Under the pieces are notes generated by a model. The model was not told the origin of the DNA and ran no database searches. It was given only the letters and a program-made list of their open reading frames with translations. Shown piece by piece: positions 1 through 44,626 of a stretch of DNA of 44,626 nucleotides. The DNA comes from Candidatus Omnitrophota bacterium (GTDB lineage Bacteria; Omnitrophota; Gorgyraeia; Zapsychrales; Fredricksoniimonadaceae): NCBI GenBank assembly GCA_015233165.1, contig JADFYF010000009.1, positions 1 through 44,626 of the forward strand. Direction: 5' to 3'. The position numbers were made by a program, and so were the translations under genes. Position 1 is the stretch's first letter, and the number at the start of each line of letters is the position of its first letter.

Positions 1-1
1 A

Positions 2-364
2 TACACCAAAGTCATTGAGTCCTTAGAAGGTCAATTCCATCGCACCATCTTCCCAGGCGCTCATCGTATGCAGTCTGATGTCGAAACCATTCACAACCTT
101 ATGGAACTTGAATTCTTTGAACTCGAACAATTCCAAAATCGTTTAGACTTCTTCGCAAAAGCATCTTGTTATCAATTATTCTTCAATTTACATAGACCCA
201 ATTCTTACAAAGAACACAAAACCCCCTTGCAATTGGCTCATGAAAAGAACCAAAACCTTGATAAACGCTTACTGATGATTCCACCGGTTGACTTGGATCA
301 GTTATTCTCTTGGCAGGTTAATCTTTGGAAGAAAAGGGGTAACTATCAGTTGACCGTTCCCTGA
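2..364 (+). mobile_element. C-terminal part of an integrase-core (DDE) transposase, cut by window edge
   Basis: The frame is open from base 2, upstream of the ORF-track ATG at 68, so the real gene begins outside the window. The visible 120 residues run GQFHRTIFPGAH, then SDVETIHNLMELEFFE, then RPNSYKEHKTPLQLAHEK and PPVDLDQL. This pattern fits the end of an rve/DDE integrase domain followed by the short tail common in insertion-sequence transposases; the E of DVET may be the last catalytic acid. It is the only supported plus-strand gene, and its last 63 bases overlap the 3' end of the convergent exported-protein gene. No terminal inverted repeat is seen inside the window. The IS family cannot be assigned from the tail alone. 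A host integrase-like gene is less likely. Confidence 0.7.
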
Positions 365-3247
365 AAAAAACAAAAGTAGATCAGAGATGGGCTGAATATC
401 GATAACGATGGGCACTAAACCAGAGGCATTTCGAAGCATGGACAACTGGGCTGGATCTATCTTAAACTCAAAACCCTGACCACTGTTTTGAATTTGCAGG
501 GTTTTATCAGAAGTCAAATCAATACCTCCGTTTGTTATTTGCATCGCCTGATCCTTCAAGGAGGAATTCATAGCCGCATCAGTGATTGTTTTAAAAAGCA
601 TCCACCGATCTGGTGAAGGTGGCATACTGTTATAAACTCCAGAAAACATAAATTCCTTCTGAAAAGAATCTTTAACGTGTGAGTCCCATAAATTGTCTCC
701 ATTAAAAATAGAAAATATACTCCCCTCCTTCAATAATTGATCTAAATATTTCCAGGCCAGATTAACCTTATTCTTAAATATATTCAGATTTTCTTTGTCC
801 TGAGGAATCAAATATTGAATCACGTTATGCATTAACAACATATTGAACTGGGGGATTCCCTTATGCGTTGTTTCATCTAGAAAATTAAAATCATAAAAAC
901 TAATCATCTGATCTAATGTTGATGAGCGCTTATAATGTCCCTTTTCCTCAACAAAATATTCAGATAAATCCGCTTTAGGAAATTCTTTATCAACATGCGA
1001 CTCGATAATACTCGACGGATATATAATTTGATTATTCTTAACCTTCTTAAAAACATCCCCCTGTGGACTCATCACATGAATACGCACCTTAACGTACTTC
1101 TGAAGTCCCATCTTCTTTAACATTTGATCACAAAGAATCACCACGGAGATCGGCTCTTCCCCATAAGCGGCCCCTATAACACCCACATTAATAACCTGAG
1201 GAGGAATATCTTTTAACGGCTTCCCATTCACAAGACTCTTCACAATCAATGGAAACATTTTAGAAAAAAGAAATTCATAGGTGTACTCATACCTAAATAA
1301 TTGAGATGGCTCTTTAACATAGAAATTTCTTAAAAAACTATCATGACGAGCAGCTTCACGAAAACGAACATCTTGGGATAATAACTCCCAAACACCTTCT
1401 GTACTATCCTTTGCAAAAGACTTCTTTAATTCCTCCAATCTTGTCTCTATTTCCTGTTCAAATGAATATAAAACAATTTGAGATTGTTCATGCAAAAGAT
1501 TCTCAGGAAAGGTCTGTCCTTCACGAACAAAGTCCTCCCAAACCTGGACCTTATCGTCAAGAGAGAAGCTTTTCATCGCCCAGTCCTGCCTATCTGTCCC
1601 CAATAGCGGAGCCTCATTACTTCCATGCGCTCTTTGAATATTTATCCAATCAAAAATCAAATGACCTTTACCTTGATGCTTCTTCGTGTATATCTCATTG
1701 GCTAACTTTAAACACGCTGATAAAAGTTTGTCAGAATACTCCTGTCTGAATAAAAGATTAACTTCTCCACCCCAAATAATACTCAGGCGTTCTAATTCGG
1801 CATTTTCTATATTAATCTTTAATTGAATATCGATGGGTTTCCCTCCGACAGGAGTGACGTCGATATAATACTCTTCATAGGCTTTATCTTGATCTTGAAC
1901 CGTTCTTAGAAGAACCCCATGATCATCAATGGCTTGTTCTAAAGATCGACCTCCTTCGTTCGCCAATAATCGCAAGAAACGGCGATTTTCATCCTTGGTA
2001 TTCCAAAACGGCAAATCATCTAACATCGGATTATCTTCCCTTGTCGTCTGAGCAAAATCGACAGAAGCCTTCACTTGGACTAGCGAAACCGCATCTATCT
2101 TAGCCAGGACGGCAGAATTTTCGACTTCTTTAACAGAATAGATCAGCTGCGTTCCACCGGAGAAATATTTACGGGGAAAACTTTGACCTGAAACAGAATC
2201 CGGGGTTTCCTTAATATAGTTATAAACCCCCTTCTTAAAGGCCTGCAGGTATTGCTCGTAAATCTTCTGATTCTCCTTAGGATCCTTAATCCTTACGCCA
2301 TCCGTCTTATTCTGATCAGCATAGGCCGCCGACAAAATACTGTTCTTAATTTTCTTTTTATACCAAGAGGCTAAAAGAAAGGAATAGTAGACCTGACGCA
2401 GCTGAGCAAAGTTCTTGCCTTCGTTGACTTCGCGGGTGAGTTCGGGGATGACGATTTCGCGGATGATTTGGGAGCCTAGGATATGACTATTTATAGCCTT
2501 TTCCTGTAGCACTATGGTCTCACTATCTTTTTCGATGGGAATCCCCTGCGGGGATGTTCTGCCCTTGTTGTTCCTTTCAAGGGCAACATAATCCTCCTCC
2601 AACATCACCTTCAACCGCGCCTCCACCACATACGCCGCTCCCACCTTAGCATTTTCATAAATGACAGCCTTCTCGGGAACAATCCATACCTTATTAAACG
2701 TATTGACCGGAATATTTGTCGTCCCAAACTTCTTAGCCGCCTCCTCATAAACACGCTTCCAGAATTTCTTCCCCGTTTCCTCCTCGGGATAGATCAAAGA
2801 TGCTGTGATTTGCTTTAGAATATAATCCTGTGCCAGCAGGTCGCGGCCCATTTCGGTTTGGCCGAAGGATTCAGGGACAATTCTGTCTTTCTCGTAAGGT
2901 GACAGATTGACCCACATGTCTTTCTCGGGGGTGGTTAGGCTAGCTAGGAAATATTTGATTAATTTGGTAGATTCAGTTTTAAGGTAATCCTCCTTCGCCA
3001 AAATGCTTTCGCGTTTGGCTTCGGCGGACGTCCTGTCCCCTTGGTCCAGGACGAATTCAAACCGAAACGGATTATCCTTATGAACCTTAATCCCTTTAAG
3101 AATAGGAAGATTAAACTCAGGACTCAGATGCACCATCGTCCCTGGTTTAGGTAAAACAAGTTCCGCTTGCACCGTTGGTACAAGTCCAAAGCTATTGAAA
3201 AGGAAGGCTGTCAGGATCAATATATGGACAAATGGGGATTTCTTCAT
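302..3247 (-). CDS. Large exported protein with CheR-like methyltransferase domain (Omnitrophota-type)
   Basis: I start at the ATG giving MKKSPFVHILILTAFLFN, because this begins a clear Sec signal peptide ending near VQA-EL; the ORF-track start lies 12 codons upstream. The protein is 981 residues. Residues of about 30-400 hold a lineage-type module (GQTEMGRDLLAQDYILKQ, KIYEQYLQAFKKGVYNYIKE, PRKYFSGG) that I associate with many Omnitrophota proteins. Residues of about 640-850 resemble the SAM-binding domain of CheR methyltransferases: GAAYGEEPIS near 687 matches motif I and LMHNVIQYL near 805 matches the CRNVLIYF region. The last 60 residues carry a second recurring module (GGIDLT, LQIQNSGQGF, LVPIVIDIQP). 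A methyltransferase fold behind a signal peptide is unusual, and substrate and activity are unknown. The gene converges on the transposase fragment and is separated from the lipoprotein gene upstream. Confidence 0.75.
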   Translation of the reverse strand: MKKSPFVHILILTAFLFNSFGLVPTVQAELVLPKPGTMVHLSPEFNLPILKGIKVHKDNPFRFEFVLDQGDRTSAEAKRESILAKEDYLKTESTKLIKYFLASLTTPEKDMWVNLSPYEKDRIVPESFGQTEMGRDLLAQDYILKQITASLIYPEEETGKKFWKRVYEEAAKKFGTTNIPVNTFNKVWIVPEKAVIYENAKVGAAYVVEARLKVMLEEDYVALERNNKGRTSPQGIPIEKDSETIVLQEKAINSHILGSQIIREIVIPELTREVNEGKNFAQLRQVYYSFLLASWYKKKIKNSILSAAYADQNKTDGVRIKDPKENQKIYEQYLQAFKKGVYNYIKETPDSVSGQSFPRKYFSGGTQLIYSVKEVENSAVLAKIDAVSLVQVKASVDFAQTTREDNPMLDDLPFWNTKDENRRFLRLLANEGGRSLEQAIDDHGVLLRTVQDQDKAYEEYYIDVTPVGGKPIDIQLKINIENAELERLSIIWGGEVNLLFRQEYSDKLLSACLKLANEIYTKKHQGKGHLIFDWINIQRAHGSNEAPLLGTDRQDWAMKSFSLDDKVQVWEDFVREGQTFPENLLHEQSQIVLYSFEQEIETRLEELKKSFAKDSTEGVWELLSQDVRFREAARHDSFLRNFYVKEPSQLFRYEYTYEFLFSKMFPLIVKSLVNGKPLKDIPPQVINVGVIGAAYGEEPISVVILCDQMLKKMGLQKYVKVRIHVMSPQGDVFKKVKNNQIIYPSSIIESHVDKEFPKADLSEYFVEEKGHYKRSSTLDQMISFYDFNFLDETTHKGIPQFNMLLMHNVIQYLIPQDKENLNIFKNKVNLAWKYLDQLLKEGSIFSIFNGDNLWDSHVKDSFQKEFMFSGVYNSMPPSPDRWMLFKTITDAAMNSSLKDQAMQITNGGIDLTSDKTLQIQNSGQGFEFKIDPAQLSMLRNASGLVPIVIDIQPISDLLLFFSGNGQLIVTPFLPKINLPRE

Positions 3248-3314
3248 ATACCCTAAGTATGTAACAAAAATAGTGAAAAACAAGGGCTGGGCACAACTTT
3301 TAAGAAAGCGCTCA

Positions 3315-4094
3315 CTATTGCTTAAGATGTATCTTCTGTACGGTGAATCGGTGAGAATAACTCTTGGTTGTCATCGAATTAAGCAAGGTAATCTCAAAGG
3401 GCAGCCAGATCCCGTCGATTAAACGGTAATCCTTATAGGCCATCACCCCATGCAGCGACGGCAAAAGATCACGAATAGTAAATTCAATATAATCCATCCT
3501 CTTTGTCTTCTGATTAACCCATACCACATACTGATCTTCTTTAGAATTCGCCGGCGAATCTGTTGTTGAGACATAGACCTTATCGTAAATGATCCCATTC
3601 ATCTGGCCTTCGCCCATATAGGCGGTCACAGGGTACTCCTTGATCATCTGAGGGAATAAGAAATAATGACGCACATGGGCCAGGTACATCGACACGTCCA
3701 TATAATGTTTTTGGATAATCTCCCCTTTAATAATCCTATAGGTCTTTGTATCCCTCATGCCTATTGAGTCAAAAGGGGTGTCCCCATTTAAATACACCAT
3801 CAAGGAATCTTCTTTATCAAGCTTAAAGGTAAACTGCAGATTCTGATCGTTGATCTGAACTGGCGTCAGCCATCGAATTAAGGTCCAGGACCAATGATCC
3901 TTGGCTGTCACTTGAAATTCAGAAAACTTAGACCAATGATCCGTGACCCCGTTTTTCTTAGCCACCTCATCAAGGATTCCTACCCCCTTGGCACAAGAAG
4001 CGACAGAAAAACCATCCTTTTGTCCTCTTAAATCAACCAAACTGCATCCGCAAACGAACACTAAACTTAAAATCCATAATTGTCTGATCATCAC
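3315..4094 (-). CDS. Putative outer-membrane or periplasmic lipoprotein, function unknown
   Basis: This 259-residue protein starts MMIRQLWILSLVFVCGCS, a short signal peptide with a lipobox-like VCGCS, so it is probably lipid-anchored. The rest looks like a curved beta-sheet protein: alternating strands include YRIIKGEIIQKHY, GIIYDKVYVS and QYVVWVNQKTKRMDYIEFTI, and the end DYRLIDGIWLPFEITLLN is of the type seen in LolA/DUF6503-like proteins. That resemblance is a guess from the strand pattern, not a motif match. The start codon follows the sulP stop by only three bases, so it is almost certainly translated from the sulP message. Its role next to an anion transporter is unknown. Confidence 0.6.
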   Translation of the reverse strand: MMIRQLWILSLVFVCGCSLVDLRGQKDGFSVASCAKGVGILDEVAKKNGVTDHWSKFSEFQVTAKDHWSWTLIRWLTPVQINDQNLQFTFKLDKEDSLMVYLNGDTPFDSIGMRDTKTYRIIKGEIIQKHYMDVSMYLAHVRHYFLFPQMIKEYPVTAYMGEGQMNGIIYDKVYVSTTDSPANSKEDQYVVWVNQKTKRMDYIEFTIRDLLPSLHGVMAYKDYRLIDGIWLPFEITLLNSMTTKSYSHRFTVQKIHLKQ

Positions 4095-4097
4095 CGA

Positions 4098-5792
4098 TTA
4101 CCCCTTATCATTAACCAAGATCTCCCCATTTGAAGCAACAAGAGTTTTAGCATAGGTCATGCATTTTCTGATATCCCAAAAGAAATTTTCTTCCCCGAGC
4201 TTCGTGATAATTCCAGCCTCTTTAAGGGTCTTTAACGCATGAGCATGAACTCCGCAGAAAATCACCGTCACCCCATCCTTTTGACTTGTCCCTAATAAGT
4301 CCTCTAACGCATGAAGACCGGTGGCATCAATAGACTCAACAAATCGCATACGAAGGATCAGCACCTTGGGTCTTCTTTTCATCTGCCGAATCGTCGTCTG
4401 GAACTTATCCGCCGCTCCAAAGAAAAATGGCCCATTAATTTCAAAGACCTCCACTCCTTGGGGAATATCTTCCGGCTTAATGGCATTGGGATCCAAAACG
4501 TTTTCTTCGCCCGATAAGGATTCATTTAAATATTTGACCTGGGTCACCTCAACCATTCGTCTCATAAATAAAAAGGCCGCCAAAATAACGCCCACCTCAA
4601 TACCGACGGTCAAGTCGACTAGAATAGTTAAAAAGAAGGTAATCAATAGAACAATAATATCGCTCTTAGGACCACGGAATAATCCGACAAACAAATGCCA
4701 CTCACTCATATTGTAGGCCACGATGATCAAAATACCTGCCAAGGTTGACATCGGGATAAAAGCAACCCATTTTCCAAAAAATAAAAAGATTAACAAAACC
4801 GTCAGAGCATGAACAATTCCCGCCACAGGAGTCAGCCCTCCATTTTTAATATTCGTCGCTGTACGGGCAATAGCACCTGTTGCTGGAATTCCCCCAAACA
4901 AAGGAGAAACCACATTCGCAATGCCCTGGGCGATGAGCTCCATATTAGAACGATGACGTCGGCCTGTCATCCCGTCGGCAACGACCGCAGACAACAGGGA
5001 CTCAATACCAGCTAACAACGCAATAGTCATTGCTGGGTGAGACATCTTAATCAGGAGGTCTAAATCCACATGAATCATGTGCGGCATAGGAAAAGTGTTC
5101 GGGACATGACCAAATCTAGAACCGATGGTGGCCACCGACCAACCTGACCATTGAACTAAAATCGTCGTTACAACAATAGCGACCAGTGGACCCGGAATGC
5201 GATCCGTCACCCGACGCCAAAAAATAACAATGCCAATAGTCAGATAACCAATAATGAGGGTATGAAGATCCAAGGAGCCAAGATGAGAGGCATAAACCAT
5301 CCATTTATCTAAGAAATGTTCAGGATTATGGGGTAAGGTTAAACCAAAGAAATCTTTAATCTGTGTCGTAAAAATAATCAGCGCAATCCCGCTAGTAAAG
5401 CCCACGGTCACAGGAAAGGGAATAAACTTAATGACATCCCCCAATTTAGCGACCCCTAAAACAATCAGCATCCCCCCTGCCATGACGGTGGCGACCGCTA
5501 AACCGTCATAACCATACTGCTGAACAATGCCGAAAATAATAACAATAAAAGCGCCGGTAGGTCCGCCGATTTGAACACGGCTGCCGCTAAAAACAGAAAT
5601 CAAAAGTCCGGCAACAACAGCTGTGATCAGGCCCTGTTCGGGTTTGACCCCTGAGGCAATGGCAAAAGCAATGGATAAAGGCAAGGCGACAATCCCCACA
5701 ATAACCCCTGCGAGGAGATCCTTGCAAAAAACAGGAAAGGTGTAACCTTCCCGTAATACCGTCAATAATTTAGGTTCAAATGGCTTGTTCAT
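4098..5792 (-). CDS. SulP-family inorganic anion transporter with STAS domain
   Basis: This inner-membrane carrier moves an inorganic anion such as sulfate, bicarbonate or chloride. The 564 residues fit the family length. The N-terminal half begins with the family signature (DLLAGVIVGIVALPLSIAFAIASG) and continues VQIGGPTGAFIVII and GIALIIFTTQ, with about a dozen hydrophobic segments up to residue 430. Residues of about 440-550 form a STAS domain (VEVFEINGPFFFGAADKF, LRMRFVESIDATGLHAL), the cytoplasmic regulatory domain of this family. The substrate cannot be read from sequence; bacterial homologues include bicarbonate (BicA-like) and sulfate carriers. It heads a two-gene unit with the lipoprotein 3 bases downstream. 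The 64 bases upstream are AT-rich and probably hold the promoter. Confidence 0.93.
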   Translation of the reverse strand: MNKPFEPKLLTVLREGYTFPVFCKDLLAGVIVGIVALPLSIAFAIASGVKPEQGLITAVVAGLLISVFSGSRVQIGGPTGAFIVIIFGIVQQYGYDGLAVATVMAGGMLIVLGVAKLGDVIKFIPFPVTVGFTSGIALIIFTTQIKDFFGLTLPHNPEHFLDKWMVYASHLGSLDLHTLIIGYLTIGIVIFWRRVTDRIPGPLVAIVVTTILVQWSGWSVATIGSRFGHVPNTFPMPHMIHVDLDLLIKMSHPAMTIALLAGIESLLSAVVADGMTGRRHRSNMELIAQGIANVVSPLFGGIPATGAIARTATNIKNGGLTPVAGIVHALTVLLIFLFFGKWVAFIPMSTLAGILIIVAYNMSEWHLFVGLFRGPKSDIIVLLITFFLTILVDLTVGIEVGVILAAFLFMRRMVEVTQVKYLNESLSGEENVLDPNAIKPEDIPQGVEVFEINGPFFFGAADKFQTTIRQMKRRPKVLILRMRFVESIDATGLHALEDLLGTSQKDGVTVIFCGVHAHALKTLKEAGIITKLGEENFFWDIRKCMTYAKTLVASNGEILVNDKG

Positions 5793-5856
5793 GACTAAGA
5801 ATTTCTAACCTCCCTTAAAATAATAATGAAATATTCTTCCTATTCTAATCCTAAAA

Positions 5857-8454
5857 TCAATCTTTTAAACGTAAGGTTCTATTTTCTTTCTTGCCAAACC
5901 GCTTCCAATGCTCCTTGGCCTGCCGAATGGTCAGAATTCCATTGGCCTTAAGATCAGGATATCTTTCGATATACTCCATCCAGTCATAAGATTGCCCCAC
6001 TCTTCGCTGACTCAACATACCCATGACTTGTTTAAATTTTATATAAATAGACATAAACAATGATCCCGTCTCATTTCTAGATCTAAAATATTCAAGAACT
6101 CTATGTCTAAACCCCCTCTTCTGAGTCGTCCACTGCCAAATGCCGTCCTTGGTCTTCTTAATATCCTCAAAAGGGTCGAAATTAAAATCAAGCAGGATAT
6201 TCGCACGCTTGGCATACTCCCTATCTACGGGGGAACCATGCCATAAATGAAGAACAGTCCCTGAAGAATAATGCAGACTTCCTTGAACATGTTGATGAAC
6301 GTTTTCAAGCCATGTCTCAAGTTCCTGAGCCATCTTCAAAGGAATAGATTTCATAAAAGAAGCTAGGGTATAAAATCTAAACATCTTGATGTGTTCCAAA
6401 TTAAATCCGAAAGCCATATAACTATCACCTGAACCAAGAATTCCTAAATCAAAGAAACCTATTGAATCTAAAGTCTCTCGACGAGCTGCCCATGCAAATC
6501 CAGGATGATAGATTGGAACCTGATGGGAACTTTTATACTCACCTTTCCAATAATAGGCATAACTCATCACCCTCTGACCCTCTAACATTCCCAACTGTCT
6601 CTCCCCCTTTTTCAAGCGAACCGCCGCTGTAAATGGCTGCACAATCTTGTACTTCTCTAAAAGCTGCGCCGTTTCATTAACCCAGCCGTCATCTTGAAAA
6701 ATAAGATCCGCATCAAGCCATACCACCTTATCACAGCTTGACGGAAGATTCTTTAAGGCAATATTTAACAAAGCCTCCTTCTGCCACAACACATTCTCCA
6801 AAGAACCCCTGATCTGAATAAGTTTGTCTGCGTCTGTTTTGGAGAGTTGAAAAGGATGCGCCCCCAATACTAATTCAACAGTTAAGAGTTTTAACCCTTG
6901 TCGTTTTAAGGATTCCTGGAAAATATAATAATTCTCAACTTTATTCTTGAATCCTGAAGGATTAAAAAGGACGCTGATCCCCCAGATATCTCCAGGTAAG
7001 GCCTTAGGAAATGTTGAATCTTCTGAATTCTTTGTAAAAAACACTCTTTGCTCTTTAACCCCCCATTGAAATAAATGATTGAGAGCAAGAACCTTGGTAT
7101 TAATCCCAGCCTTCATCAGATCAGGGTAAGAAAGAACATATCTCTCCCAATCAAAAATTTGAGAGAACTTCTCTTTATCAGCATCTACAGATAAATTCAA
7201 AGGCCCCTGTAAAGAATTCTCAGATTCTAATCCATCCAACCGGCCTGAAACTTTCTTCATTAGACCAAAATAATGATTAAAAACATTTTTGATAAGAAAT
7301 CGCTTCGAATGCTCCTCTCTTCTTTCAAAAAAATAATTTCTGACGCTGTTCTTAAGCAATGACTTATCCGTCCTCCATTCCCAAATTCCCTGAGAATTTC
7401 TTTTGATATCTTGGGATAGGTCGAATTCTGAATCAATCAAGCCCTGATGCCGAAAATTGTATCCCCTGTCTATTAAATTTCCATGCCACAGATGAAAAAT
7501 TGTCCCTGAGCTATAGTGAACACTCCCCTGAACATCGTTAAATATTCCTTGGGCCCACGCCAAAGAATCCTGAATCAAGGGAACATAGCACTTACGCTCC
7601 TCTAAATAGACCGGATAATTATAAAAGGCGTAACTGATAGTACGATCTCCACCGCCAAGAATAAAACGATCATAAAAAAAATGCTTATCCAGAAGATCTC
7701 TGCGAGCAGCCCACACATAACCAATATTAAAAAATGGAAACGAAAGGCCATATTGAATAAAATTAGCCCAATAAGCAGCAAGACTCACCATCTTCTGCCC
7801 TTCCTGAAAACCAAAATCTAGATTTGAACAAATCGAATAAGCCGACAAATCCCTAAACCCCTCTGCCATCCTTACCGAATATTCAAAAGGCTGAACCACC
7901 TTGTAAGTCTCAAGAAGCTTCGAAGTCTCAGCCACCCAGATCTCATTCTGAAAAATAATATCAGAATCCACCCACACGACCTTATCACAACTTTTCGGCA
8001 AATTTTTTAAGGCAATATTCAGCAACGCCTCCTTCTGCCACAACACATTCTCCTGGCCACCCCTAATCTGAATCAGCGTGTCTGCATCTTCTGTATTAAG
8101 TTCAAAAGGCTGCCCATCAAAAGCCAACTCAACTGTCAAAAGCTTAAGACCCTGGGCCTTAGAAGATTGACGAAAGATTCTATAATTCTTAGCTTTGTTA
8201 GTATACCTTGCGGGATTAAAGAATGCCGTAATGCCCCATAATTCACCGGGCAATTCTTGAGGAAACCTTATAGCAGCCTGCTCTTTAAGAAAAAGTATCC
8301 GACCTTCATTGGAACCATAGCTGTCCCAATGTTCCCTCGCCTGTTTCGGAGTAAGTATCCCTTTATGTTTTAAATCAGGATACTTCTCAAGGTAAGCCTT
8401 CCCATCAAACCGATCGGCAAGGAATACTTTATGAGGAACAACTCTGTCTTCCAT
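5857..8454 (-). CDS. Tandem-duplicated glycosyltransferase-like protein with three YPDL modules
   Basis: The 865-residue protein is internally repeated. Two copies of a domain of about 320 residues (roughly 70-390 and 485-800) share LLTVEL, RGxxENVLWQKEALLNIALKNLP, SCDKVVW, VQGS(V/L)HYSSGT and HLWHG. Each holds a DxD motif in the form VVWVDSDIIF and VVWLDADLIF, the usual metal/nucleotide-sugar signature of GT-A glycosyltransferases. Three copies of a 40-residue module flank them, near 13-55, 427-468 and 822-862: (F/Y)D-x3-Y-x3-YPDL, a helix, then HW/HL and a Gly-x-x-E-x-R end. Similar YPDV/EGR modules accompany glycosyltransferases elsewhere. There is no signal peptide, so it is likely cytoplasmic. 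At nucleotide level a perfect 27-base repeat 1,254 bases apart shows the duplication is fairly recent or under conversion. The gene follows a strong terminator and is probably transcribed alone. Donor and acceptor are unknown. Confidence 0.72.
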   Translation of the reverse strand: MEDRVVPHKVFLADRFDGKAYLEKYPDLKHKGILTPKQAREHWDSYGSNEGRILFLKEQAAIRFPQELPGELWGITAFFNPARYTNKAKNYRIFRQSSKAQGLKLLTVELAFDGQPFELNTEDADTLIQIRGGQENVLWQKEALLNIALKNLPKSCDKVVWVDSDIIFQNEIWVAETSKLLETYKVVQPFEYSVRMAEGFRDLSAYSICSNLDFGFQEGQKMVSLAAYWANFIQYGLSFPFFNIGYVWAARRDLLDKHFFYDRFILGGGDRTISYAFYNYPVYLEERKCYVPLIQDSLAWAQGIFNDVQGSVHYSSGTIFHLWHGNLIDRGYNFRHQGLIDSEFDLSQDIKRNSQGIWEWRTDKSLLKNSVRNYFFERREEHSKRFLIKNVFNHYFGLMKKVSGRLDGLESENSLQGPLNLSVDADKEKFSQIFDWERYVLSYPDLMKAGINTKVLALNHLFQWGVKEQRVFFTKNSEDSTFPKALPGDIWGISVLFNPSGFKNKVENYYIFQESLKRQGLKLLTVELVLGAHPFQLSKTDADKLIQIRGSLENVLWQKEALLNIALKNLPSSCDKVVWLDADLIFQDDGWVNETAQLLEKYKIVQPFTAAVRLKKGERQLGMLEGQRVMSYAYYWKGEYKSSHQVPIYHPGFAWAARRETLDSIGFFDLGILGSGDSYMAFGFNLEHIKMFRFYTLASFMKSIPLKMAQELETWLENVHQHVQGSLHYSSGTVLHLWHGSPVDREYAKRANILLDFNFDPFEDIKKTKDGIWQWTTQKRGFRHRVLEYFRSRNETGSLFMSIYIKFKQVMGMLSQRRVGQSYDWMEYIERYPDLKANGILTIRQAKEHWKRFGKKENRTLRLKD

Positions 8455-8469
8455 AACAGTCTGCCTTAG

Positions 8470-8507
8470 AAATAAAAACCTCTCAGTGCTTTAGAAGCTC
8501 TAAGAGG
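8470..8507 (-). terminator. Rho-independent terminator after the aminotransferase gene
   Basis: Read on the minus strand, CCTCTTAG pairs with CTGAGAGG (one G-U pair) around a 13-base loop and is followed directly by TTTTTATTT. It lies 30-70 bases past the aminotransferase stop and before the glycosyltransferase start, so it should end the VF530/hydrolase/HAD/aminotransferase transcript. Confidence 0.8.
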
Positions 8508-8538
8508 CTTTTACTTTAACAATCTTTCTTGTCAAAAA

Positions 8539-9927
8539 CTACTTTAAACTCAGCCCCTGACGTAAGGCTTCATCAATCAAATCAACAGCCAAATCAATTT
8601 CCTGACGAGTAATGTATAAAGAGGGGGCTAAGGTGAATACATTTTTGTAATAGCCACCGACACCTAAAAGTAACCCTTTGGGTTTACCGCCACCGGCCGT
8701 TAATTGGCCTTCTAAACCGATATTGACAACCCTGTCTGTCAATTCACGATCCGGCGTACGTCCGTCCTTCTGACAAATTTCAATACGCATGGCCAGCCCT
8801 AAACCATCCACCTCGCCGATCTGAGGATATTTCTTCTGCAAGGTTTTTAGACGTTCCACAAAATACCTGCCCTTCTCAGGAACGCTGGTGGCGAAATCAG
8901 AGTCTTCAATCAAATCCATCACACCTAGCGCTGCAGCTGTCCCAATGGTGTTGGACGAATACGTCGAATGAGTTGACCCTGCCGGAAACACGTCTGGGTT
9001 AATCAATTCTTCCTTAGCCCAAACACCCGACAACGGATTAAGGCCGTTGGTGCAGGCCTTTCCAAAGACGATAATGTCGGGAACAACATCAAAATGCTCA
9101 ATCGCCCACATCTTACCTGTACGATAGAAGCCCATATGCACTTCATCCGAAACAAACAAAACCTGATGACGCTCAAGAAGCTTTTTTAATTCTTTGAAAT
9201 AGCCCTTAGGAGGAACAATGTATCCACCGGTGGCCTGAACAGGTTCCACAAAAAACCCGCCATATTCGCAATTCTTCGTCTTAGGATTGACGATAGAATA
9301 ATATTCCGATTCAAATAACTTTGAAAAATCCTTAAAACAGGTCAGATCACAGCACTCGGCATCACTTTTCCCTGAAGGACAACGGAAACGATACGGATAG
9401 GGAACAAAATAAGCTCTGTCTGAAAAATGACCGTAATTCTCGCGGTAACGGTAGCTGGAGGTAATCGATGTGGCTCCCAAGGTGCGACCATGATAGCCGC
9501 CTGTAAAAGCAAACATCGACTGCTTCTTGGTATGGTTGCGGACAATCTTAATCGCATCTTCAATCGCTGCCGCACCCCCGATATTAAAATGCACCCTTCC
9601 CTTAACTCCGAAGGTCTTCTCGACATTCAAGGCAATCTTCTCAGACAACAGAATCTTTTCTTCGTGAAGATACTGGCAGGACAACTGAGGCAGGACGTCA
9701 ATCTGTCCTTTAACAATATTGTTAAGTCGTTCATTCTTATAACCAAAATTAGCCACCGAATGCCACATCTGAAGATCGAGATAGGAGGTATTGTTGCGGT
9801 CAAAAACGAAACTGCCTTCACAACGATTAAAAATCTTAATTTCCTTCGCATAGTGGACGGTATCGCCCCATGAACAATACTTGGCTTCTTTTTCTAAAAG
9901 AATCTTATCTTGCGGATGCTGGCTCAT
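8539..9927 (-). CDS. Class-III PLP-dependent aminotransferase
   Basis: Fold-type I enzyme of the class-III aminotransferase family, which transfers an omega-amino group (as in 4-aminobutyrate, ornithine or diaminobutyrate) to a keto acid. The 462 residues show the family pattern: FAFTGGYHGRTLGAT for cofactor phosphate binding, EPVQATGGY, the cofactor-contacting Asp261 in SDEVHMGFYRTG, and Lys290 in FGKACTNGLNPLSG as the Schiff-base lysine. An unusual feature is a cysteine cluster (Cys183, 192, 193, 197 in RCPSGKSDAECCDLTC) in the loop before the large-domain strand, which could bind a metal or form disulfides. Its start lies 23 bases inside the HAD phosphatase gene, with AAGGGGAAGG as ribosome site, so the two are translationally coupled. 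The exact substrate is not readable. Confidence 0.88.
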   Translation of the reverse strand: MSQHPQDKILLEKEAKYCSWGDTVHYAKEIKIFNRCEGSFVFDRNNTSYLDLQMWHSVANFGYKNERLNNIVKGQIDVLPQLSCQYLHEEKILLSEKIALNVEKTFGVKGRVHFNIGGAAAIEDAIKIVRNHTKKQSMFAFTGGYHGRTLGATSITSSYRYRENYGHFSDRAYFVPYPYRFRCPSGKSDAECCDLTCFKDFSKLFESEYYSIVNPKTKNCEYGGFFVEPVQATGGYIVPPKGYFKELKKLLERHQVLFVSDEVHMGFYRTGKMWAIEHFDVVPDIIVFGKACTNGLNPLSGVWAKEELINPDVFPAGSTHSTYSSNTIGTAAALGVMDLIEDSDFATSVPEKGRYFVERLKTLQKKYPQIGEVDGLGLAMRIEICQKDGRTPDRELTDRVVNIGLEGQLTAGGGKPKGLLLGVGGYYKNVFTLAPSLYITRQEIDLAVDLIDEALRQGLSLK

Positions 9928-10597
9928 AAACCTTCCCCTTTAGATGCTTGTAAACATCGGCCAATGCCGTAAATTCAATGCAATCACGACCATGTTTATT
10001 GAGATATGCTAACAGTGTGTCCTTGGCAAAAACAATGTCAGATTCCATGGCGGCACAAATATCCGAACGGCCATCTCCGACGTAAAGAATAGGATGTTCA
10101 ATGGATCTATCATGAATAAAATGCGTCTTTTTGCAATGGGCGCAAAAGGGGCAATCCGGATTAGAATAAGGAAAGGATGGAATTAGCTCTTCCCCTTTAA
10201 ACTCCAGGTGATTCGCAAAAACAGGTAACCCTCGAATATTATTATTAGCAAAGATCTCTTGAATGATCGGTTCAAAGTTATCGCTTAAGATGACCGGAGT
10301 AACCCCCACCTTGCCCAATAATTCAATAATCTTCACAAAGTAAGCGTCAATCTCAACAGCCGCCAGATAACGGCTCAAGTCCTTCCTTGAGATCCTGACT
10401 TCCTTCATCTGCCCAATCAAACACTGCTTCGTTGTAATCTCTCCTAATTGCCAGGCTTTTTCTAACTTTATCCAGTCTTCACTCAGTGAATAGCATTCAA
10501 TAAGCTCGTAAAGAACATCCCCGACCGTAATTGTATTATCAAAATCAAAAAAAACACGGCAATCAGATAACCTATAATTAACCAATTCCTGCTCCAT
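9905..10597 (-). CDS. HAD-superfamily IB phosphatase (MtnX / phosphoserine-phosphatase-like)
   Basis: Soluble Mg-dependent phosphatase of the HAD superfamily. I use the ATG giving MEQELVNYRL, because the ORF-track start is a TTG with no good ribosome site. The 230 residues contain motif I FDFDNTIT (Asp18 and Asp20, nucleophile and acid/base), motif II LSDNFE, and motif IV VGDGRSDICAA. The stretch CPFCAHCKKTHF resembles MtnX-like members, which dephosphorylate an intermediate of methionine salvage; phosphoserine phosphatase is the other close relative. No other methionine-salvage gene is nearby, so the substrate is open. Overlap with the aminotransferase gene suggests the phosphatase and aminotransferase act on consecutive or paired intermediates. 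That is inference. Confidence 0.8.
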   Translation of the reverse strand: MEQELVNYRLSDCRVFFDFDNTITVGDVLYELIECYSLSEDWIKLEKAWQLGEITTKQCLIGQMKEVRISRKDLSRYLAAVEIDAYFVKIIELLGKVGVTPVILSDNFEPIIQEIFANNNIRGLPVFANHLEFKGEELIPSFPYSNPDCPFCAHCKKTHFIHDRSIEHPILYVGDGRSDICAAMESDIVFAKDTLLAYLNKHGRDCIEFTALADVYKHLKGKVYEPASAR

Positions 10598-10683
10598 TTT
10601 AAAAGCCCCTAACCTTCTATAAGGGTTCCACAAAAGGTTTAATTATAAAGTATTAAATTATTCTGTCCATCATTATTCGGGGG

Positions 10684-11574
10684 CTAATGAGAACTCAGGG
10701 AGGAAAAGAAACGATCTAACTCTGCAGCGACTTTTTCGCGCTCTTGGTCTGCCACAATGACATGGTAGGAGTCTTCCAAAAGGACAATCTCTTTAATTTT
10801 AGAGGCAATCGTATCACGAATGGCATACGCATTCTTGACACTGCTCATGTCATCCTCCCTCGCCTGAATAATCTGCAAAGGGCTTTGAATGAAAGGAATT
10901 CTTGTCTTGAGATACTTCACCAACAAATAATGCTGATAGAGAAGAGCGATAGGATAAAATGGATAGCCGTTTTTCGTCACATCCCCCATATCATTGACGG
11001 TTCTTTGATGATAATACGCGTGAATCCTCTCGCGTACGGCTTCATTCTTAACCCCATAGGGATGCTCTTCTTTAAAGAAAATATAGTATTTCAACGGCGT
11101 GTAAAAACCTAAGGGCAACAGATAACGCCACTTGGTAGCATTCCATCCATCAAAAAAAAGAATCGGAGACAAACAGCTAACTCCTTTGACTCTATCCTTA
11201 AATTCATCCGCCAACAATAACGCCAGCAAAGCCCCCACGGAAAGCCCGGAAACAAAAATCGATTGATCCCCCGCGGCTTCTCGCTCTAAGAAAACCTTGC
11301 GTACCGATGCGTAAAACTCCTGCCACTTGGCTTTTCTAAAAATATCCATTGGCTGGCCGTGCTTAGCCAAACGCGGACAGACCACTGTAAATCCCTTACG
11401 GTTTAAATAAATCGCCAAATAAGCTGTTTCCCTAGGAGAACCCGTTAACCCGTGAATGAGGATAATCGTTGAACCATTGGTTCCCTGATAAAACAAGTTT
11501 CCCGCCTTATCCAATGACTCTTCCGAAGGGGGGTTGATGGATCTATGTGTATTAAATGAAAAGTGAACCGACAT
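10684..11574 (-). CDS. Alpha/beta-hydrolase (carboxylesterase / monoglyceride-lipase-like)
   Basis: The 296-residue protein has the alpha/beta-hydrolase layout: IILIHGLTGSPRETAYL gives the oxyanion-hole HG, the nucleophile elbow is GLSVG (Ser112), QAREDDMSSV probably carries the acid, and His271 in DSYHVIV completes the triad. The HGLTGSP form and overall pattern resemble Est30-type carboxylesterases and monoacylglycerol lipases. There is no signal peptide, so it is likely cytoplasmic. It starts 8 bases after the VF530-like gene and has no clear Shine-Dalgarno of its own, suggesting coupling to that gene. About 85 bases separate it from the HAD gene downstream. Confidence 0.82.
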   Translation of the reverse strand: MSVHFSFNTHRSINPPSEESLDKAGNLFYQGTNGSTIILIHGLTGSPRETAYLAIYLNRKGFTVVCPRLAKHGQPMDIFRKAKWQEFYASVRKVFLEREAAGDQSIFVSGLSVGALLALLLADEFKDRVKGVSCLSPILFFDGWNATKWRYLLPLGFYTPLKYYIFFKEEHPYGVKNEAVRERIHAYYHQRTVNDMGDVTKNGYPFYPIALLYQHYLLVKYLKTRIPFIQSPLQIIQAREDDMSSVKNAYAIRDTIASKIKEIVLLEDSYHVIVADQEREKVAAELDRFFSSLSSH

Positions 11575-11582
11575 AAGGAGGG

Positions 11583-11816
11583 CTATCCCAATTTCTTGTG
11601 CTGCTGTTTATAAACTCTCAAATACAAATCTTCAACCGTTTTTCTGGCCCACTCTGTTTTTCTTAAAAACTGCAGACTGGACTTGATGCTAGGATTAATC
11701 GTAAAACACCGAATATTCACAATCCGACCCATTTCTTCCCAGCCGATATGCTCGACGAGATAATTCAGTATCATCTCTAACGTTACACCGTGAAAAGGAT
11801 CTTTAACCTGTTCCAC
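11583..11816 (-). CDS. VF530-family (DUF2132) small DNA-binding protein
   Basis: 77 residues matching the VF530/DUF2132 family closely along its length: [44 protein letters not shown]-type core, then [13 protein letters not shown]. Members are small helical proteins described as DNA-binding. The start is GTG: AAAGG sits 7 bases upstream and no ATG fits. It leads a short unit with the alpha/beta-hydrolase. What it regulates is not known. Confidence 0.88.
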
Positions 11817-11839
11817 ACTTCAACCTTTAACCTAAACAA

Positions 11840-11868
11840 ATAGGGACAGACATAATGCCCGTCCCTAT
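11840..11868 (-). terminator. Candidate terminator hairpin between the 18-residue ORF and the VF530 gene
   Basis: ATAGGGAC and GTCCCTAT form a perfect 8-bp stem around a 13-base loop. On the minus strand it is followed by TTGTTTAGG, which is only partly U-rich, so it may be a weak terminator or an attenuator ahead of the VF530 gene. Confidence 0.5.
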
Positions 11869-11890
11869 CCGTTAACATTGATTAATCAAA

Positions 11891-11947
11891 TTACTTTTTA
11901 ACTTGTTTCTTGCTCTTACCTTTGTTTTTAGGATTTTTATCTCCCAT
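11891..11947 (-). CDS. 18-residue lysine-rich peptide (too short for the ORF track)
   Basis: An ATG preceded by AAGGAG at a 6-base distance opens MGDKNPKNKGKSKKQVKK and then a TAA. Ten of the 18 residues are Lys, Asn or Arg-like positive or polar residues. I recall many bacterial small proteins beginning MGDK-x-PK with a Lys/Gln-rich tail, usually of unknown function, so this may be a shortened member. The same frame remains open upstream with a CxxCC stretch (KCVTCCKAKEPS), but only non-ATG starts are available there. The strong ribosome site is the main support. There is no direct proof of translation. Confidence 0.45.
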   Translation of the reverse strand: MGDKNPKNKGKSKKQVKK

Positions 11948-12061
11948 GGATGGCTCCTTTGCCTTACAACAGGTGACGCATTTACGATCAGGTTTCTTTA
12001 TTGGGATGCATTGTACCAAAATAAAAACTCCCTGCAAACAAAGAATAAGAAAGAATCACAC

Positions 12062-12930
12062 TTATGTCCTTTTTTCCTTCGGTGGTTCTATCTGATGTAC
12101 CGAAGTATGCGTGGCAAGTGTCTGCATCTGGCGAATGGCAATCTGATTTAAACGCTTCAACCGTTCGCCCTGAGGCAGCCCCATATGAATGAACTCAGCA
12201 TTCATGCCCTCAATGTTCGCCATCACAAGCAACTGTTCCACTGTAGCATATTCACGCCTATTACCCTCAAGCTTTGGGTTAGCGTCACGCCACTGTTTCG
12301 CTGTCAAACCAAAAAGAGCCACATTCAAAACATCTGCCTCATTAGCATAGGTCATGACCACTTGAGCTGGTGTGATTTGTGGTGGAATAAGGTTGGCCTT
12401 GATAGCATCCGTGTGAATATGATAATTGAGCTTCGAAAGAGTACGGTTAAGGTCCCATGCGAGAGAAAGACGACGGCTTTCATCCTCCTTAAGTCGACGA
12501 AATTCCTTAACTAAATAGATCTTGAACTCAGGACTAATCCACATACCAAACTCAAAAGCAATATCAGGATAGCATAGGTACCACCATATCGCCCTGCTGC
12601 AGATTTAAGACCAATAGCATTGGTCTTTTCAACCCAATCCTTAACGCTGATCTTATATCTGTTAAGTCCTGCCTGACCTCTAATTATGGCGAATTCGCCA
12701 TAATTAAAATTGGGGTTGAAAATGGATTCCCAAACACCAAGAAACTCCACAGTATTACGATTCCGAAGCCAGTCCGAAATAAAGAATTCTCCATCCTTTG
12801 CCCTAATCATATCCGTCAATGAAATATAATCACCGTCCTTTCCAGAAAGGATAGACACGGGCGTACCCTGTACTTTAATCGAAATACTCTTAATTTTCTT
12901 CATACTGGAAAGGTGTTGTTTAGACGACAT
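12062..12930 (-). pseudogene. KilA-N domain protein gene with a single-base frameshift
   Basis: Two ORFs in different frames form one gene. The first (from 12930, ribosome site GGGGGAAAG) encodes GKDGDYISLTDMIRAKDGEFFISDWLRNRNTVEFLGVWE, a KilA-N DNA-binding domain, and continues KSAAGRYGGTYA. The second resumes with DIAFEFG and MWISPEFKIYLVKEFRRLKED, the expected continuation, followed by a helical region (TPAQVVMTYANEADVLNVALFG) common in chromosomal KilA-N proteins. Between TYA and DIAFEFG there are 5 bases where 6 are needed (AHP-DI would result), which places a one-base deletion at about 12570-12571. KilA-N proteins come from phages and large DNA viruses but are also widespread in bacterial chromosomes with unknown role. 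It may be a true pseudogene or a sequencing error. Confidence 0.82.
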
Positions 12931-13015
12931 TCTTTCCCCCTTTCTTTTTCTTATGCTCAGGGGAAAGCATATTTGAGTTGGTAAGAATACTAAAGACCTG
13001 CTAAATAATAGAGGA

Positions 13016-13044
13016 ATTATATCACAACATATTAAGTTAAAAAC
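13016..13044 (-). promoter_or_regulatory. Candidate sigma-70 promoter for the KilA-N gene
   Basis: The minus strand reads TTTTTAACTTAATATGTTGTGATATAAT; TATAAT at 13021-13016 is a perfect -10 box with an AT-rich but poorly matching -35 about 17 bases upstream. It lies in the 140-base gap between ogt and the KilA-N start. Confidence 0.45.
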
Positions 13045-13070
13045 AGAGACAAAGAAGTTTGGCTTAAAAA

Positions 13071-13547
13071 CTATCCCTGTTCTATCGCCAGCAGCTGACG
13101 CTTGATGACAGGCCCGCCTGCGTAGCCGCCGATAGAACCGTCTGTAGTAATCACTCTATGGCAAGGAATTATAATACAAATAGGATTATGTCCATTGGCA
13201 CTGCCAACGGCTCGGACGGCTTTGGGATTCTTAATCCTCCTGGCAATGTCTTTGTAGGAGGCTGTCTGAGCAAAGGGTATCTTGGATAATTCTCTCCAGA
13301 CCTTCTCCTGAAATGGTGTTCCCGAAACACTCACCGGAAGATCAAACTCTCGTCGTTGTCCTACAAAATATTCTTCTAACTGTTGAACTGTCTTGTACAA
13401 AATCTTGTCCTGAACCCTCGATGGATCGAACGTCTTGATCGTCTTAATATTCTGTTTCTGGAAACAGACTCCCGTGAGGTACTCCTTGGAAGCCACCAAA
13501 TAAAGAGGGCCAATTTTGGATCTCATCACATATTGAATGAGCTCCAT
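13071..13547 (-). CDS. ogt: Methylated-DNA--protein-cysteine methyltransferase
   Basis: Suicide DNA-repair protein that moves the alkyl group from O6-alkylguanine (and O4-alkylthymine) to its own cysteine. 158 residues; the active site IIPCHRVI gives Cys129, followed by the usual GSIGGYAGG and the recognition helix QEKVWRELSKIPFAQTASYKDIA. Length and single-domain form fit Ogt rather than the Ada fusion. Start supported by AAGGAG 7 bases upstream. It follows recQ by 17 bases, so it belongs to that operon and makes a small DNA-repair pair. Confidence 0.95.
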   Translation of the reverse strand: MELIQYVMRSKIGPLYLVASKEYLTGVCFQKQNIKTIKTFDPSRVQDKILYKTVQQLEEYFVGQRREFDLPVSVSGTPFQEKVWRELSKIPFAQTASYKDIARRIKNPKAVRAVGSANGHNPICIIIPCHRVITTDGSIGGYAGGPVIKRQLLAIEQG

Positions 13548-13564
13548 CTAACGCTCCTTTTCTC

Positions 13565-15373
13565 TTAAACAGAATTAATCAAACGGAGGAACATATCGCC
13601 AAATTTTTCTAACTTCTGTTCTCCGACGCCAAAAACCTGCGAGAACTGAGCCTTGGTCTTAGGTCTCCTCTGACACATATCGATCAGGGACTTATCAGAA
13701 AAAATAACATACGGAGGAACGCCTCTTTGATCCGCTAACTGCTTGCGTTTAGCGCGCAACTTTTCAAAAAGCTCCTTATCATAATGCTCTGTGCTGACAT
13801 CCCTGCTGGCTGAAGGTTTAGACAAAATGGTCTCCGCCGGCAGACGATGCCCCTTAAAGGGGCGCTTGTTACTCAAAAGTTCGTACGAATTCTTATTAAA
13901 ACTTAAAACCCCATACTCCTCATCCTTCTCAAGCAATCCTTCGACGATAAACTGCTGCACCAGATACTGCCACTCCTTAATGGACAATGCTTTACCAGCT
14001 CCAAAGGTGCGACAATCCTGATGATTGTAATTGAGAACCTTCTCCGATTGGCTGCCACGAAGCACATTAATCACATGTGAAGCTCCAAAGCGTTCTTCAG
14101 TCTCACTGACGCATTGCAGGAATTTCACTGCCTCAACCGTCAGATCGACCGGCGCTACTACAGGATTAACACAGTTATCACATAAGCCACAGTTTTGAAT
14201 CTTGTAATTCTCACCAAAGTAACTAATCAAAGGAATCCGACGGCATTGACGGGTCTGCGCATAGGCAATGATGGTGTTCAGATGATTGGCCGCAACCCTC
14301 TTTTGATCCGGATCTGTTTTCTGTTCGATAAAATAACGAATCTTTGCGCCATCTCCCGCGGAAAATAACAACAGGCAATGAGACGGCAGTCCATCGCGTC
14401 CAGCTCGACCTGTTTCCTGATAATAGGATTCAATGTTCTTCGGCAGATCATAGTGAACAACAAAACGAACATTAGGTTTATTAATCCCCATCCCAAACGC
14501 AATGGTCGCGACCATAATAGGCACATCGTCACGGATAAATAACTCCTGATTGGTCTGACGGGTTTGATCATCAAGCCCCGCGTGATACGGCAGTGCCTTA
14601 AAACCAAAATAATTCAAATCCTTAGTCAGCTCATCGACCTGCTTACGGGAAAAACAATAAATAATTCCGCTCTGACCTTTAAACTTATTGAGAAACTCAA
14701 CCGTCTGATCCGTGGCACGATTCTTGGGAATCACTTCATAAAACAGATTATCCCGATTAAAACTGGCCAACAGCTCCACAGGAGACTGAAGATTCAGATT
14801 AGTCATAATATCCTGCCTGACCTGTCGAGTAGCCGTCGCTGTCACCGCCAAATACACCGCATGAGGAAACAGCTGCCGAACATCCTTGATGCGTCGATAT
14901 TCAGGACGAAAATCATGCCCCCACTCTGAAATGCAATGGGCCTCATCAATCGTCAAACAATCCACCCGAAGAGAAGACAACATCTCTAAGATATCTTCCT
15001 TAAACAGCGTCTCAGGAGCACAGAAAAGAAGTTTGGTCTTACCAGATATAATGCGGGCCTTATTGCTAAGATATTCCTCAAATGTTAAAGAGCTATTTAA
15101 CAACTCCGCCTCAACACCCAGAGCCTTGAGCTGACTGACCTGATCCTTCATCAAAGAAATCAGTGGCGACACAACAACGGTAAGGCCCTCCATCATCAAA
15201 GCTGGAATCTGATAACAAATCGACTTACCACCACCCGTGGGCATAATCAACATCGTATCTTGTTTATTCAAGACAGCGTCTATGCAGGCCTCCTGCAAAG
15301 GGCGAAACGTCTTATATCCAAAGACCGACTTTAGAATATTCAATTTATTATTATTCATTGTTTGCAACAGCAT
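13565..15373 (-). CDS. recQ: ATP-dependent DNA helicase RecQ
   Basis: 3'-5' DNA helicase of recombination and fork repair. I choose the ATG giving MLLQTMNNNKLN (602 residues); the ORF-track start is an upstream TTG that touches the AGGAG ribosome site. Visible parts: Walker A MPTGGGKS near residue 48, DEAHCISEWGHDFRPEY (motif II plus the RecQ aromatic loop), the SF2 C-terminal domain with QETGRAGRDG, the zinc-binding cysteines (CRRIP...CGLCDNC), a winged-helix region, and a C-terminal HRDC domain (LRAKRKQLADQRGVPPYVIFSD). It starts 12 bases after the DUF4197 gene and is followed by ogt. Confidence 0.96.
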   Translation of the reverse strand: MLLQTMNNNKLNILKSVFGYKTFRPLQEACIDAVLNKQDTMLIMPTGGGKSICYQIPALMMEGLTVVVSPLISLMKDQVSQLKALGVEAELLNSSLTFEEYLSNKARIISGKTKLLFCAPETLFKEDILEMLSSLRVDCLTIDEAHCISEWGHDFRPEYRRIKDVRQLFPHAVYLAVTATATRQVRQDIMTNLNLQSPVELLASFNRDNLFYEVIPKNRATDQTVEFLNKFKGQSGIIYCFSRKQVDELTKDLNYFGFKALPYHAGLDDQTRQTNQELFIRDDVPIMVATIAFGMGINKPNVRFVVHYDLPKNIESYYQETGRAGRDGLPSHCLLLFSAGDGAKIRYFIEQKTDPDQKRVAANHLNTIIAYAQTRQCRRIPLISYFGENYKIQNCGLCDNCVNPVVAPVDLTVEAVKFLQCVSETEERFGASHVINVLRGSQSEKVLNYNHQDCRTFGAGKALSIKEWQYLVQQFIVEGLLEKDEEYGVLSFNKNSYELLSNKRPFKGHRLPAETILSKPSASRDVSTEHYDKELFEKLRAKRKQLADQRGVPPYVIFSDKSLIDMCQRRPKTKAQFSQVFGVGEQKLEKFGDMFLRLINSV

Positions 15374-15385
15374 CACCGACAACTC

Positions 15386-16048
15386 CTATTGGAAGACTTC
15401 TTTTAATAAATCCGTCACTCGGGCCTTGGGGTCTTTTCTGATCTTGGCCTCTTCTTGACCTATCATAAAAAACAGCCCCTCTAAACACTTATTCATCACG
15501 TACTCTTGAGGGTCAAAGGCAGGTAATCGTTCCGCAGAAGGAATTCCCGTATAATTATTCACAATGTCCTTATATTTCTCTGCCACGTCAAATTCTTTCA
15601 TATATCTTTCAATGACTGGTTGAAAAGACTCCTTAAGTTTATTATAGTATTTACTTCTCAAATAATCCGTCGCTGCTGTGTCTGAACCGTGGAGAATCTT
15701 CTGCGCATCATCAATAGACATGGCGGAAATCATATCCAGAAAATAATACCCTCCTATGGGGACAGTCTTTTCAGCTGCACGATTCATACTCAAGATAAAA
15801 TCATCCGCATATCTTCCTATGCCAAGATTCCTGATCGTTTTTTCCATCGTCTTCAGATGATCTGGGAAAAGAATCTTAATAGAATCGTTATTAAAGAATC
15901 CGTCCGTCTTACTTGTGTCTTCAATCGCATTTCTAACGCTAATATTTAAAGCGTCTTTAATTCCTTGTTGGGTCTTATAATCCGTCCCAGAACAAGATGA
16001 AAAGAAGAAAGAAAGAATCATCACTGCCAGGAAACTTCTTATCTTCAT
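15386..16048 (-). CDS. DUF4197 lipoprotein
   Basis: I start at MKIRSFLAVMILSFFFSSCSG: AGGAG lies 7 bases upstream and the residues form a signal peptide with a lipobox-like FFSSCS. The mature 200 residues match DUF4197 from end to end: ALNISVRNAIEDTSKTDGFFNN, ILFPDHLKTMEKTIRNLG, MNRAAEKTVP, GSDTAATDYLRSK and the C-terminal EEAKIRKDPKARVTDLLKEVF. The function of DUF4197 proteins is not established. Its position just upstream of recQ gives no clear functional hint. Confidence 0.9.
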   Translation of the reverse strand: MKIRSFLAVMILSFFFSSCSGTDYKTQQGIKDALNISVRNAIEDTSKTDGFFNNDSIKILFPDHLKTMEKTIRNLGIGRYADDFILSMNRAAEKTVPIGGYYFLDMISAMSIDDAQKILHGSDTAATDYLRSKYYNKLKESFQPVIERYMKEFDVAEKYKDIVNNYTGIPSAERLPAFDPQEYVMNKCLEGLFFMIGQEEAKIRKDPKARVTDLLKEVFQ

Positions 16049-16138
16049 AGATTGTCTCCTATAAACTACTCTTAATATAAAATACATAACTCTTCGAAAT
16101 GCATTGTATCAAAGAAACCACTGACGCGTATTAAGGAA

Positions 16139-17374
16139 CTACTTTATATCCACCGTTTGAATTTCTTTCATGATCTTAGAATGCATGGACAGATAATCAT
16201 CATAAGAGAAAAACAAAATGCCCCCAGGGCTTAATTCTTTAGCTAAGCTATAGGTCAATGCAAATTCACGAGTATTCTTAAAAACAAAAACACCAAGTCC
16301 TACATAAATCTTCTGCCGATCTTCCTGATTAAGCCCCGCCTTGGTGATTTGATAAAACAAACGGCTGTCTCGGGTGTAGTTCATCAGGACCACGTAATCG
16401 ACCAGTTTCTTTTGAATCCATAATTCCCAATCCTGAAACGCAATGGAATACGCCCGTTCTATTCCAGCGACGACGGCACAGGATAGACGCCAGCTAGAAG
16501 CCTTCTCTCTCACCCTAGCTGAAATACGAGCCACCAGATCCGTCACCTGTTTCCTTTTCCAGGCATCCCATAATAAATACAAATCATGGTCATACACATC
16601 TTCCTTGGATGGGTCATGCCCAACTTCTGCCTTAAAACGACTTAAACTCTTTTCACCAAAACCATAACTGATCCCATAGTCGATAAAACGAGAATCAGGG
16701 ATATAAGGCACAGGATAAGGATAGCGGACATAATCCAAATGAAGACCACTCAAGGAAGGGTATCTCGCTATAATATCGTCGACGATATTTAAAATATAAT
16801 CTGAAACACGTTCATCACCAGGCTCTAAGAACAGTTGATCATCCCGTAGATAGAATTTATCGGAATCATTGCAGTCTTCTGTTTTGATAGAACTTCTTAA
16901 TTTCTTATCTCGAGTTAATACCGACTTGCCATATTTATTTAAAATCGGAGCATTCTTATTTTGAGCCAAACTCAAGACATTAACCCACGCGTACACCTTG
17001 ACTCCATTTCTCTTCGCCTCACTCAACAGAAAATCCACAGGATCCTGTCCCATGGTTTTAGTCATTCTTACATACTCATCCTTCTTAGACATCTTACTGT
17101 CATAGTAAGACTCTCCTGCGCGAAAAATCTGTAAATAAATCTCCTGAAGATGATTCTCCTTACAAAAAGCTAACAGCTTTAACACCGCTGCTTTAGAATA
17201 AAGAACCTTCTCCTTAGAAAAAACGGTGACCCATACCCCCTGAACAATGACCTTTTTCTCCTGCACCTTCTTAAGAATCAGCTTGGGAGGAACGGGTGGT
17301 TTTGGTTTAGGAGTTTCGTTACTGCAGGAAACCATCAAACTTAAAACAATCAGACAACCTAGTATTCTTCTCAT
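16139..17374 (-). CDS. Putative glycoside hydrolase-like lipoprotein (GHL10/DUF187 type)
   Basis: The protein begins MRRILGCLIVLSLMVSCS, a lipoprotein signal (lipobox VSCS), then a Pro-rich linker (PKPKPPVPPK). The remaining 365 residues resemble the TIM-barrel GHL10/DUF187 family: GVWVTVF at the start of the barrel, VKVYAWVNVLSL, then GLHLDYVRYPYP, whose Asp is the likely acidic active-site residue, and later VDYVVLMNYTRD. Related proteins are thought to act on cell-wall or surface polysaccharide but the substrate is not known. The first Met in the ORF track is a GTG one codon upstream; I prefer the ATG. It lies 43 bases downstream of usp. Confidence 0.8.
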   Translation of the reverse strand: MRRILGCLIVLSLMVSCSNETPKPKPPVPPKLILKKVQEKKVIVQGVWVTVFSKEKVLYSKAAVLKLLAFCKENHLQEIYLQIFRAGESYYDSKMSKKDEYVRMTKTMGQDPVDFLLSEAKRNGVKVYAWVNVLSLAQNKNAPILNKYGKSVLTRDKKLRSSIKTEDCNDSDKFYLRDDQLFLEPGDERVSDYILNIVDDIIARYPSLSGLHLDYVRYPYPVPYIPDSRFIDYGISYGFGEKSLSRFKAEVGHDPSKEDVYDHDLYLLWDAWKRKQVTDLVARISARVREKASSWRLSCAVVAGIERAYSIAFQDWELWIQKKLVDYVVLMNYTRDSRLFYQITKAGLNQEDRQKIYVGLGVFVFKNTREFALTYSLAKELSPGGILFFSYDDYLSMHSKIMKEIQTVDIK

Positions 17375-17417
17375 CACTTCTTTGAACCCCTCTATCCGTC
17401 CATTCTATTGAAATTAT

Positions 17418-17849
17418 TTAGCCTTCTAGCGATCGAATCATAAGAATAGGAATGTCGGTGTTATGACGTAAATCATCGGCAACGCTTCCTAAAATCATAT
17501 CTTTAACAAAACCATGCCCATGCGTAGCCATAGCAATCAAATCGCAACCCTCTTGGGCAGCGACGGTCAATATCGCCTTGCCTGGCTCCTTACCTTGAAC
17601 TAAAAGCGCTTTAACATCAAAACCTTCGGTCTTTAAATCTTGACATGTCTCTTCTAAATACTTCTGATCCTTGGTCATTTCCTCTGAATCCGCCAGATTA
17701 AGCTCATTTTGCAAGCGGGCTCCAAACCCATCAGCCACATGAATCAACACGATCTCTGAGTGGGTTAGCCTCACCAGAGGACGGATGTGATCTAAAATCG
17801 CCTTGTCCGTCGATGAATTATCTAAAGGTATCAATATTTTCTTATACAT
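17418..17849 (-). CDS. Universal stress protein (UspA family)
   Basis: 143 residues of one Usp domain: MYKKILIPLDNSSTDKAIL at the start and the nucleotide-binding pattern ATHGHG-x9-GSVADDLRHN-x4-P(I/V)L at the end, so it probably binds ATP. Usp proteins help cells under growth arrest and stress; some partner with transporters. It starts just after the mntH stop, with the ribosome site GGGGGG in the last mntH codons. This suggests co-production with the manganese/iron transporter. Confidence 0.93.
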   Translation of the reverse strand: MYKKILIPLDNSSTDKAILDHIRPLVRLTHSEIVLIHVADGFGARLQNELNLADSEEMTKDQKYLEETCQDLKTEGFDVKALLVQGKEPGKAILTVAAQEGCDLIAMATHGHGFVKDMILGSVADDLRHNTDIPILMIRSLEG

Positions 17850-17850
17850 A

Positions 17851-19182
17851 TCATCCCCCCCACCATGAATGAACCGTTTGAATAAGTAAATACACGTTGA
17901 ATCCGCCGATCATCACCGTGATCACCCAGGCCAATATCTTAAGCCAAAGGGGATTAACAAATGTCTGCATCTTAAGCTTATCGGAAGTAAACACGACCAG
18001 TGGAACAACCGCAAAACTTAACTGCAAAGATAACACCACCTGACTTAAGACTAAAAGACTTCCCACTCCTTTTTCGCCATACATCGCCGCTATGATCACG
18101 GCGGGGACAATGGCAATCAAACGCGTTAAGAGTCGACGTATCCACGGACGTAAACGAATATCCAAAAAACCTTCCATGACAATCTGTCCTGCCAAGGTCC
18201 CTGTTAATGTCGAATTCTGACCTGAAGCCAAAAGGGCCACAGCAAATAAGGTGCTTGCCACAGTCGCCCCTAACACGGGTGTCAAAAGCTTATACGCATC
18301 CCCAATATCCGCCACATTCTCATGCCTTCCTCCGTGAAAAGCGGCAGCGCTTAAGACTAAAATAGCCGCATTAATAAAAAAGGCGCACAGTAATGCTGCG
18401 GTTGAGTCGATCGTGGCAAAACGAATGGCCATTGCTTTTCCGGTATCATTACGTTCATAGGCACGGGTCTGCACGATACTGGAATGCAAATACAAATTAT
18501 GCGGCATCACCGTCGCCCCCAAAATACCAATCGCGATATAAAGCATCTGAGGATTCGTCACAATTTCAGGTTTGGGAATTAATCCATTAAACACCGCCGG
18601 CCACAATGGATGAGCAATGATCATTTCATAACCAAAGCATCCTCCTATCAAAACAATGAGACCTGCCACCAGGCATTCTAAAAGACGAAAGCCTTTATTC
18701 TGCAAGAATAAAAGAAGAATCACATCCAACGCCGTGATGAGAATACCGACGACTAAAGGAATAGCAAAAAGCAAATTCAACGCGATCGCAGAACCAATGA
18801 TCTCAGCTAAATCACAAGCCGCAATCGCAATCTCACACAGCACCCATAAAAATATCGCTACAGGTTTAGAATAATGATCTCGGCAGGCCTGAGCCAAATC
18901 ACGTCCGGTCGCAATCCCCAACTTCAGGGCCAAATGCTGAAGGATTATTGCTATAAAATTAGAAATCAAGACTACCGACAACAGCGTATAGCCAAATTGA
19001 GCGCCGCCAGCCAAATCCGTGGCCCAATTCCCCGGATCCATGTAACCAACCGCCACCAGAAGACCTGGCCCCACAAAGGCCATCATCTTGCGCCAGAATT
19101 TCGCCGTGACAGGAACGCTGATCGAGGCATTGACTTCCTGTAAACTGACAACCGTGACATCACGTTGCCATGGTTTTTTCAT
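17851..19182 (-). CDS. mntH: Nramp-family divalent metal transporter (MntH)
   Basis: Proton-coupled importer of Mn(II) and Fe(II) in the inner membrane. 443 residues with about 11 hydrophobic segments. The two metal-binding motifs of the family are intact: [12 protein letters not shown] in TM1 (Asp49, Asn52) and [13 protein letters not shown] in TM6. The gene start overlaps the stop of the CNNM/CorC-type gene (ATGTATGA) and its own stop abuts usp, so three genes are translationally linked. No manganese riboswitch or MntR site is apparent because there is no upstream gap. Confidence 0.95.
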
Positions 19183-20498
19183 ACATTCTCCTTCAGATGA
19201 ACAGCCGCTTCGCCTAATTTCTTTCGACGGAGCCTTCTGGCTGTAATCTGAACTCCATTCACTTCAAGACAATCCCCTGCCTTTAAAGGAGCTTTACTAT
19301 TCTTAGCAAACCAATCCGCCAATTTTACCTTTTCCTCTTCCGGTGACAGTAAAGGCCAGACCTTTCCCACAGTCGAAGCCAGCGTCGACATTGTGACACC
19401 ACCTCCCAAAAGCCATCCATCTCCATAAGGATGCACATACGAAGGCACGCGGTCATACTCATCTTCGATTTCACCGACCAACTCTTCAATAATATCCTCT
19501 AGGGTCACCATTCCAATCATTCTTTCTTGAACAGCAACCATCATAATGTGCAGCTTCTCTGTAATCATCTGCTCTAACACCAAGGAAATAGAAACATTAG
19601 CCTGCACGGTCTTGATTGGTCTAAGAATACCTTTCACCGAAGGATCGTTAGGATTTATTTTCAAAGCAGCGACAATATCCTTAAAATTCACATACCCGAT
19701 GATACGTTGCGGATTATCTTCTTGTTCAGAGACAGGAAAACGGGTATGCATATCATTATGCGCCCGAATCAAAGCTTCAGACAATTTAGCATTTAAGGGA
19801 ATCATCGAAATATCTTCAACAGGTAGAATAATTTCTTTAATCATTCGTCGAGATAATTGAGCGGCGGATAATACAATTCTCTCCTCGTGAACACCCAATA
19901 AGCGAGAAGTGCGGGCTAATGAGACCGCGGCATTCAGTTCATGCAATCCCGTATTGTCCTCGATAGAATCCTTGATCCTCTGATGCCGGTCAATAAATTC
20001 CATCACCTGCTTCACAATTTTTTCTAAAATACTAATCACAGGATACGCCAGCCAGGCGAGCACCTTCATCAGCGGAGATAAAGCAAGACACACCATGACC
20101 TGATGCTTAATCGCATACGTCTTAGGCACCAATTCAGCAAAAACGATGGTGATGGCGCTTAATGGAATAATCAGAAATATCAAAGAAAGAATATGAGAGA
20201 CGGAGCTAGATACGCCCCAGCGCGCTGATAAAATGGGAGATAAATATCCATCCACCCCAGCGCCTCCAATAGCAGCCGCAATAGCGCCCATCAAGGTCAC
20301 AGACACCTGAACCACCGCCAAGGACCTTTCCATACGGTCCTTCATATACAGAGCTTCGACGGCTCCCGCCTTCTTCATATTCACTAATGCCGTAAGCTTC
20401 ACTCTAGAGATAGAAGCCAAGGCCATTTCATAAGCAGCAAAGATGGCTGTCACAGCCAACATGATAGAAATTGTAACCAATTCAAAACTCAGCCCCAT
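19179..20498 (-). CDS. CNNM/CorC-type membrane protein (DUF21, CBS pair, CorC_HlyC)
   Basis: Residues of about 1-190 form the DUF21 membrane domain (ITISIML-like [32 protein letters not shown]), about 200-330 a CBS pair ([48 protein letters not shown]), and the last 80 residues a CorC_HlyC domain. Such proteins are linked to Mg2+ (or Co2+) efflux and are often misnamed hemolysins. The ORF-track first Met is a GTG overlapping GGAG; I prefer the ATG four codons in (439 residues). The overlap with mntH suggests a metal-homeostasis unit. Confidence 0.9.
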
Positions 20499-20522
20499 AT
20501 TAATGCCCACTCCAAAAGCCAG

Positions 20523-21074
20523 CTAGTTATTAACAACCCAAATCTTAAAAGCCTGTTCCATCTTCTTCAAAACAGCCTCTTCCTTGGGAGACATTTTTTC
20601 AATGATCTTTCTGGCTCGACCTGTTAATTCTGTTTTTAAATCATTTAACTCGTCTTGACTTAGTATCTCCCTGAGTCCTGCAATCGTATACATCCAGGCA
20701 TTTAAAACCTTAGACGATGGTCGTTCTTTAAGCCATAACGCCAAAACCGCATGATCAATGGCCCCCTCGTTAAAGCCCCCCTTTGTTGCCGCCGCCAAGA
20801 CCTCCACTCTTTCTTTCTCATCTAATTGACCCTCGGCCCAGGCTAACTCTACAACAGGTAAGATAGACAAAGATGTTAAAACTCCCGATGATACCCCCAA
20901 TTCAACCATCTTATCTAATACTTGAGAATGACGGATTCCTGACACCTCAGCTAGAGTTTCCTTAGTATGAGGCATAAGCTCAATCTTCTTTCGTTGTTCG
21001 CCAAGTTCAACCCTACGCTGTTGAAAAAAAAGATTCTCAAGAGCCAGCCCCCGTTTTAATAAATCCTCACTCAT
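20523..21074 (-). CDS. TerB-like domain protein, function unknown
   Basis: 183 residues, mostly helical, no signal peptide and no membrane segment. The middle (ILPVVELAWAEGQLDEKERVEVLAAATKGGF) resembles TerB/tellurite-resistance-like helical domains, where an acidic loop after AWAEGQ can bind metal. The N-terminal half is charged and possibly coiled coil (FFQQRRVELGEQRKKIEL). Start supported by AGGAG. It precedes the CNNM-type gene by about 13-24 bases, so it is probably co-transcribed. The TerB assignment is moderate. Confidence 0.6.
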   Translation of the reverse strand: MSEDLLKRGLALENLFFQQRRVELGEQRKKIELMPHTKETLAEVSGIRHSQVLDKMVELGVSSGVLTSLSILPVVELAWAEGQLDEKERVEVLAAATKGGFNEGAIDHAVLALWLKERPSSKVLNAWMYTIAGLREILSQDELNDLKTELTGRARKIIEKMSPKEEAVLKKMEQAFKIWVVNN

Positions 21075-21152
21075 ATGACTGTCTCCTTGTTAAGCAAACT
21101 ATTGAATAACCGCTTCTGTCGTTTTCTACTATAACATGGGATATGCTTTTTT

Positions 21153-21683
21153 CTAAGAAGCCATTTTCCATAAAAGCCAACCGCCTGATAGGAAGCACAA
21201 CACCATGGAAAGAACCCCCAAAAACCAGACTCCTGCGGCAAGACAATGATCAAAAGGCAAAAGCCCCATATGACCTAAAAGATAATTCCAGTCGTGAATT
21301 GTATCTCCGCCACCCCCTAAAGACACCAAAGGAAGCTGCATGGATCTGGCGTCGGCGATATAGTAGGAAACATTAAAAAAATTGGTGGACAGCCATCCGA
21401 AGCACAGCGTGATAGCAAAGAAATCTTTTTGCTGATAGAAATTCCACATTCCAAAAAGAGGAGCAGCCAATTGTGTAATGGTTCCCCCAGCAACAGCTAA
21501 CAACTGCCCGCACCATCCAAAAAGGATATGTCCTATCTCATGAATAGGAAGATTGAGCATCACAAAGACGTTATAGCTCCTCGGATCCTTTAGAAGCCCG
21601 ACGAAAATAACAGCAAATCCAATCAACAGAACTAAACGCCACCACCATTGCTTGCCAATACACCAAAACCTGGCCTCATCCAT
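21153..21683 (-). CDS. Membrane protein with HEIGH (HExxH) motif, possible membrane metalloprotease
   Basis: About 177 residues with five or six hydrophobic segments. The feature that matters is LPIHEIGHILFGW, an HExxH zinc site inside or next to a membrane segment, as in M50-type intramembrane proteases; a second metal ligand could come from the Asp/His-rich stretch GGGGDTIHDWNYLLGH. Too small for a classic S2P protease. Start is uncertain: the ATG has no ribosome site, while a strong GAGGAGGG sits 4-7 bases before two in-frame ATT codons about 20 bases upstream, which would give MIFFLFLMDEAR. It lies about 45 bases after the coiled-coil gene and probably shares its riboswitch. Confidence 0.62.
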   Translation of the reverse strand: MDEARFWCIGKQWWWRLVLLIGFAVIFVGLLKDPRSYNVFVMLNLPIHEIGHILFGWCGQLLAVAGGTITQLAAPLFGMWNFYQQKDFFAITLCFGWLSTNFFNVSYYIADARSMQLPLVSLGGGGDTIHDWNYLLGHMGLLPFDHCLAAGVWFLGVLSMVLCFLSGGWLLWKMAS

Positions 21684-21729
21684 TAAGAACAAAAAGAAAA
21701 TAATACCCTCCTCGATTCTTGGTTAATAT

Positions 21730-22107
21730 CTATTGTTGCTTAGGAGCCTGCCCTGATGCCATATGCCCCTGATCTGTCTTGCCTTGCCCTCCCCTATGTT
21801 CTGTTCCATGCTCACCTTGAAACCTTTCCTTCATGGATTCTCTGGCCTGCTCCATTTTCTGATGCAAGGCTTCCATCTTCTCTCTAATTTGCTTCATCTG
21901 CTCATGCAGCTGTTGCATCTCTTGACGATACCCTTCCATCTTCTGCTTAAATGCTGCTCGTTCCTGCTCCCTGGCCTGATGCCTGGCCTGTCTCTCCTGT
22001 CCTTGTCCCTGAGAATTGCCATCGCCTGAAGACTGTTGAGCTGGTGCCTGACTAGAAAAAACACAAACCAAACATACCCCCAAAAACAGCTTGATTAAGT
22101 TCTTCAT
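21730..22107 (-). CDS. Small exported coiled-coil protein under riboswitch control
   Basis: 125 residues. A Sec signal peptide (MKNLIKLFLGVCLVCVFSSQAPA) precedes a Gln/Gly-rich stretch, then a continuous charged helix with heptad spacing (FKQKMEGYRQEMQQLHEQMKQ ... EALHQKMEQARESMKERF) and a hydrophilic His/Gly/Gln-rich tail. There are no cysteines in the mature part and no lipobox. I do not recognise a family; a periplasmic or surface-located coiled-coil protein is the safe description. The 222-base leader holds a cyclic-di-GMP-I type riboswitch and a terminator, so expression should depend on the second messenger that governs motility and surface life. Ribosome site GGGGGATGGT. Confidence 0.75.
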   Translation of the reverse strand: MKNLIKLFLGVCLVCVFSSQAPAQQSSGDGNSQGQGQERQARHQAREQERAAFKQKMEGYRQEMQQLHEQMKQIREKMEALHQKMEQARESMKERFQGEHGTEHRGGQGKTDQGHMASGQAPKQQ

Positions 22108-22130
22108 ACCATCCCCCCTATGTTGTGTTT

Positions 22131-22177
22131 TAAAACAAAGAAATCCGTCTCCTATATATCTTAAGGAAACGGATTTT
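22131..22177 (-). terminator. Intrinsic terminator acting as riboswitch expression platform
   Basis: On the minus strand AAATCCGTTTCC pairs with GGAGACGGATTT through 12 pairs (one G-U) around a 12-base loop and is followed by CTTTGTTTT. The G-U pair would be a C-A mismatch on the other strand, so it fits minus-strand RNA. It sits between the aptamer and the start of the coiled-coil gene. Confidence 0.82.
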
Positions 22178-22200
22178 AATATGTTATTCTTATCCTTCTG

Positions 22201-22276
22201 TTCGGCAACTGGCTATCCATTCTTGGACCCTCTAGTTTTGCGTCCCCACCTTACGGATGGGTTTGCCCTTTCTTGA
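22201..22276 (-). ncRNA. Cyclic-di-GMP-I (GEMM-I) riboswitch aptamer
   Basis: Minus-strand RNA reads AAAGGGCAAACC, a short hairpin capped by the GNRA loop GTAA (CCATCC with GGTGG, one bulged U), then the invariant GGGACGCAAA-like GGGGACGCAAAAC, a second arm (CTA...TCC AAGAAT GGA-TAG) and a closing CAGTTGCCG. This order of elements is that of the GEMM-I aptamer such as Vc2. The position equal to Vc2 G20 is G (AGGGC), which fits cyclic-di-GMP rather than the cGAMP-preferring variant. The A that stacks between the ligand bases (first A of CAAA) is present. TTGCC at the 3' end pairs with GGCAA at the 5' end. Followed by a terminator and then the coiled-coil gene. Confidence 0.88.
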
Positions 22277-22329
22277 TACGCTCATTTCTTCTTAAAGAAT
22301 ACCCTATGATTTTCTATAAAACAACCCGA

Positions 22330-24174
22330 TCAGGTAAAGTCGGTTAACTCTTTAGGAGCCAATGCTGCGCGTAACGCGTTAAGAACGGCCAGTACATCGA
22401 TGATTTCCTGGGCGATGGCTCCTTCAACAGGAGTTAGTTGTCCAACGGCTGCCAGCAACATCCCTAGCACAGACACAATCATCCCCCCCACAGCACTTTG
22501 CATGGCAATAAAGCGCATCCGCCGACTAATATGCATCAGCTCATCGACCTTGGTCAATGAACTCTCCATAATCACAGCCCCCGCAGCCTCCGCGGTGATG
22601 TCACTATTTTGGCCAAAGGCTATGCCGACGGTAGCAGCTGTTAAGGCTGGTGCATCATTGATGCCGTCGCCTAAATACATCGTAGGTCCCAGAGCTGTTT
22701 CTCGACGGACAATATTAATCTTCTCTTCAGGACTTTGGCCCGCGTAAATACTATTAATCCCCACCTTCTCTGCCAAGTACGCCACTTCACTCTCACGATC
22801 CCCTGAAACAATCATCGTTCGAGTGACCTTGTGTCGAGGATTAAGATGTTGAATAAACGATTTCCCCTCACGACGAGGTTCATCATGAAAACAAAAATGA
22901 GCCGCTAATTGATCATCCATGACCAACACGCATTCCAAACCACCCCCTTGGGGGATATCTTTAAACCATGCTTCCTTTCCCTTTTTAATCAATTTACCCC
23001 GACTGGTGATTAAAACCCCATGGCCATCAATCACCCCCTTTAATCCCTCTCCTGCCGCCTCACTAATCTGACCGGCCTTGATCAAACCTGTTTTTTCCTT
23101 CAGCGCAGCCTCAACAATAGAACGGGCTAAAGGATGTTTAGAATACTGTTCTAAACTCGCCGCATATTTCAATGCCTGGGATTTATCAAAACCATTAAAA
23201 CAATTCACCTTGGTGACCACCGGCCTGCCATAGGTTAACGTTCCTGTCTTATCTAAAATAATGGTGCGACAATGGTCAACCTGTTCGAGAATAGCCGGAT
23301 TTCTAATAATAATTCCTCGACGGGCGCATAAAGAAATGGAACCAATCACAGCCACGGGAATGGCAATCAACAACGGACAAGGGGTAGCAATCACTAACAC
23401 AGATAAGAATCTGATAGGGTCATGACTTAGGATCCACGCCCCCATAGCCAAAACTAAAGCGATAGGCGTATAGATAATCCCCAGCTGATCCCCCAGTCGC
23501 TGAATACTCGGACGCTTCTCTTCTGCCGCACGCATCACTTCCATAATCTTAGCGTAACGGGAATCCAACGCGCGTTTAGTGGCGCGAATAATGATCGAAG
23601 CATCCCCGTTGACAGCCCCCGACAAAACAACGGAACCTGGCCCCTTAGAAATAACAAAAGGTTCCCCTGTTAAATAAGATTCATCCATGACCCCATGTCC
23701 CTCAACAACCTCTCCATCCACTGGACAAATCTCATGAGGCAGGACCACCAACTCATCCCCAATGGCAATCTGGTCAATTGTAATATCCACCAAAGCGTTA
23801 CCACCTTTACGGTGGGCCTGATTAGGCATACGTTTAGCCAAGGCGGCTAAAACAGACGACGCTCGACGGACAGCAAAACTCTCTAAAGCTTCACCCCCGG
23901 AAAGCATGAGAACCACCAGGGTGCCGGCTAAATACTCTCCCAAACAGACAGAGGCAATAATAGAAATCCCTGCCAACACATCCGACCCAAATTGACGCCT
24001 AGAAAGCTTCTTTAACAAATCCCAAACCAAGGGAATCCCCCCAACCCCCAAGGCAATCCACAGAGGCCAAGAAGAAGAGTCTTGCGAAAGATCTGTCCCA
24101 AGACGCAAAAACAAATACGAGCCTATGGCAAAAATCGCTAAAAAAGCAATATAAAGTTCCTTGCCGTATTTCAT
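22330..24174 (-). CDS. P1B-type metal-transporting ATPase with a TPC motif
   Basis: Metal-exporting (or importing) P-type ATPase of the inner membrane, 614 residues. There is no N-terminal HMA or His-rich metal-binding domain; the protein goes straight into membrane helices. The actuator loop has SYLTGEP, the membrane metal site is ATPCPLLIA (Thr264-Pro-Cys266), the phosphorylation site is DKTGTLT (Asp308), the P1B marker SKHPLARS is present and the hinge is GDGINDAPALT. TPC in place of CPC or SPC marks an uncommon subgroup (I recall P1B-5/Nia-like members linked to Ni/Fe, which carry a hemerythrin tail that is absent here). Metal is therefore not assigned. The two-component genes immediately upstream are likely regulators. 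Ribosome site AAGGGAG. Confidence 0.9.
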   Translation of the reverse strand: MKYGKELYIAFLAIFAIGSYLFLRLGTDLSQDSSSWPLWIALGVGGIPLVWDLLKKLSRRQFGSDVLAGISIIASVCLGEYLAGTLVVLMLSGGEALESFAVRRASSVLAALAKRMPNQAHRKGGNALVDITIDQIAIGDELVVLPHEICPVDGEVVEGHGVMDESYLTGEPFVISKGPGSVVLSGAVNGDASIIIRATKRALDSRYAKIMEVMRAAEEKRPSIQRLGDQLGIIYTPIALVLAMGAWILSHDPIRFLSVLVIATPCPLLIAIPVAVIGSISLCARRGIIIRNPAILEQVDHCRTIILDKTGTLTYGRPVVTKVNCFNGFDKSQALKYAASLEQYSKHPLARSIVEAALKEKTGLIKAGQISEAAGEGLKGVIDGHGVLITSRGKLIKKGKEAWFKDIPQGGGLECVLVMDDQLAAHFCFHDEPRREGKSFIQHLNPRHKVTRTMIVSGDRESEVAYLAEKVGINSIYAGQSPEEKINIVRRETALGPTMYLGDGINDAPALTAATVGIAFGQNSDITAEAAGAVIMESSLTKVDELMHISRRMRFIAMQSAVGGMIVSVLGMLLAAVGQLTPVEGAIAQEIIDVLAVLNALRAALAPKELTDFT

Positions 24175-24273
24175 AAAACTCCCTTTAAATCATGAATTCA
24201 ATCTGAAGAACTTCTGACTATAACTCTAGAATAGAAAAATTTCTTGTTGCTGACTAACGAAAGGATTTGAAAT

Positions 24274-24294
24274 GGTGTCCGTATAGAAAACACC
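24274..24294 (-). terminator. Weak hairpin after the pseudo-receiver gene
   Basis: GGTGT and ACACC form a 5-bp stem around an 11-base loop immediately after the stop codon, followed by ATTTCAAA on the minus strand. Low stability and a short U-run make it doubtful; read-through into the P-type ATPase gene is likely. Confidence 0.25.
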
Positions 24295-24662
24295 TAATTA
24301 TTATTTAAACATTTATCAATCGTTGGAATTAACTGATCATAAATCTCACTCTTACCAATAAATGCTTTAATATCTCGGTTACGTTCAGACATGACGATCT
24401 CTGTAGCATCAAACATGGTTAACATGATAATATGACATTTAGAATCATTCTCCTTGATCCAAGAAGCGGCTTCAATACTATTGATTCCTTCTAGATCAAA
24501 ACCCATAATCACCACCCTGGGTTTTGATTTCCGGGCCATGATAACCCCTTCTTCGCCAGAACCAGCCTCCATGATTTGCGCCTTCAGATGATTCAATTCC
24601 AGAAACTGTCGAACCGCTTGACGAAAATCTTTATGATCTTCAATGATAAGAATTCGTAACAT
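24294..24662 (-). CDS. Stand-alone pseudo-receiver protein lacking the phospho-acceptor Asp
   Basis: I use the ATG giving MLRILIIEDHKDFRQ (122 residues) rather than the upstream TTG. It is a single receiver domain of the NarL type: acidic pair in IIEDH, Thr in IMLTMFD and Lys in FIGKSE. The phosphorylation site is altered: the family PxVVxMDxxxxGIxxIEA appears as PRVVIMGFDLEGINSIEA, so the expected Asp is Gly54, a one-base change. The Asp two residues later is not in the usual position. It may act as a phosphorylation-independent adaptor, or be decaying. It lies between the NarL-like regulator and the P-type ATPase and has its own candidate palindromic sites upstream. Confidence 0.8.
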   Translation of the reverse strand: MLRILIIEDHKDFRQAVRQFLELNHLKAQIMEAGSGEEGVIMARKSKPRVVIMGFDLEGINSIEAASWIKENDSKCHIIMLTMFDATEIVMSERNRDIKAFIGKSEIYDQLIPTIDKCLNNN

Positions 24663-24744
24663 ATCCCTCAACCTTATACTAATAAATACCTCTATCTCTA
24701 TCAATATTATGGTCTATGGAAAGCAATTAAAGAATGGGGAGAAC

Positions 24745-24772
24745 TACGCAAGAAGATGCGTAATATTACGCA
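24745..24772. promoter_or_regulatory. Three TACGCA boxes: palindrome plus a third half-site
   Basis: TACGCA-AGAAGA-TGCGTA is a perfect 6-6-6 inverted repeat, and a third TACGCA follows after 4 bases. The cluster lies in the 113-base gap between the NarL-like regulator and the pseudo-receiver gene. It is a plausible operator for the adjacent LuxR-type regulator, although it does not match the classical NarL heptamers. Confidence 0.5.
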
Positions 24773-24775
24773 ATA

Positions 24776-25414
24776 CTAGACTAATCCTTTGGAGATAGCG
24801 TATTTAACAAGACCAGCGGCTGTTCGAATACCCAGTTTATGAATAAAACGACTACGGTGGGTTTCGACGGTACGAATGCTAATCTTTAACTTAGTAGCAA
24901 TATTCTTATTCGCGTACCCCTGAGCAATGAAACGTAAAACTTCTTTTTCTCGCTGGGTTAGAATTTCCAAGGAAGGAACATCGGCCTGCTCAATCGAACG
25001 CACATACTGGTCCGTAATCATCTTAGAAATATCGGGAGACGTGTAGGTCTTTCCCTTTATAATCATCTTAATCGCCATCACTAATTGATCAAAGGCGCTA
25101 TCCTTAAGGATATATCCACAGGCACCCGCAGCCATGGCATGTTTGAAATGCTCAATATCTTTCTGCATCGTCAAAACAAGAGCCTTGATCTTTGGAAATC
25201 TCTTACGAATTTCTTTGAGAGTGGCTAATCCGTCCATGTTAGGCATGGATAAATCCATCACCACACAATCTGGATGTTGGGTTGCCAACCTTTCCAATAA
25301 TTCCTCACCATCCTGAGCCTGTCCGATGATCTTAAAGTCTTTTTCTTTTTCCAATAAACCTTTAAGACCCGCCCTGAACATTTCATGATCATCCGCTAGA
25401 ATAATTTTTATCAC
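24776..25414 (-). CDS. NarL/FixJ-family response regulator (receiver + LuxR HTH)
   Basis: 212 residues: receiver domain 1-120 with the acidic pair ADDHEMF, phospho-acceptor Asp54 in CVVMDLSMPNMDG, LTMQ and the conserved Lys in YILKDSA; then a LuxR-type helix-turn-helix at about 145-205 (LTQREKEVLRFIAQGYANKNIATKLKIS, RTVETHRSRFIHKLGI). The start is a GTG that overlaps the kinase stop (GTGATAA), so the pair is made together. It should bind DNA after phosphorylation by the neighbouring kinase. Likely targets, by position, are the pseudo-receiver and the metal ATPase. Confidence 0.95.
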   Translation of the reverse strand: MIKIILADDHEMFRAGLKGLLEKEKDFKIIGQAQDGEELLERLATQHPDCVVMDLSMPNMDGLATLKEIRKRFPKIKALVLTMQKDIEHFKHAMAAGACGYILKDSAFDQLVMAIKMIIKGKTYTSPDISKMITDQYVRSIEQADVPSLEILTQREKEVLRFIAQGYANKNIATKLKISIRTVETHRSRFIHKLGIRTAAGLVKYAISKGLV

Positions 25415-26466
25415 GCTCGTTGCCCCTCGCTCATAACAGGAATATCCACAAGAATAACTGTTCCCTGTTTTAATTGGGAATGAACCTCTACAACTCCACC
25501 CAACAATTTTGCTCTCTCCTGCATGGTGGCTAACCCTAACCCTATGGATTTTCCACTGCGGATAAAACCAACGCCATTATCCTTAATCGATATCTTAAGC
25601 CCCCCCTTGGTTCTCGTCATAGTCACCTGAACATGACTAGCCTTGGCGTGTTTTAAGATATTGGCGACAGCTTCCTGAATAATTCTAAAAACATTAATCG
25701 TTTCCGCGTTAAAACGAAGGCTATCTAAAGAACAATGGCGAAAGCTGATCTTCAACTTCCTGTTTTCAGTAATTTCTTTAAACAGCATTTTCAAGGCGGT
25801 TGTCAATCCTAACACTTCCAGCGTCGATGGTCTTAGGCGTCTTGCTAAGGAGCGTGACTTTTCGATAATCGTATTGAGATATTCAATGATTTTCTTCTCT
25901 TGAGACCCGATCTTCTTACCTTCTTGAGACTCCATCAGCCACGCGGACTGAATAATCATCTTTAATGTCGCCAAGGACTGTCCTAAATCATCATGGATAT
26001 CCCGGGCTATGCGGTCACACTCATGTTCCTGCGCCTGAATAATCCTTGAAGGCAAAGCTTTAATCTGTTCCTCCATGAGTTTTCGCTGGGTAATTTCATT
26101 ACGGATAGAAACATATTGATAGGGTTTACCCTGTTCGTTGAGAAACGGCACAATGGTTGTGTCCACCCAATACAGACTGCCATCCTTAGCTTTATTTCGA
26201 ATCTCTCCTCGCCAAACCTTGCCTTTGACAATGGTTCTCCAAATCTCTTTGATGAACTCCTTAGAATGATGCCCTGAATTAATAATGCGGTGATCCTGAC
26301 CTAGAAGCTCTTCTCGAGAATATTTAGAAATGTCACAGAACTTATCATTAACATAAATGATGATGCCTTTTTGATCTGTGATGGCTACGATGGCTGACGC
26401 ATCCAAGGCAAATCTAATGTCTGCTAATTCTTTAAGTGTGTTTTCTAAGGTTTTTTGGTTGGACAT
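25411..26466 (-). CDS. PAS-domain sensor histidine kinase (HisKA_3 / NarX type)
   Basis: 351 residues without membrane segments, so a cytoplasmic sensor. Residues 10-125 are a PAS domain with PAC tail (ALDASAIVAITDQKGIIIYVN, YVSIRNEITQRK). The dimerization/phospho-acceptor region is RIARDIHDDLGQSLATLK with His158, typical of kinases that pair with NarL regulators. The C-terminal HATPase has VFRIIQEAVANILKHAKA, IKDNGVGF and GLGLATMQERAKLLGG. The PAS class often senses redox, oxygen or small molecules, but no cofactor ligand is evident. A good sigma-70 promoter lies just upstream. Confidence 0.94.
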   Translation of the reverse strand: MSNQKTLENTLKELADIRFALDASAIVAITDQKGIIIYVNDKFCDISKYSREELLGQDHRIINSGHHSKEFIKEIWRTIVKGKVWRGEIRNKAKDGSLYWVDTTIVPFLNEQGKPYQYVSIRNEITQRKLMEEQIKALPSRIIQAQEHECDRIARDIHDDLGQSLATLKMIIQSAWLMESQEGKKIGSQEKKIIEYLNTIIEKSRSLARRLRPSTLEVLGLTTALKMLFKEITENRKLKISFRHCSLDSLRFNAETINVFRIIQEAVANILKHAKASHVQVTMTRTKGGLKISIKDNGVGFIRSGKSIGLGLATMQERAKLLGGVVEVHSQLKQGTVILVDIPVMSEGQRA

Positions 26467-26470
26467 AATA

Positions 26471-26517
26471 CCCCCGTAATTCGGGGGGATTATAACATTG
26501 CAGCTTAGCGCTTACAA
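26471..26517 (-). promoter_or_regulatory. Sigma-70 promoter of the two-component operon, with CCCCC/GGGGG palindrome
   Basis: On the minus strand TTGTAA and TATAAT stand 17 bases apart (26517-26489). Right after the -10 box comes CCCCCCGAATTACGGGGG, whose GGGGG arm is also the ribosome site of the kinase (GGGGGTATT-ATG). Depending on the exact transcription start the palindrome could hide the ribosome site or serve as an operator. Confidence 0.65.
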
Positions 26518-26528
26518 AGACTTAAATA

Positions 26529-27203
26529 TCAAAATTCCCTCTGAAACTTTAAACGAAAATCCTGGATATCTTCAGAAGTATATTGGGCTTCCTTTAATAT
26601 CTCCTTGTCCATGATGGTGGGTGCATCTACAAAGGACTGGAGCACATACGAACGGGGGGTACCCAAAAGAATCTGAATATCCTTTAAATCATTCTCTGAA
26701 CAATACTTTTTAACCAAGGTTGTACGAAACTGATGGCTTAAATTACTTTGAATAATCAGGTCAATGCTCTTTTTGATATGTTGGGTATCCACCTTAACCC
26801 CGATCACCTCTTCATAACGCGACAGGGAAGTTTTGATATCCATGGCGATAAAGTCCACCAAACCACCATCGATGATGGTCGCTAGAATATCCGGATGACT
26901 GCCATTAGTATCCAGCTTGATTTTAAAATTCATAGACCTTAATTTTGCCAAAAATTCTAACAACCCTTTCTGTATCGTCGGCTCCCCGCCCGTGACCACA
27001 ACGCCCTGCAATTTCCCCTGCCTGGATAATAAGAATTCCAAAACACTCCATTCTTCAATAGGATCCTGAAATTGCGAAGGACAAGCCAGTTGAGAATTGT
27101 GACAATATCCACAACGGAAATTGCAGCCCTGCGTAAACACAGTGGCTGCAATCTTTCCGGGGTAGTCAATCAAGGTGAATTTTTGAAACCCTCCTATACG
27201 CAT
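26529..27203 (-). CDS. nrdG: Anaerobic ribonucleotide reductase activating protein (radical SAM)
   Basis: Uses S-adenosylmethionine and a [4Fe-4S] cluster to form the glycyl radical on NrdD. 224 residues; the cluster motif is GCNFRCGYCHN (Cys27, Cys31, Cys34), with the start FQKFTLIDYPGKIAATVFTQG and the VVTGGEPT stretch usual for this activase group. It overlaps the last codons of nrdD by 10 bases, so reductase and activase are coupled. Oxygen-sensitive chemistry indicates an anaerobic or facultative life. Confidence 0.93.
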   Translation of the reverse strand: MRIGGFQKFTLIDYPGKIAATVFTQGCNFRCGYCHNSQLACPSQFQDPIEEWSVLEFLLSRQGKLQGVVVTGGEPTIQKGLLEFLAKLRSMNFKIKLDTNGSHPDILATIIDGGLVDFIAMDIKTSLSRYEEVIGVKVDTQHIKKSIDLIIQSNLSHQFRTTLVKKYCSENDLKDIQILLGTPRSYVLQSFVDAPTIMDKEILKEAQYTSEDIQDFRLKFQREF

Positions 27204-29299
27204 AGGCAGTAGGTTTTCCGTTCTTTAAACTCTTCCTTCTTGCCTTTATTCCATTGCTTAACAGGTCGTAAATATCCAACCACTCGTGAATAGACTTCGC
27301 ATTCTTTCTTGCAATGCGTACATTCATAATGTTCCCCTGCCAAATAACCACAACTAGGACACACACTGAAGGTCGGCGTAATAGTAAAGTACGGCAAACG
27401 GTAATTAGTGCAGATCGTTTTCACCAACTGTTTTAAGGCTTGAGGATCACAGATACGCTCTCCGACAAATCCATGAAGAACTGTCCCTCCGGTATACAGA
27501 GTTTGCAAATCATCCTGGTGATCCAACGCTTCAAAAACGTCGTCCGTGTATTGAACAGGTAAATGAGTGGAGTTGGAATAAAAAGGCTCATGCCCTAACA
27601 CATAATCCTTTTCGTTAGCACAAATAATGTCCGGAAACATCACCTTATCTAACTTGGCTAAACTATAGGAGGTCCCTTCCGCCGGGGTAGCTTCCAAATT
27701 ATAAATATTTCCTGTCTCACTTTGGAATTCCAAGAGCTTAGCACGCATGAACTCTAAAACGCGCACGGCAAATGCCTTACCTATAGGCGAAGCAATATCT
27801 TCTCCTAAAAGATTAAGACTAGCCTCATTCATCCCCAAAAGACCAATGGTTGAGAAATGATTCTTCCAATACTGATCAAAACGTTCCTTAACATGACGTA
27901 AATAAAATTTAATATAAGGATACAAATTCTCCTCGGTAAACTTCTCTAATATCTTTCGCTTCAACTCCAGACTTTCCTTGGCTAATAACATTTGCTGTTC
28001 TAAGCGAGATAGGAATTCTTCTTCGTTTTGAGACATCACGCCAATACGAGGAAGATTAATGGTGACAACCCCGATGGAACCTGTCAGTGGAGAAGCTCCG
28101 AATAAACCACCGCCACGACTTCTCAATTCCCGATTATCCAACCGTAGACGACAACACATACTCCTGGCATCTTCAGGATTCATATCGGAATTGATAAAAT
28201 TTGAGAAATAAGGAATCCCATACTTAGCTGTCATCTTCCACAGCAGTTCCAAATTAGGATTATCCCAATTAAAATCTTTCGTCATGTTATACGTCGGAAT
28301 AGGAAAAGAAAAAACTCGTCCCTTGGCGTCTCCCTCTAACATCACTTCCAAGAACGCTTTATTGAACATATCCATTTCGTTCTGGAAATCACCGTAAGTT
28401 TCTTTTTGAATCTCTCCTCCGATCACAACCCCCTGATTGACGTAATACGACGGGATTGTCAAATCCATGGTGATATTCGTAAAAGGAGTCTGAAAACCAA
28501 CTCTCGTCGGTACATTAATATTAAAAATAAATTCCTGCAAAGCCTGTTTGACGTCCTGATAAGACAGCTTATCAAAACGGATATAAGGAGCTAAAAGGGT
28601 GTCAAAATTGGAAAATGCCTGAGCGCCGGCCGCCTCTCCCTGCAAGGTATAAAAGAAATTCACAATCTGTCCTAAGGCGCTGCGTAGATGCTTAGGTGGT
28701 TTGCTTTCCATCTTTCCTGAAACACCCTTAAATCCCACCGTCAATAAATCCTGTAAATCCCAGCCAACGCAATACACACTGAGTAACCCCAGGTCGTGGA
28801 TATGCACATCCCCGTTTTGATGAGCCGCTTTAATAGCTGCCGGATAAATACGATTTAACCAGTATAACTTGCTGACTTCTGAGGACACATAGTGATTCAG
28901 TCCTTGCAACGAATACGCCATATTGCTATTTTCATTCACGCGCCAATCATTCTGTTTGAGATATTGGTCCACTAAATCCGTATTAAATTTAGAAGCAATC
29001 TCCCTGATTTCGGAATGTTTCTGACGATAAAGAATATAGGCCTTGGTAGTCTTACGATAGGAGGAGGATAAAAGAACATCTTCAACAATATCTTGAATAG
29101 CTTCAACGGTAGGGATTTCCTGAGGAAATAACTGCTGGGCAATATTGATGACTCTAACCGTCAGGGTCTTGGCGACCTATTCACCAAATTCTCCTGTGAC
29201 TTCTCCAGCTTTGCTAAGGGCGCTTGTAATTTTTTGAGACTGAAATTCTTCTGTCCTGCCATTGCGTTTAATAATGGAATTTAAAACAGCTACACCCAT
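27194..29299 (-). CDS. nrdD: Anaerobic ribonucleoside-triphosphate reductase with in-frame TAG at codon 41
   Basis: Class III reductase making dNTPs without oxygen. From the ATG at 29299 (ribosome site GGGAGGG) the frame gives an ATP-cone (SIIKRNGRTEEFQSQKITSAL), then a TAG at 29177-29179, then the cone continues in the same frame (VAKTLTVRV, EIPTVEAIQDIVEDVL, TKAYILYRQKHSEIREIA). The catalytic domain follows: VYCVGWDLQDLL, MCCRLRLDN; four zinc cysteines (CPSCG, CTHCKKEC); and the glycyl-radical site RVVGYLRPV with the Gly at about codon 675 of 701. The ORF track begins at a GTG at 28972, inside the normal protein and with no ribosome site. The lesion may be a mutation, a read error or read-through. 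Ends TAG, overlapping nrdG. Confidence 0.88.
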
Positions 29300-29373
29300 A
29301 CGTCCCTCCCTATAAAATAAAGAATTAATGATAGAATGTTTTATCAGTGACTCTGGATCCTTTTCCCTCTAAA

Positions 29374-29420
29374 CAACTACATATTGACTTCACGTATAGG
29401 AGTACCACTGCATATGGTGG
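29374..29420. promoter_or_regulatory. Pair of NrdR-box-like sites upstream of nrdD
   Basis: CTACATATTG matches the NrdR core CWATATATWG at 9 of 10 positions, and CCACTGCATATGGTGG matches the longer consensus at 11 of 16. The two are 31 bases apart, the spacing of about three helical turns known for tandem NrdR boxes. They lie 75-120 bases before the nrdD start. The regulator gene is not in the window. Confidence 0.6.
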
Positions 29421-29458
29421 GTATAATAAAACAAGAAATGGACTTCGTATAGGGGGGC

Positions 29459-29482
29459 TACTACGTAAAAGGCTACGTAGTA
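29459..29482. repeat. Perfect 9-bp inverted repeat TACTACGTA-N6-TACGTAGTA
   Basis: A perfect palindrome with a 6-base spacer spanning the stop codon of the small ORF at 29473. There is no U-run after it on the minus strand, so it looks more like an operator than a terminator. Its 6-base spacing echoes the TACGCA palindrome at 24745. Confidence 0.55.
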
Positions 29483-29793
29483 ATACGAATCTTCCGTCCT
29501 TCGGGTGAAATTCCCGTTTGGATAAAGTCACGCTCTTCATCTGAAGATCCACTGAGCGCTTCTTGAATACTTTTGAATCCCTGCAGATAAACAAAGAATC
29601 CTTCGACCGATACAAAAATCTCATAATTCTTCCCCGTAACTTCGCAGGGGCCGAATATACGGATCTTCTGATTCCTGGATTCAAAGAATCGTTTAAATTT
29701 CATAGGCACAAGGGACGCGTGACGCTTAGGCAATTCTTGAATCATAGATTCCAATCTCTTTCTATTGGCAGGGCCAGATATTTCTGTCCTCAC
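29473..29793 (-). CDS. Small hypothetical protein upstream of nrdD
   Basis: 106 residues, no signal peptide or membrane segment. An Arg/Lys-rich N-terminus (NRKRLESMIQEL, MKFKRFFESRNQKIRIFG) is followed by a beta-rich part (YEIFVSVEGFFVYLQGF) and ends SIQEALSGSSDEERDFIQTGISPEGRK. The DEERDF-TGISPE ending is a pattern I recall from short bacterial proteins of unknown function that also sit near redox or nucleotide genes, but I cannot name a family. The start is a GTG with a ribosome site too far upstream (GAGGAG about 17 bases), so the true start may differ. It lies 174 bases before nrdD. Confidence 0.5.
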   Translation of the reverse strand: MRTEISGPANRKRLESMIQELPKRHASLVPMKFKRFFESRNQKIRIFGPCEVTGKNYEIFVSVEGFFVYLQGFKSIQEALSGSSDEERDFIQTGISPEGRKIRITT

Positions 29794-29850
29794 ATGGATG
29801 GGTGATACTACTCCTCTCTAGGCCAGAGTCAATGCATTAGAAATTCATGA

Positions 29851-30474
29851 TTATTTCTTAGGTAGCGTATCGAGATCGGCCAGGGCATGAGCAATTTCGG
29901 TGCTTAAGGATGTACACACAACACTAAGCGTCTGAGCTAACCCAGAATAATTATGAAGGACGATTGGTTGTCGGAATTCAGATCGTTTGATCATCATCAT
30001 TTTGACATTCTGAGTATCCATAATCTGCCATTGGGCCACCAAAGACACATCCTTATCTAACTCGCTATCCAATTGAACAATTTCGACGATCACTTGATAT
30101 TTAACAGGCATCGATGCACTCCAGGGATACATGGTCAATGTTACCCCCGGAAGCAACCCGGTCAAATCTTCTCTGATTTGACGCGCCAGCCCAAGATCTA
30201 AGATCTCTGCCCAACGATCAAATTGCGCAAATTTGAGCATCTTATCCTTATTGATGGTTACCATTTGCGGCCTGTCTAAATATTGAGGAATCTTCACTGG
30301 TCCTACCCCAATAATAACATCAGAAGACATCTTTATTGTCTGCCCCATCGGAGATTCTCTGACGCTCGAAAGGGCATAGAACCTCGACGTCGGACTACTC
30401 TGAGCAGAAACACAACCACCTAAGCCCAAGAACAAAAAGCCGATCGCAAAAAAATTCCTGTTGAACTGTTTCAT
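29851..30474 (-). CDS. PqiC/MlaA-partner-like ABC transport auxiliary lipoprotein
   Basis: 207 residues, signal peptide with lipobox (FLFLGLGGCVSA), so an outer-membrane or periplasmic lipoprotein. The sequence then follows the ABC-type transport auxiliary lipoprotein (PqiC) pattern: RFYALSSV, VGPVKIPQYLDRPQMVT, FAQFDRWAEILDLGLARQIREDL and the late YSGLAQTLSVVCTSLSTEIAHAL. It is the last gene of the MCE operon, starting 1 base after mlaD, and probably links the MCE channel to the outer membrane. Confidence 0.85.
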   Translation of the reverse strand: MKQFNRNFFAIGFLFLGLGGCVSAQSSPTSRFYALSSVRESPMGQTIKMSSDVIIGVGPVKIPQYLDRPQMVTINKDKMLKFAQFDRWAEILDLGLARQIREDLTGLLPGVTLTMYPWSASMPVKYQVIVEIVQLDSELDKDVSLVAQWQIMDTQNVKMMMIKRSEFRQPIVLHNYSGLAQTLSVVCTSLSTEIAHALADLDTLPKK

Positions 30475-30475
30475 A

Positions 30476-31192
30476 CTACTCCCCCTTCATCACAGACTTA
30501 CCCTTTAAAATCGATTCCGGATGCTGTTCAAGATATTCCGTCAACAAATGGAAGGAACGCATCGCTTCCTTTGTCTCCTGAAATGTGTTTTGCATCTCAT
30601 AAAGACTTCGCTGCAAGTCCGGTGAATTGACCAACCGATTAATCCCTTGAGAGGTCGCTTCCAAATTCTTTGAAATCTCTTTAATAGGGATCTCATTCAT
30701 CAGTTCAAAAATATCCGTCGATGTAGGAAGCGTTGGCAATTCCGGATACTGATTAATAATCGCCCGAAGCTTTGCCGGTTGGTCCGGATAAAAATCAAAA
30801 GAAATCATCAGCTGCCCGGTTAGGAAGCTCTGCACTTCAAGCTTGGCCCGAAGACCCAAGGCGATCATCTTTTGATCACCACCTACTTCACCAAAACTCG
30901 GAGCGCCTTTGATTCTTCCCTGTTCAATCTCAACAATGACCGGAAGCATAATCGTCCCTGCCTTTGCATCATAAATCAGACTAATATTTCTGACGGTGCC
31001 AATGCTGACTCCCCGAAACATCACTGGAGCGCCGATGGCTAAGCCTTTGACAGACCCATCAAAATACAGCACAAATTTGTTAGTCTGTTTAAACAGCTCC
31101 CCTGAACCAAAAACCACTATAGCAACAAGCAAGAGCGCCAACGCTCCGATAACAAATACACCCATTAACGTTTTATTCACTTTCTTGCTCAT
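30476..31192 (-). CDS. mlaD: MCE-domain phospholipid-transport protein (MlaD-like)
   Basis: Periplasmic substrate-binding ring protein anchored by one N-terminal helix (TLMGVFVIGALALLLVAIVVFG). The MCE domain follows at about 40-120 (YFDGSVKGLAIGAPVMFRGVSIGTV), with a long C-terminal helical tail (LMNEIPIKEISKNLEATSQGI). 238 residues, longer than E. coli MlaD and closer in layout to single-MCE members next to PqiC-type lipoproteins. It works with MlaF and MlaE to move phospholipids between membranes. Confidence 0.9.
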   Translation of the reverse strand: MSKKVNKTLMGVFVIGALALLLVAIVVFGSGELFKQTNKFVLYFDGSVKGLAIGAPVMFRGVSIGTVRNISLIYDAKAGTIMLPVIVEIEQGRIKGAPSFGEVGGDQKMIALGLRAKLEVQSFLTGQLMISFDFYPDQPAKLRAIINQYPELPTLPTSTDIFELMNEIPIKEISKNLEATSQGINRLVNSPDLQRSLYEMQNTFQETKEAMRSFHLLTEYLEQHPESILKGKSVMKGE

Positions 31193-31204
31193 CGTTACAA
31201 CTCC

Positions 31205-31963
31205 TTACACTTTTGCTCTTGTTAAAAACTGAATGACCCTCGGATCTTTGGAATTCGCTAATAAATTCTTAGGATCTCCTGAAGCAATCATGGTCTGACT
31301 TTCCACATCTAAGAAGATCGAATTATTTCCTATGGCAAAGATACTGGGCAATTCATGCGTGATGACAACGATGGTTGCTCCTGAACTATCTCTGATATCC
31401 AAAATCAAATCGTCCAGCTTTCTGGAGTTGATCGGATCAAGACCGGCAGAGGGTTCATCAAAAAATATGATTTTCGGATCCAGCGCAATGGCGCGAGCCA
31501 GACTAGCTCTTCTTTGCATGCCTCCGCTTAATCCCGAGGGAAGATCATCTTCCTTCCCCTCTAAGCCTACTTTAGAAAGCTTTAGCGCCACCTTCTTCTT
31601 GATCTCAGAGGCCGATAGCTTTGTATAAAGCTGTAACGGCAGAGCCACATTCTCCTCGACCGTCAAAGAACTCCAGAGAGCTCCTCTTTGATAAAGAATT
31701 CCAAAACCTCTCGTCATCATCTGCATGCCCGTCTCATCTTCATCCCAAAAACTTTTCCCTTCATATAAAATCTTTCCCTTCATTGGCGCGCGTAATCCAA
31801 TTAAACTCTTAAGCAAGGTGCTTTTACCACAACCATTCATTCCCATCACAATGAAAATATCGCCTTTATTGATGCTGAAACTCAAATTATTCATCACCAC
31901 ATGATCTTCATAACCGATATCCAGACCTTGAACTTCAATAACAACCTCCGCTTGTGACGTCAT
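31205..31963 (-). CDS. mlaF: MlaF-like ABC transporter ATPase
   Basis: 252 residues with all ATPase motifs: Walker A GMNGCGKST (about 41-49), signature LSGGMQRRASLARAIALDP, Walker B IIFFDEPSAGLDP and switch ITHELPSIF. The text around the signature (DDLPSGLSGGMQRR) and the lack of membrane segments match MlaF. It sits between mlaE (3 bases upstream) and mlaD (12 bases downstream). It powers the MCE lipid transporter. Confidence 0.93.
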   Translation of the reverse strand: MTSQAEVVIEVQGLDIGYEDHVVMNNLSFSINKGDIFIVMGMNGCGKSTLLKSLIGLRAPMKGKILYEGKSFWDEDETGMQMMTRGFGILYQRGALWSSLTVEENVALPLQLYTKLSASEIKKKVALKLSKVGLEGKEDDLPSGLSGGMQRRASLARAIALDPKIIFFDEPSAGLDPINSRKLDDLILDIRDSSGATIVVITHELPSIFAIGNNSIFLDVESQTMIASGDPKNLLANSKDPRVIQFLTRAKV

Positions 31964-31966
31964 AGG

Positions 31967-32773
31967 CTACACTCCTAGAACCTGGCAGATATAGGTAATG
32001 ATGGCGGTGGCAATGACAATGCCGGTAATTCCACTGACAACGGCTGAGGTCGTCGCCATACCGACTCCGGCAGAATCTCGAATACAATTCATCCCACGAA
32101 GACAACCGGATACAGAAATAATCACCGCAAACGCAAGACTATGAACCAGCCCTATCCATACATAGCTGAGTTTAACTGAGAGCTGGGTATGGTTTATATA
32201 TTCCACAGGATTCAAATGAAGCATAACCGTACTGATCAAGAAACCACCGACGACTCCCATCAGATCCGCATAGATGGTCAGAATCGGCAACATAAGAACC
32301 AAGGCCAGAATACGAGGAACCACTAAGAACTCCACCGGCGAAACACCTAACGTTTTAAGGGCATCTATTTCTTCATTAGCCTGCATCATCCCAAGCTCTG
32401 CCCCAAACGACGCGCCGATACGACCCGCCACAATAATCCCCGTCATCACGGCCGACAACACCCGAACCATGGCAATTCCGACGATATCGGAAATATAAAT
32501 TTGCGCTCCAAACATTTTTAATTGTATCGATGCCACAAAAGCCAGAATCATACCGACTAACAGACTAATCAAAGAAACTAATAACAAGGAATCCACCCCA
32601 CACCTTCGAACAATGAGCAAAAAATCATTCCATCGAAAAAAAGACCTGCCTGTCATCAGACGCCCCAAGGACACGACAATATCCCCTAGAAAATTAAGCG
32701 CTACACGCAGACTCTCTGCCGTTTGCAGAACCTTTCCTCCTAAGCGATCAAGAAATAATTCCTGTGTTTTCAT
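31967..32773 (-). CDS. mlaE: MlaE-like permease of the MCE lipid transporter
   Basis: 268 residues with five or six hydrophobic segments and the MlaE core: LLLVSLISLLVGMILAF, GAQIYISDIVGIAMVRVLSAVMTGIIVAGRIGASFGAELGMM, then EEIDALKTLGVSPVEFLVVPR, the coupling helix for the ATPase. It is the first gene of the Mla operon; the ribosome site overlaps the end of the upstream small exported protein region. Inner membrane. Confidence 0.94.
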   Translation of the reverse strand: MKTQELFLDRLGGKVLQTAESLRVALNFLGDIVVSLGRLMTGRSFFRWNDFLLIVRRCGVDSLLLVSLISLLVGMILAFVASIQLKMFGAQIYISDIVGIAMVRVLSAVMTGIIVAGRIGASFGAELGMMQANEEIDALKTLGVSPVEFLVVPRILALVLMLPILTIYADLMGVVGGFLISTVMLHLNPVEYINHTQLSVKLSYVWIGLVHSLAFAVIISVSGCLRGMNCIRDSAGVGMATTSAVVSGITGIVIATAIITYICQVLGV

Positions 32774-32784
32774 TCTATGGCATC

Positions 32785-33123
32785 CTAAGGACTAGCATCT
32801 AAGGCTTTACTGCCATTGATACTCACAACGACATAAACAGCCTCTGACGAATTGTAATATCTGACAGATACAGAATCCCCCTCCCTGATATCTCCTAATG
32901 TCGCAGGAAGAGTTTCCCGACTAATAATGGCTTCCTTAGGAACAAAGAACACCATTTGATTCCCGAATGAACTTAAATAAATAACACTCTCCTGAGCTTT
33001 AACCTTAAGAACCTTTCCTGAGGCCTCTTCTATTTTTAAATGGTCAGGATTTTGCTGAGCATAGGCCAAGGAAACTATCCCGACTGTCATGAGTAAAATA
33101 AGAAATATTTTGCATTTATTCAT
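32785..33123 (-). CDS. Small exported protein, DUF5666-like barrel
   Basis: 112 residues. A signal peptide (MNKCKIFLILLMTVGIVSLAYAQ) precedes an all-beta segment: IEEASGKVLKVKAQESVIYLSS, VFFVPKEAIISRE, then DIREGDSVSVRYYNSSEAVYVVVSI. The strand order resembles an OB-like domain such as DUF5666 in exported proteins, but there is no diagnostic motif. It lies 12 bases before mlaE, so it may be co-expressed with lipid transport. Ribosome site AAGGATCC. Confidence 0.6.
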   Translation of the reverse strand: MNKCKIFLILLMTVGIVSLAYAQQNPDHLKIEEASGKVLKVKAQESVIYLSSFGNQMVFFVPKEAIISRETLPATLGDIREGDSVSVRYYNSSEAVYVVVSINGSKALDASP

Positions 33124-33134
33124 ACGGATCCTTC

Positions 33135-33581
33135 TCAGGTAAATAGTTTTAATTCTTTATCCTCTTCAATGACGTTTGTAATATCAGGTGTATGGGTATC
33201 GCGTTTCCCCTGTTTCAAATCCTCCTTGGTCTGCTCCGCCAATACGCCATATTTCTTCTGAATCGTTGCCAGATCCTCGTCGGTTAATTTCTCAATATCC
33301 ATCATTTCATTATGAGCGCCCTTAGTGGCACGGATAATCTCATCCAACTTGAGCTGAATGGCAATCGTGTGTCGATTCTGGCTATTCTGAATAATAAAAA
33401 GCATAAAGATAGATATCACCGACGATAATGTACTAATCAAGGACTGCCACGTCACACTAAAATGAAGAGGCAGTCCGACGATGACCCAGACTAAGACCAC
33501 CAGGAAGGCCACAAAGCTCATGGAAGACTGAGACGCTTTCTCAGAAATCCATTTGGCGATCAGGGACAGATATTCCATCAT
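33135..33581 (-). CDS. Low-affinity iron permease family protein (PF04120-like)
   Basis: 148 residues with two hydrophobic segments (FVAFLVVLVWVIVGLPLHF, LISTLSSVISIFMLFIIQNSQN) followed by RHTIAIQLKLDEIIRATKGAHNEMMDIEKLT, the usual signature of the small bacterial members of the low-affinity iron permease family. Those members are shorter than yeast Fet4, and iron transport by them is not well proven. It begins 1 base after the DUF3309 stop. Inner membrane. Confidence 0.85.
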   Translation of the reverse strand: MMEYLSLIAKWISEKASQSSMSFVAFLVVLVWVIVGLPLHFSVTWQSLISTLSSVISIFMLFIIQNSQNRHTIAIQLKLDEIIRATKGAHNEMMDIEKLTDEDLATIQKKYGVLAEQTKEDLKQGKRDTHTPDITNVIEEDKELKLFT

Positions 33582-33582
33582 T

Positions 33583-33747
33583 CTACAAACGACCTAAAAG
33601 CATCAAGACAAGAATAATGACCAGCAAGGTACCCAGCATTCCTGTCGGGCCATATCCCCAATTCTTACTATGCGGCCAGGATGGTAATCCGCCGATTAAT
33701 AACACAATTAGAACGACGAGTAATATAGTTCCTGTTGTAATAACCAT
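33583..33747 (-). CDS. DUF3309 small membrane protein (missed by ORF track)
   Basis: A 54-residue ORF opened by AAGGAGACAACA-ATG: MVITTGTILLVVLIVLLIGG, LPSWPHSKNWGYGPTGML, GTLLVIILVLMLLGRL. Two hydrophobic segments frame the LPxWPHSxxWGYGPxG motif of DUF3309, a family of small membrane proteins of unknown function often seen next to stress and envelope genes. It is too short for the given ORF list. The iron-permease-like gene starts 1 base after its stop. Confidence 0.88.
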   Translation of the reverse strand: MVITTGTILLVVLIVLLIGGLPSWPHSKNWGYGPTGMLGTLLVIILVLMLLGRL

Positions 33748-33764
33748 TGTTGTCTCCTTGTTGA

Positions 33765-33788
33765 TCCCCCCTCATTACTGAGGGGGGA
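33765..33788 (-). promoter_or_regulatory. Strong hairpin TCCCCCCTC/GAGGGGGGA in the leader of the DUF3309 gene
   Basis: A perfect 9-bp G/C-rich stem with a 6-base loop between the lipoprotein stop at 33804 and the DUF3309 start. No U-run follows on the minus strand; the DUF3309 ribosome site begins about 7 bases after it. It may stabilise mRNA ends or separate expression levels. Confidence 0.5.
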
Positions 33789-33803
33789 GTAGATTAATTC
33801 TGA

Positions 33804-34241
33804 TTAACGGTTCAATGCTAAACGATTACCCTCTTGATCTACCGATGAGAAATGCTCAGCAAGTTCGCCCTGAGACTTTAAACGACTGACCTGCATATTG
33901 CTTTGCGTTAACTTAACGCTACGGCCGGTTTCATCCTGAATGATTCTTTCCACCTGAGCTAAACTGGTACGCTTAGGATCAAATTTAACTTCTCTCAGAT
34001 GTCCATAACGTCCCCCTGGCAGATAAATCGTTCCGTTACTAAAATCGACTGCAAACGCAATGATACCGGGAATCAAGAAGAACAATAAACCGATCCCGTC
34101 AAGAATCACAACACCCGCATCTAAATGTCCGCCTCTTTGTCCCCGGCGTTCAGGATAAAAAAGCGTTCCGCATCCTGTTAATTGAAATACTAAAAGAACA
34201 ATCAGACTACCTTTCAGAACCTTTGTTATTGAGTTTTCCAT
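33804..34241 (-). CDS. Small lipoprotein with conserved CGTxxYPERRGQ start
   Basis: 145 residues. Signal peptide and lipobox (SLIVLLVFQLTGCGTLFYPERRGQ), then a second hydrophobic stretch (AGVVILDGIGLLFFLIPGIIAFAVDFSNGTIYLPGG) and a charged C-terminal half. The CGTxxYPERRGQ ... IPGIIAFAVDF arrangement is familiar from a family of unnamed proteobacterial lipoproteins with no assigned function. Ribosome site GAGGAG. Its start is separated by 32 bases from the CDP-alcohol transferase stop. Confidence 0.7.
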   Translation of the reverse strand: MENSITKVLKGSLIVLLVFQLTGCGTLFYPERRGQRGGHLDAGVVILDGIGLLFFLIPGIIAFAVDFSNGTIYLPGGRYGHLREVKFDPKRTSLAQVERIIQDETGRSVKLTQSNMQVSRLKSQGELAEHFSSVDQEGNRLALNR

Positions 34242-34273
34242 AATTTTCTCCTCGATTAATAAAAACTTTCTAC

Positions 34274-35029
34274 TTACCTGACCTTTAGTCGACGATCGAT
34301 ACGATTAAAAGCTTCTTTGGACCCCTCCTTCATGGTCAGCGCCTTAGTTTCTAATTTGGGACTAGTATTCATAGACTCCATCGATTGATGGACAGCATCC
34401 AGATGAGCATAAGTAATCTGTGATCGATAAACCGTCACGCCCAGGGCAATGAATAACGCTCCGACAAAAAACGGAAACGTATGAAGCAAAAGACCAGGAC
34501 CGGTCACGATCAGAATGGTATTAAAAACAATTAACAACATCCGGGCTTCCGATACTCCAAAATAACTAAAACTTATTTTGAAATGATTCGTGATAGAAAA
34601 ATCCATAATCGTATGAACCATAAACCCTGCGCTCAACATCAGACACAGCATAGACAATAGTGAATACGAAACAGGTAATAAGAAGGAATAGCCAATCACA
34701 ATGGAAGACAGAAAGACATAATCTAAGAAATGATCCATATAAAATCCCCACTTAATCAGACCTGTATTCCGTGATCGTCCGACGGCACCATCGAGCATAT
34801 CGGTAACATATTGAAGAAATATGCAACCGCTAAACATCCATAACCAACTCATATCCGCCTGAGCCCTATAACCAGCAAAGATGATCCCCACCGACCAAAG
34901 AATGGTCATCAGCGTTAGTTGTACGGTGCCTATCGGCAAAGGAACATGCGGCAGCGCTGCTGCAATGAATTTCTTTTCATAAGGAACAAGAAAATGAACT
35001 AACTCTTTTTTATCGCCTGCGAATTCCAT
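34274..35029 (-). CDS. CDP-alcohol phosphatidyltransferase family protein
   Basis: Integral membrane enzyme that transfers a phosphoalcohol from a CDP-linked donor, as in phospholipid headgroup synthesis. 251 residues, about six hydrophobic segments. The family motif D-x2-DG-x2-AR-x8/9-G-x3-D-x3-D is present as DMLDGAVGRSRNTGLIKWGFYMDHFLD, with Gly in place of the usual Ala. The member (phosphatidylglycerol, cardiolipin, inositol or other) cannot be told from this. Adjacent phosphodiesterase/EEP and autotransporter genes suggest an envelope-lipid context. Confidence 0.88.
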   Translation of the reverse strand: MEFAGDKKELVHFLVPYEKKFIAAALPHVPLPIGTVQLTLMTILWSVGIIFAGYRAQADMSWLWMFSGCIFLQYVTDMLDGAVGRSRNTGLIKWGFYMDHFLDYVFLSSIVIGYSFLLPVSYSLLSMLCLMLSAGFMVHTIMDFSITNHFKISFSYFGVSEARMLLIVFNTILIVTGPGLLLHTFPFFVGALFIALGVTVYRSQITYAHLDAVHQSMESMNTSPKLETKALTMKEGSKEAFNRIDRRLKVR

Positions 35030-35050
35030 GATTGAACCCCTCTCTTTAAG

Positions 35051-37183
35051 TTAGAAACGACTCGTCACTCTCATCATCACCTGATGAGCACTATACCCAT
35101 CTGTTCTCCAGTTATAATCATAAACAGCTTCCAGCGACCAGGTTCTCTTGCCACACGTACATGACAACAAGGAAACGCCACCGCCGACATTAAACGTATT
35201 CGCATTCGGTCTTGGACCCGGCGTTGTAAATTCTCCTGATCCCGAAGCTGTATACGAAGCTGTCTGCGACATTCTTGGACTAAAAAGTTCATGAAGCCAT
35301 TGGGTATGAACTTCAGGAACAAGAGTCCCCCCCTTATAACTCAAAGGACGCTCCACCTTCACCCCCAACCCTGATTCCAGAAAATCATAGTTCTTCGACT
35401 TAACCCGAAGGTTGATATCCCCGGCTCCCGTTTCCGTATACCCTCTTTGATGCAAGCGGCTATACTGCATCGTCTTAATCGGCGTGATGACAAACTTCTT
35501 AACGGCCAGGTGATACCCACTGCTCGTAAAAAAGGTGTAATTCTGTCCTTGGTACCTGGAATTCGCTGTACGATCCACGCCGGGATAGACAATGTGTCTC
35601 ATCCCTGAATAGTCATTCCAACCAAAGGACGCGCTCGCATCCGTAAACCAAGGTCCATTTTCATGACCGATGTACGCCGTTGTTTGGTAGGTATTCATAT
35701 CCACATTAGCGTCGAATGTCTTTCCGTTAATAGTGCTTCGTCCATAACCAAGACCTAAACCTGCCCGGGTGTTAAGACCAATGGGAACATCGTAAGCAAT
35801 CATGCTGCCATAGGTTCTGCTGTCATACTCCGTGAAACCATTCCTGGCGCTTTGATTAGCAAAATTCCCAAACCCTTTAGCCCACCAACCACTCACAGGA
35901 GCATTATCTTGGCAGTTCGTATTTTCTTCCTCTGTCGTACTAAAATGGCTGCACATATCCAAACGAGATAACCAAAGATCCTGATACTGACGAATCCCTT
36001 GAAAGATCACCAGAGGAGCTGATAACGCCGGAGTGGATGGGGCTAACTGCGCTTCCGCATTTGCTACCGCATTGGCATTCGTCAGAGCATTGATCGACGT
36101 TAAAACCGTATTGATATCCGGCGTTGTCGGAATCGCTTCTAAAACAGGAATGACAGCGGCCGCAATGGGCTGATTCTGACCTGCCTGCAATGGCGTGCTC
36201 GATGTTTGTATTTGGCCCTGACCCGCCGGAGTCGTGACAATAGAAAATTTGTAAAGAGGATTGGTGGGATCTGCAACCGTAGCAATGGCGCCAGAACCGC
36301 TGCCCTGGACAACATTAAACTGATCTCCCACCTTGATTAAAGATGTTGAGGGGATATTCACATTAAGAGCCAGTCCTGTTCCAAGATCCGCAGGCCCACC
36401 TGTCACAACAACATGACCAAACACCGACGGGCTAAACAGGATGGTATCGATAACTCCGTTAGATGCCATCGTTAAAGCTCCGGAGATATTTAACGTATTG
36501 GTTCCCAGAGAAAAGGCATAGGTGTCAACGGCGCCACTGATGGTTGCGTTAACTCCGGCCGAATTGCTTCCGCCGACAACGTTAATCGATCTAACCCCAT
36601 TCGCCCCACCGACAGCGCCAAACAGTTCGCTTCCACCGGCCAAGGACAACGTCCCCGTCTGAGCTGTATTGGTTGTCATAGCTCCCGTCAATGTCGCATT
36701 GGCCACAAGACTGATCGTGCCGTCACCCGTAAAGTTCGTCGCTACAATATTGACTGGCCCCATAAAATTTGTTGTCCCCGTTGCAGAATCTAAGGTCCCT
36801 GAATAGACGGACCCAAGAAAATTGACCGTCGTGCCTGCCATCGATTGGATATAAAGAAGCCTTGTTCCGGTGGCCCCCATATCTCCATAGACGGTTGAAC
36901 TGCTATTGAATACGACAGTCCCTTGCAAATTCGAACTACTAGAGACAGCGGCCGGGACAGTTGCCAAAGAGATGTTGCTTGTAAAAATATCCTTCTCTGC
37001 CCCCCCTAAGGTCCCTACCAATAAGGTGGTTAATCCCGTCAGGGAAACGCCATTTAATCCCCCATCCACGCTTAACTGACCGGGAGAAGCAACGTCAGCG
37101 GGAATATTTTCCCTGGCAAAACCTGGTGAACTTAAGACTGTGACAACAACAGCCAAAAACATAACAAATAATATTCTCCTCAT
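35051..37183 (-). CDS. Autotransporter-type outer-membrane protein
   Basis: 710 residues. Signal peptide (MRRILFVMFLAVVVTVLSSPGFA), then a passenger of about 380 residues made of repeated beta strands rich in Gly, Thr and Asn (TGAMTTNTAQTGTLSLAGGS, VDTYAFSLGTNTLNISGALTM) typical of a beta-helix. The last 280 residues are an autotransporter barrel: WWAKGFGNFANQ, YDSRTYGSMIAYDVPIG, AGLGLGYGRSTI, alternating strands and a terminal aromatic (MMRVTSRF). The passenger function is unknown. It starts within the stop of the phosphodiesterase-EEP gene (ATGA) and uses a ribosome site made from that gene's last codons. Confidence 0.88.
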   Translation of the reverse strand: MRRILFVMFLAVVVTVLSSPGFARENIPADVASPGQLSVDGGLNGVSLTGLTTLLVGTLGGAEKDIFTSNISLATVPAAVSSSSNLQGTVVFNSSSTVYGDMGATGTRLLYIQSMAGTTVNFLGSVYSGTLDSATGTTNFMGPVNIVATNFTGDGTISLVANATLTGAMTTNTAQTGTLSLAGGSELFGAVGGANGVRSINVVGGSNSAGVNATISGAVDTYAFSLGTNTLNISGALTMASNGVIDTILFSPSVFGHVVVTGGPADLGTGLALNVNIPSTSLIKVGDQFNVVQGSGSGAIATVADPTNPLYKFSIVTTPAGQGQIQTSSTPLQAGQNQPIAAAVIPVLEAIPTTPDINTVLTSINALTNANAVANAEAQLAPSTPALSAPLVIFQGIRQYQDLWLSRLDMCSHFSTTEEENTNCQDNAPVSGWWAKGFGNFANQSARNGFTEYDSRTYGSMIAYDVPIGLNTRAGLGLGYGRSTINGKTFDANVDMNTYQTTAYIGHENGPWFTDASASFGWNDYSGMRHIVYPGVDRTANSRYQGQNYTFFTSSGYHLAVKKFVITPIKTMQYSRLHQRGYTETGAGDINLRVKSKNYDFLESGLGVKVERPLSYKGGTLVPEVHTQWLHELFSPRMSQTASYTASGSGEFTTPGPRPNANTFNVGGGVSLLSCTCGKRTWSLEAVYDYNWRTDGYSAHQVMMRVTSRF

Positions 37184-39510
37184 AGAAACAACTCCTTTGT
37201 ATCTGCATCCACGGTGGATGACTTATGAATGGGGTTAACTGCCAACAACTCTATCTGCTCAAAACTTAACTCTGCGATAATCGGCAAATGATCGGAAGCC
37301 AAGCGTTCTAACGCCGTATGAAACACCTCAATAGAATCCACCCGAAACTCCGGCGTCACAAAAATATGATCAATACGCATCAAAGGGTATCTTGCCAACC
37401 AAGTCTTCGTCGGTTTAGAACCTTCCACCATCAATTGACTATCCTTAAATCGTTTGCAGATTTCTTTATAGACAGGCGAGTTCGGCACCATATTGAGATC
37501 TCCGCACAAAATGACAGGTCCGCTGCAATCCGGATGTTCGACCCAATTGCCATCCAACAGGGCTTTAATCTGAAGCAGCCGTTCCTTAGGCCATAAACTC
37601 AAATGCGTATTAATAATATTGATTTTTGTTCCCTGAAAATCGACCACCACCCAAATGGCTCCACGAAATTCCAGGAAGGCCTTGTCCCACAACTTAGGTA
37701 AAACGTCTTTCTTAATTAACGCCATAGGATAGCGACTGAGAATGGCATTGCCGTATTGCTCATCATCCTTGCTAAAGGCGGGATGAAACTGAAGAAACAT
37801 GCCTAATCTTTGGGCAATTCTTTGCGCCTGATCAATTCCAAACGAACGCAAACGTCCTGAATCTAACTCTTGCAAGGCCACAACATCAGGTTTGTAGCGG
37901 GCAATGACCCGGATGATGCGATCGGTGGAAATCCGCCCGTCCATCCCCTTACATCCATGGACGTTATAACTCATCATGCGTAGCGACTTGGAATCAACAC
38001 TCTGAGGTGACTTAGAAATTCGATAAAAAGATTTTTCACTTAAGAAATTCTGCGCGGCTTTTCGTAAATCCATCGGTCGAATATAATTCTTGCCGTTAGA
38101 TTCAATATCCACATCCATCGGAAGAAGAGCAAAACCCTTTGTTTCTTCAGGCCCCGCTCCGGCATGAGCCCCATATTCCAATGGAAAGCTGATCGCCGCC
38201 TCGTCTTTGCACCATCCCAAAATAATAAAATCACCGGCATCAGAATGATGACAGACACGCAAAACGTCCTCGGTAACTTCACCAAGAAAAGGGTGATCCT
38301 CGCCAAAGACGTCCTTGCTCTGTTCAGGTAACATAAATGCGCCACGTTTAGTCCATGCTAAGGCTTTATGATTACCTAAAGGAACAATCACCAATGGAAT
38401 ATGCGCTTCCTCCACCAATTTCCGGGCGAAGAACTCTATCTGATTCTTGGCTAAATCTCTTTGCACATAAATATGCCCCACAGGACCCATGGCTGCGACA
38501 ATCGCTTTAGGCTCCTTAAATATTTTCTCAATCGCCTGATCAATCGTCATGCCGTATTTAATCAGATACGGAGCAGTCTTTTCCTGTCCATGGTCGCTGT
38601 ATACCCATAAATCATATTCGCGATACGCTGATTTCTTGATCACACGATCAATCCGTCGGATGGCATCATCAACTCCCAAAAGAGACCAATGCGCAAACTT
38701 GGAGGAAGGTCCTCGGCAATGAGCCTGTTCATCGTATCCTAATAAATTCAAATGAATAACCGGCAGGCCGCGAATGATATCTATCGAAGCCCCAGCGGTA
38801 ATAAATTCACGAAGAAAAACACAGATCAGAGCTCTTAACCAAATCAACTCTAATTCTCTTAAGAACACCCTTCCCTTAAGCGTCCCCCGAATACAGTCAA
38901 AAATGGAGATGACCAATTCCACCGTCAATAAAAGAACCGTTCTTATAAAAATGTCGATGTATAAAATCACCAGGAAAGGAAATACCAATGGATTAACCGC
39001 GTGTAAGAACCCCTTCCAACCCATATTCCCCCAACAAAAATGCGCCTCCTCGGCTCCTCCGGCAAAAATATTGGAATAGGAGCTTCCTCCCGATAACAAT
39101 CCCTGACCCTGCGTTTTTAAATCCGCCTCAACGCTAGAAACATAGGCGGTATCATTCATCTTGATAGGCTGTCCCGTCTTGTTATCTACAAAACTAAACG
39201 CAGGAACGCAGGTTTTGATACCGTAAAAGAGTTCTCCCTGGACAGAGGGTGTATTCGAAGGTACCCCTGAATAAAAAGTGTGAAGGGCATAACGTTCTTT
39301 CTGCAGCAGAGAATTAAGAAATGGAAGATGTCCGTCGCTGATAGCTTTCTGAAATTGAGTCTGAGATAACCCATCAATCTGAATCATCACGAGTCCGGGC
39401 TTCTGGGCCGACTCCTTTAACCTGGAGAGTCTAAGCAGACGAATAGCCCATTCACTGCGGCTAAGAAAAGACCGTAACTGTATTACAAATGTCTTCACCT
39501 GAATAATCAT
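37180..39510 (-). CDS. Fusion: alkaline-phosphatase-superfamily phosphodiesterase + EEP (exo/endonuclease/phosphatase)
   Basis: 776 residues with two enzyme domains. Residues of about 38-500 resemble a type I phosphodiesterase/nucleotide-pyrophosphatase: metal Asp46 in MIQIDGLSQ, nucleophile region SNTPSVQGELFYG (Thr87), YDEQAHCRGP and VYSDHGQEK. A hydrophobic stretch (about 165-240) suggests membrane attachment. Residues of about 510-760 are an EEP domain: MSYNVHGCKGMDG, DVVALQELD, NAILSRYP, INTHLSLWP, CGDLNMVPNSP, RIDHIFVTPEF and SDHLPIIAEL. Such EEP domains cleave phosphodiester or phosphoester bonds in lipids, sugars or nucleic acids. There is no N-terminal signal peptide. It overlaps its upstream neighbour by four bases and the autotransporter gene by four. 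Confidence 0.87.
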   Translation of the reverse strand: MIIQVKTFVIQLRSFLSRSEWAIRLLRLSRLKESAQKPGLVMIQIDGLSQTQFQKAISDGHLPFLNSLLQKERYALHTFYSGVPSNTPSVQGELFYGIKTCVPAFSFVDNKTGQPIKMNDTAYVSSVEADLKTQGQGLLSGGSSYSNIFAGGAEEAHFCWGNMGWKGFLHAVNPLVFPFLVILYIDIFIRTVLLLTVELVISIFDCIRGTLKGRVFLRELELIWLRALICVFLREFITAGASIDIIRGLPVIHLNLLGYDEQAHCRGPSSKFAHWSLLGVDDAIRRIDRVIKKSAYREYDLWVYSDHGQEKTAPYLIKYGMTIDQAIEKIFKEPKAIVAAMGPVGHIYVQRDLAKNQIEFFARKLVEEAHIPLVIVPLGNHKALAWTKRGAFMLPEQSKDVFGEDHPFLGEVTEDVLRVCHHSDAGDFIILGWCKDEAAISFPLEYGAHAGAGPEETKGFALLPMDVDIESNGKNYIRPMDLRKAAQNFLSEKSFYRISKSPQSVDSKSLRMMSYNVHGCKGMDGRISTDRIIRVIARYKPDVVALQELDSGRLRSFGIDQAQRIAQRLGMFLQFHPAFSKDDEQYGNAILSRYPMALIKKDVLPKLWDKAFLEFRGAIWVVVDFQGTKINIINTHLSLWPKERLLQIKALLDGNWVEHPDCSGPVILCGDLNMVPNSPVYKEICKRFKDSQLMVEGSKPTKTWLARYPLMRIDHIFVTPEFRVDSIEVFHTALERLASDHLPIIAELSFEQIELLAVNPIHKSSTVDADTKELFL

Positions 39511-39890
39511 GATTGACCTGTTAATTCCTTGATCGTGCTATCAGTATTAAACATAGCCATCCATCTGTCCTTGGTAAAAAAATACGCAACAATAGCTGCT
39601 GCTGACAGAAGGTAAAAAACAGCGCAAATCAAGGTGACCGTCACTTTGACAGACACCTCCCATGGGGCATAAATGAAAATCGTACAATGAATAAGAACGA
39701 CACCTGTCAAAAGAAGCACCAGGCATGCCCCTGACCCCAAAAGACTAATAAATAATAAACGGGATACCTTAACAGCATGCAAATACATCGTCGCCAGCCT
39801 GACCCTCGTTACATCTTCCGCACACGCCACTGTCCCCTGCAAAAATTTGGAAACAAAAATACATAAACCCGTCATGAGAATTTTATTCAT
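39507..39890 (-). CDS. Small membrane protein with two or three helices, unknown function
   Basis: 127 residues. Hydrophobic segments near 40-75 (LFISLLGSGACLVLLLTGVVLIHCTIFI) and 82-108 (VKVTVTLICAVFYLLSAAAIVAYFF) with a basic N-terminus. The Cys/Gly-rich layout and size are reminiscent of membrane-anchored holin-III-like or ElaB/YqjD-partner proteins, but I see no diagnostic motif. Its stop overlaps the phosphodiesterase-EEP start (ATGA), so the two are coupled. Ribosome site AAAAGGACA. Confidence 0.55.
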   Translation of the reverse strand: MNKILMTGLCIFVSKFLQGTVACAEDVTRVRLATMYLHAVKVSRLLFISLLGSGACLVLLLTGVVLIHCTIFIYAPWEVSVKVTVTLICAVFYLLSAAAIVAYFFTKDRWMAMFNTDSTIKELTGQS

Positions 39891-39924
39891 TGTGTCCTTT
39901 TGGAGAAATTTGATTAAAACCTGC

Positions 39925-40004
39925 TGTCATTCCCGAATGTTTTTGTCGGGAATCCAGAATATGCGCCAACCCTGGATCCCCGATTAAAGCATTCGGGGAT
40001 GACA
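39925..40004. repeat. 80-base palindromic dispersed repeat (TGTCATTCCCG...CGGGGATGACA)
   Basis: TGTCATTCCCGAATG and CATTCGGGGATGACA form inverted ends; inside are a second inverted repeat (GGAATCCAG/CTGGATCC) and CCCGA...TCGGG. It is the kind of long intergenic palindrome found in many bacterial genomes. It lies between the two-helix membrane gene and the DUF883 gene. Only one copy is in the window. Confidence 0.7.
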
Positions 40005-40029
40005 AATTAAGTTATAGTTCACTCGTTAT

Positions 40030-40224
40030 TTAATTCCTCTTATTGACTCCCATAATAAACCCCAACAACACACACCCGACGGCAACTCCGGCGATGACCG
40101 GCCAGGGATTATCACGAACTTGTTTATCCACATCAGCCACCACCGTTTTTAACTTCTCCTGGCCCTGCTTTAATTTGCTCTCAACATCGGACAGAACACT
40201 TCTGATGCAATCTTCGTTCTCCAT
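40030..40224 (-). CDS. DUF883/ElaB-YqjD family membrane-anchored protein
   Basis: 64 residues: an amphipathic helix (VESKLKQGQEKLKTVVADVDKQV), then the family link DNPWPVIAGVAVGCVLLGFIMG, one membrane helix and a basic tail. This matches the DUF883/YqjD-ElaB layout, whose members anchor ribosomes to the inner membrane in stationary phase in E. coli. Ribosome site AGGAG. The GT4 gene stop lies about 20 bases upstream. Confidence 0.85.
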   Translation of the reverse strand: MENEDCIRSVLSDVESKLKQGQEKLKTVVADVDKQVRDNPWPVIAGVAVGCVLLGFIMGVNKRN

Positions 40225-40244
40225 GACACTCTCCTTGTTTTTGG

Positions 40245-41507
40245 TTAATTAATCAGCAAAGCTTCAGTGGCATGAGTTAAATTCTTAGCCACTCCCCATT
40301 GAACCTGAAAAGATCGAATAGCATTAGACCAAAAACCATCCGCATGTTTACGACGGAAAAATCCCTTATTCACTGACAACGATATATAAATATCCAATGC
40401 TTTTTGAGCGCATTTTTTCATTTCAAATCTCTGAGCTGTTATCTGACACGCTTCTCTGATTTTCTTAATCCGAAAAACAGGCTGTTTTCTAATCCACCCA
40501 AGAGCAGAAACAAAATCCTCAATATTTTCATTCATCAACAGACGACCATTCACAAAATCTTGAACAACCTCCCGAACTCCGGGAGCATCCACCGCCACCA
40601 CAGGAATACCTGCGGCCATCGCCTCTGTGACTACCAACCCTTGTGTTTCACTTTGAGAGGCAAAGACAAACACATCCATCGCGTCATAGGCATTGACAAG
40701 GTCCTTCCCCTTAAGCATCCCTGCTAAATGCAGACGATCCATCACACCTTCTTGCATCATAATTTCCTTAATGGAATCTTCTGAAGGACCCGTACCGCCT
40801 ATTAAAAAATGAGCCTTAGGTTCTTTCTTAAGAAACAAAGCGACAGCTTTCGTCATGAATTCCAAGTTCTTCTCCGAAGCGAGTCGTCCTATATGCCCCA
40901 CCACAAAAACATCCTGAGGAATATTTAATTTCTTGCGAAAAGTCTTACCGGCTCCCTTGGTAAACGAAGCCGTGTAGATTCCCGTCGGGACAACATCAAC
41001 AGCTGTGACTACCCCTCTCTCCTTCATCATCTGCATCACACTTTCACTAGGAGCAAACACATGATCTGCCAGATTGGCATAGCCCGTGGATAATTCGATA
41101 ACAAAACGTTTAAGGGCTTCTTCATTGCCGGGCATATAATGCACATTTTCTTCATAGAGGCTGTGGTGGGTAAATACCAGAGGCACATTGTATTTAGAAG
41201 CTATCCTCAAAGCGGTGTCACCGATAAAGAACGGATGATGAGCATGGACAATGTGAGGTTGAAAATCGCCCAAAGCTTCCGTTAATGTTCCTTGAATCGG
41301 CATCTGAACAGAAAAATCTGATCCGTAATAATTCTGAATAGAGGGAATACGAATGACATCTTCTTCCGGTTGCATATCCGGAAACTCAGGAGCAACAATA
41401 ATGACCCGATGACCTGCATCCCTGTATTCCTTACTAAAGCAACTCACAGATTTCTCTAAACCACCCACGATGGGCTTATAGGTATTAGTCATCATTAAAA
41501 TATTCAT
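40245..41507 (-). CDS. Glycosyltransferase family 4 protein
   Basis: I start at MNILMMTNTYKPIVGGLE, the usual N-terminus of GT4 enzymes; the ORF-track start adds 13 residues without a better ribosome site. 420 residues in two Rossmann-like halves (GT-B): N-terminal GGLEKSVSCFS and VHAHHPFFIGDTALRIA, C-terminal VVGHIGRLASEKNLEF, FLIGGTGPSED, and the nucleotide-sugar site SQSETQGLVVTEAMAAGIPVVAVD with the catalytic Glu. Best guess from pattern is a phosphatidyl-inositol mannoside or diacylglycerol glucosyl type enzyme, but the acceptor is open. Cytoplasmic, peripheral to the membrane. Confidence 0.9.
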   Translation of the reverse strand: MNILMMTNTYKPIVGGLEKSVSCFSKEYRDAGHRVIIVAPEFPDMQPEEDVIRIPSIQNYYGSDFSVQMPIQGTLTEALGDFQPHIVHAHHPFFIGDTALRIASKYNVPLVFTHHSLYEENVHYMPGNEEALKRFVIELSTGYANLADHVFAPSESVMQMMKERGVVTAVDVVPTGIYTASFTKGAGKTFRKKLNIPQDVFVVGHIGRLASEKNLEFMTKAVALFLKKEPKAHFLIGGTGPSEDSIKEIMMQEGVMDRLHLAGMLKGKDLVNAYDAMDVFVFASQSETQGLVVTEAMAAGIPVVAVDAPGVREVVQDFVNGRLLMNENIEDFVSALGWIRKQPVFRIKKIREACQITAQRFEMKKCAQKALDIYISLSVNKGFFRRKHADGFWSNAIRSFQVQWGVAKNLTHATEALLIN

Positions 41508-41521
41508 AGTGTTCTCTCTTG

Positions 41522-41570
41522 AAGAAACAAAGGACAGCTTCCTCATTGTTGAATGCCTAAGAAGCTGTCC
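41522..41570 (-). terminator. Rho-independent terminator after the exported-protein gene
   Basis: GGACAGCTTC and GAAGCTGTCC pair perfectly over 10 bases around a 19-base loop; on the minus strand it is followed by TTTGTTTCTTC. It comes just after the stop at 41578 and ends about 15 bases before the GT4 start. Confidence 0.78.
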
Positions 41571-41577
41571 CCTATTA

Positions 41578-42216
41578 TTAGGTTACCGTCGCTGAGATAA
41601 CCAAGGATCCTGTATAGGAGCCGGGTTTATCTGAGTTGGTAAACGTTTGAGCTCCGGCAGGTTCGCCAACAGCAAGAGGATTCGTTTCAAGACCCAGATA
41701 TAAACGGAAGGTGCCTGAACCTAATTCAGCAGCCGTGACCGTTTCTCCGGATAAATCCTTGAGCAACTTCTTACCATTGGTTCCGTGAGCCGTCAGCGAC
41801 GTCTCTGTGGCTCCGAATTCCTTAGCAAAGGTTCCGACTGTTTTCCAACCTAAACCAAAAGTAGAACCACCCGCCACATTATTAGGGTTAGCGCCTTCGG
41901 TGTAACTTAGAGTCACAACAGTAGAAGCTGCAGAACCACCGGCAGCGCCGACGTTAATGGCAAAATAATGATCTGCCGTATAAATCTGGTTCGCCGCGCT
42001 GAAGGTTAAAGGATCTAACGATAATGCCGTCCCTGCAACCGGAGTAAAGACAGGAGTTCCTACCGCATTGACACTCGCGGCTGAAATACTGACACTCGTC
42101 GGAGCAGGTACTGTGGCTGATACCGTAAAGGTCGAAGACCCTGTGGCGGCCATGAGCATCCCTGTGGAACCTAAAAGAAAAACACCTGTTAAAAACATTC
42201 TCATTATTTTATTCAT
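41578..42216 (-). CDS. Exported beta-sandwich protein, fimbrial-subunit-like, unknown
   Basis: 212 residues. Signal peptide MNKIMRMFLTGVFLLGSTGMLMA, then a low-charge Thr/Ser/Gly/Ala-rich mature part beginning TFTVSATVPAPTSVSISA and ending GSYTGSLVISATVT. The repeated strand pattern and the matching VSATV-type edges at both ends suggest an Ig-like sandwich such as a pilus or surface-layer subunit, but I see no family motif. Preceded by a small hairpin and a ribosome site GGGAG; a strong terminator follows, which suggests it is a highly expressed single-gene unit. Confidence 0.6.
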   Translation of the reverse strand: MNKIMRMFLTGVFLLGSTGMLMAATGSSTFTVSATVPAPTSVSISAASVNAVGTPVFTPVAGTALSLDPLTFSAANQIYTADHYFAINVGAAGGSAASTVVTLSYTEGANPNNVAGGSTFGLGWKTVGTFAKEFGATETSLTAHGTNGKKLLKDLSGETVTAAELGSGTFRLYLGLETNPLAVGEPAGAQTFTNSDKPGSYTGSLVISATVT

Positions 42217-42226
42217 TTGATGCTCC

Positions 42227-42244
42227 CTGCCTGCGATTAGGCAG
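42227..42244 (-). promoter_or_regulatory. Hairpin directly upstream of the ribosome site of the exported-protein gene
   Basis: CTGCCT-AATCGC-AGGCAG on the minus strand forms a 6-bp stem whose 3' arm touches the ribosome site GGGAG. It could mask the site or stabilise the mRNA 5' end. Confidence 0.4.
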
Positions 42245-42283
42245 ACCTAGTTACTCTATTAACTAATTTTGACCTTCCTTTAA

Positions 42284-42727
42284 CTACCTGCCTCTTTCTT
42301 CACCTCGTTCGTTCTTATCATGTTTACCATCATCACGTCTGCCATTATCATGCCCACGATAAATGGGAGCGCGAACCACTTCATAACCACGAGGGCCATG
42401 TCTGTAATACGCATTATGCGACCTGTAGTAAACCTCCCCATCCATATCCACGCGTTGATAATGAGCGGGCTCGTTATAAATCACAGCTCCCACAGGCGCC
42501 TCCACTATCACATAGCGACCGGGTGCTCCCGTGTAATAAACTCCATCGTTGTAATAATACCTGTCATTACCGACGACAACCTGTGTATACACCCGGTTTG
42601 ATCTTTGGGGACTCATCCATCCAAAATCAAAAGACCAGGCCTGCGCCGGTTGAACCTGAATTAAAACACCCAACAACAGAATGGATGCCATTACAAACAG
42701 CTTCTTTGAGTTCTTTGTATTCTTCAT
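42284..42727 (-). CDS. DUF6515-like exported protein
   Basis: 147 residues with a signal peptide (FVMASILLLGVLIQVQPAQAW), Tyr-rich body (YYYNDGVYYTGAPGRYVIVEAPVGAVI, YYRSHNAYYRHGPRGYEVV) and a basic/acidic tail (GRRDDGKHDKNERGEERGR). The paired YYxxxGVYYxPxxxGYxVVxAP pattern is that of DUF6515 proteins, exported proteins of unknown function. Ribosome site AAGGAG. Located 16 bases downstream of the BON gene. Confidence 0.75.
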   Translation of the reverse strand: MKNTKNSKKLFVMASILLLGVLIQVQPAQAWSFDFGWMSPQRSNRVYTQVVVGNDRYYYNDGVYYTGAPGRYVIVEAPVGAVIYNEPAHYQRVDMDGEVYYRSHNAYYRHGPRGYEVVRAPIYRGHDNGRRDDGKHDKNERGEERGR

Positions 42728-42743
42728 CTTAGACTCCTTGTAT

Positions 42744-43139
42744 TTATTGTTTCTTATGAGTAACTTCGATATGATTCTTAACTTTTTCGCCTTCGGCCAA
42801 AGCCAAAGCTGTATTCGTAGCCAGATTCATTTGCTGGTCTGTGGATACTGCTCCGTCTAAAGTGATCGTCCCGTCTTTCACAGTGACCTTAATAGCGCTC
42901 GCCACCGGAGTTAAACTCTGATCATCTTTAATAGCTTCCTTGATGACAAAGGCCGCTTGATGATCCTCAAGAACCTTCAGAGCGTCTGTTTCTTTTGTAT
43001 TCATCGGTTGCGTGTTGGGGCTTCCCTCACTGATATAACGCGACACCTGAATATCGTTCTTAACAGACTCTCTGGCTTTGTCTTTGTTGACATCTGCTTG
43101 TACCGCCTGAGAGCAGGTGTGGTTGAGTATTTTTGTCAT
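42744..43139 (-). CDS. BON-domain protein
   Basis: 131 residues. The second half is a BON domain: AFVIKEAIKDDQSLTPVASAIKVTVKDGTITLDGAVSTDQQMNLATNTALALAEGEKVKNHIEV. BON domains bind phospholipid membranes and occur in osmotically induced envelope proteins such as OsmY. The N-terminus is odd: it lacks a signal peptide and instead holds a polar 60-residue stretch, so either the start is further upstream in another form or the protein is cytoplasmic. It starts 30 bases after the ferritin stop. Confidence 0.85.
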   Translation of the reverse strand: MTKILNHTCSQAVQADVNKDKARESVKNDIQVSRYISEGSPNTQPMNTKETDALKVLEDHQAAFVIKEAIKDDQSLTPVASAIKVTVKDGTITLDGAVSTDQQMNLATNTALALAEGEKVKNHIEVTHKKQ

Positions 43140-43169
43140 AGCATCCTTCTTTCGAAATAAATACCATTC

Positions 43170-43661
43170 CTATTTACGTTGTCCAAGTTCATGATCAAAT
43201 ACGACGACTCCTTCAGTGGTATTCTTGATGAACTTAAAATTCTCAACGTTATTCTTGGCTGTATTTTCTTCCTCGACCTGTTCGGTAATAAACCACTGCA
43301 GCATGATCTCTGTGGCATAATCCCCTTCAGATCTCGCTAAATTTATCAGATCGTGGATCTGCCCCGTAACCGTTAACTCCTGGGCATAGGCCGATTCAAA
43401 AACAGATAAGAATGATTTCCATTGCTCTTGCGGCGCTTCAATGGATGTCAATACAACTATCCCTCCTCTGGAAATGATATATTCGTACAATCTCATCGCA
43501 TGCTTGAATTCCTCGTTGGATTGAACCTTATACCACGCAGCAAAACCTGTCATGTGATGAGACCCAAAGTACGCCGCCATCGACAAATAAGAATAAAAAG
43601 CTCCCAGTTCCACATTAATTTGTTTATTCAGAGCCTTCTCAATCTTGGACTTGATAACCAT
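43170..43661 (-). CDS. ftnA: Ferritin (FtnA-like)
   Basis: Iron-storage protein forming a 24-subunit shell that oxidises Fe(II). 163 residues in a four-helix bundle with the ferroxidase residues in place: Glu18 (INVELGAFYSYLSMA), Glu51 and His54 (SNEEFKHAMRLYEYI), Glu95 and the TEQVEEE stretch near 127-131. No heme-binding Met marks it as bacterioferritin. Ribosome site TTAGGAG. Neighbours are a small lipoprotein upstream and BON/DUF6515 genes downstream, a stress-type cluster. Confidence 0.93.
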   Translation of the reverse strand: MVIKSKIEKALNKQINVELGAFYSYLSMAAYFGSHHMTGFAAWYKVQSNEEFKHAMRLYEYIISRGGIVVLTSIEAPQEQWKSFLSVFESAYAQELTVTGQIHDLINLARSEGDYATEIMLQWFITEQVEEENTAKNNVENFKFIKNTTEGVVVFDHELGQRK

Positions 43662-43692
43662 ATCTATCTCCTAACCCGTTGTCTTTTGATAA

Positions 43693-43854
43693 TTAACTAT
43701 GTACCCGTACATCAAGGCTGGATTCATGGCCACGTTCATGATAGTCACGATGCCCCCGATGACCGTCATCCTCCACAAACAAACAACCTGCTAATTGCAT
43801 CGCTAACGCCATTCCCACAAAAATCTGCAATGAACTTTTTAATGTCTTAATCAT
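43693..43854 (-). CDS. Small His-rich lipoprotein (missed by ORF track)
   Basis: A 53-residue ORF starting after AAAGGGGGAAATA: MIKTLKSSLQIFVGMALAMQLAGC is a signal peptide with lipobox LAGC; the mature 30 residues (LFVEDDGHRGHRDYHERGHESSLDV) hold five histidines and several acidic residues, which could bind metal. Located 31 bases upstream of ferritin on the same strand, so a link with iron is possible but only inferred. Confidence 0.65.
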   Translation of the reverse strand: MIKTLKSSLQIFVGMALAMQLAGCLFVEDDGHRGHRDYHERGHESSLDVRVHS

Positions 43855-43936
43855 TATTTCCCCCTTTCAAGTGTTCCTTTAAGCTGATAAAGGTATTCTA
43901 GGGAAGCCTGAAAATGTATCAATTGTACCGAGGTAT

Positions 43937-43969
43937 AACCGTCCTGAAATGCTGTCCTTTCAGACGGTT
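43937..43969. promoter_or_regulatory. Hairpin AACCGTC(C)TGAAA / TTTCAGACGGTT
   Basis: 12 paired bases with one bulged base around an 8-base loop, in the 212-base gap between the pterin dehydratase stop and the small lipoprotein start. No U-run is next to it; role unknown (leader RNA structure or operator). Confidence 0.45.
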
Positions 43970-43980
43970 ACATGCCTGAA

Positions 43981-44021
43981 GAAACAACCATCCTTATCCC
44001 GCCGGTGGCAGAATAAGGATG
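43981..44021 (-). terminator. Terminator of the pterin-dehydratase gene
   Basis: CATCCTTAT pairs with ATAAGGATG and an inner GCC pairs with GGC around GGT; on the minus strand it is followed by GTTGTTTCTTC. It lies 45 bases past the stop at 44067. Confidence 0.7.
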
Positions 44022-44066
44022 AAACTCAAATGACTATGGGTGAAAAAATAGACGGAAGATTTGTGA

Positions 44067-44507
44067 CTAACGTTTTAATTCGACAGGCAGATCATTAATC
44101 TTGGCAGCAACGACAAAATCACTCTTTGAGATCCCACCGAGATCATGCGTGGTCAATTCAATACGTAATTTTCGATAATCTGTCAGGTGAATATTCGGAT
44201 GATGTTTCTCATCTTCGGCAATCTCGGCAATCCGATTGATCAAATCGATAGCCGCCATAAAGTCCTGAATAATTAGTTCCCGATAAATTATCTTACTATC
44301 CCCGGATAAATGCCATCCGGTCAGCTTCTTCAACGACACCCTGACTTGAGACGACGTTAACGCTGTTCCTGTTTTAACCCTCTTACCGGATGATTCCGGC
44401 TTTTGAGATTTTTCCTGATGTTCTTTCTGATACTCAAAATCAATTTTGTTCGAGGGCAAAGAAAATATTCTTTCCTTATGTGAGTTTTTTCTAGTGGGTT
44501 TCTGCAT
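44067..44507 (-). CDS. phhB: Pterin-4a-carbinolamine dehydratase with basic N-terminal extension
   Basis: Recycles the 4a-hydroxy-pterin formed by pterin-dependent hydroxylases; members also work as small regulatory partners. 146 residues. The catalytic domain (about 50-146) shows GWHLSG, IAEDEKHHPNIHLTDYRKLRIELTTHDLGGISKSDFVVA, which is the HHP-x5-Y ... TH-x2-G(L/I)-x2-D family pattern. The first 50 residues are an extra Lys/Glu/Ser-rich tail (RKNSHKERIF, KEHQEKSQKPESSGKRVK) not seen in the usual 100-residue enzyme. No aromatic hydroxylase is in the window. Symbol by family only. Confidence 0.88.
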   Translation of the reverse strand: MQKPTRKNSHKERIFSLPSNKIDFEYQKEHQEKSQKPESSGKRVKTGTALTSSQVRVSLKKLTGWHLSGDSKIIYRELIIQDFMAAIDLINRIAEIAEDEKHHPNIHLTDYRKLRIELTTHDLGGISKSDFVVAAKINDLPVELKR

Positions 44508-44528
44508 GGGATTAACCTTTCTTATTCT

Positions 44529-44626
44529 TTAAAAGACTCGACGAATCTTGTTTTCAACGACCGTTTTAATAATATTCCAGCGATCCTTTTCACCTCTCAT
44601 CATGGACTCCGTAAAATGCCAGGCCT
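44529..44626 (-). CDS. C-terminal end of an unidentified protein, cut by window edge
   Basis: The minus-strand frame ending in TAA at 44529-44531 is open to the window edge and encodes AWHFTESMMRGEKDRWN, IIKTVVENKIRRVF. The charge pattern (WHFT, GEKDRW) looks like real protein, and its 3' end sits just before the pterin dehydratase start on the same strand. No family is recognised from 32 residues. Confidence 0.45.
   Translation of the reverse strand, partial: AWHFTESMMRGEKDRWNIIKTVVENKIRRVF

Follow-up and report, generated by a model that had tools for sequence, protein, structure and literature searches.

An uncultured Omnitrophota bacterium encodes an 865-residue protein that we consider fairly likely, from its sequence and structural models, to be a soluble, probably metal-dependent GT-A enzyme, in which two working glycosyltransferase (GT) domains would make sequential transfers and three short modules would serve as spacers or docking units. 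Judged by analogy, two sequential transfers appear to be the best-supported mechanism for this protein, and the alternating or two-step glycan synthesis raised in a preliminary description of this DNA is plausible. The gene lies in a stretch of 44,626 nucleotides (the window), which is one whole contig (G000:C187) of a genome that is 78% complete.

Layout of the protein and its modules

The open reading frame is intact from an ATG start on the minus strand, and its parts alternate along the chain as follows.

5857–8454, minus strand: gene for the two-GT modular protein, 865 aa; open reading frame with ATG start, hairpin upstream, no hydrophobic segment of membrane-span length
8281–8412, minus strand: module 1, YPDL...HW...G-x-x-E-x-R, aa 15-55; module HMM E 1.3e-22
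7267–8268, minus strand: GT-A domain 1 (GT1); family profile 4.7e-159, AF2 GT-A fold, 37/38 conserved positions
7960–7968, minus strand: DxD motif of GT1 (DSD, aa 163-165); both Asp unchanged throughout the 54-row alignment
7480–7494, minus strand: HLWHG motif of GT1 (aa 321-325); its second His is the same in all 54 rows
7027–7158, minus strand: module 2, aa 433-473; module HMM E 1.2e-22, AF2 helices (aa 431-865 model)
6031–7014, minus strand: GT-A domain 2 (GT2); family profile 2.1e-146, AF2 model with GT-A matches in the PDB, 38/38 conserved positions
6706–6714, minus strand: DxD motif of GT2 (DAD, aa 581-583); conserved positions of the alignment (54 rows)
6235–6249, minus strand: HLWHG motif of GT2 (aa 736-740); conserved positions of the alignment (54 rows)
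5860–5991, minus strand: module 3 (C-terminal), aa 822-862; module HMM E 1.8e-23, AF2 helical with final residues of low confidence
8027–8053, minus strand: 27-base exact repeat, GT1 copy; identical to 6773–6799
6773–6799, minus strand: 27-base exact repeat, GT2 copy; identical to 8027–8053
8466–8516, minus strand: terminator-like hairpin between the upstream aminotransferase gene and the two-GT gene; fold energy and U-rich 3′ arm

The preliminary description had proposed the order module-GT-module-GT-module, with a separate DxD motif (DSD, then DAD) in each GT domain. This is borne out by HMM searches with module and GT-family models, by the reading of the open reading frame and by the conserved residues. 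The three modules match at E-values from 1e-21 down to 1.8e-23 with an HMM built from nine rows, three of which are the protein's own copies, and GT1 and GT2 both match at E<1e-140 a family profile that includes them among its rows. The exact five-part layout is also as unfamiliar as had been supposed, since it was found only in this protein among the sequences searched. The arrangement recombines known parts, as two-GT chains and the module both occur elsewhere. A membrane anchor was considered and rejected because no segment is sufficiently hydrophobic.

The module, of about 40 residues, fits the D, Y, L, H, G, E, R pattern of the YPDL/YPDV repeat and is, as sequence matches and models indicate, a widespread helical repeat. 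AF2 places short helices at aa 18-24, 27-30 and 36-47 of module 1. A Pfam search of the modules returned no credible family, and a literature search for a YPDV repeat with a glycosyltransferase found nothing. Within the Omnitrophota, three modules occur with GT2-family and GT-B-like domains and at least four (one part masked) with GT2-family and GT-B domains (both G016), while another genome (G072) carries a GT92-like domain, two modules and a TOD1/MUCI70 domain in one protein and a single module beside GT-B domains in another. It seems that Omnitrophota freely combine GT domains with YPDL modules in long chains. The spread beyond this phylum rests on the plasmid search, in which iterated HMM searching recovered the same repeat in plasmid-encoded proteins of Alphaproteobacteria. 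Iterated HMMs also recovered it in a protein with a PKD domain. In L087 (G223:C56, same order) a PKD domain follows YPDL-type modules, and the module is therefore not restricted to glycosyltransferases. The FDxxYY...YPDV...G...HY...G..EGR repeats of Azospirillum and Bradyrhizobium proteins and of Omnitrophota GTs are, by iterated HMM search, the same repeat (L105, L106, L016, L084, L087, L090). In those proteins the copies mostly follow one another in tandem and are joined to GH99-like, PKD or other GT domains, whereas the 865-aa protein has single copies between and flanking its two GTs. If the modules position domains, this protein would lend itself naturally to testing whether a single chain can carry out multi-step glycan synthesis.

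Predicted folds, active sites and mechanism

We modelled the two halves of the protein separately with AF2, using an alignment of 54 sequences. Confidence is high in both models (aa 1-430, mean pLDDT 87.5; aa 431-865, mean pLDDT 88.0), and the GT-A fold expected of each half is predicted for both and supported by Foldseek and VIA-align matches. For the GT1 half, the best VIA-align match among the structures listed is a Leptospira glycosyltransferase (Z 15.0 over 176 residues), tied or nearly tied with K4CP (Z 14.6 and 14.2) and PmHS2 (Z 14.0), and the CgT structure 5hea is also a fold match (Z 13.1). The Foldseek matches of the GT2 half are the GT-A enzymes CHSY3-CHPF1, WrtF and GlfT2. The presence of the chondroitin polymerase K4CP, the heparosan synthase PmHS2 and CHSY3-CHPF1 among the best fold matches speaks for a two-site reading.

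A closer look at the active sites, which the preliminary description had proposed to compare, shows that in the models neither half lacks its DxD-bearing strand, which spans residues 156-162 of GT1 and, in the numbering of the GT2 model, 144-150. Hallmark positions were taken as the 38 that are conserved in at least 90% of the 54 aligned rows. Of these, 37 are retained in GT1 and all 38 in GT2, DxD, GxxD and HLWHG included, and the residues kept include both DxD aspartates, Arg 251/658 and His 324/739. Paired GT domains with one inactive partner are known in general, and by that precedent only one domain might be catalytic, with the other now structural or acceptor-binding, but the conservation just described argues against such a loss in either domain and makes it very unlikely. 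Because both halves are confident GT-A folds with their hallmark residues kept, both active sites are probably working, and with two intact predicted sites the simplest reading is two transfers per chain.

In each domain the DxD motif would hold a divalent metal and the nucleotide-sugar. The N-terminal part of GT-A enzymes binds the donor and the C-terminal part binds the acceptor. In the 865-aa protein, the conserved N-terminal half (67% identity between the copies) would accordingly be the predicted donor side and the divergent C-terminal half (39%) would meet the acceptor, a contrast suggesting that the two sites are alike on the donor side and differ on the acceptor side. The two sites may add sugars to different acceptors, with the product of one site feeding the next. 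The modules would have no catalytic role and would hold both GT domains, as helical spacers or docking units. The asymmetry between the parts is typical of the whole family, in which N-part minus C-part identity has a mean of 0.18 and the GT1-GT2 value of 0.29 sits at the 91st percentile, and by itself it is therefore no proof of different acceptors.

The two domains might instead make the same transfer, using the same donor and acceptor type, so that duplication raises avidity or processivity and yields no two-step product. GT1 and GT2 are indeed sister copies with closely similar N-parts, and all hallmark residues are common to both, but their C-parts are long-branched as well as divergent and have inserts of different lengths, features which are yet family-typical. 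On this evidence we regard a shared transfer as unlikely. We find it distinctly unlikely that the protein is a two-site synthase alternating transfers by anciently duplicated, uncharacterised GT-A domains, with YPDL modules as the scaffold of Omnitrophota "assembly line" proteins built from unrelated GTs. Counted against the favoured reading of two sequential transfers are the position of the gene outside any glycan cluster and the single GT copy in most family members found.

No Pfam model reaches its threshold with the GT family, and sequence comparison gives the family no relative of solved structure. The 865-aa protein scores 24.2 bits with Glyco_transf_8 (PF01501, CAZy GT8), just under the gathering score of 24.3, over a best stretch of 43 of the 253 profile positions that only leads up to the DxD, and the score is weaker with single domains; with Glycos_transf_2 (PF00535, CAZy GT2) it scores 16.4 bits against a gathering score of 23.3. 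A PDB sequence search with the protein gave no match up to E 10, and a search with the family profile gave no GT up to E 1, so that PDB sequence searches recovered no relation to K4CP or PmHS2. The sole PDB match of the profile, Borealin (E 0.46-0.67), was taken as chance, as were weak PHROGs and NCBIfam matches of the protein.

Age of the duplication and spread of the GT family

The two halves share a perfect 27-base repeat, as first noticed in the preliminary description, and blastn aligns 383 nt of them with 71% identity (E 1e-48), far above chance. From the repeat, a recent duplication or gene conversion had been proposed, which would leave the halves still near-copies. This is not upheld by the trees or by the codons. 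GT1 and GT2 are sisters in a tree of 69 domains (support 95/94), with long tips of 0.61 and 0.67, and they are also sisters in the N-part tree (96/72) and the C-part tree (96/91); a chimeric origin was rejected, as both split trees pair them. Their amino acid identity is about 50% overall, the N-part of GT1 shares 68-69% identity with proteins from other organisms, on a par with the 67% it shares with GT2, and where the aligned residues are identical only 19 of 56 four-fold sites match. An assembly duplication, an alternative that the preliminary description had raised, was checked and is ruled out by the same amino acid divergence.

The 27-mer encodes ENVLWQKEA, the most conserved motif of the GT family. 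Between GT1 and GT2, codons are identical at 85 of the 166 synonymous sites with identical residues, and for the longest run, nine identical synonymous codons at the 27-mer, permuting within degeneracy classes gives P=0.135. Some excess is seen around it: the best 36-site window, the widest tested, gives P=0.02, uncorrected for the four window sizes, and codons 119-165, a region picked post hoc, have 25 of 36 identical synonymous codons compared to 15.3 expected from codon usage (P=0.0007) and to about a third to a half elsewhere. Other pairs reach 65%. The excess would be at most a short, old conversion tract. By these sequence measures the duplication that gave GT1 and GT2 is old, and a recent event is highly improbable.

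Pattern scans for the GT family found 41 cellular and 24 viral loci, and members occur in bacteria, DPANN archaea and phages. Given this spread, one characterised member would annotate many genes. Within the Omnitrophota phylum both the family and the module are sporadic, as the GT is in 4 and the module in 6 of 193 genomes, the window's own genome counted in each. Two GT copies per chain are also found in L020, in L028 and on contig C143 of the same genome. The L028 pair are sisters (support 100/99), which makes their duplication separate from that of the 865-aa protein, while in L020 and C143 the two copies do not group as sisters and therefore look like fusions. On these trees, two-copy chains would have arisen at least four times, the 865-aa protein counted. 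Separate GT copies also occur within one neighbourhood in G026 and L052, and G026:C217 and PEAR01000030.1 carry the same two GT ORFs.

The closest comparison within the genome is with the paralogues C55a and C143, of the same GT family and 42-49% identical to the domains of the 865-aa protein. C143 (2393 aa) likewise has two family GTs in one chain, but both paralogues lack YPDL modules, and the C143 copies are not sisters and have a GT4 between them. The C143 protein (G000:C143, L013 3396-10577) runs GT2_4, NodZ-like, family GT, GT4, family GT and a long coiled-coil-like C-terminal region, and an MBOAT-like gene comes after it. In L014 (G000:C55), about the first 700 residues of a 1146-aa ORF recur in another ORF about 6 kb away (8483-10600 and 16371-19811), apparently a truncated repeat or misassembly. 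There the family GT in the longer ORF is cut short at the start of an MreB-like ORF that lacks the usual N-terminus.

Genome context and closest known systems

The two-GT gene is flanked by a sulfate permease gene and, upstream, by an operon of aminotransferase, HAD-IB phosphatase and alpha/beta hydrolase (window 8539-11574), which keeps the same order in four other genomes of the taxonomic family. No glycan cluster surrounds the gene among the ORFs scanned in the window. Because the aminotransferase set is kept without the GT gene in these genomes (G001, G005, G012 and G015), the two-GT gene was probably inserted at this locus or lost from the others. GC over the gene is slightly lower (0.39-0.42, compared to 0.42-0.45 around it). 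As the upstream hairpin (-23.5 kcal/mol, z -5.3), with its U-rich arm, separates the gene from the aminotransferase set, the two are probably transcribed apart. Elsewhere in the window, the protein at positions 302-3283 has an N-terminal region in common with that of L014 3560-7780 (LPKPG..VHLSPEFN.PILKGIKVH.DNPF.F.F.LD.GD); one of the two proteins continues into a CheR-like methyltransferase and the other into kinase-like domains (by eye).

Among known systems, K4CP (KfoC) and PmHS2 have two sites and two GT-A domains per chain. They resemble the 865-aa protein in having two intact GT-A sites, which in the latter are read from predicted folds and conserved residues, and their identity to it is 11-15% within the aligned part. 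The E. coli K4 enzyme KfoC has two functions and builds a polymer of a repeating disaccharide (PMC7764085). The gene described here, in contrast, is not in a capsule locus. The chlorovirus PBCV-1 protein A111/114R likewise joins several GT domains in one chain, with three transferase domains and functions in 860 aa, which have been proposed to attach the sugars of a single glycan one after another (PMC7826918). These domains belong to different GT types (GalT, XylT and a GT-B-like FucT), whereas the 865-aa protein has sister copies of one family, plus modules. In dGT1 of Streptococcus parasanguinis, GT-D and GT-A domains act in sequence and a three-helix binding domain lies beside the GT-A (PMC5063993). 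Both proteins have two GT domains and a helical part, the latter predicted in the 865-aa protein, but the two GT domains of dGT1 differ in fold. Two-site sugar transferases and the YPDL module are both already known; their combination in one protein is new.

Follow-up and report, generated by a model that had tools for sequence, protein, structure and literature searches.

A predicted class I c-di-GMP attenuator in an Omnitrophota genome and an order-wide set of GEMM-I aptamers ahead of exported and pilin-like proteins

In the window, which is the whole 44,626-nucleotide stretch analysed here (contig 187 of a 2.29-Mb MAG estimated to be 78% complete), a short leader on the minus strand precedes a gene for a predicted exported coiled-coil protein and, behind it, a gene for a membrane protein with a HEIGH motif. 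Does this leader carry a second-messenger riboswitch, in which direction would it act, and are the two genes its conserved target? Our preferred reading, to which we give a probability of about two-thirds, is that the leader contains a class I c-di-GMP riboswitch that acts as a transcription attenuator in the OFF direction.

A full-length class I aptamer

When the whole window was scanned against Rfam, a single match reached the gathering threshold. The features that it defines are as follows.

22201-22277, minus strand: c-di-GMP-I (GEMM-I) aptamer, full length (cmscan, RF01051)
22267, minus strand: selectivity base G, RF01051 model position 11, equivalent to Vc2 G20 (equivalence via PMC9262584 and PMC11218506)

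The RF01051 match, at 22277-22201, scores 60.8 bits (E=1.4e-9; gathering score 35) and covers positions 1-87 of the 87-position model. A preliminary description of this DNA had proposed a class I c-di-GMP aptamer here, and this significant, full-length match bears it out. The same description had named the blocks of the element, all of which are present and in the order given: along the minus strand, AAAGGGCAAACC is followed by a GUAA-capped hairpin, GGGGACGCAAAAC, the second arm and CAGUUGCCG. The conserved GC...GAC/GC core is formed by GGGCAAACC and GGGGACGCAAA, and the first hairpin has a GNRA cap, with GUAA placed in its loop by the covariance alignment. The ligand-contacting bases G20, A47 and C92 of Vc2 (equivalence taken from PMC11218506) correspond to G, A and C in the window aptamer, as placed by alignment and not by structure; the G that had been read at the Vc2 G20 position is indeed there, at 22267.

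A second form of the class I aptamer, with a GYRA loop and without the tetraloop receptor, has been described (PMC11218506), and the window copy fits it. The two are alike in their core elements and in a full-length covariance-model match, the GUAA loop agrees with GYRA, and the second arm lacks the CUAAG...UAUG receptor. We find no structural difference between this form and the window copy; the downstream gene has not previously been reported as a target. Judged by its sequence, the window aptamer is a genuine, textbook class I c-di-GMP riboswitch, ordinary as a single copy.

An intrinsic terminator and a candidate antiterminator

As expected of a transcriptional riboswitch, an intrinsic terminator lies between the aptamer and the gene.

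22141-22176, minus strand: intrinsic terminator hairpin, 13 pairs, 10-nt loop, -16.8 kcal/mol
22132-22140, minus strand: U-rich tail of the terminator, CUUUGUUUU
22215-22222, minus strand: candidate antiterminator strand GAAUGGAU, in the second arm of the aptamer, predicted as an 8-bp complement of 22174-22167

The preliminary description had the terminator itself right, but its stem, with the arms AAAUCCGUUUCCU and AGGAGACGGAUUU, has 13 pairs and not 12. The hairpin begins 24 nt past the aptamer and has no nucleotides or strands in common with it, a layout of the Cd1 type in which the terminator is downstream of the aptamer and compatible with it. Our simple terminator scan has a loop limit of 8 nt and missed this hairpin because its loop is 10 nt long. 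The terminator is not a chance feature, since an intrinsic terminator precedes the gene in 88 of 134 aptamer leaders of the order (66%) and in 9 of 670 composition-shuffled leaders (1.3%); these loci (4 from the source genome and 130 from relatives, each with its first downstream gene called) were drawn from the best-scoring matches, so that proportions among them describe strong matches.

Within the second arm, GAAUGGAU could pair with AUCCGUUU (22174-22167) in the 5′ arm of the terminator. In the window this complementarity is borderline: against the last 30 nt it is matched by 5% of shuffled arms (p about 0.05), and against the whole aptamer by 24%. When the polymerase is just past the 5′ arm, the aptamer and antiterminator folds differ by less than 2 kcal/mol; once the 3′ arm is transcribed, the terminator fold is favoured by about 12 kcal/mol, so that an antiterminator would act kinetically. 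Across the order, a contiguous-helix test shows that terminator 5′ arms are more complementary to the 3′ part of the aptamer than shuffled arms are (z about 6), and that arms from the same locus have a slight edge over arms exchanged among loci (z about 2.5). In the same test, the arms are also complementary to the 3′ side of the first hairpin. The contiguous-helix test took the place of a duplex-energy comparison between the aptamer and the 5′ arm of the terminator, which gave results with too much noise (mean z -0.4).

Two downstream genes

Two ORFs follow the terminator, as the preliminary description had anticipated: a 125-residue exported coiled-coil gene and then an HExxH membrane protein gene.

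21730-22107, minus strand: 125-aa exported coiled-coil gene (ORF; signal-like N-terminus, Met/His/Gln-rich coiled coil)
21153-21692, minus strand: HEIGH membrane protein gene (ORF; TTG start at 21692 or ATG at 21683; 176-179 residues)

The coiled-coil ORF starts at 22107, behind a Shine-Dalgarno-like GGGGGG run at 22118-22113, and export is predicted from its signal-like N-terminus. Against Pfam, the protein gives only weak matches below the cut-offs, Metal_resist among them; a Metal_resist/Spy-like chaperone was rejected as an assignment at 21.6 bits for PF13801, below the curated cut-off of 29.2. The HEIGH ORF begins 37-46 nt after the coiled-coil stop codon and may be co-transcribed with the coiled-coil gene in the window. 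No Pfam or NCBIfam family matched its product, and the AlphaFold model (pLDDT 78.5, medium confidence) gave no PDB match with E below 1; membership of a known protease family was rejected on these grounds and the protein left unclassified. The top matches to it are in Candidatus Omnitrophota MAGs. The unclassified family is widespread, with 131 HEIGH-like loci over many phyla, and its HExGH and HDW motifs are invariant across 7 aligned orthologues.

The upstream gene and possible read-through

Transcripts could reach the aptamer from a gene upstream of it.

22330-24174, minus strand: heavy-metal P-type ATPase gene (TIGR01525)

This gene ends 53 nt upstream of the aptamer. In a reading that we hold as tentative, ATPase-gene transcripts enter the aptamer and the riboswitch gates read-through in a longer operon; c-di-GMP would then determine if the transcript extends into the coiled-coil and HEIGH genes, in a way that fits either direction of switching. 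Between the ATPase end at 22330 and the aptamer the simple scan found no terminator, and the minus strand just upstream showed no convincing promoter. Also in favour, the ATPase is a heavy-metal transporter and the coiled-coil protein has its weak Metal_resist match. Against this, transcription could equally well begin at a weak or non-sigma-70 promoter located in the 53-nt gap or within the last part of the ATPase gene, and the shared orientation is uninformative because the plausible genes of the window all lie on the minus strand.

Downstream of the riboswitch genes lies an Nramp transporter gene (17851-19182, minus strand), so that the ATPase and Nramp genes flank them. At a locus with a relative of the coiled-coil protein (L046), the neighbours are sigma-factor-like and zinc-finger anti-sigma-like genes and a short exported protein. 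These neighbours hint at envelope or metal stress.

Direction of the switch

For the attenuator itself we favour the OFF direction, because terminator and aptamer occupy separate nucleotides and can form side by side, an arrangement known from Cd1. In this class I OFF switch of Clostridioides difficile the two structures are compatible with each other, and both compete with an antiterminator that takes one of its strands from the aptamer (PMC9262584); the class I switches of C. difficile are transcriptional OFF switches (PMC11477304). Like the window, Cd1 has an aptamer followed by a separate, compatible intrinsic terminator. Its antiterminator is built from an aptamer strand, which in the window is only a candidate arrangement, and it precedes a flagellar operon, whereas the window target is one small exported protein gene.

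In an OFF switch of this kind, RNA polymerase would first make the aptamer. With c-di-GMP bound, the aptamer would keep its strands and the downstream terminator hairpin would form freely, halting transcription before the coiled-coil gene (and before the HEIGH gene, if it is co-transcribed). When c-di-GMP is absent, the second-arm strand 22222-22215 would pair transiently with the 5′ arm of the terminator and allow read-through, so that the coiled-coil protein would be produced at low c-di-GMP. High c-di-GMP would thus most likely lower expression.

The main rival to the OFF direction is an ON switch, in which the ligand-bound aptamer blocks termination, as in the cGAMP riboswitch of Geobacter pilM; we consider it unlikely in the window. 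Precedents exist, since OFF is not universal among class I switches (Bc1 is reported to turn reporters on; PMC11218506) and since the related cGAMP switch of pilM is ON, with a terminator that takes an aptamer strand directly (PMC9262584). The pilM aptamer belongs to the same clan, and Omnitrophota GEMM-I copies also precede pilin-like genes. The window copy departs from pilM in having G in place of A at the selectivity base and, above all for this question, in the position of its terminator: spaced from the aptamer and sharing no strand with it, the terminator would form without direct competition with the folded aptamer. Among the 88 terminator-bearing loci, the terminator is wholly downstream of the aptamer in 84. 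At L014, L016, L056 and L065 it starts inside the 3′ end of the aptamer, as an ON design needs, so that both directions may occur in the order.

The gene pair is not a conserved target

The preliminary description had proposed that the coiled-coil and HEIGH proteins form a second-messenger-controlled envelope pair. Comparison with relatives does not support this. HEIGH orthologues in seven relatives are 46-53% identical over most of the protein, with one short fragment in addition, and RF01051 was not found within the HEIGH loci of these 7 related genomes. Nor was an aptamer found near HEIGH in 20 contigs scanned from the search that yielded the 131 HEIGH-like loci; these contigs partly overlap the seven relatives, some being identical records. 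Relatives of the coiled-coil protein at L044, L045 and L046 (37-39% identity) have no aptamer upstream. At L045, a weak RF01051 match (32.8 bits) lies downstream of the coiled-coil relative and precedes the exported gene that comes next. When 81 genomes of the order were searched, one further, distant coiled-coil relative turned up, without an aptamer.

A conserved aptamer/coiled-coil/HEIGH operon was therefore rejected, the arrangement being seen only in the source MAG. The preliminary description had itself named the lack of a conserved aptamer before orthologous genes as a ground for refutation, and such a lack is what the orthologues of this gene pair show; the riboswitch itself stands. 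Because the loci of relatives lack the aptamer, HEIGH can be no more than a local passenger, with the coiled-coil gene a target in the source genome only, and their specific regulation cannot be confirmed by comparison. The confinement to one genome would also suit an aptamer that has decayed and become inactive, left over after a gene rearrangement. We regard such decay as improbable in view of the high full-length covariance-model score, the conserved core bases, the intact terminator with its good tail and the well-placed ribosome site.

A riboswitch set across the order

RF01051 is present in 50 of 55 relatives, with up to 14 copies in one genome, and absent from all 14 control genomes. 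The regulon that is general in the order is not the window gene pair: most of the aptamers lie ahead of genes for exported or pilin-like proteins. Of the 124 confidently called downstream genes, 104 (84%) encode an N-terminus that resembles a signal peptide or membrane anchor, compared with 42 of 110 other genes of the same loci (38%). Among 133 proteins downstream of aptamers, Pfam recognises an N_methyl pilin motif in 29 and a response-regulator domain in 8; several peptidases and proteins of the beta-helix, beta-propeller and FG-GAP types are less frequent. Terminators are present at 25 of 28 pilin-like targets versus 4 of 17 from a small exported family. With targets that are mostly exported or pilin-like, the regulated process, which the preliminary description had called unknown, can be narrowed.

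The small exported family (about 75-90 aa, alignment A4) stands behind 20 of the 134 aptamers and is marked by a signal-like N-terminus, an [FY]x[LIV]SVTIP motif and a C-terminal SIVVP/L/K. Seven more members were found without recourse to the aptamer, of which two have a confident GEMM-I upstream (L275, L276) and two a weak one (L278, L280). GEMM-I with a terminator also precedes major-pilin-like genes (GFTLVEIMIVVAIIALLAAIAIPNLLRA...), for example at L079, L087, L095, L097, L108, L113, L125 and L136; these resemble the conductive-pilin type predicted in Omnitrophota.

The source genome encodes c-di-GMP machinery, with 6 GGDEF and 10 PilZ domains, which agrees with the attenuator reading; it also has 18 N_methyl pilin motifs and 17 matches to the secretion/pilus ATPase family T2SSE (14 over the cut-off). 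Whether GEMM-I is a main c-di-GMP output in the order, with up to about 14 copies per genome attenuating type IV pilin-like genes, exported proteases and the exported family of about 80 residues, is in our view an even call. If it is, these tiny, possibly host-dependent cells have their repertoire of surface and pilus components set directly by c-di-GMP. In a phylum without a pure-culture isolate, such a regulon is readable from sequence alone and connects named surface genes with the second messenger.

The order-wide pattern offers testable targets for the control of pili and exported proteins in Omnitrophota, where both have been linked to attachment and to predation or parasitism (PMC10066038). 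That main genomic survey of the phylum covers pili and not c-di-GMP (PMC10066038). A literature search, incomplete and no proof of absence, found no paper that joins Omnitrophota to either riboswitches or c-di-GMP, and none on cyclic di-GMP in Omnitrophica, and a large set of such switches in the order is apparently undescribed. What merits further study is the order-wide surface and pilin regulon. The window copy, which alone is an ordinary member of a known riboswitch class, adds one more target to it.

Ligand choice

The Vc2 G20 position contributes to selectivity but is no absolute filter (PMC9262584), and G20A is the change that converts a GEMM-I aptamer to a cGAMP binder (PMC6274999). 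The G in the window fits c-di-GMP as the predicted ligand; the earlier argument that this base points to c-di-GMP holds as agreement and not as a strict test. Across the 134 aptamers the base is G in 119, A in 10 (L012, L021, L055, L106, L117, L121, L123, L126, L128 and the source genome's own L003) and C in 5 (L089, L100, L104, L111, L144). Aptamers with A or C may prefer cGAMP or another dinucleotide. That the window aptamer senses 3′,3′-cGAMP, or both dinucleotides, in place of c-di-GMP is very improbable: GEMM-I aptamers do include cGAMP sensors and A occurs even within the source genome, but the window base is the majority G, and a cGAMP riboswitch of the G20A type was rejected for this copy.

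Other copies in the source genome

Besides the window copy, RF01051 occurs three times in the source genome, for a total of four.

L002, gene 1608-1835: RF01051 copy before a small exported protein of about 75-85 aa
L003, contig C37, aptamer 1501-1583, minus strand: before an exported papain-like C1 protein (PF00112)
L004, contig C170, aptamer 1501-1591, plus strand: before an exported pro-kumamolisin protein (PF09286)

The L002 protein matches no Pfam or NCBIfam family. The copies before the two exported proteases recall the class I riboswitch of the secreted protease PPEP-1 in C. difficile, which likewise places an exported protein under c-di-GMP control, but the protease families are unrelated and no terminator was found at L003 or L004. 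At both of these loci, the sole in-frame ATG/GTG/TTG ahead of the signal-like segment lies inside the second arm of the aptamer, at CCTATGGTAGTCGA, reading MVVER, and an SD-like AGGAG or AAGGGG is also within the aptamer; the start codon of the exported proteases may lie within the aptamer itself. In the relative G030 (L292), a pro-kumamolisin homologue stands behind the same aptamer, but with an ordinary start further downstream.

Follow-up and report, generated by a model that had tools for sequence, protein, structure and literature searches.

A phosphodiesterase-EEP fusion with a conserved GT4 glycosyltransferase partner, probably acting on membrane lipids in Omnitrophota and other phyla

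The 776-aa PDE-EEP protein is encoded on contig JADFYF010000009.1 of a Candidatus Omnitrophota bacterium, within the 44,626-nucleotide stretch of DNA that was analysed (the window). It is a biological fusion of two domains and not a frameshift artefact. Its conserved partner is the GT4 glycosyltransferase encoded at 40245-41546 and not the autotransporter whose gene it overlaps. We favour, with moderate confidence, PDE-EEP as a membrane-docked enzyme of the cytoplasmic face that would cut or exchange the head groups of phospholipids in coordination with the making of glycolipids by GT4. The features of the window are as follows.

40245-41546, minus strand: GT4 glycosyltransferase, 433 aa (Pfam PF13439/PF00534)
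39507-39890, minus strand: 127-aa protein, two hydrophobic helices, overlapping PDE-EEP by ATGA, no Pfam match
37180-39510, minus strand: PDE-EEP fusion, 776 aa, AlkP/NPP-type phosphodiesterase plus endonuclease/exonuclease/phosphatase (EEP) domain
38770-39018, minus strand: hydrophobic helical insert of the PDE domain, residues ~165-247 (hydropathy, model helices, column statistics)
35051-37183, minus strand: autotransporter, 710 aa (PF03797), interleaved here
34274-35029, minus strand: CDP-alcohol phosphatidyltransferase, 251 aa (PF01066)
33804-34241, minus strand: 145-aa lipoprotein-like protein (neighbourhoods in relatives)
29851-32773, minus strand: MlaE, MlaF, MlaD and ABC_trans_aux lipid-transport cluster (Pfam PF02405, PF00005, PF02470, PF03886; NCBIfam for MlaE/MlaF)

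The sequence-only reading had described three genes joined by ATGA overlaps. Both overlaps stand in the window frames (4 bases each, at the 127/776 and 776/710 junctions), and the next junction, 710/251, is a 21-base gap without overlap. The ribosome site of the autotransporter is indeed built from the last codons of PDE-EEP, where AGGAG ends 8 bases 5' of the autotransporter ATG. The four domain families that had been proposed all score above their Pfam cut-offs: PF01663 (38.5 bits against 23) and PF03372 (104 against 24.5) in the 776-aa protein, PF03797 (185.6 against 26) as the C-terminal beta domain of the 710-aa protein, and PF01066 (29.7 against 22) in the 251-aa protein. PF01663 scores 42.6 bits in a relative of PDE-EEP (L087). 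PF01663 and PF03372 each cover a broad range of enzymes.

Among 84,980 species genomes scanned, 340 relatives of PDE-EEP were identified in about a dozen phyla. The neighbourhood counts given here rest on the best 80 of these 340. PDE-EEP is a single frame in 80/80 loci and in all 16 relatives' genomes that have the full gene, the window's genome included. The fusion did not split in any of these loci, and the claim that one chain joins two phosphoester-cleaving domains and a membrane segment is upheld. The tree was obtained by a quick search and 19 of its 54 inner branches are open. A virus origin was rejected because the six pattern matches in viral contigs include no relatives. Plasmid carriage was also rejected, with none of 219 records reaching 80% query coverage and only the EEP part aligned in the ten plasmid matches listed.

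The PDE domain spans residues ~36-495 and the EEP domain residues ~507-752. The structural alignment consists of sequences from 56 of the 80 loci and the window sequence, excluding rows whose matched span contains a stop. Sixteen catalytic positions are invariant in the alignment columns of all 57 sequences. D46, T87, D260, H264, D306, H307, and H449 are kept in 57/57 sequences and correspond to the metal and nucleophile set (D, T, D, H, D, H, H) of the type I phosphodiesterases/NPP of the AlkP superfamily. N516, E548, D671, N673, D714, and H741 are likewise kept in 57/57 sequences and correspond to the catalytic N/E/D/N/D/H residues of EEP (PF03372). The predicted structure of PDE-EEP has a pLDDT of 86.6 and a pTM of 0.88. 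The PDE domain resembles XacNPP and NPP5/6/7, and the EEP domain resembles neutral sphingomyelinase and other EEP enzymes (Z ~25-30). The PDE domain aligns with XacNPP (7mw8) over 327 residues with Z 25.6 and rmsd 3.0. The top match of the EEP domain (4ruw, Z 30.5) is an enzyme of unassigned function, and a sugar phosphatase and DNA/RNA enzymes score comparably. An action on lipid phosphoesters, as had been suggested for this protein, is plausible with the substrate being predicted.

The membrane segment of PDE-EEP is the hydrophobic helical insert within the PDE domain, where the model places helices at 185-211 and 216-247. E198, E219, R226, and R234 are invariant in the insert and R190 is kept in 56/57 sequences, so in view of these charges its membrane role is put forward as putative. 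By hydropathy, neither PDE-EEP nor GT4 begins with a hydrophobic segment, in line with the favoured reading.

GT4 adjoins PDE-EEP in 61 of the 71 loci with an upstream stretch of 1,500 bases or more (60 by script and L050 by hand), ATGA being a frequent junction, and 26 of the GT4-adjacent loci exhibit a 4-base overlap between both genes. Both are fused in 5/80 loci (four by script and L080). The fusion occurs in some Omnitrophota and was found in 7/7 long frames tested from relatives' genomes, with one group of relatives having a single-chain GT4-PDE-EEP. This single-chain form predicts three steps acting on one lipid. Ten loci are without adjacent GT4 (L038, L040, L041, L042, L043, L044, L056, L067, L106, and L113). 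GT4 lies farther away on the same stretch in L038, L040, and L042, several genes upstream in L067, and downstream on the other strand in L113. The L041 stretch is without GT4, and L028, apparently the same contig, has GT4 at its end. The GT4 gene of the window falls outside the region that had been marked earlier (34274-39890). The best NCBIfam model for both GT4 members tested is alpha-monoglucosyldiacylglycerol synthase (NF049988), with scores of 143.7 (window) and 150.6 bits that are far below the curated cut-off of 400.

The order of the wider cassette is VTT protein, (alpha/alpha)6 glycosidase-like protein, GT4, and PDE-EEP. The (alpha/alpha)6 protein adjoins GT4 in 50 of the 61 loci that have at least 4,200 bases upstream, and 27 of these 50 have VTT (PF09335) ahead of it. 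The window's genome has the glycosidase-like gene on a different contig from PDE-EEP, directly followed by an ACP-acyltransferase. The (alpha/alpha)6 protein has no Pfam or NCBIfam match, and its profile gave only weak matches to glucoamylase and dextran dextrinase in the PDB sequence search (E 0.1-0.2). Its structural alignment was built from 23 glycosidase loci, with rows that have a stop in the matched span dropped. Its fold is similar to GH15/GH65 and to phosphorylases including glucosylglycerol phosphorylase. This fold, together with several hosts that are marine or saline judging by name, would suit a soluble alpha-glucoside metabolism (compatible-solute or glycogen-like) in which GT4 builds the glucoside, the (alpha/alpha)6 protein degrades it, and PDE-EEP dephosphorylates an intermediate. 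We consider such a pathway improbable, since PDE-EEP has a conserved hydrophobic insert and the remaining partners are membrane or lipid enzymes.

The partners of the cassette are exchanged in other loci. Of the seven stand-alone EEP genes found in the phylum sample, all of which were inspected, six adjoin a PLD/cardiolipin-synthase-like gene (G053, G252, G277, G112, G298, and G084, with G231 having no PLD neighbour). GT4 accompanies the EEP-PLD pair in G053, G252, and G298, and the order in G298 is VTT-GT4-EEP-PLD without a glycosidase within the stretch. The window does not contain an EEP gene beside a PLD-type gene. The replacement of PDE by PLD beside the glycosidase was rejected as a general rule because it is found only in G053 and G252 from one genus. 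Twenty of the 28 genomes that have a glycosidase locus without PDE-EEP were fetched, and G252 is the only one of these 20 loci with PLD beside the glycosidase. An ACP-acyltransferase lies directly 3' of the glycosidase in 12 of the 20, as an addition to the pair of GT4 and glycosidase. One of the 12 (L131) is truncated at the contig end, its match covering just 60 residues.

These interchangeable partners, being PLD/cardiolipin-synthase-like and acyltransferase proteins, are glycerolipid enzymes, and the top-scoring GT4 model is a diacylglycerol glucosyltransferase. Both observations make it unlikely that the cassette makes or recycles polyprenyl-phosphate-linked sugars, with GT4 extending the sugar, PDE and EEP cutting pyrophosphate or nucleotide-sugar bonds, and VTT flipping the carrier. 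That pathway would be consistent with the sole NCBIfam match of the VTT protein, a weak one to an undecaprenyl-phosphate transporter (20.6 of 250 bits), with the nucleotide pyrophosphatases among the fold matches of PDE-EEP, and with the polysaccharide-type transferases that also match GT4 (NCBIfam).

In Omnitrophota, PDE-EEP and the CDP-alcohol transferase do belong together. The transferase gene is found in just 4/80 PDE-EEP loci and lies directly 3' of PDE-EEP in L077, L083, and L090. Homologs are present in 6/55 relatives' genomes, and all six are among the 16 with PDE-EEP (P = 2.8e-4, a value that ignores shared ancestry). The linkage of both genes that had been noted is therefore borne out. 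The translation contains DMLDG and DHFLD, which represent the D-x2-D-G...D-x3-D signature of the family with one extra residue in the spacing and Gly in place of Ala. The transferase weakly matches archaetidylinositol phosphate synthase (18.5 of 180 bits) and GT4 resembles PimA and MshA among others, as would be expected if the transferase made a phosphatidylinositol phosphate that PDE-EEP dephosphorylates and GT4 glycosylates, similar to phosphatidylinositol mannosides. This pathway is very unlikely because most cassettes are without a CDP-alcohol transferase and the inositol-phosphate synthase (PF01658) was not found in the window's genome, which is 78% complete; the same model matches 6/14 control genomes. 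Homologs of the 127-aa protein lie immediately 5' of PDE-EEP in 4/80 loci (L038, L039, L040, and L042), all from Omnitrophota. In relatives, the neighbours of the 145-aa lipoprotein-like gene are the CDP-alcohol transferase, PDE-EEP, or Mla genes.

The autotransporter is probably a local neighbour in the window and not a member of the cassette. The sequence-only reading had deduced a fixed stoichiometry between PDE-EEP and the autotransporter, and translational coupling could in principle let PDE-EEP and the surface autotransporter cooperate at a fixed ratio, since in the window contig the genes do overlap by ATGA and the ribosome site lies within PDE-EEP. However, autotransporter homologs are found in 0/80 PDE-EEP loci, and the gene order is unique to the window contig among those examined. 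In three relatives with both genes, the two are on separate contigs, and PDE-EEP is absent from two others that have close autotransporter orthologs. The autotransporter adjoins MlaEFD in relatives (synteny in L121, L124, and L125). The PDE-EEP of the window also ends in ~24 low-confidence residues, a C-terminal tail that is missing from most relatives and that a recent junction might leave. Cooperation at a fixed ratio is thus already largely refuted and can hardly be credited.

For the favoured lipid function, a mechanism can be proposed in which the lipid substrate, the cytoplasmic location, and the order of the reactions are predicted. The AlkP/NPP-type domain, with its threonine nucleophile and two-metal site, would attack a phospholipid phosphodiester, and the EEP domain would cleave another phosphoester, either of that substrate or of its product. 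GT4 would receive the lipid so released or remodelled (diacylglycerol in the simplest case) and attach an alpha-linked sugar to it. The VTT protein may carry the lipid to the opposite face of the membrane, and the sugar may be trimmed or recycled by the (alpha/alpha)6 protein. The CDP-alcohol phosphatidyltransferase would be added to this set in the window's lineage. In the 69 of 80 upstream regions that were scored, Pho-box-like sites are no commoner than in dinucleotide shuffles (on average, a fraction of 0.66 of the shuffles matched as well or better), using the E. coli consensus that is weak for distant phyla, so a phosphate-starvation version is unsupported. More speculatively, GT4-PDE-EEP and its split forms might be a lipid-converting machine, one membrane-docked assembly that turns phospholipid into glycolipid or transfers head groups between them in about a dozen phyla, with PDE and PLD modules as interchangeable phosphatidyl cutters and a glycosidase family absent from Pfam; we regard this broader picture as possible but doubtful.

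In groups as far apart as Omnitrophota and Gammaproteobacteria, the cassette keeps its gene order, its coupling, and two intact active sites. It probably determines the lipid composition of membranes across several hundred species genomes. Its cultured carriers by name are Rheinheimera and Marinobacter, and their existence makes the cassette directly testable.

No description of the cassette was found in the literature searched. Phospholipid cleavage is known from members of both NPP and EEP folds. YbhP is an EEP protein, and PlcP is a single-domain enzyme from a superfamily different from those of the PDE-EEP domains. The PDE domain is similar in fold to NPP6/NPP7 and the EEP domain to neutral sphingomyelinase, but those are separate eukaryotic enzymes with 11-21% identity to the PDE-EEP domains. 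The (alpha/alpha)6 protein shares the fold and N-terminal beta domain of the GH15/GH65 clan (Z ~28-31), whereas it is without a Pfam/NCBIfam match and is 11-15% identical to clan structures. The PlcP-Agt lipid remodelling (PMC4796936) is similar in encoding a phospholipid-cleaving enzyme together with a lipid glycosyltransferase. The cassette differs in having two phosphoesterase domains in one chain and extra partners, and in giving PF01663 and PF03372 with no metallophosphoesterase model (Pfam). Control through a Pho box is without support from the E. coli consensus, a weak guide for distant phyla. The S. meliloti EEP (42% identical) adjoins a PLD protein as well as a membrane protein whose LPG_synthase_TM match is below the cut-off. 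The ybhP-clsB-ybhN genes are named as an operon in PMC9241728. This set (EEP, PLD-type cardiolipin synthase, and membrane protein) is similar to the cassette in placing a close EEP beside a phospholipid-phosphodiester enzyme, and to the EEP-PLD pairs of the cassette relatives (6/7 stand-alone EEP loci). The cassette differs from it in having an AlkP/NPP-type PDE fused to EEP in place of PLD, together with GT4, VTT, and the (alpha/alpha)6 protein.

The reading frames, gene overlaps, and domain calls of the sequence-only reading are all present in the sequence. The genes are arranged on the minus strand in the following order.

40245-41546, minus strand, glycosyltransferase GT4
between GT4 and PDE-EEP, minus strand, 127-aa protein
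37180-39510, minus strand, phosphodiesterase fused to an endonuclease/exonuclease/phosphatase domain (PDE-EEP)
35051-37183, minus strand, autotransporter
34274-35029, minus strand, CDP-alcohol transferase
33804-34241, minus strand, 145-aa lipoprotein-like protein, followed by further small genes
29851-32773, minus strand, MlaE, MlaF, MlaD, and ABC_trans_aux lipoprotein

DUF6515, BON-domain, and ferritin-like genes, perhaps an envelope-stress group, are also found in a row at 42284-43661. An anaerobic ribonucleotide reductase and its radical-SAM partner are located at 26529-28972.

The PDE-EEP fusion is genuine and not a frameshift artefact. PDE and EEP share one frame in 80/80 loci, which are the best 80 of 340 relatives identified by a scan of the species-genome collection. 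The matched span is stop-free in 70 of them, and the remaining ten have one stop in the span, yet their frame list contains a single PDE and EEP frame. Among the genomes of 55 relatives, the protein search identified the complete fusion in 16, with the window's own among them; further matches in G029 and G053 are weak or EEP-only. One split or frameshifted copy exists, in which PDE and EEP occupy two separate frames that overlap (L153:4142-6429, contig C53 of genome G123), and an intact copy is on another contig of that genome. All 57 aligned sequences share the same residue at seven catalytic positions of PDE and at nine of EEP. By NCBI names, with foreign contigs possibly present in bins, the 80 loci consist of Pseudomonadota (28), Omnitrophota (23), Thermodesulfobacteriota (9), Nitrospirota (5), Nitrospinota (5), Myxococcota (3), single loci from six other groups, and one without assignment. 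The window PDE-EEP falls in the same clade as seven Omnitrophota-titled loci (SH-aLRT 100). Judged by this placement, the window is part of an Omnitrophota genome.

Of the 71 loci that have enough upstream sequence, 61 carry GT4 adjoining PDE-EEP, and 26 of these show a 4-base overlap. In some Omnitrophota, GT4 is fused N-terminally to PDE-EEP in chains of about 1,240 aa (5/80 loci and 7/7 long frames tested from relatives' genomes). The first 420 residues of those seven frames are 46-50% identical to the window GT4. A strongly conserved protein of 750-790 aa is directly upstream of GT4 in 50/61 testable loci (for example, L030:1533-3908 and L087:4417-6669); ahead of it, 27 of these 50 loci encode a VTT-domain protein. 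Profile searches gave no Pfam or NCBIfam match for this family. The predicted structure of a 750-aa member (pLDDT 81.9) adopts the (alpha/alpha)6 fold of glycosidases or phosphorylases, with Z of 28-31 against GH15/GH65 and dextran dextrinase structures, and many acidic residues are invariant. The window's genome carries this protein on a separate contig (L119:8310-10634), where it adjoins an ACP-acyltransferase gene.

Of the genes grouped with PDE-EEP in the sequence-only reading, the CDP-alcohol transferase accompanies it in relatives and the autotransporter does not. Close CDP-alcohol transferase homologs occur in six of the 55 genomes, counting that of the window, and each of these is one of the 16 PDE-EEP carriers (hypergeometric 2.8e-4 over 55 genomes, shared ancestry ignored). 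The gene immediately follows PDE-EEP in L077, L083, and L090, and L044 has it close by. The autotransporter had no match at 1e-8 in the 80 PDE-EEP loci. Good orthologs were identified in G018, G022, G025, G027, and G031, none near PDE-EEP; the two genes are on separate contigs in G022, G025, and G031, and G018 and G027 are without PDE-EEP. The autotransporter is directly before MlaEFD in G022, G018, and G027 (with the 145-aa gene between in the latter two) and about 2 kb away in G025, and the stretch fetched around it in G031 has no Mla genes. It is a possible outer-membrane lipid-transport partner. Since relatives carry it elsewhere, mostly near Mla genes, two lipid-related blocks have been interleaved in the window. 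Residues 753-776 of the window PDE-EEP form a poorly predicted tail that most relatives do not have, which is consistent with a recent junction. This position of the autotransporter directly before MlaEFD is conserved in Omnitrophota (L121, L124, and L125), and two of the three loci have the 145-aa lipoprotein-like gene in between.

The partners of the cassette (VTT protein, glycosidase-like protein, GT4, and PDE-EEP) are exchanged in relatives. In G053 and G252 the order is EEP, a PLD/cardiolipin-synthase-like protein in place of PDE, glycosidase, VTT, and GT4, and in G298 it is VTT, GT4, EEP, and PLD. Stand-alone EEP genes, seven among 285 genomes of the phylum, adjoin a PLD gene in all except G231, as does the 42% identical EEP of S. 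meliloti. ACP-acyltransferase directly follows the glycosidase in 12/20 fetched loci, drawn from 28 genomes that have the glycosidase without PDE-EEP. Glycerolipid metabolism or lipid transport is the established role of PLD-type cardiolipin synthases, PlsC-like acyltransferases, CDP-alcohol phosphatidyltransferases, and VTT proteins. These exchangeable partners point to lipids.

Glycosidase, ACP-acyltransferase, and GT4 form a tight row at L138:6642-12150 and L134:3845-10076, the latter with GT4 fused to an alpha/beta hydrolase. In the S. meliloti pSym stretch (L120:4064-7816), the stand-alone EEP neighbours a PLD protein as well as a membrane protein whose LPG_synthase_TM match is weak and under the cut-off. 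A thiamine-diphosphate enzyme and aldehyde dehydrogenase pair is beside the cassette in L038, L040, L041, L042, and L065; the L065 pair is more divergent and lies at a greater distance downstream.

In structure comparison, the PDE domain resembles bacterial NPP and mammalian NPP5-7, and the EEP domain resembles unassigned bacterial EEPs, TDP2, and neutral sphingomyelinase. The folds do not give the substrate. The PDE insert 165-247 is hydrophobic yet holds invariant charges, which are easier to reconcile with a hairpin docked on the membrane than with simple transmembrane helices. Hydropathy gave no signal-like N-terminal segment for PDE-EEP or GT4; this and the fusion to a nucleotide-sugar enzyme would place PDE-EEP at the cytoplasmic face. 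From the insert charges, the lack of a signal segment, and the GT4 fusion, we propose that PDE-EEP may cut or exchange a phospholipid phosphodiester, coupled to lipid glycosylation, with substrate and step order putative. Against this proposal count that a Pho-box signal was not found, that the GT4 score is far under the family cut-off, and that PDE and EEP folds use several other substrates.

Searches of open-licence literature gave no description of GT4-PDE-EEP. The cassette would work somewhat like the PlcP-Agt system (PMC4796936), but it is not a member of that system, as its phosphodiesterase is outside the PlcP family. It is built partly like the ybhP-clsB-ybhN system (PMC9241728), but it is likewise not a member, as the PLD gene is missing from the window.
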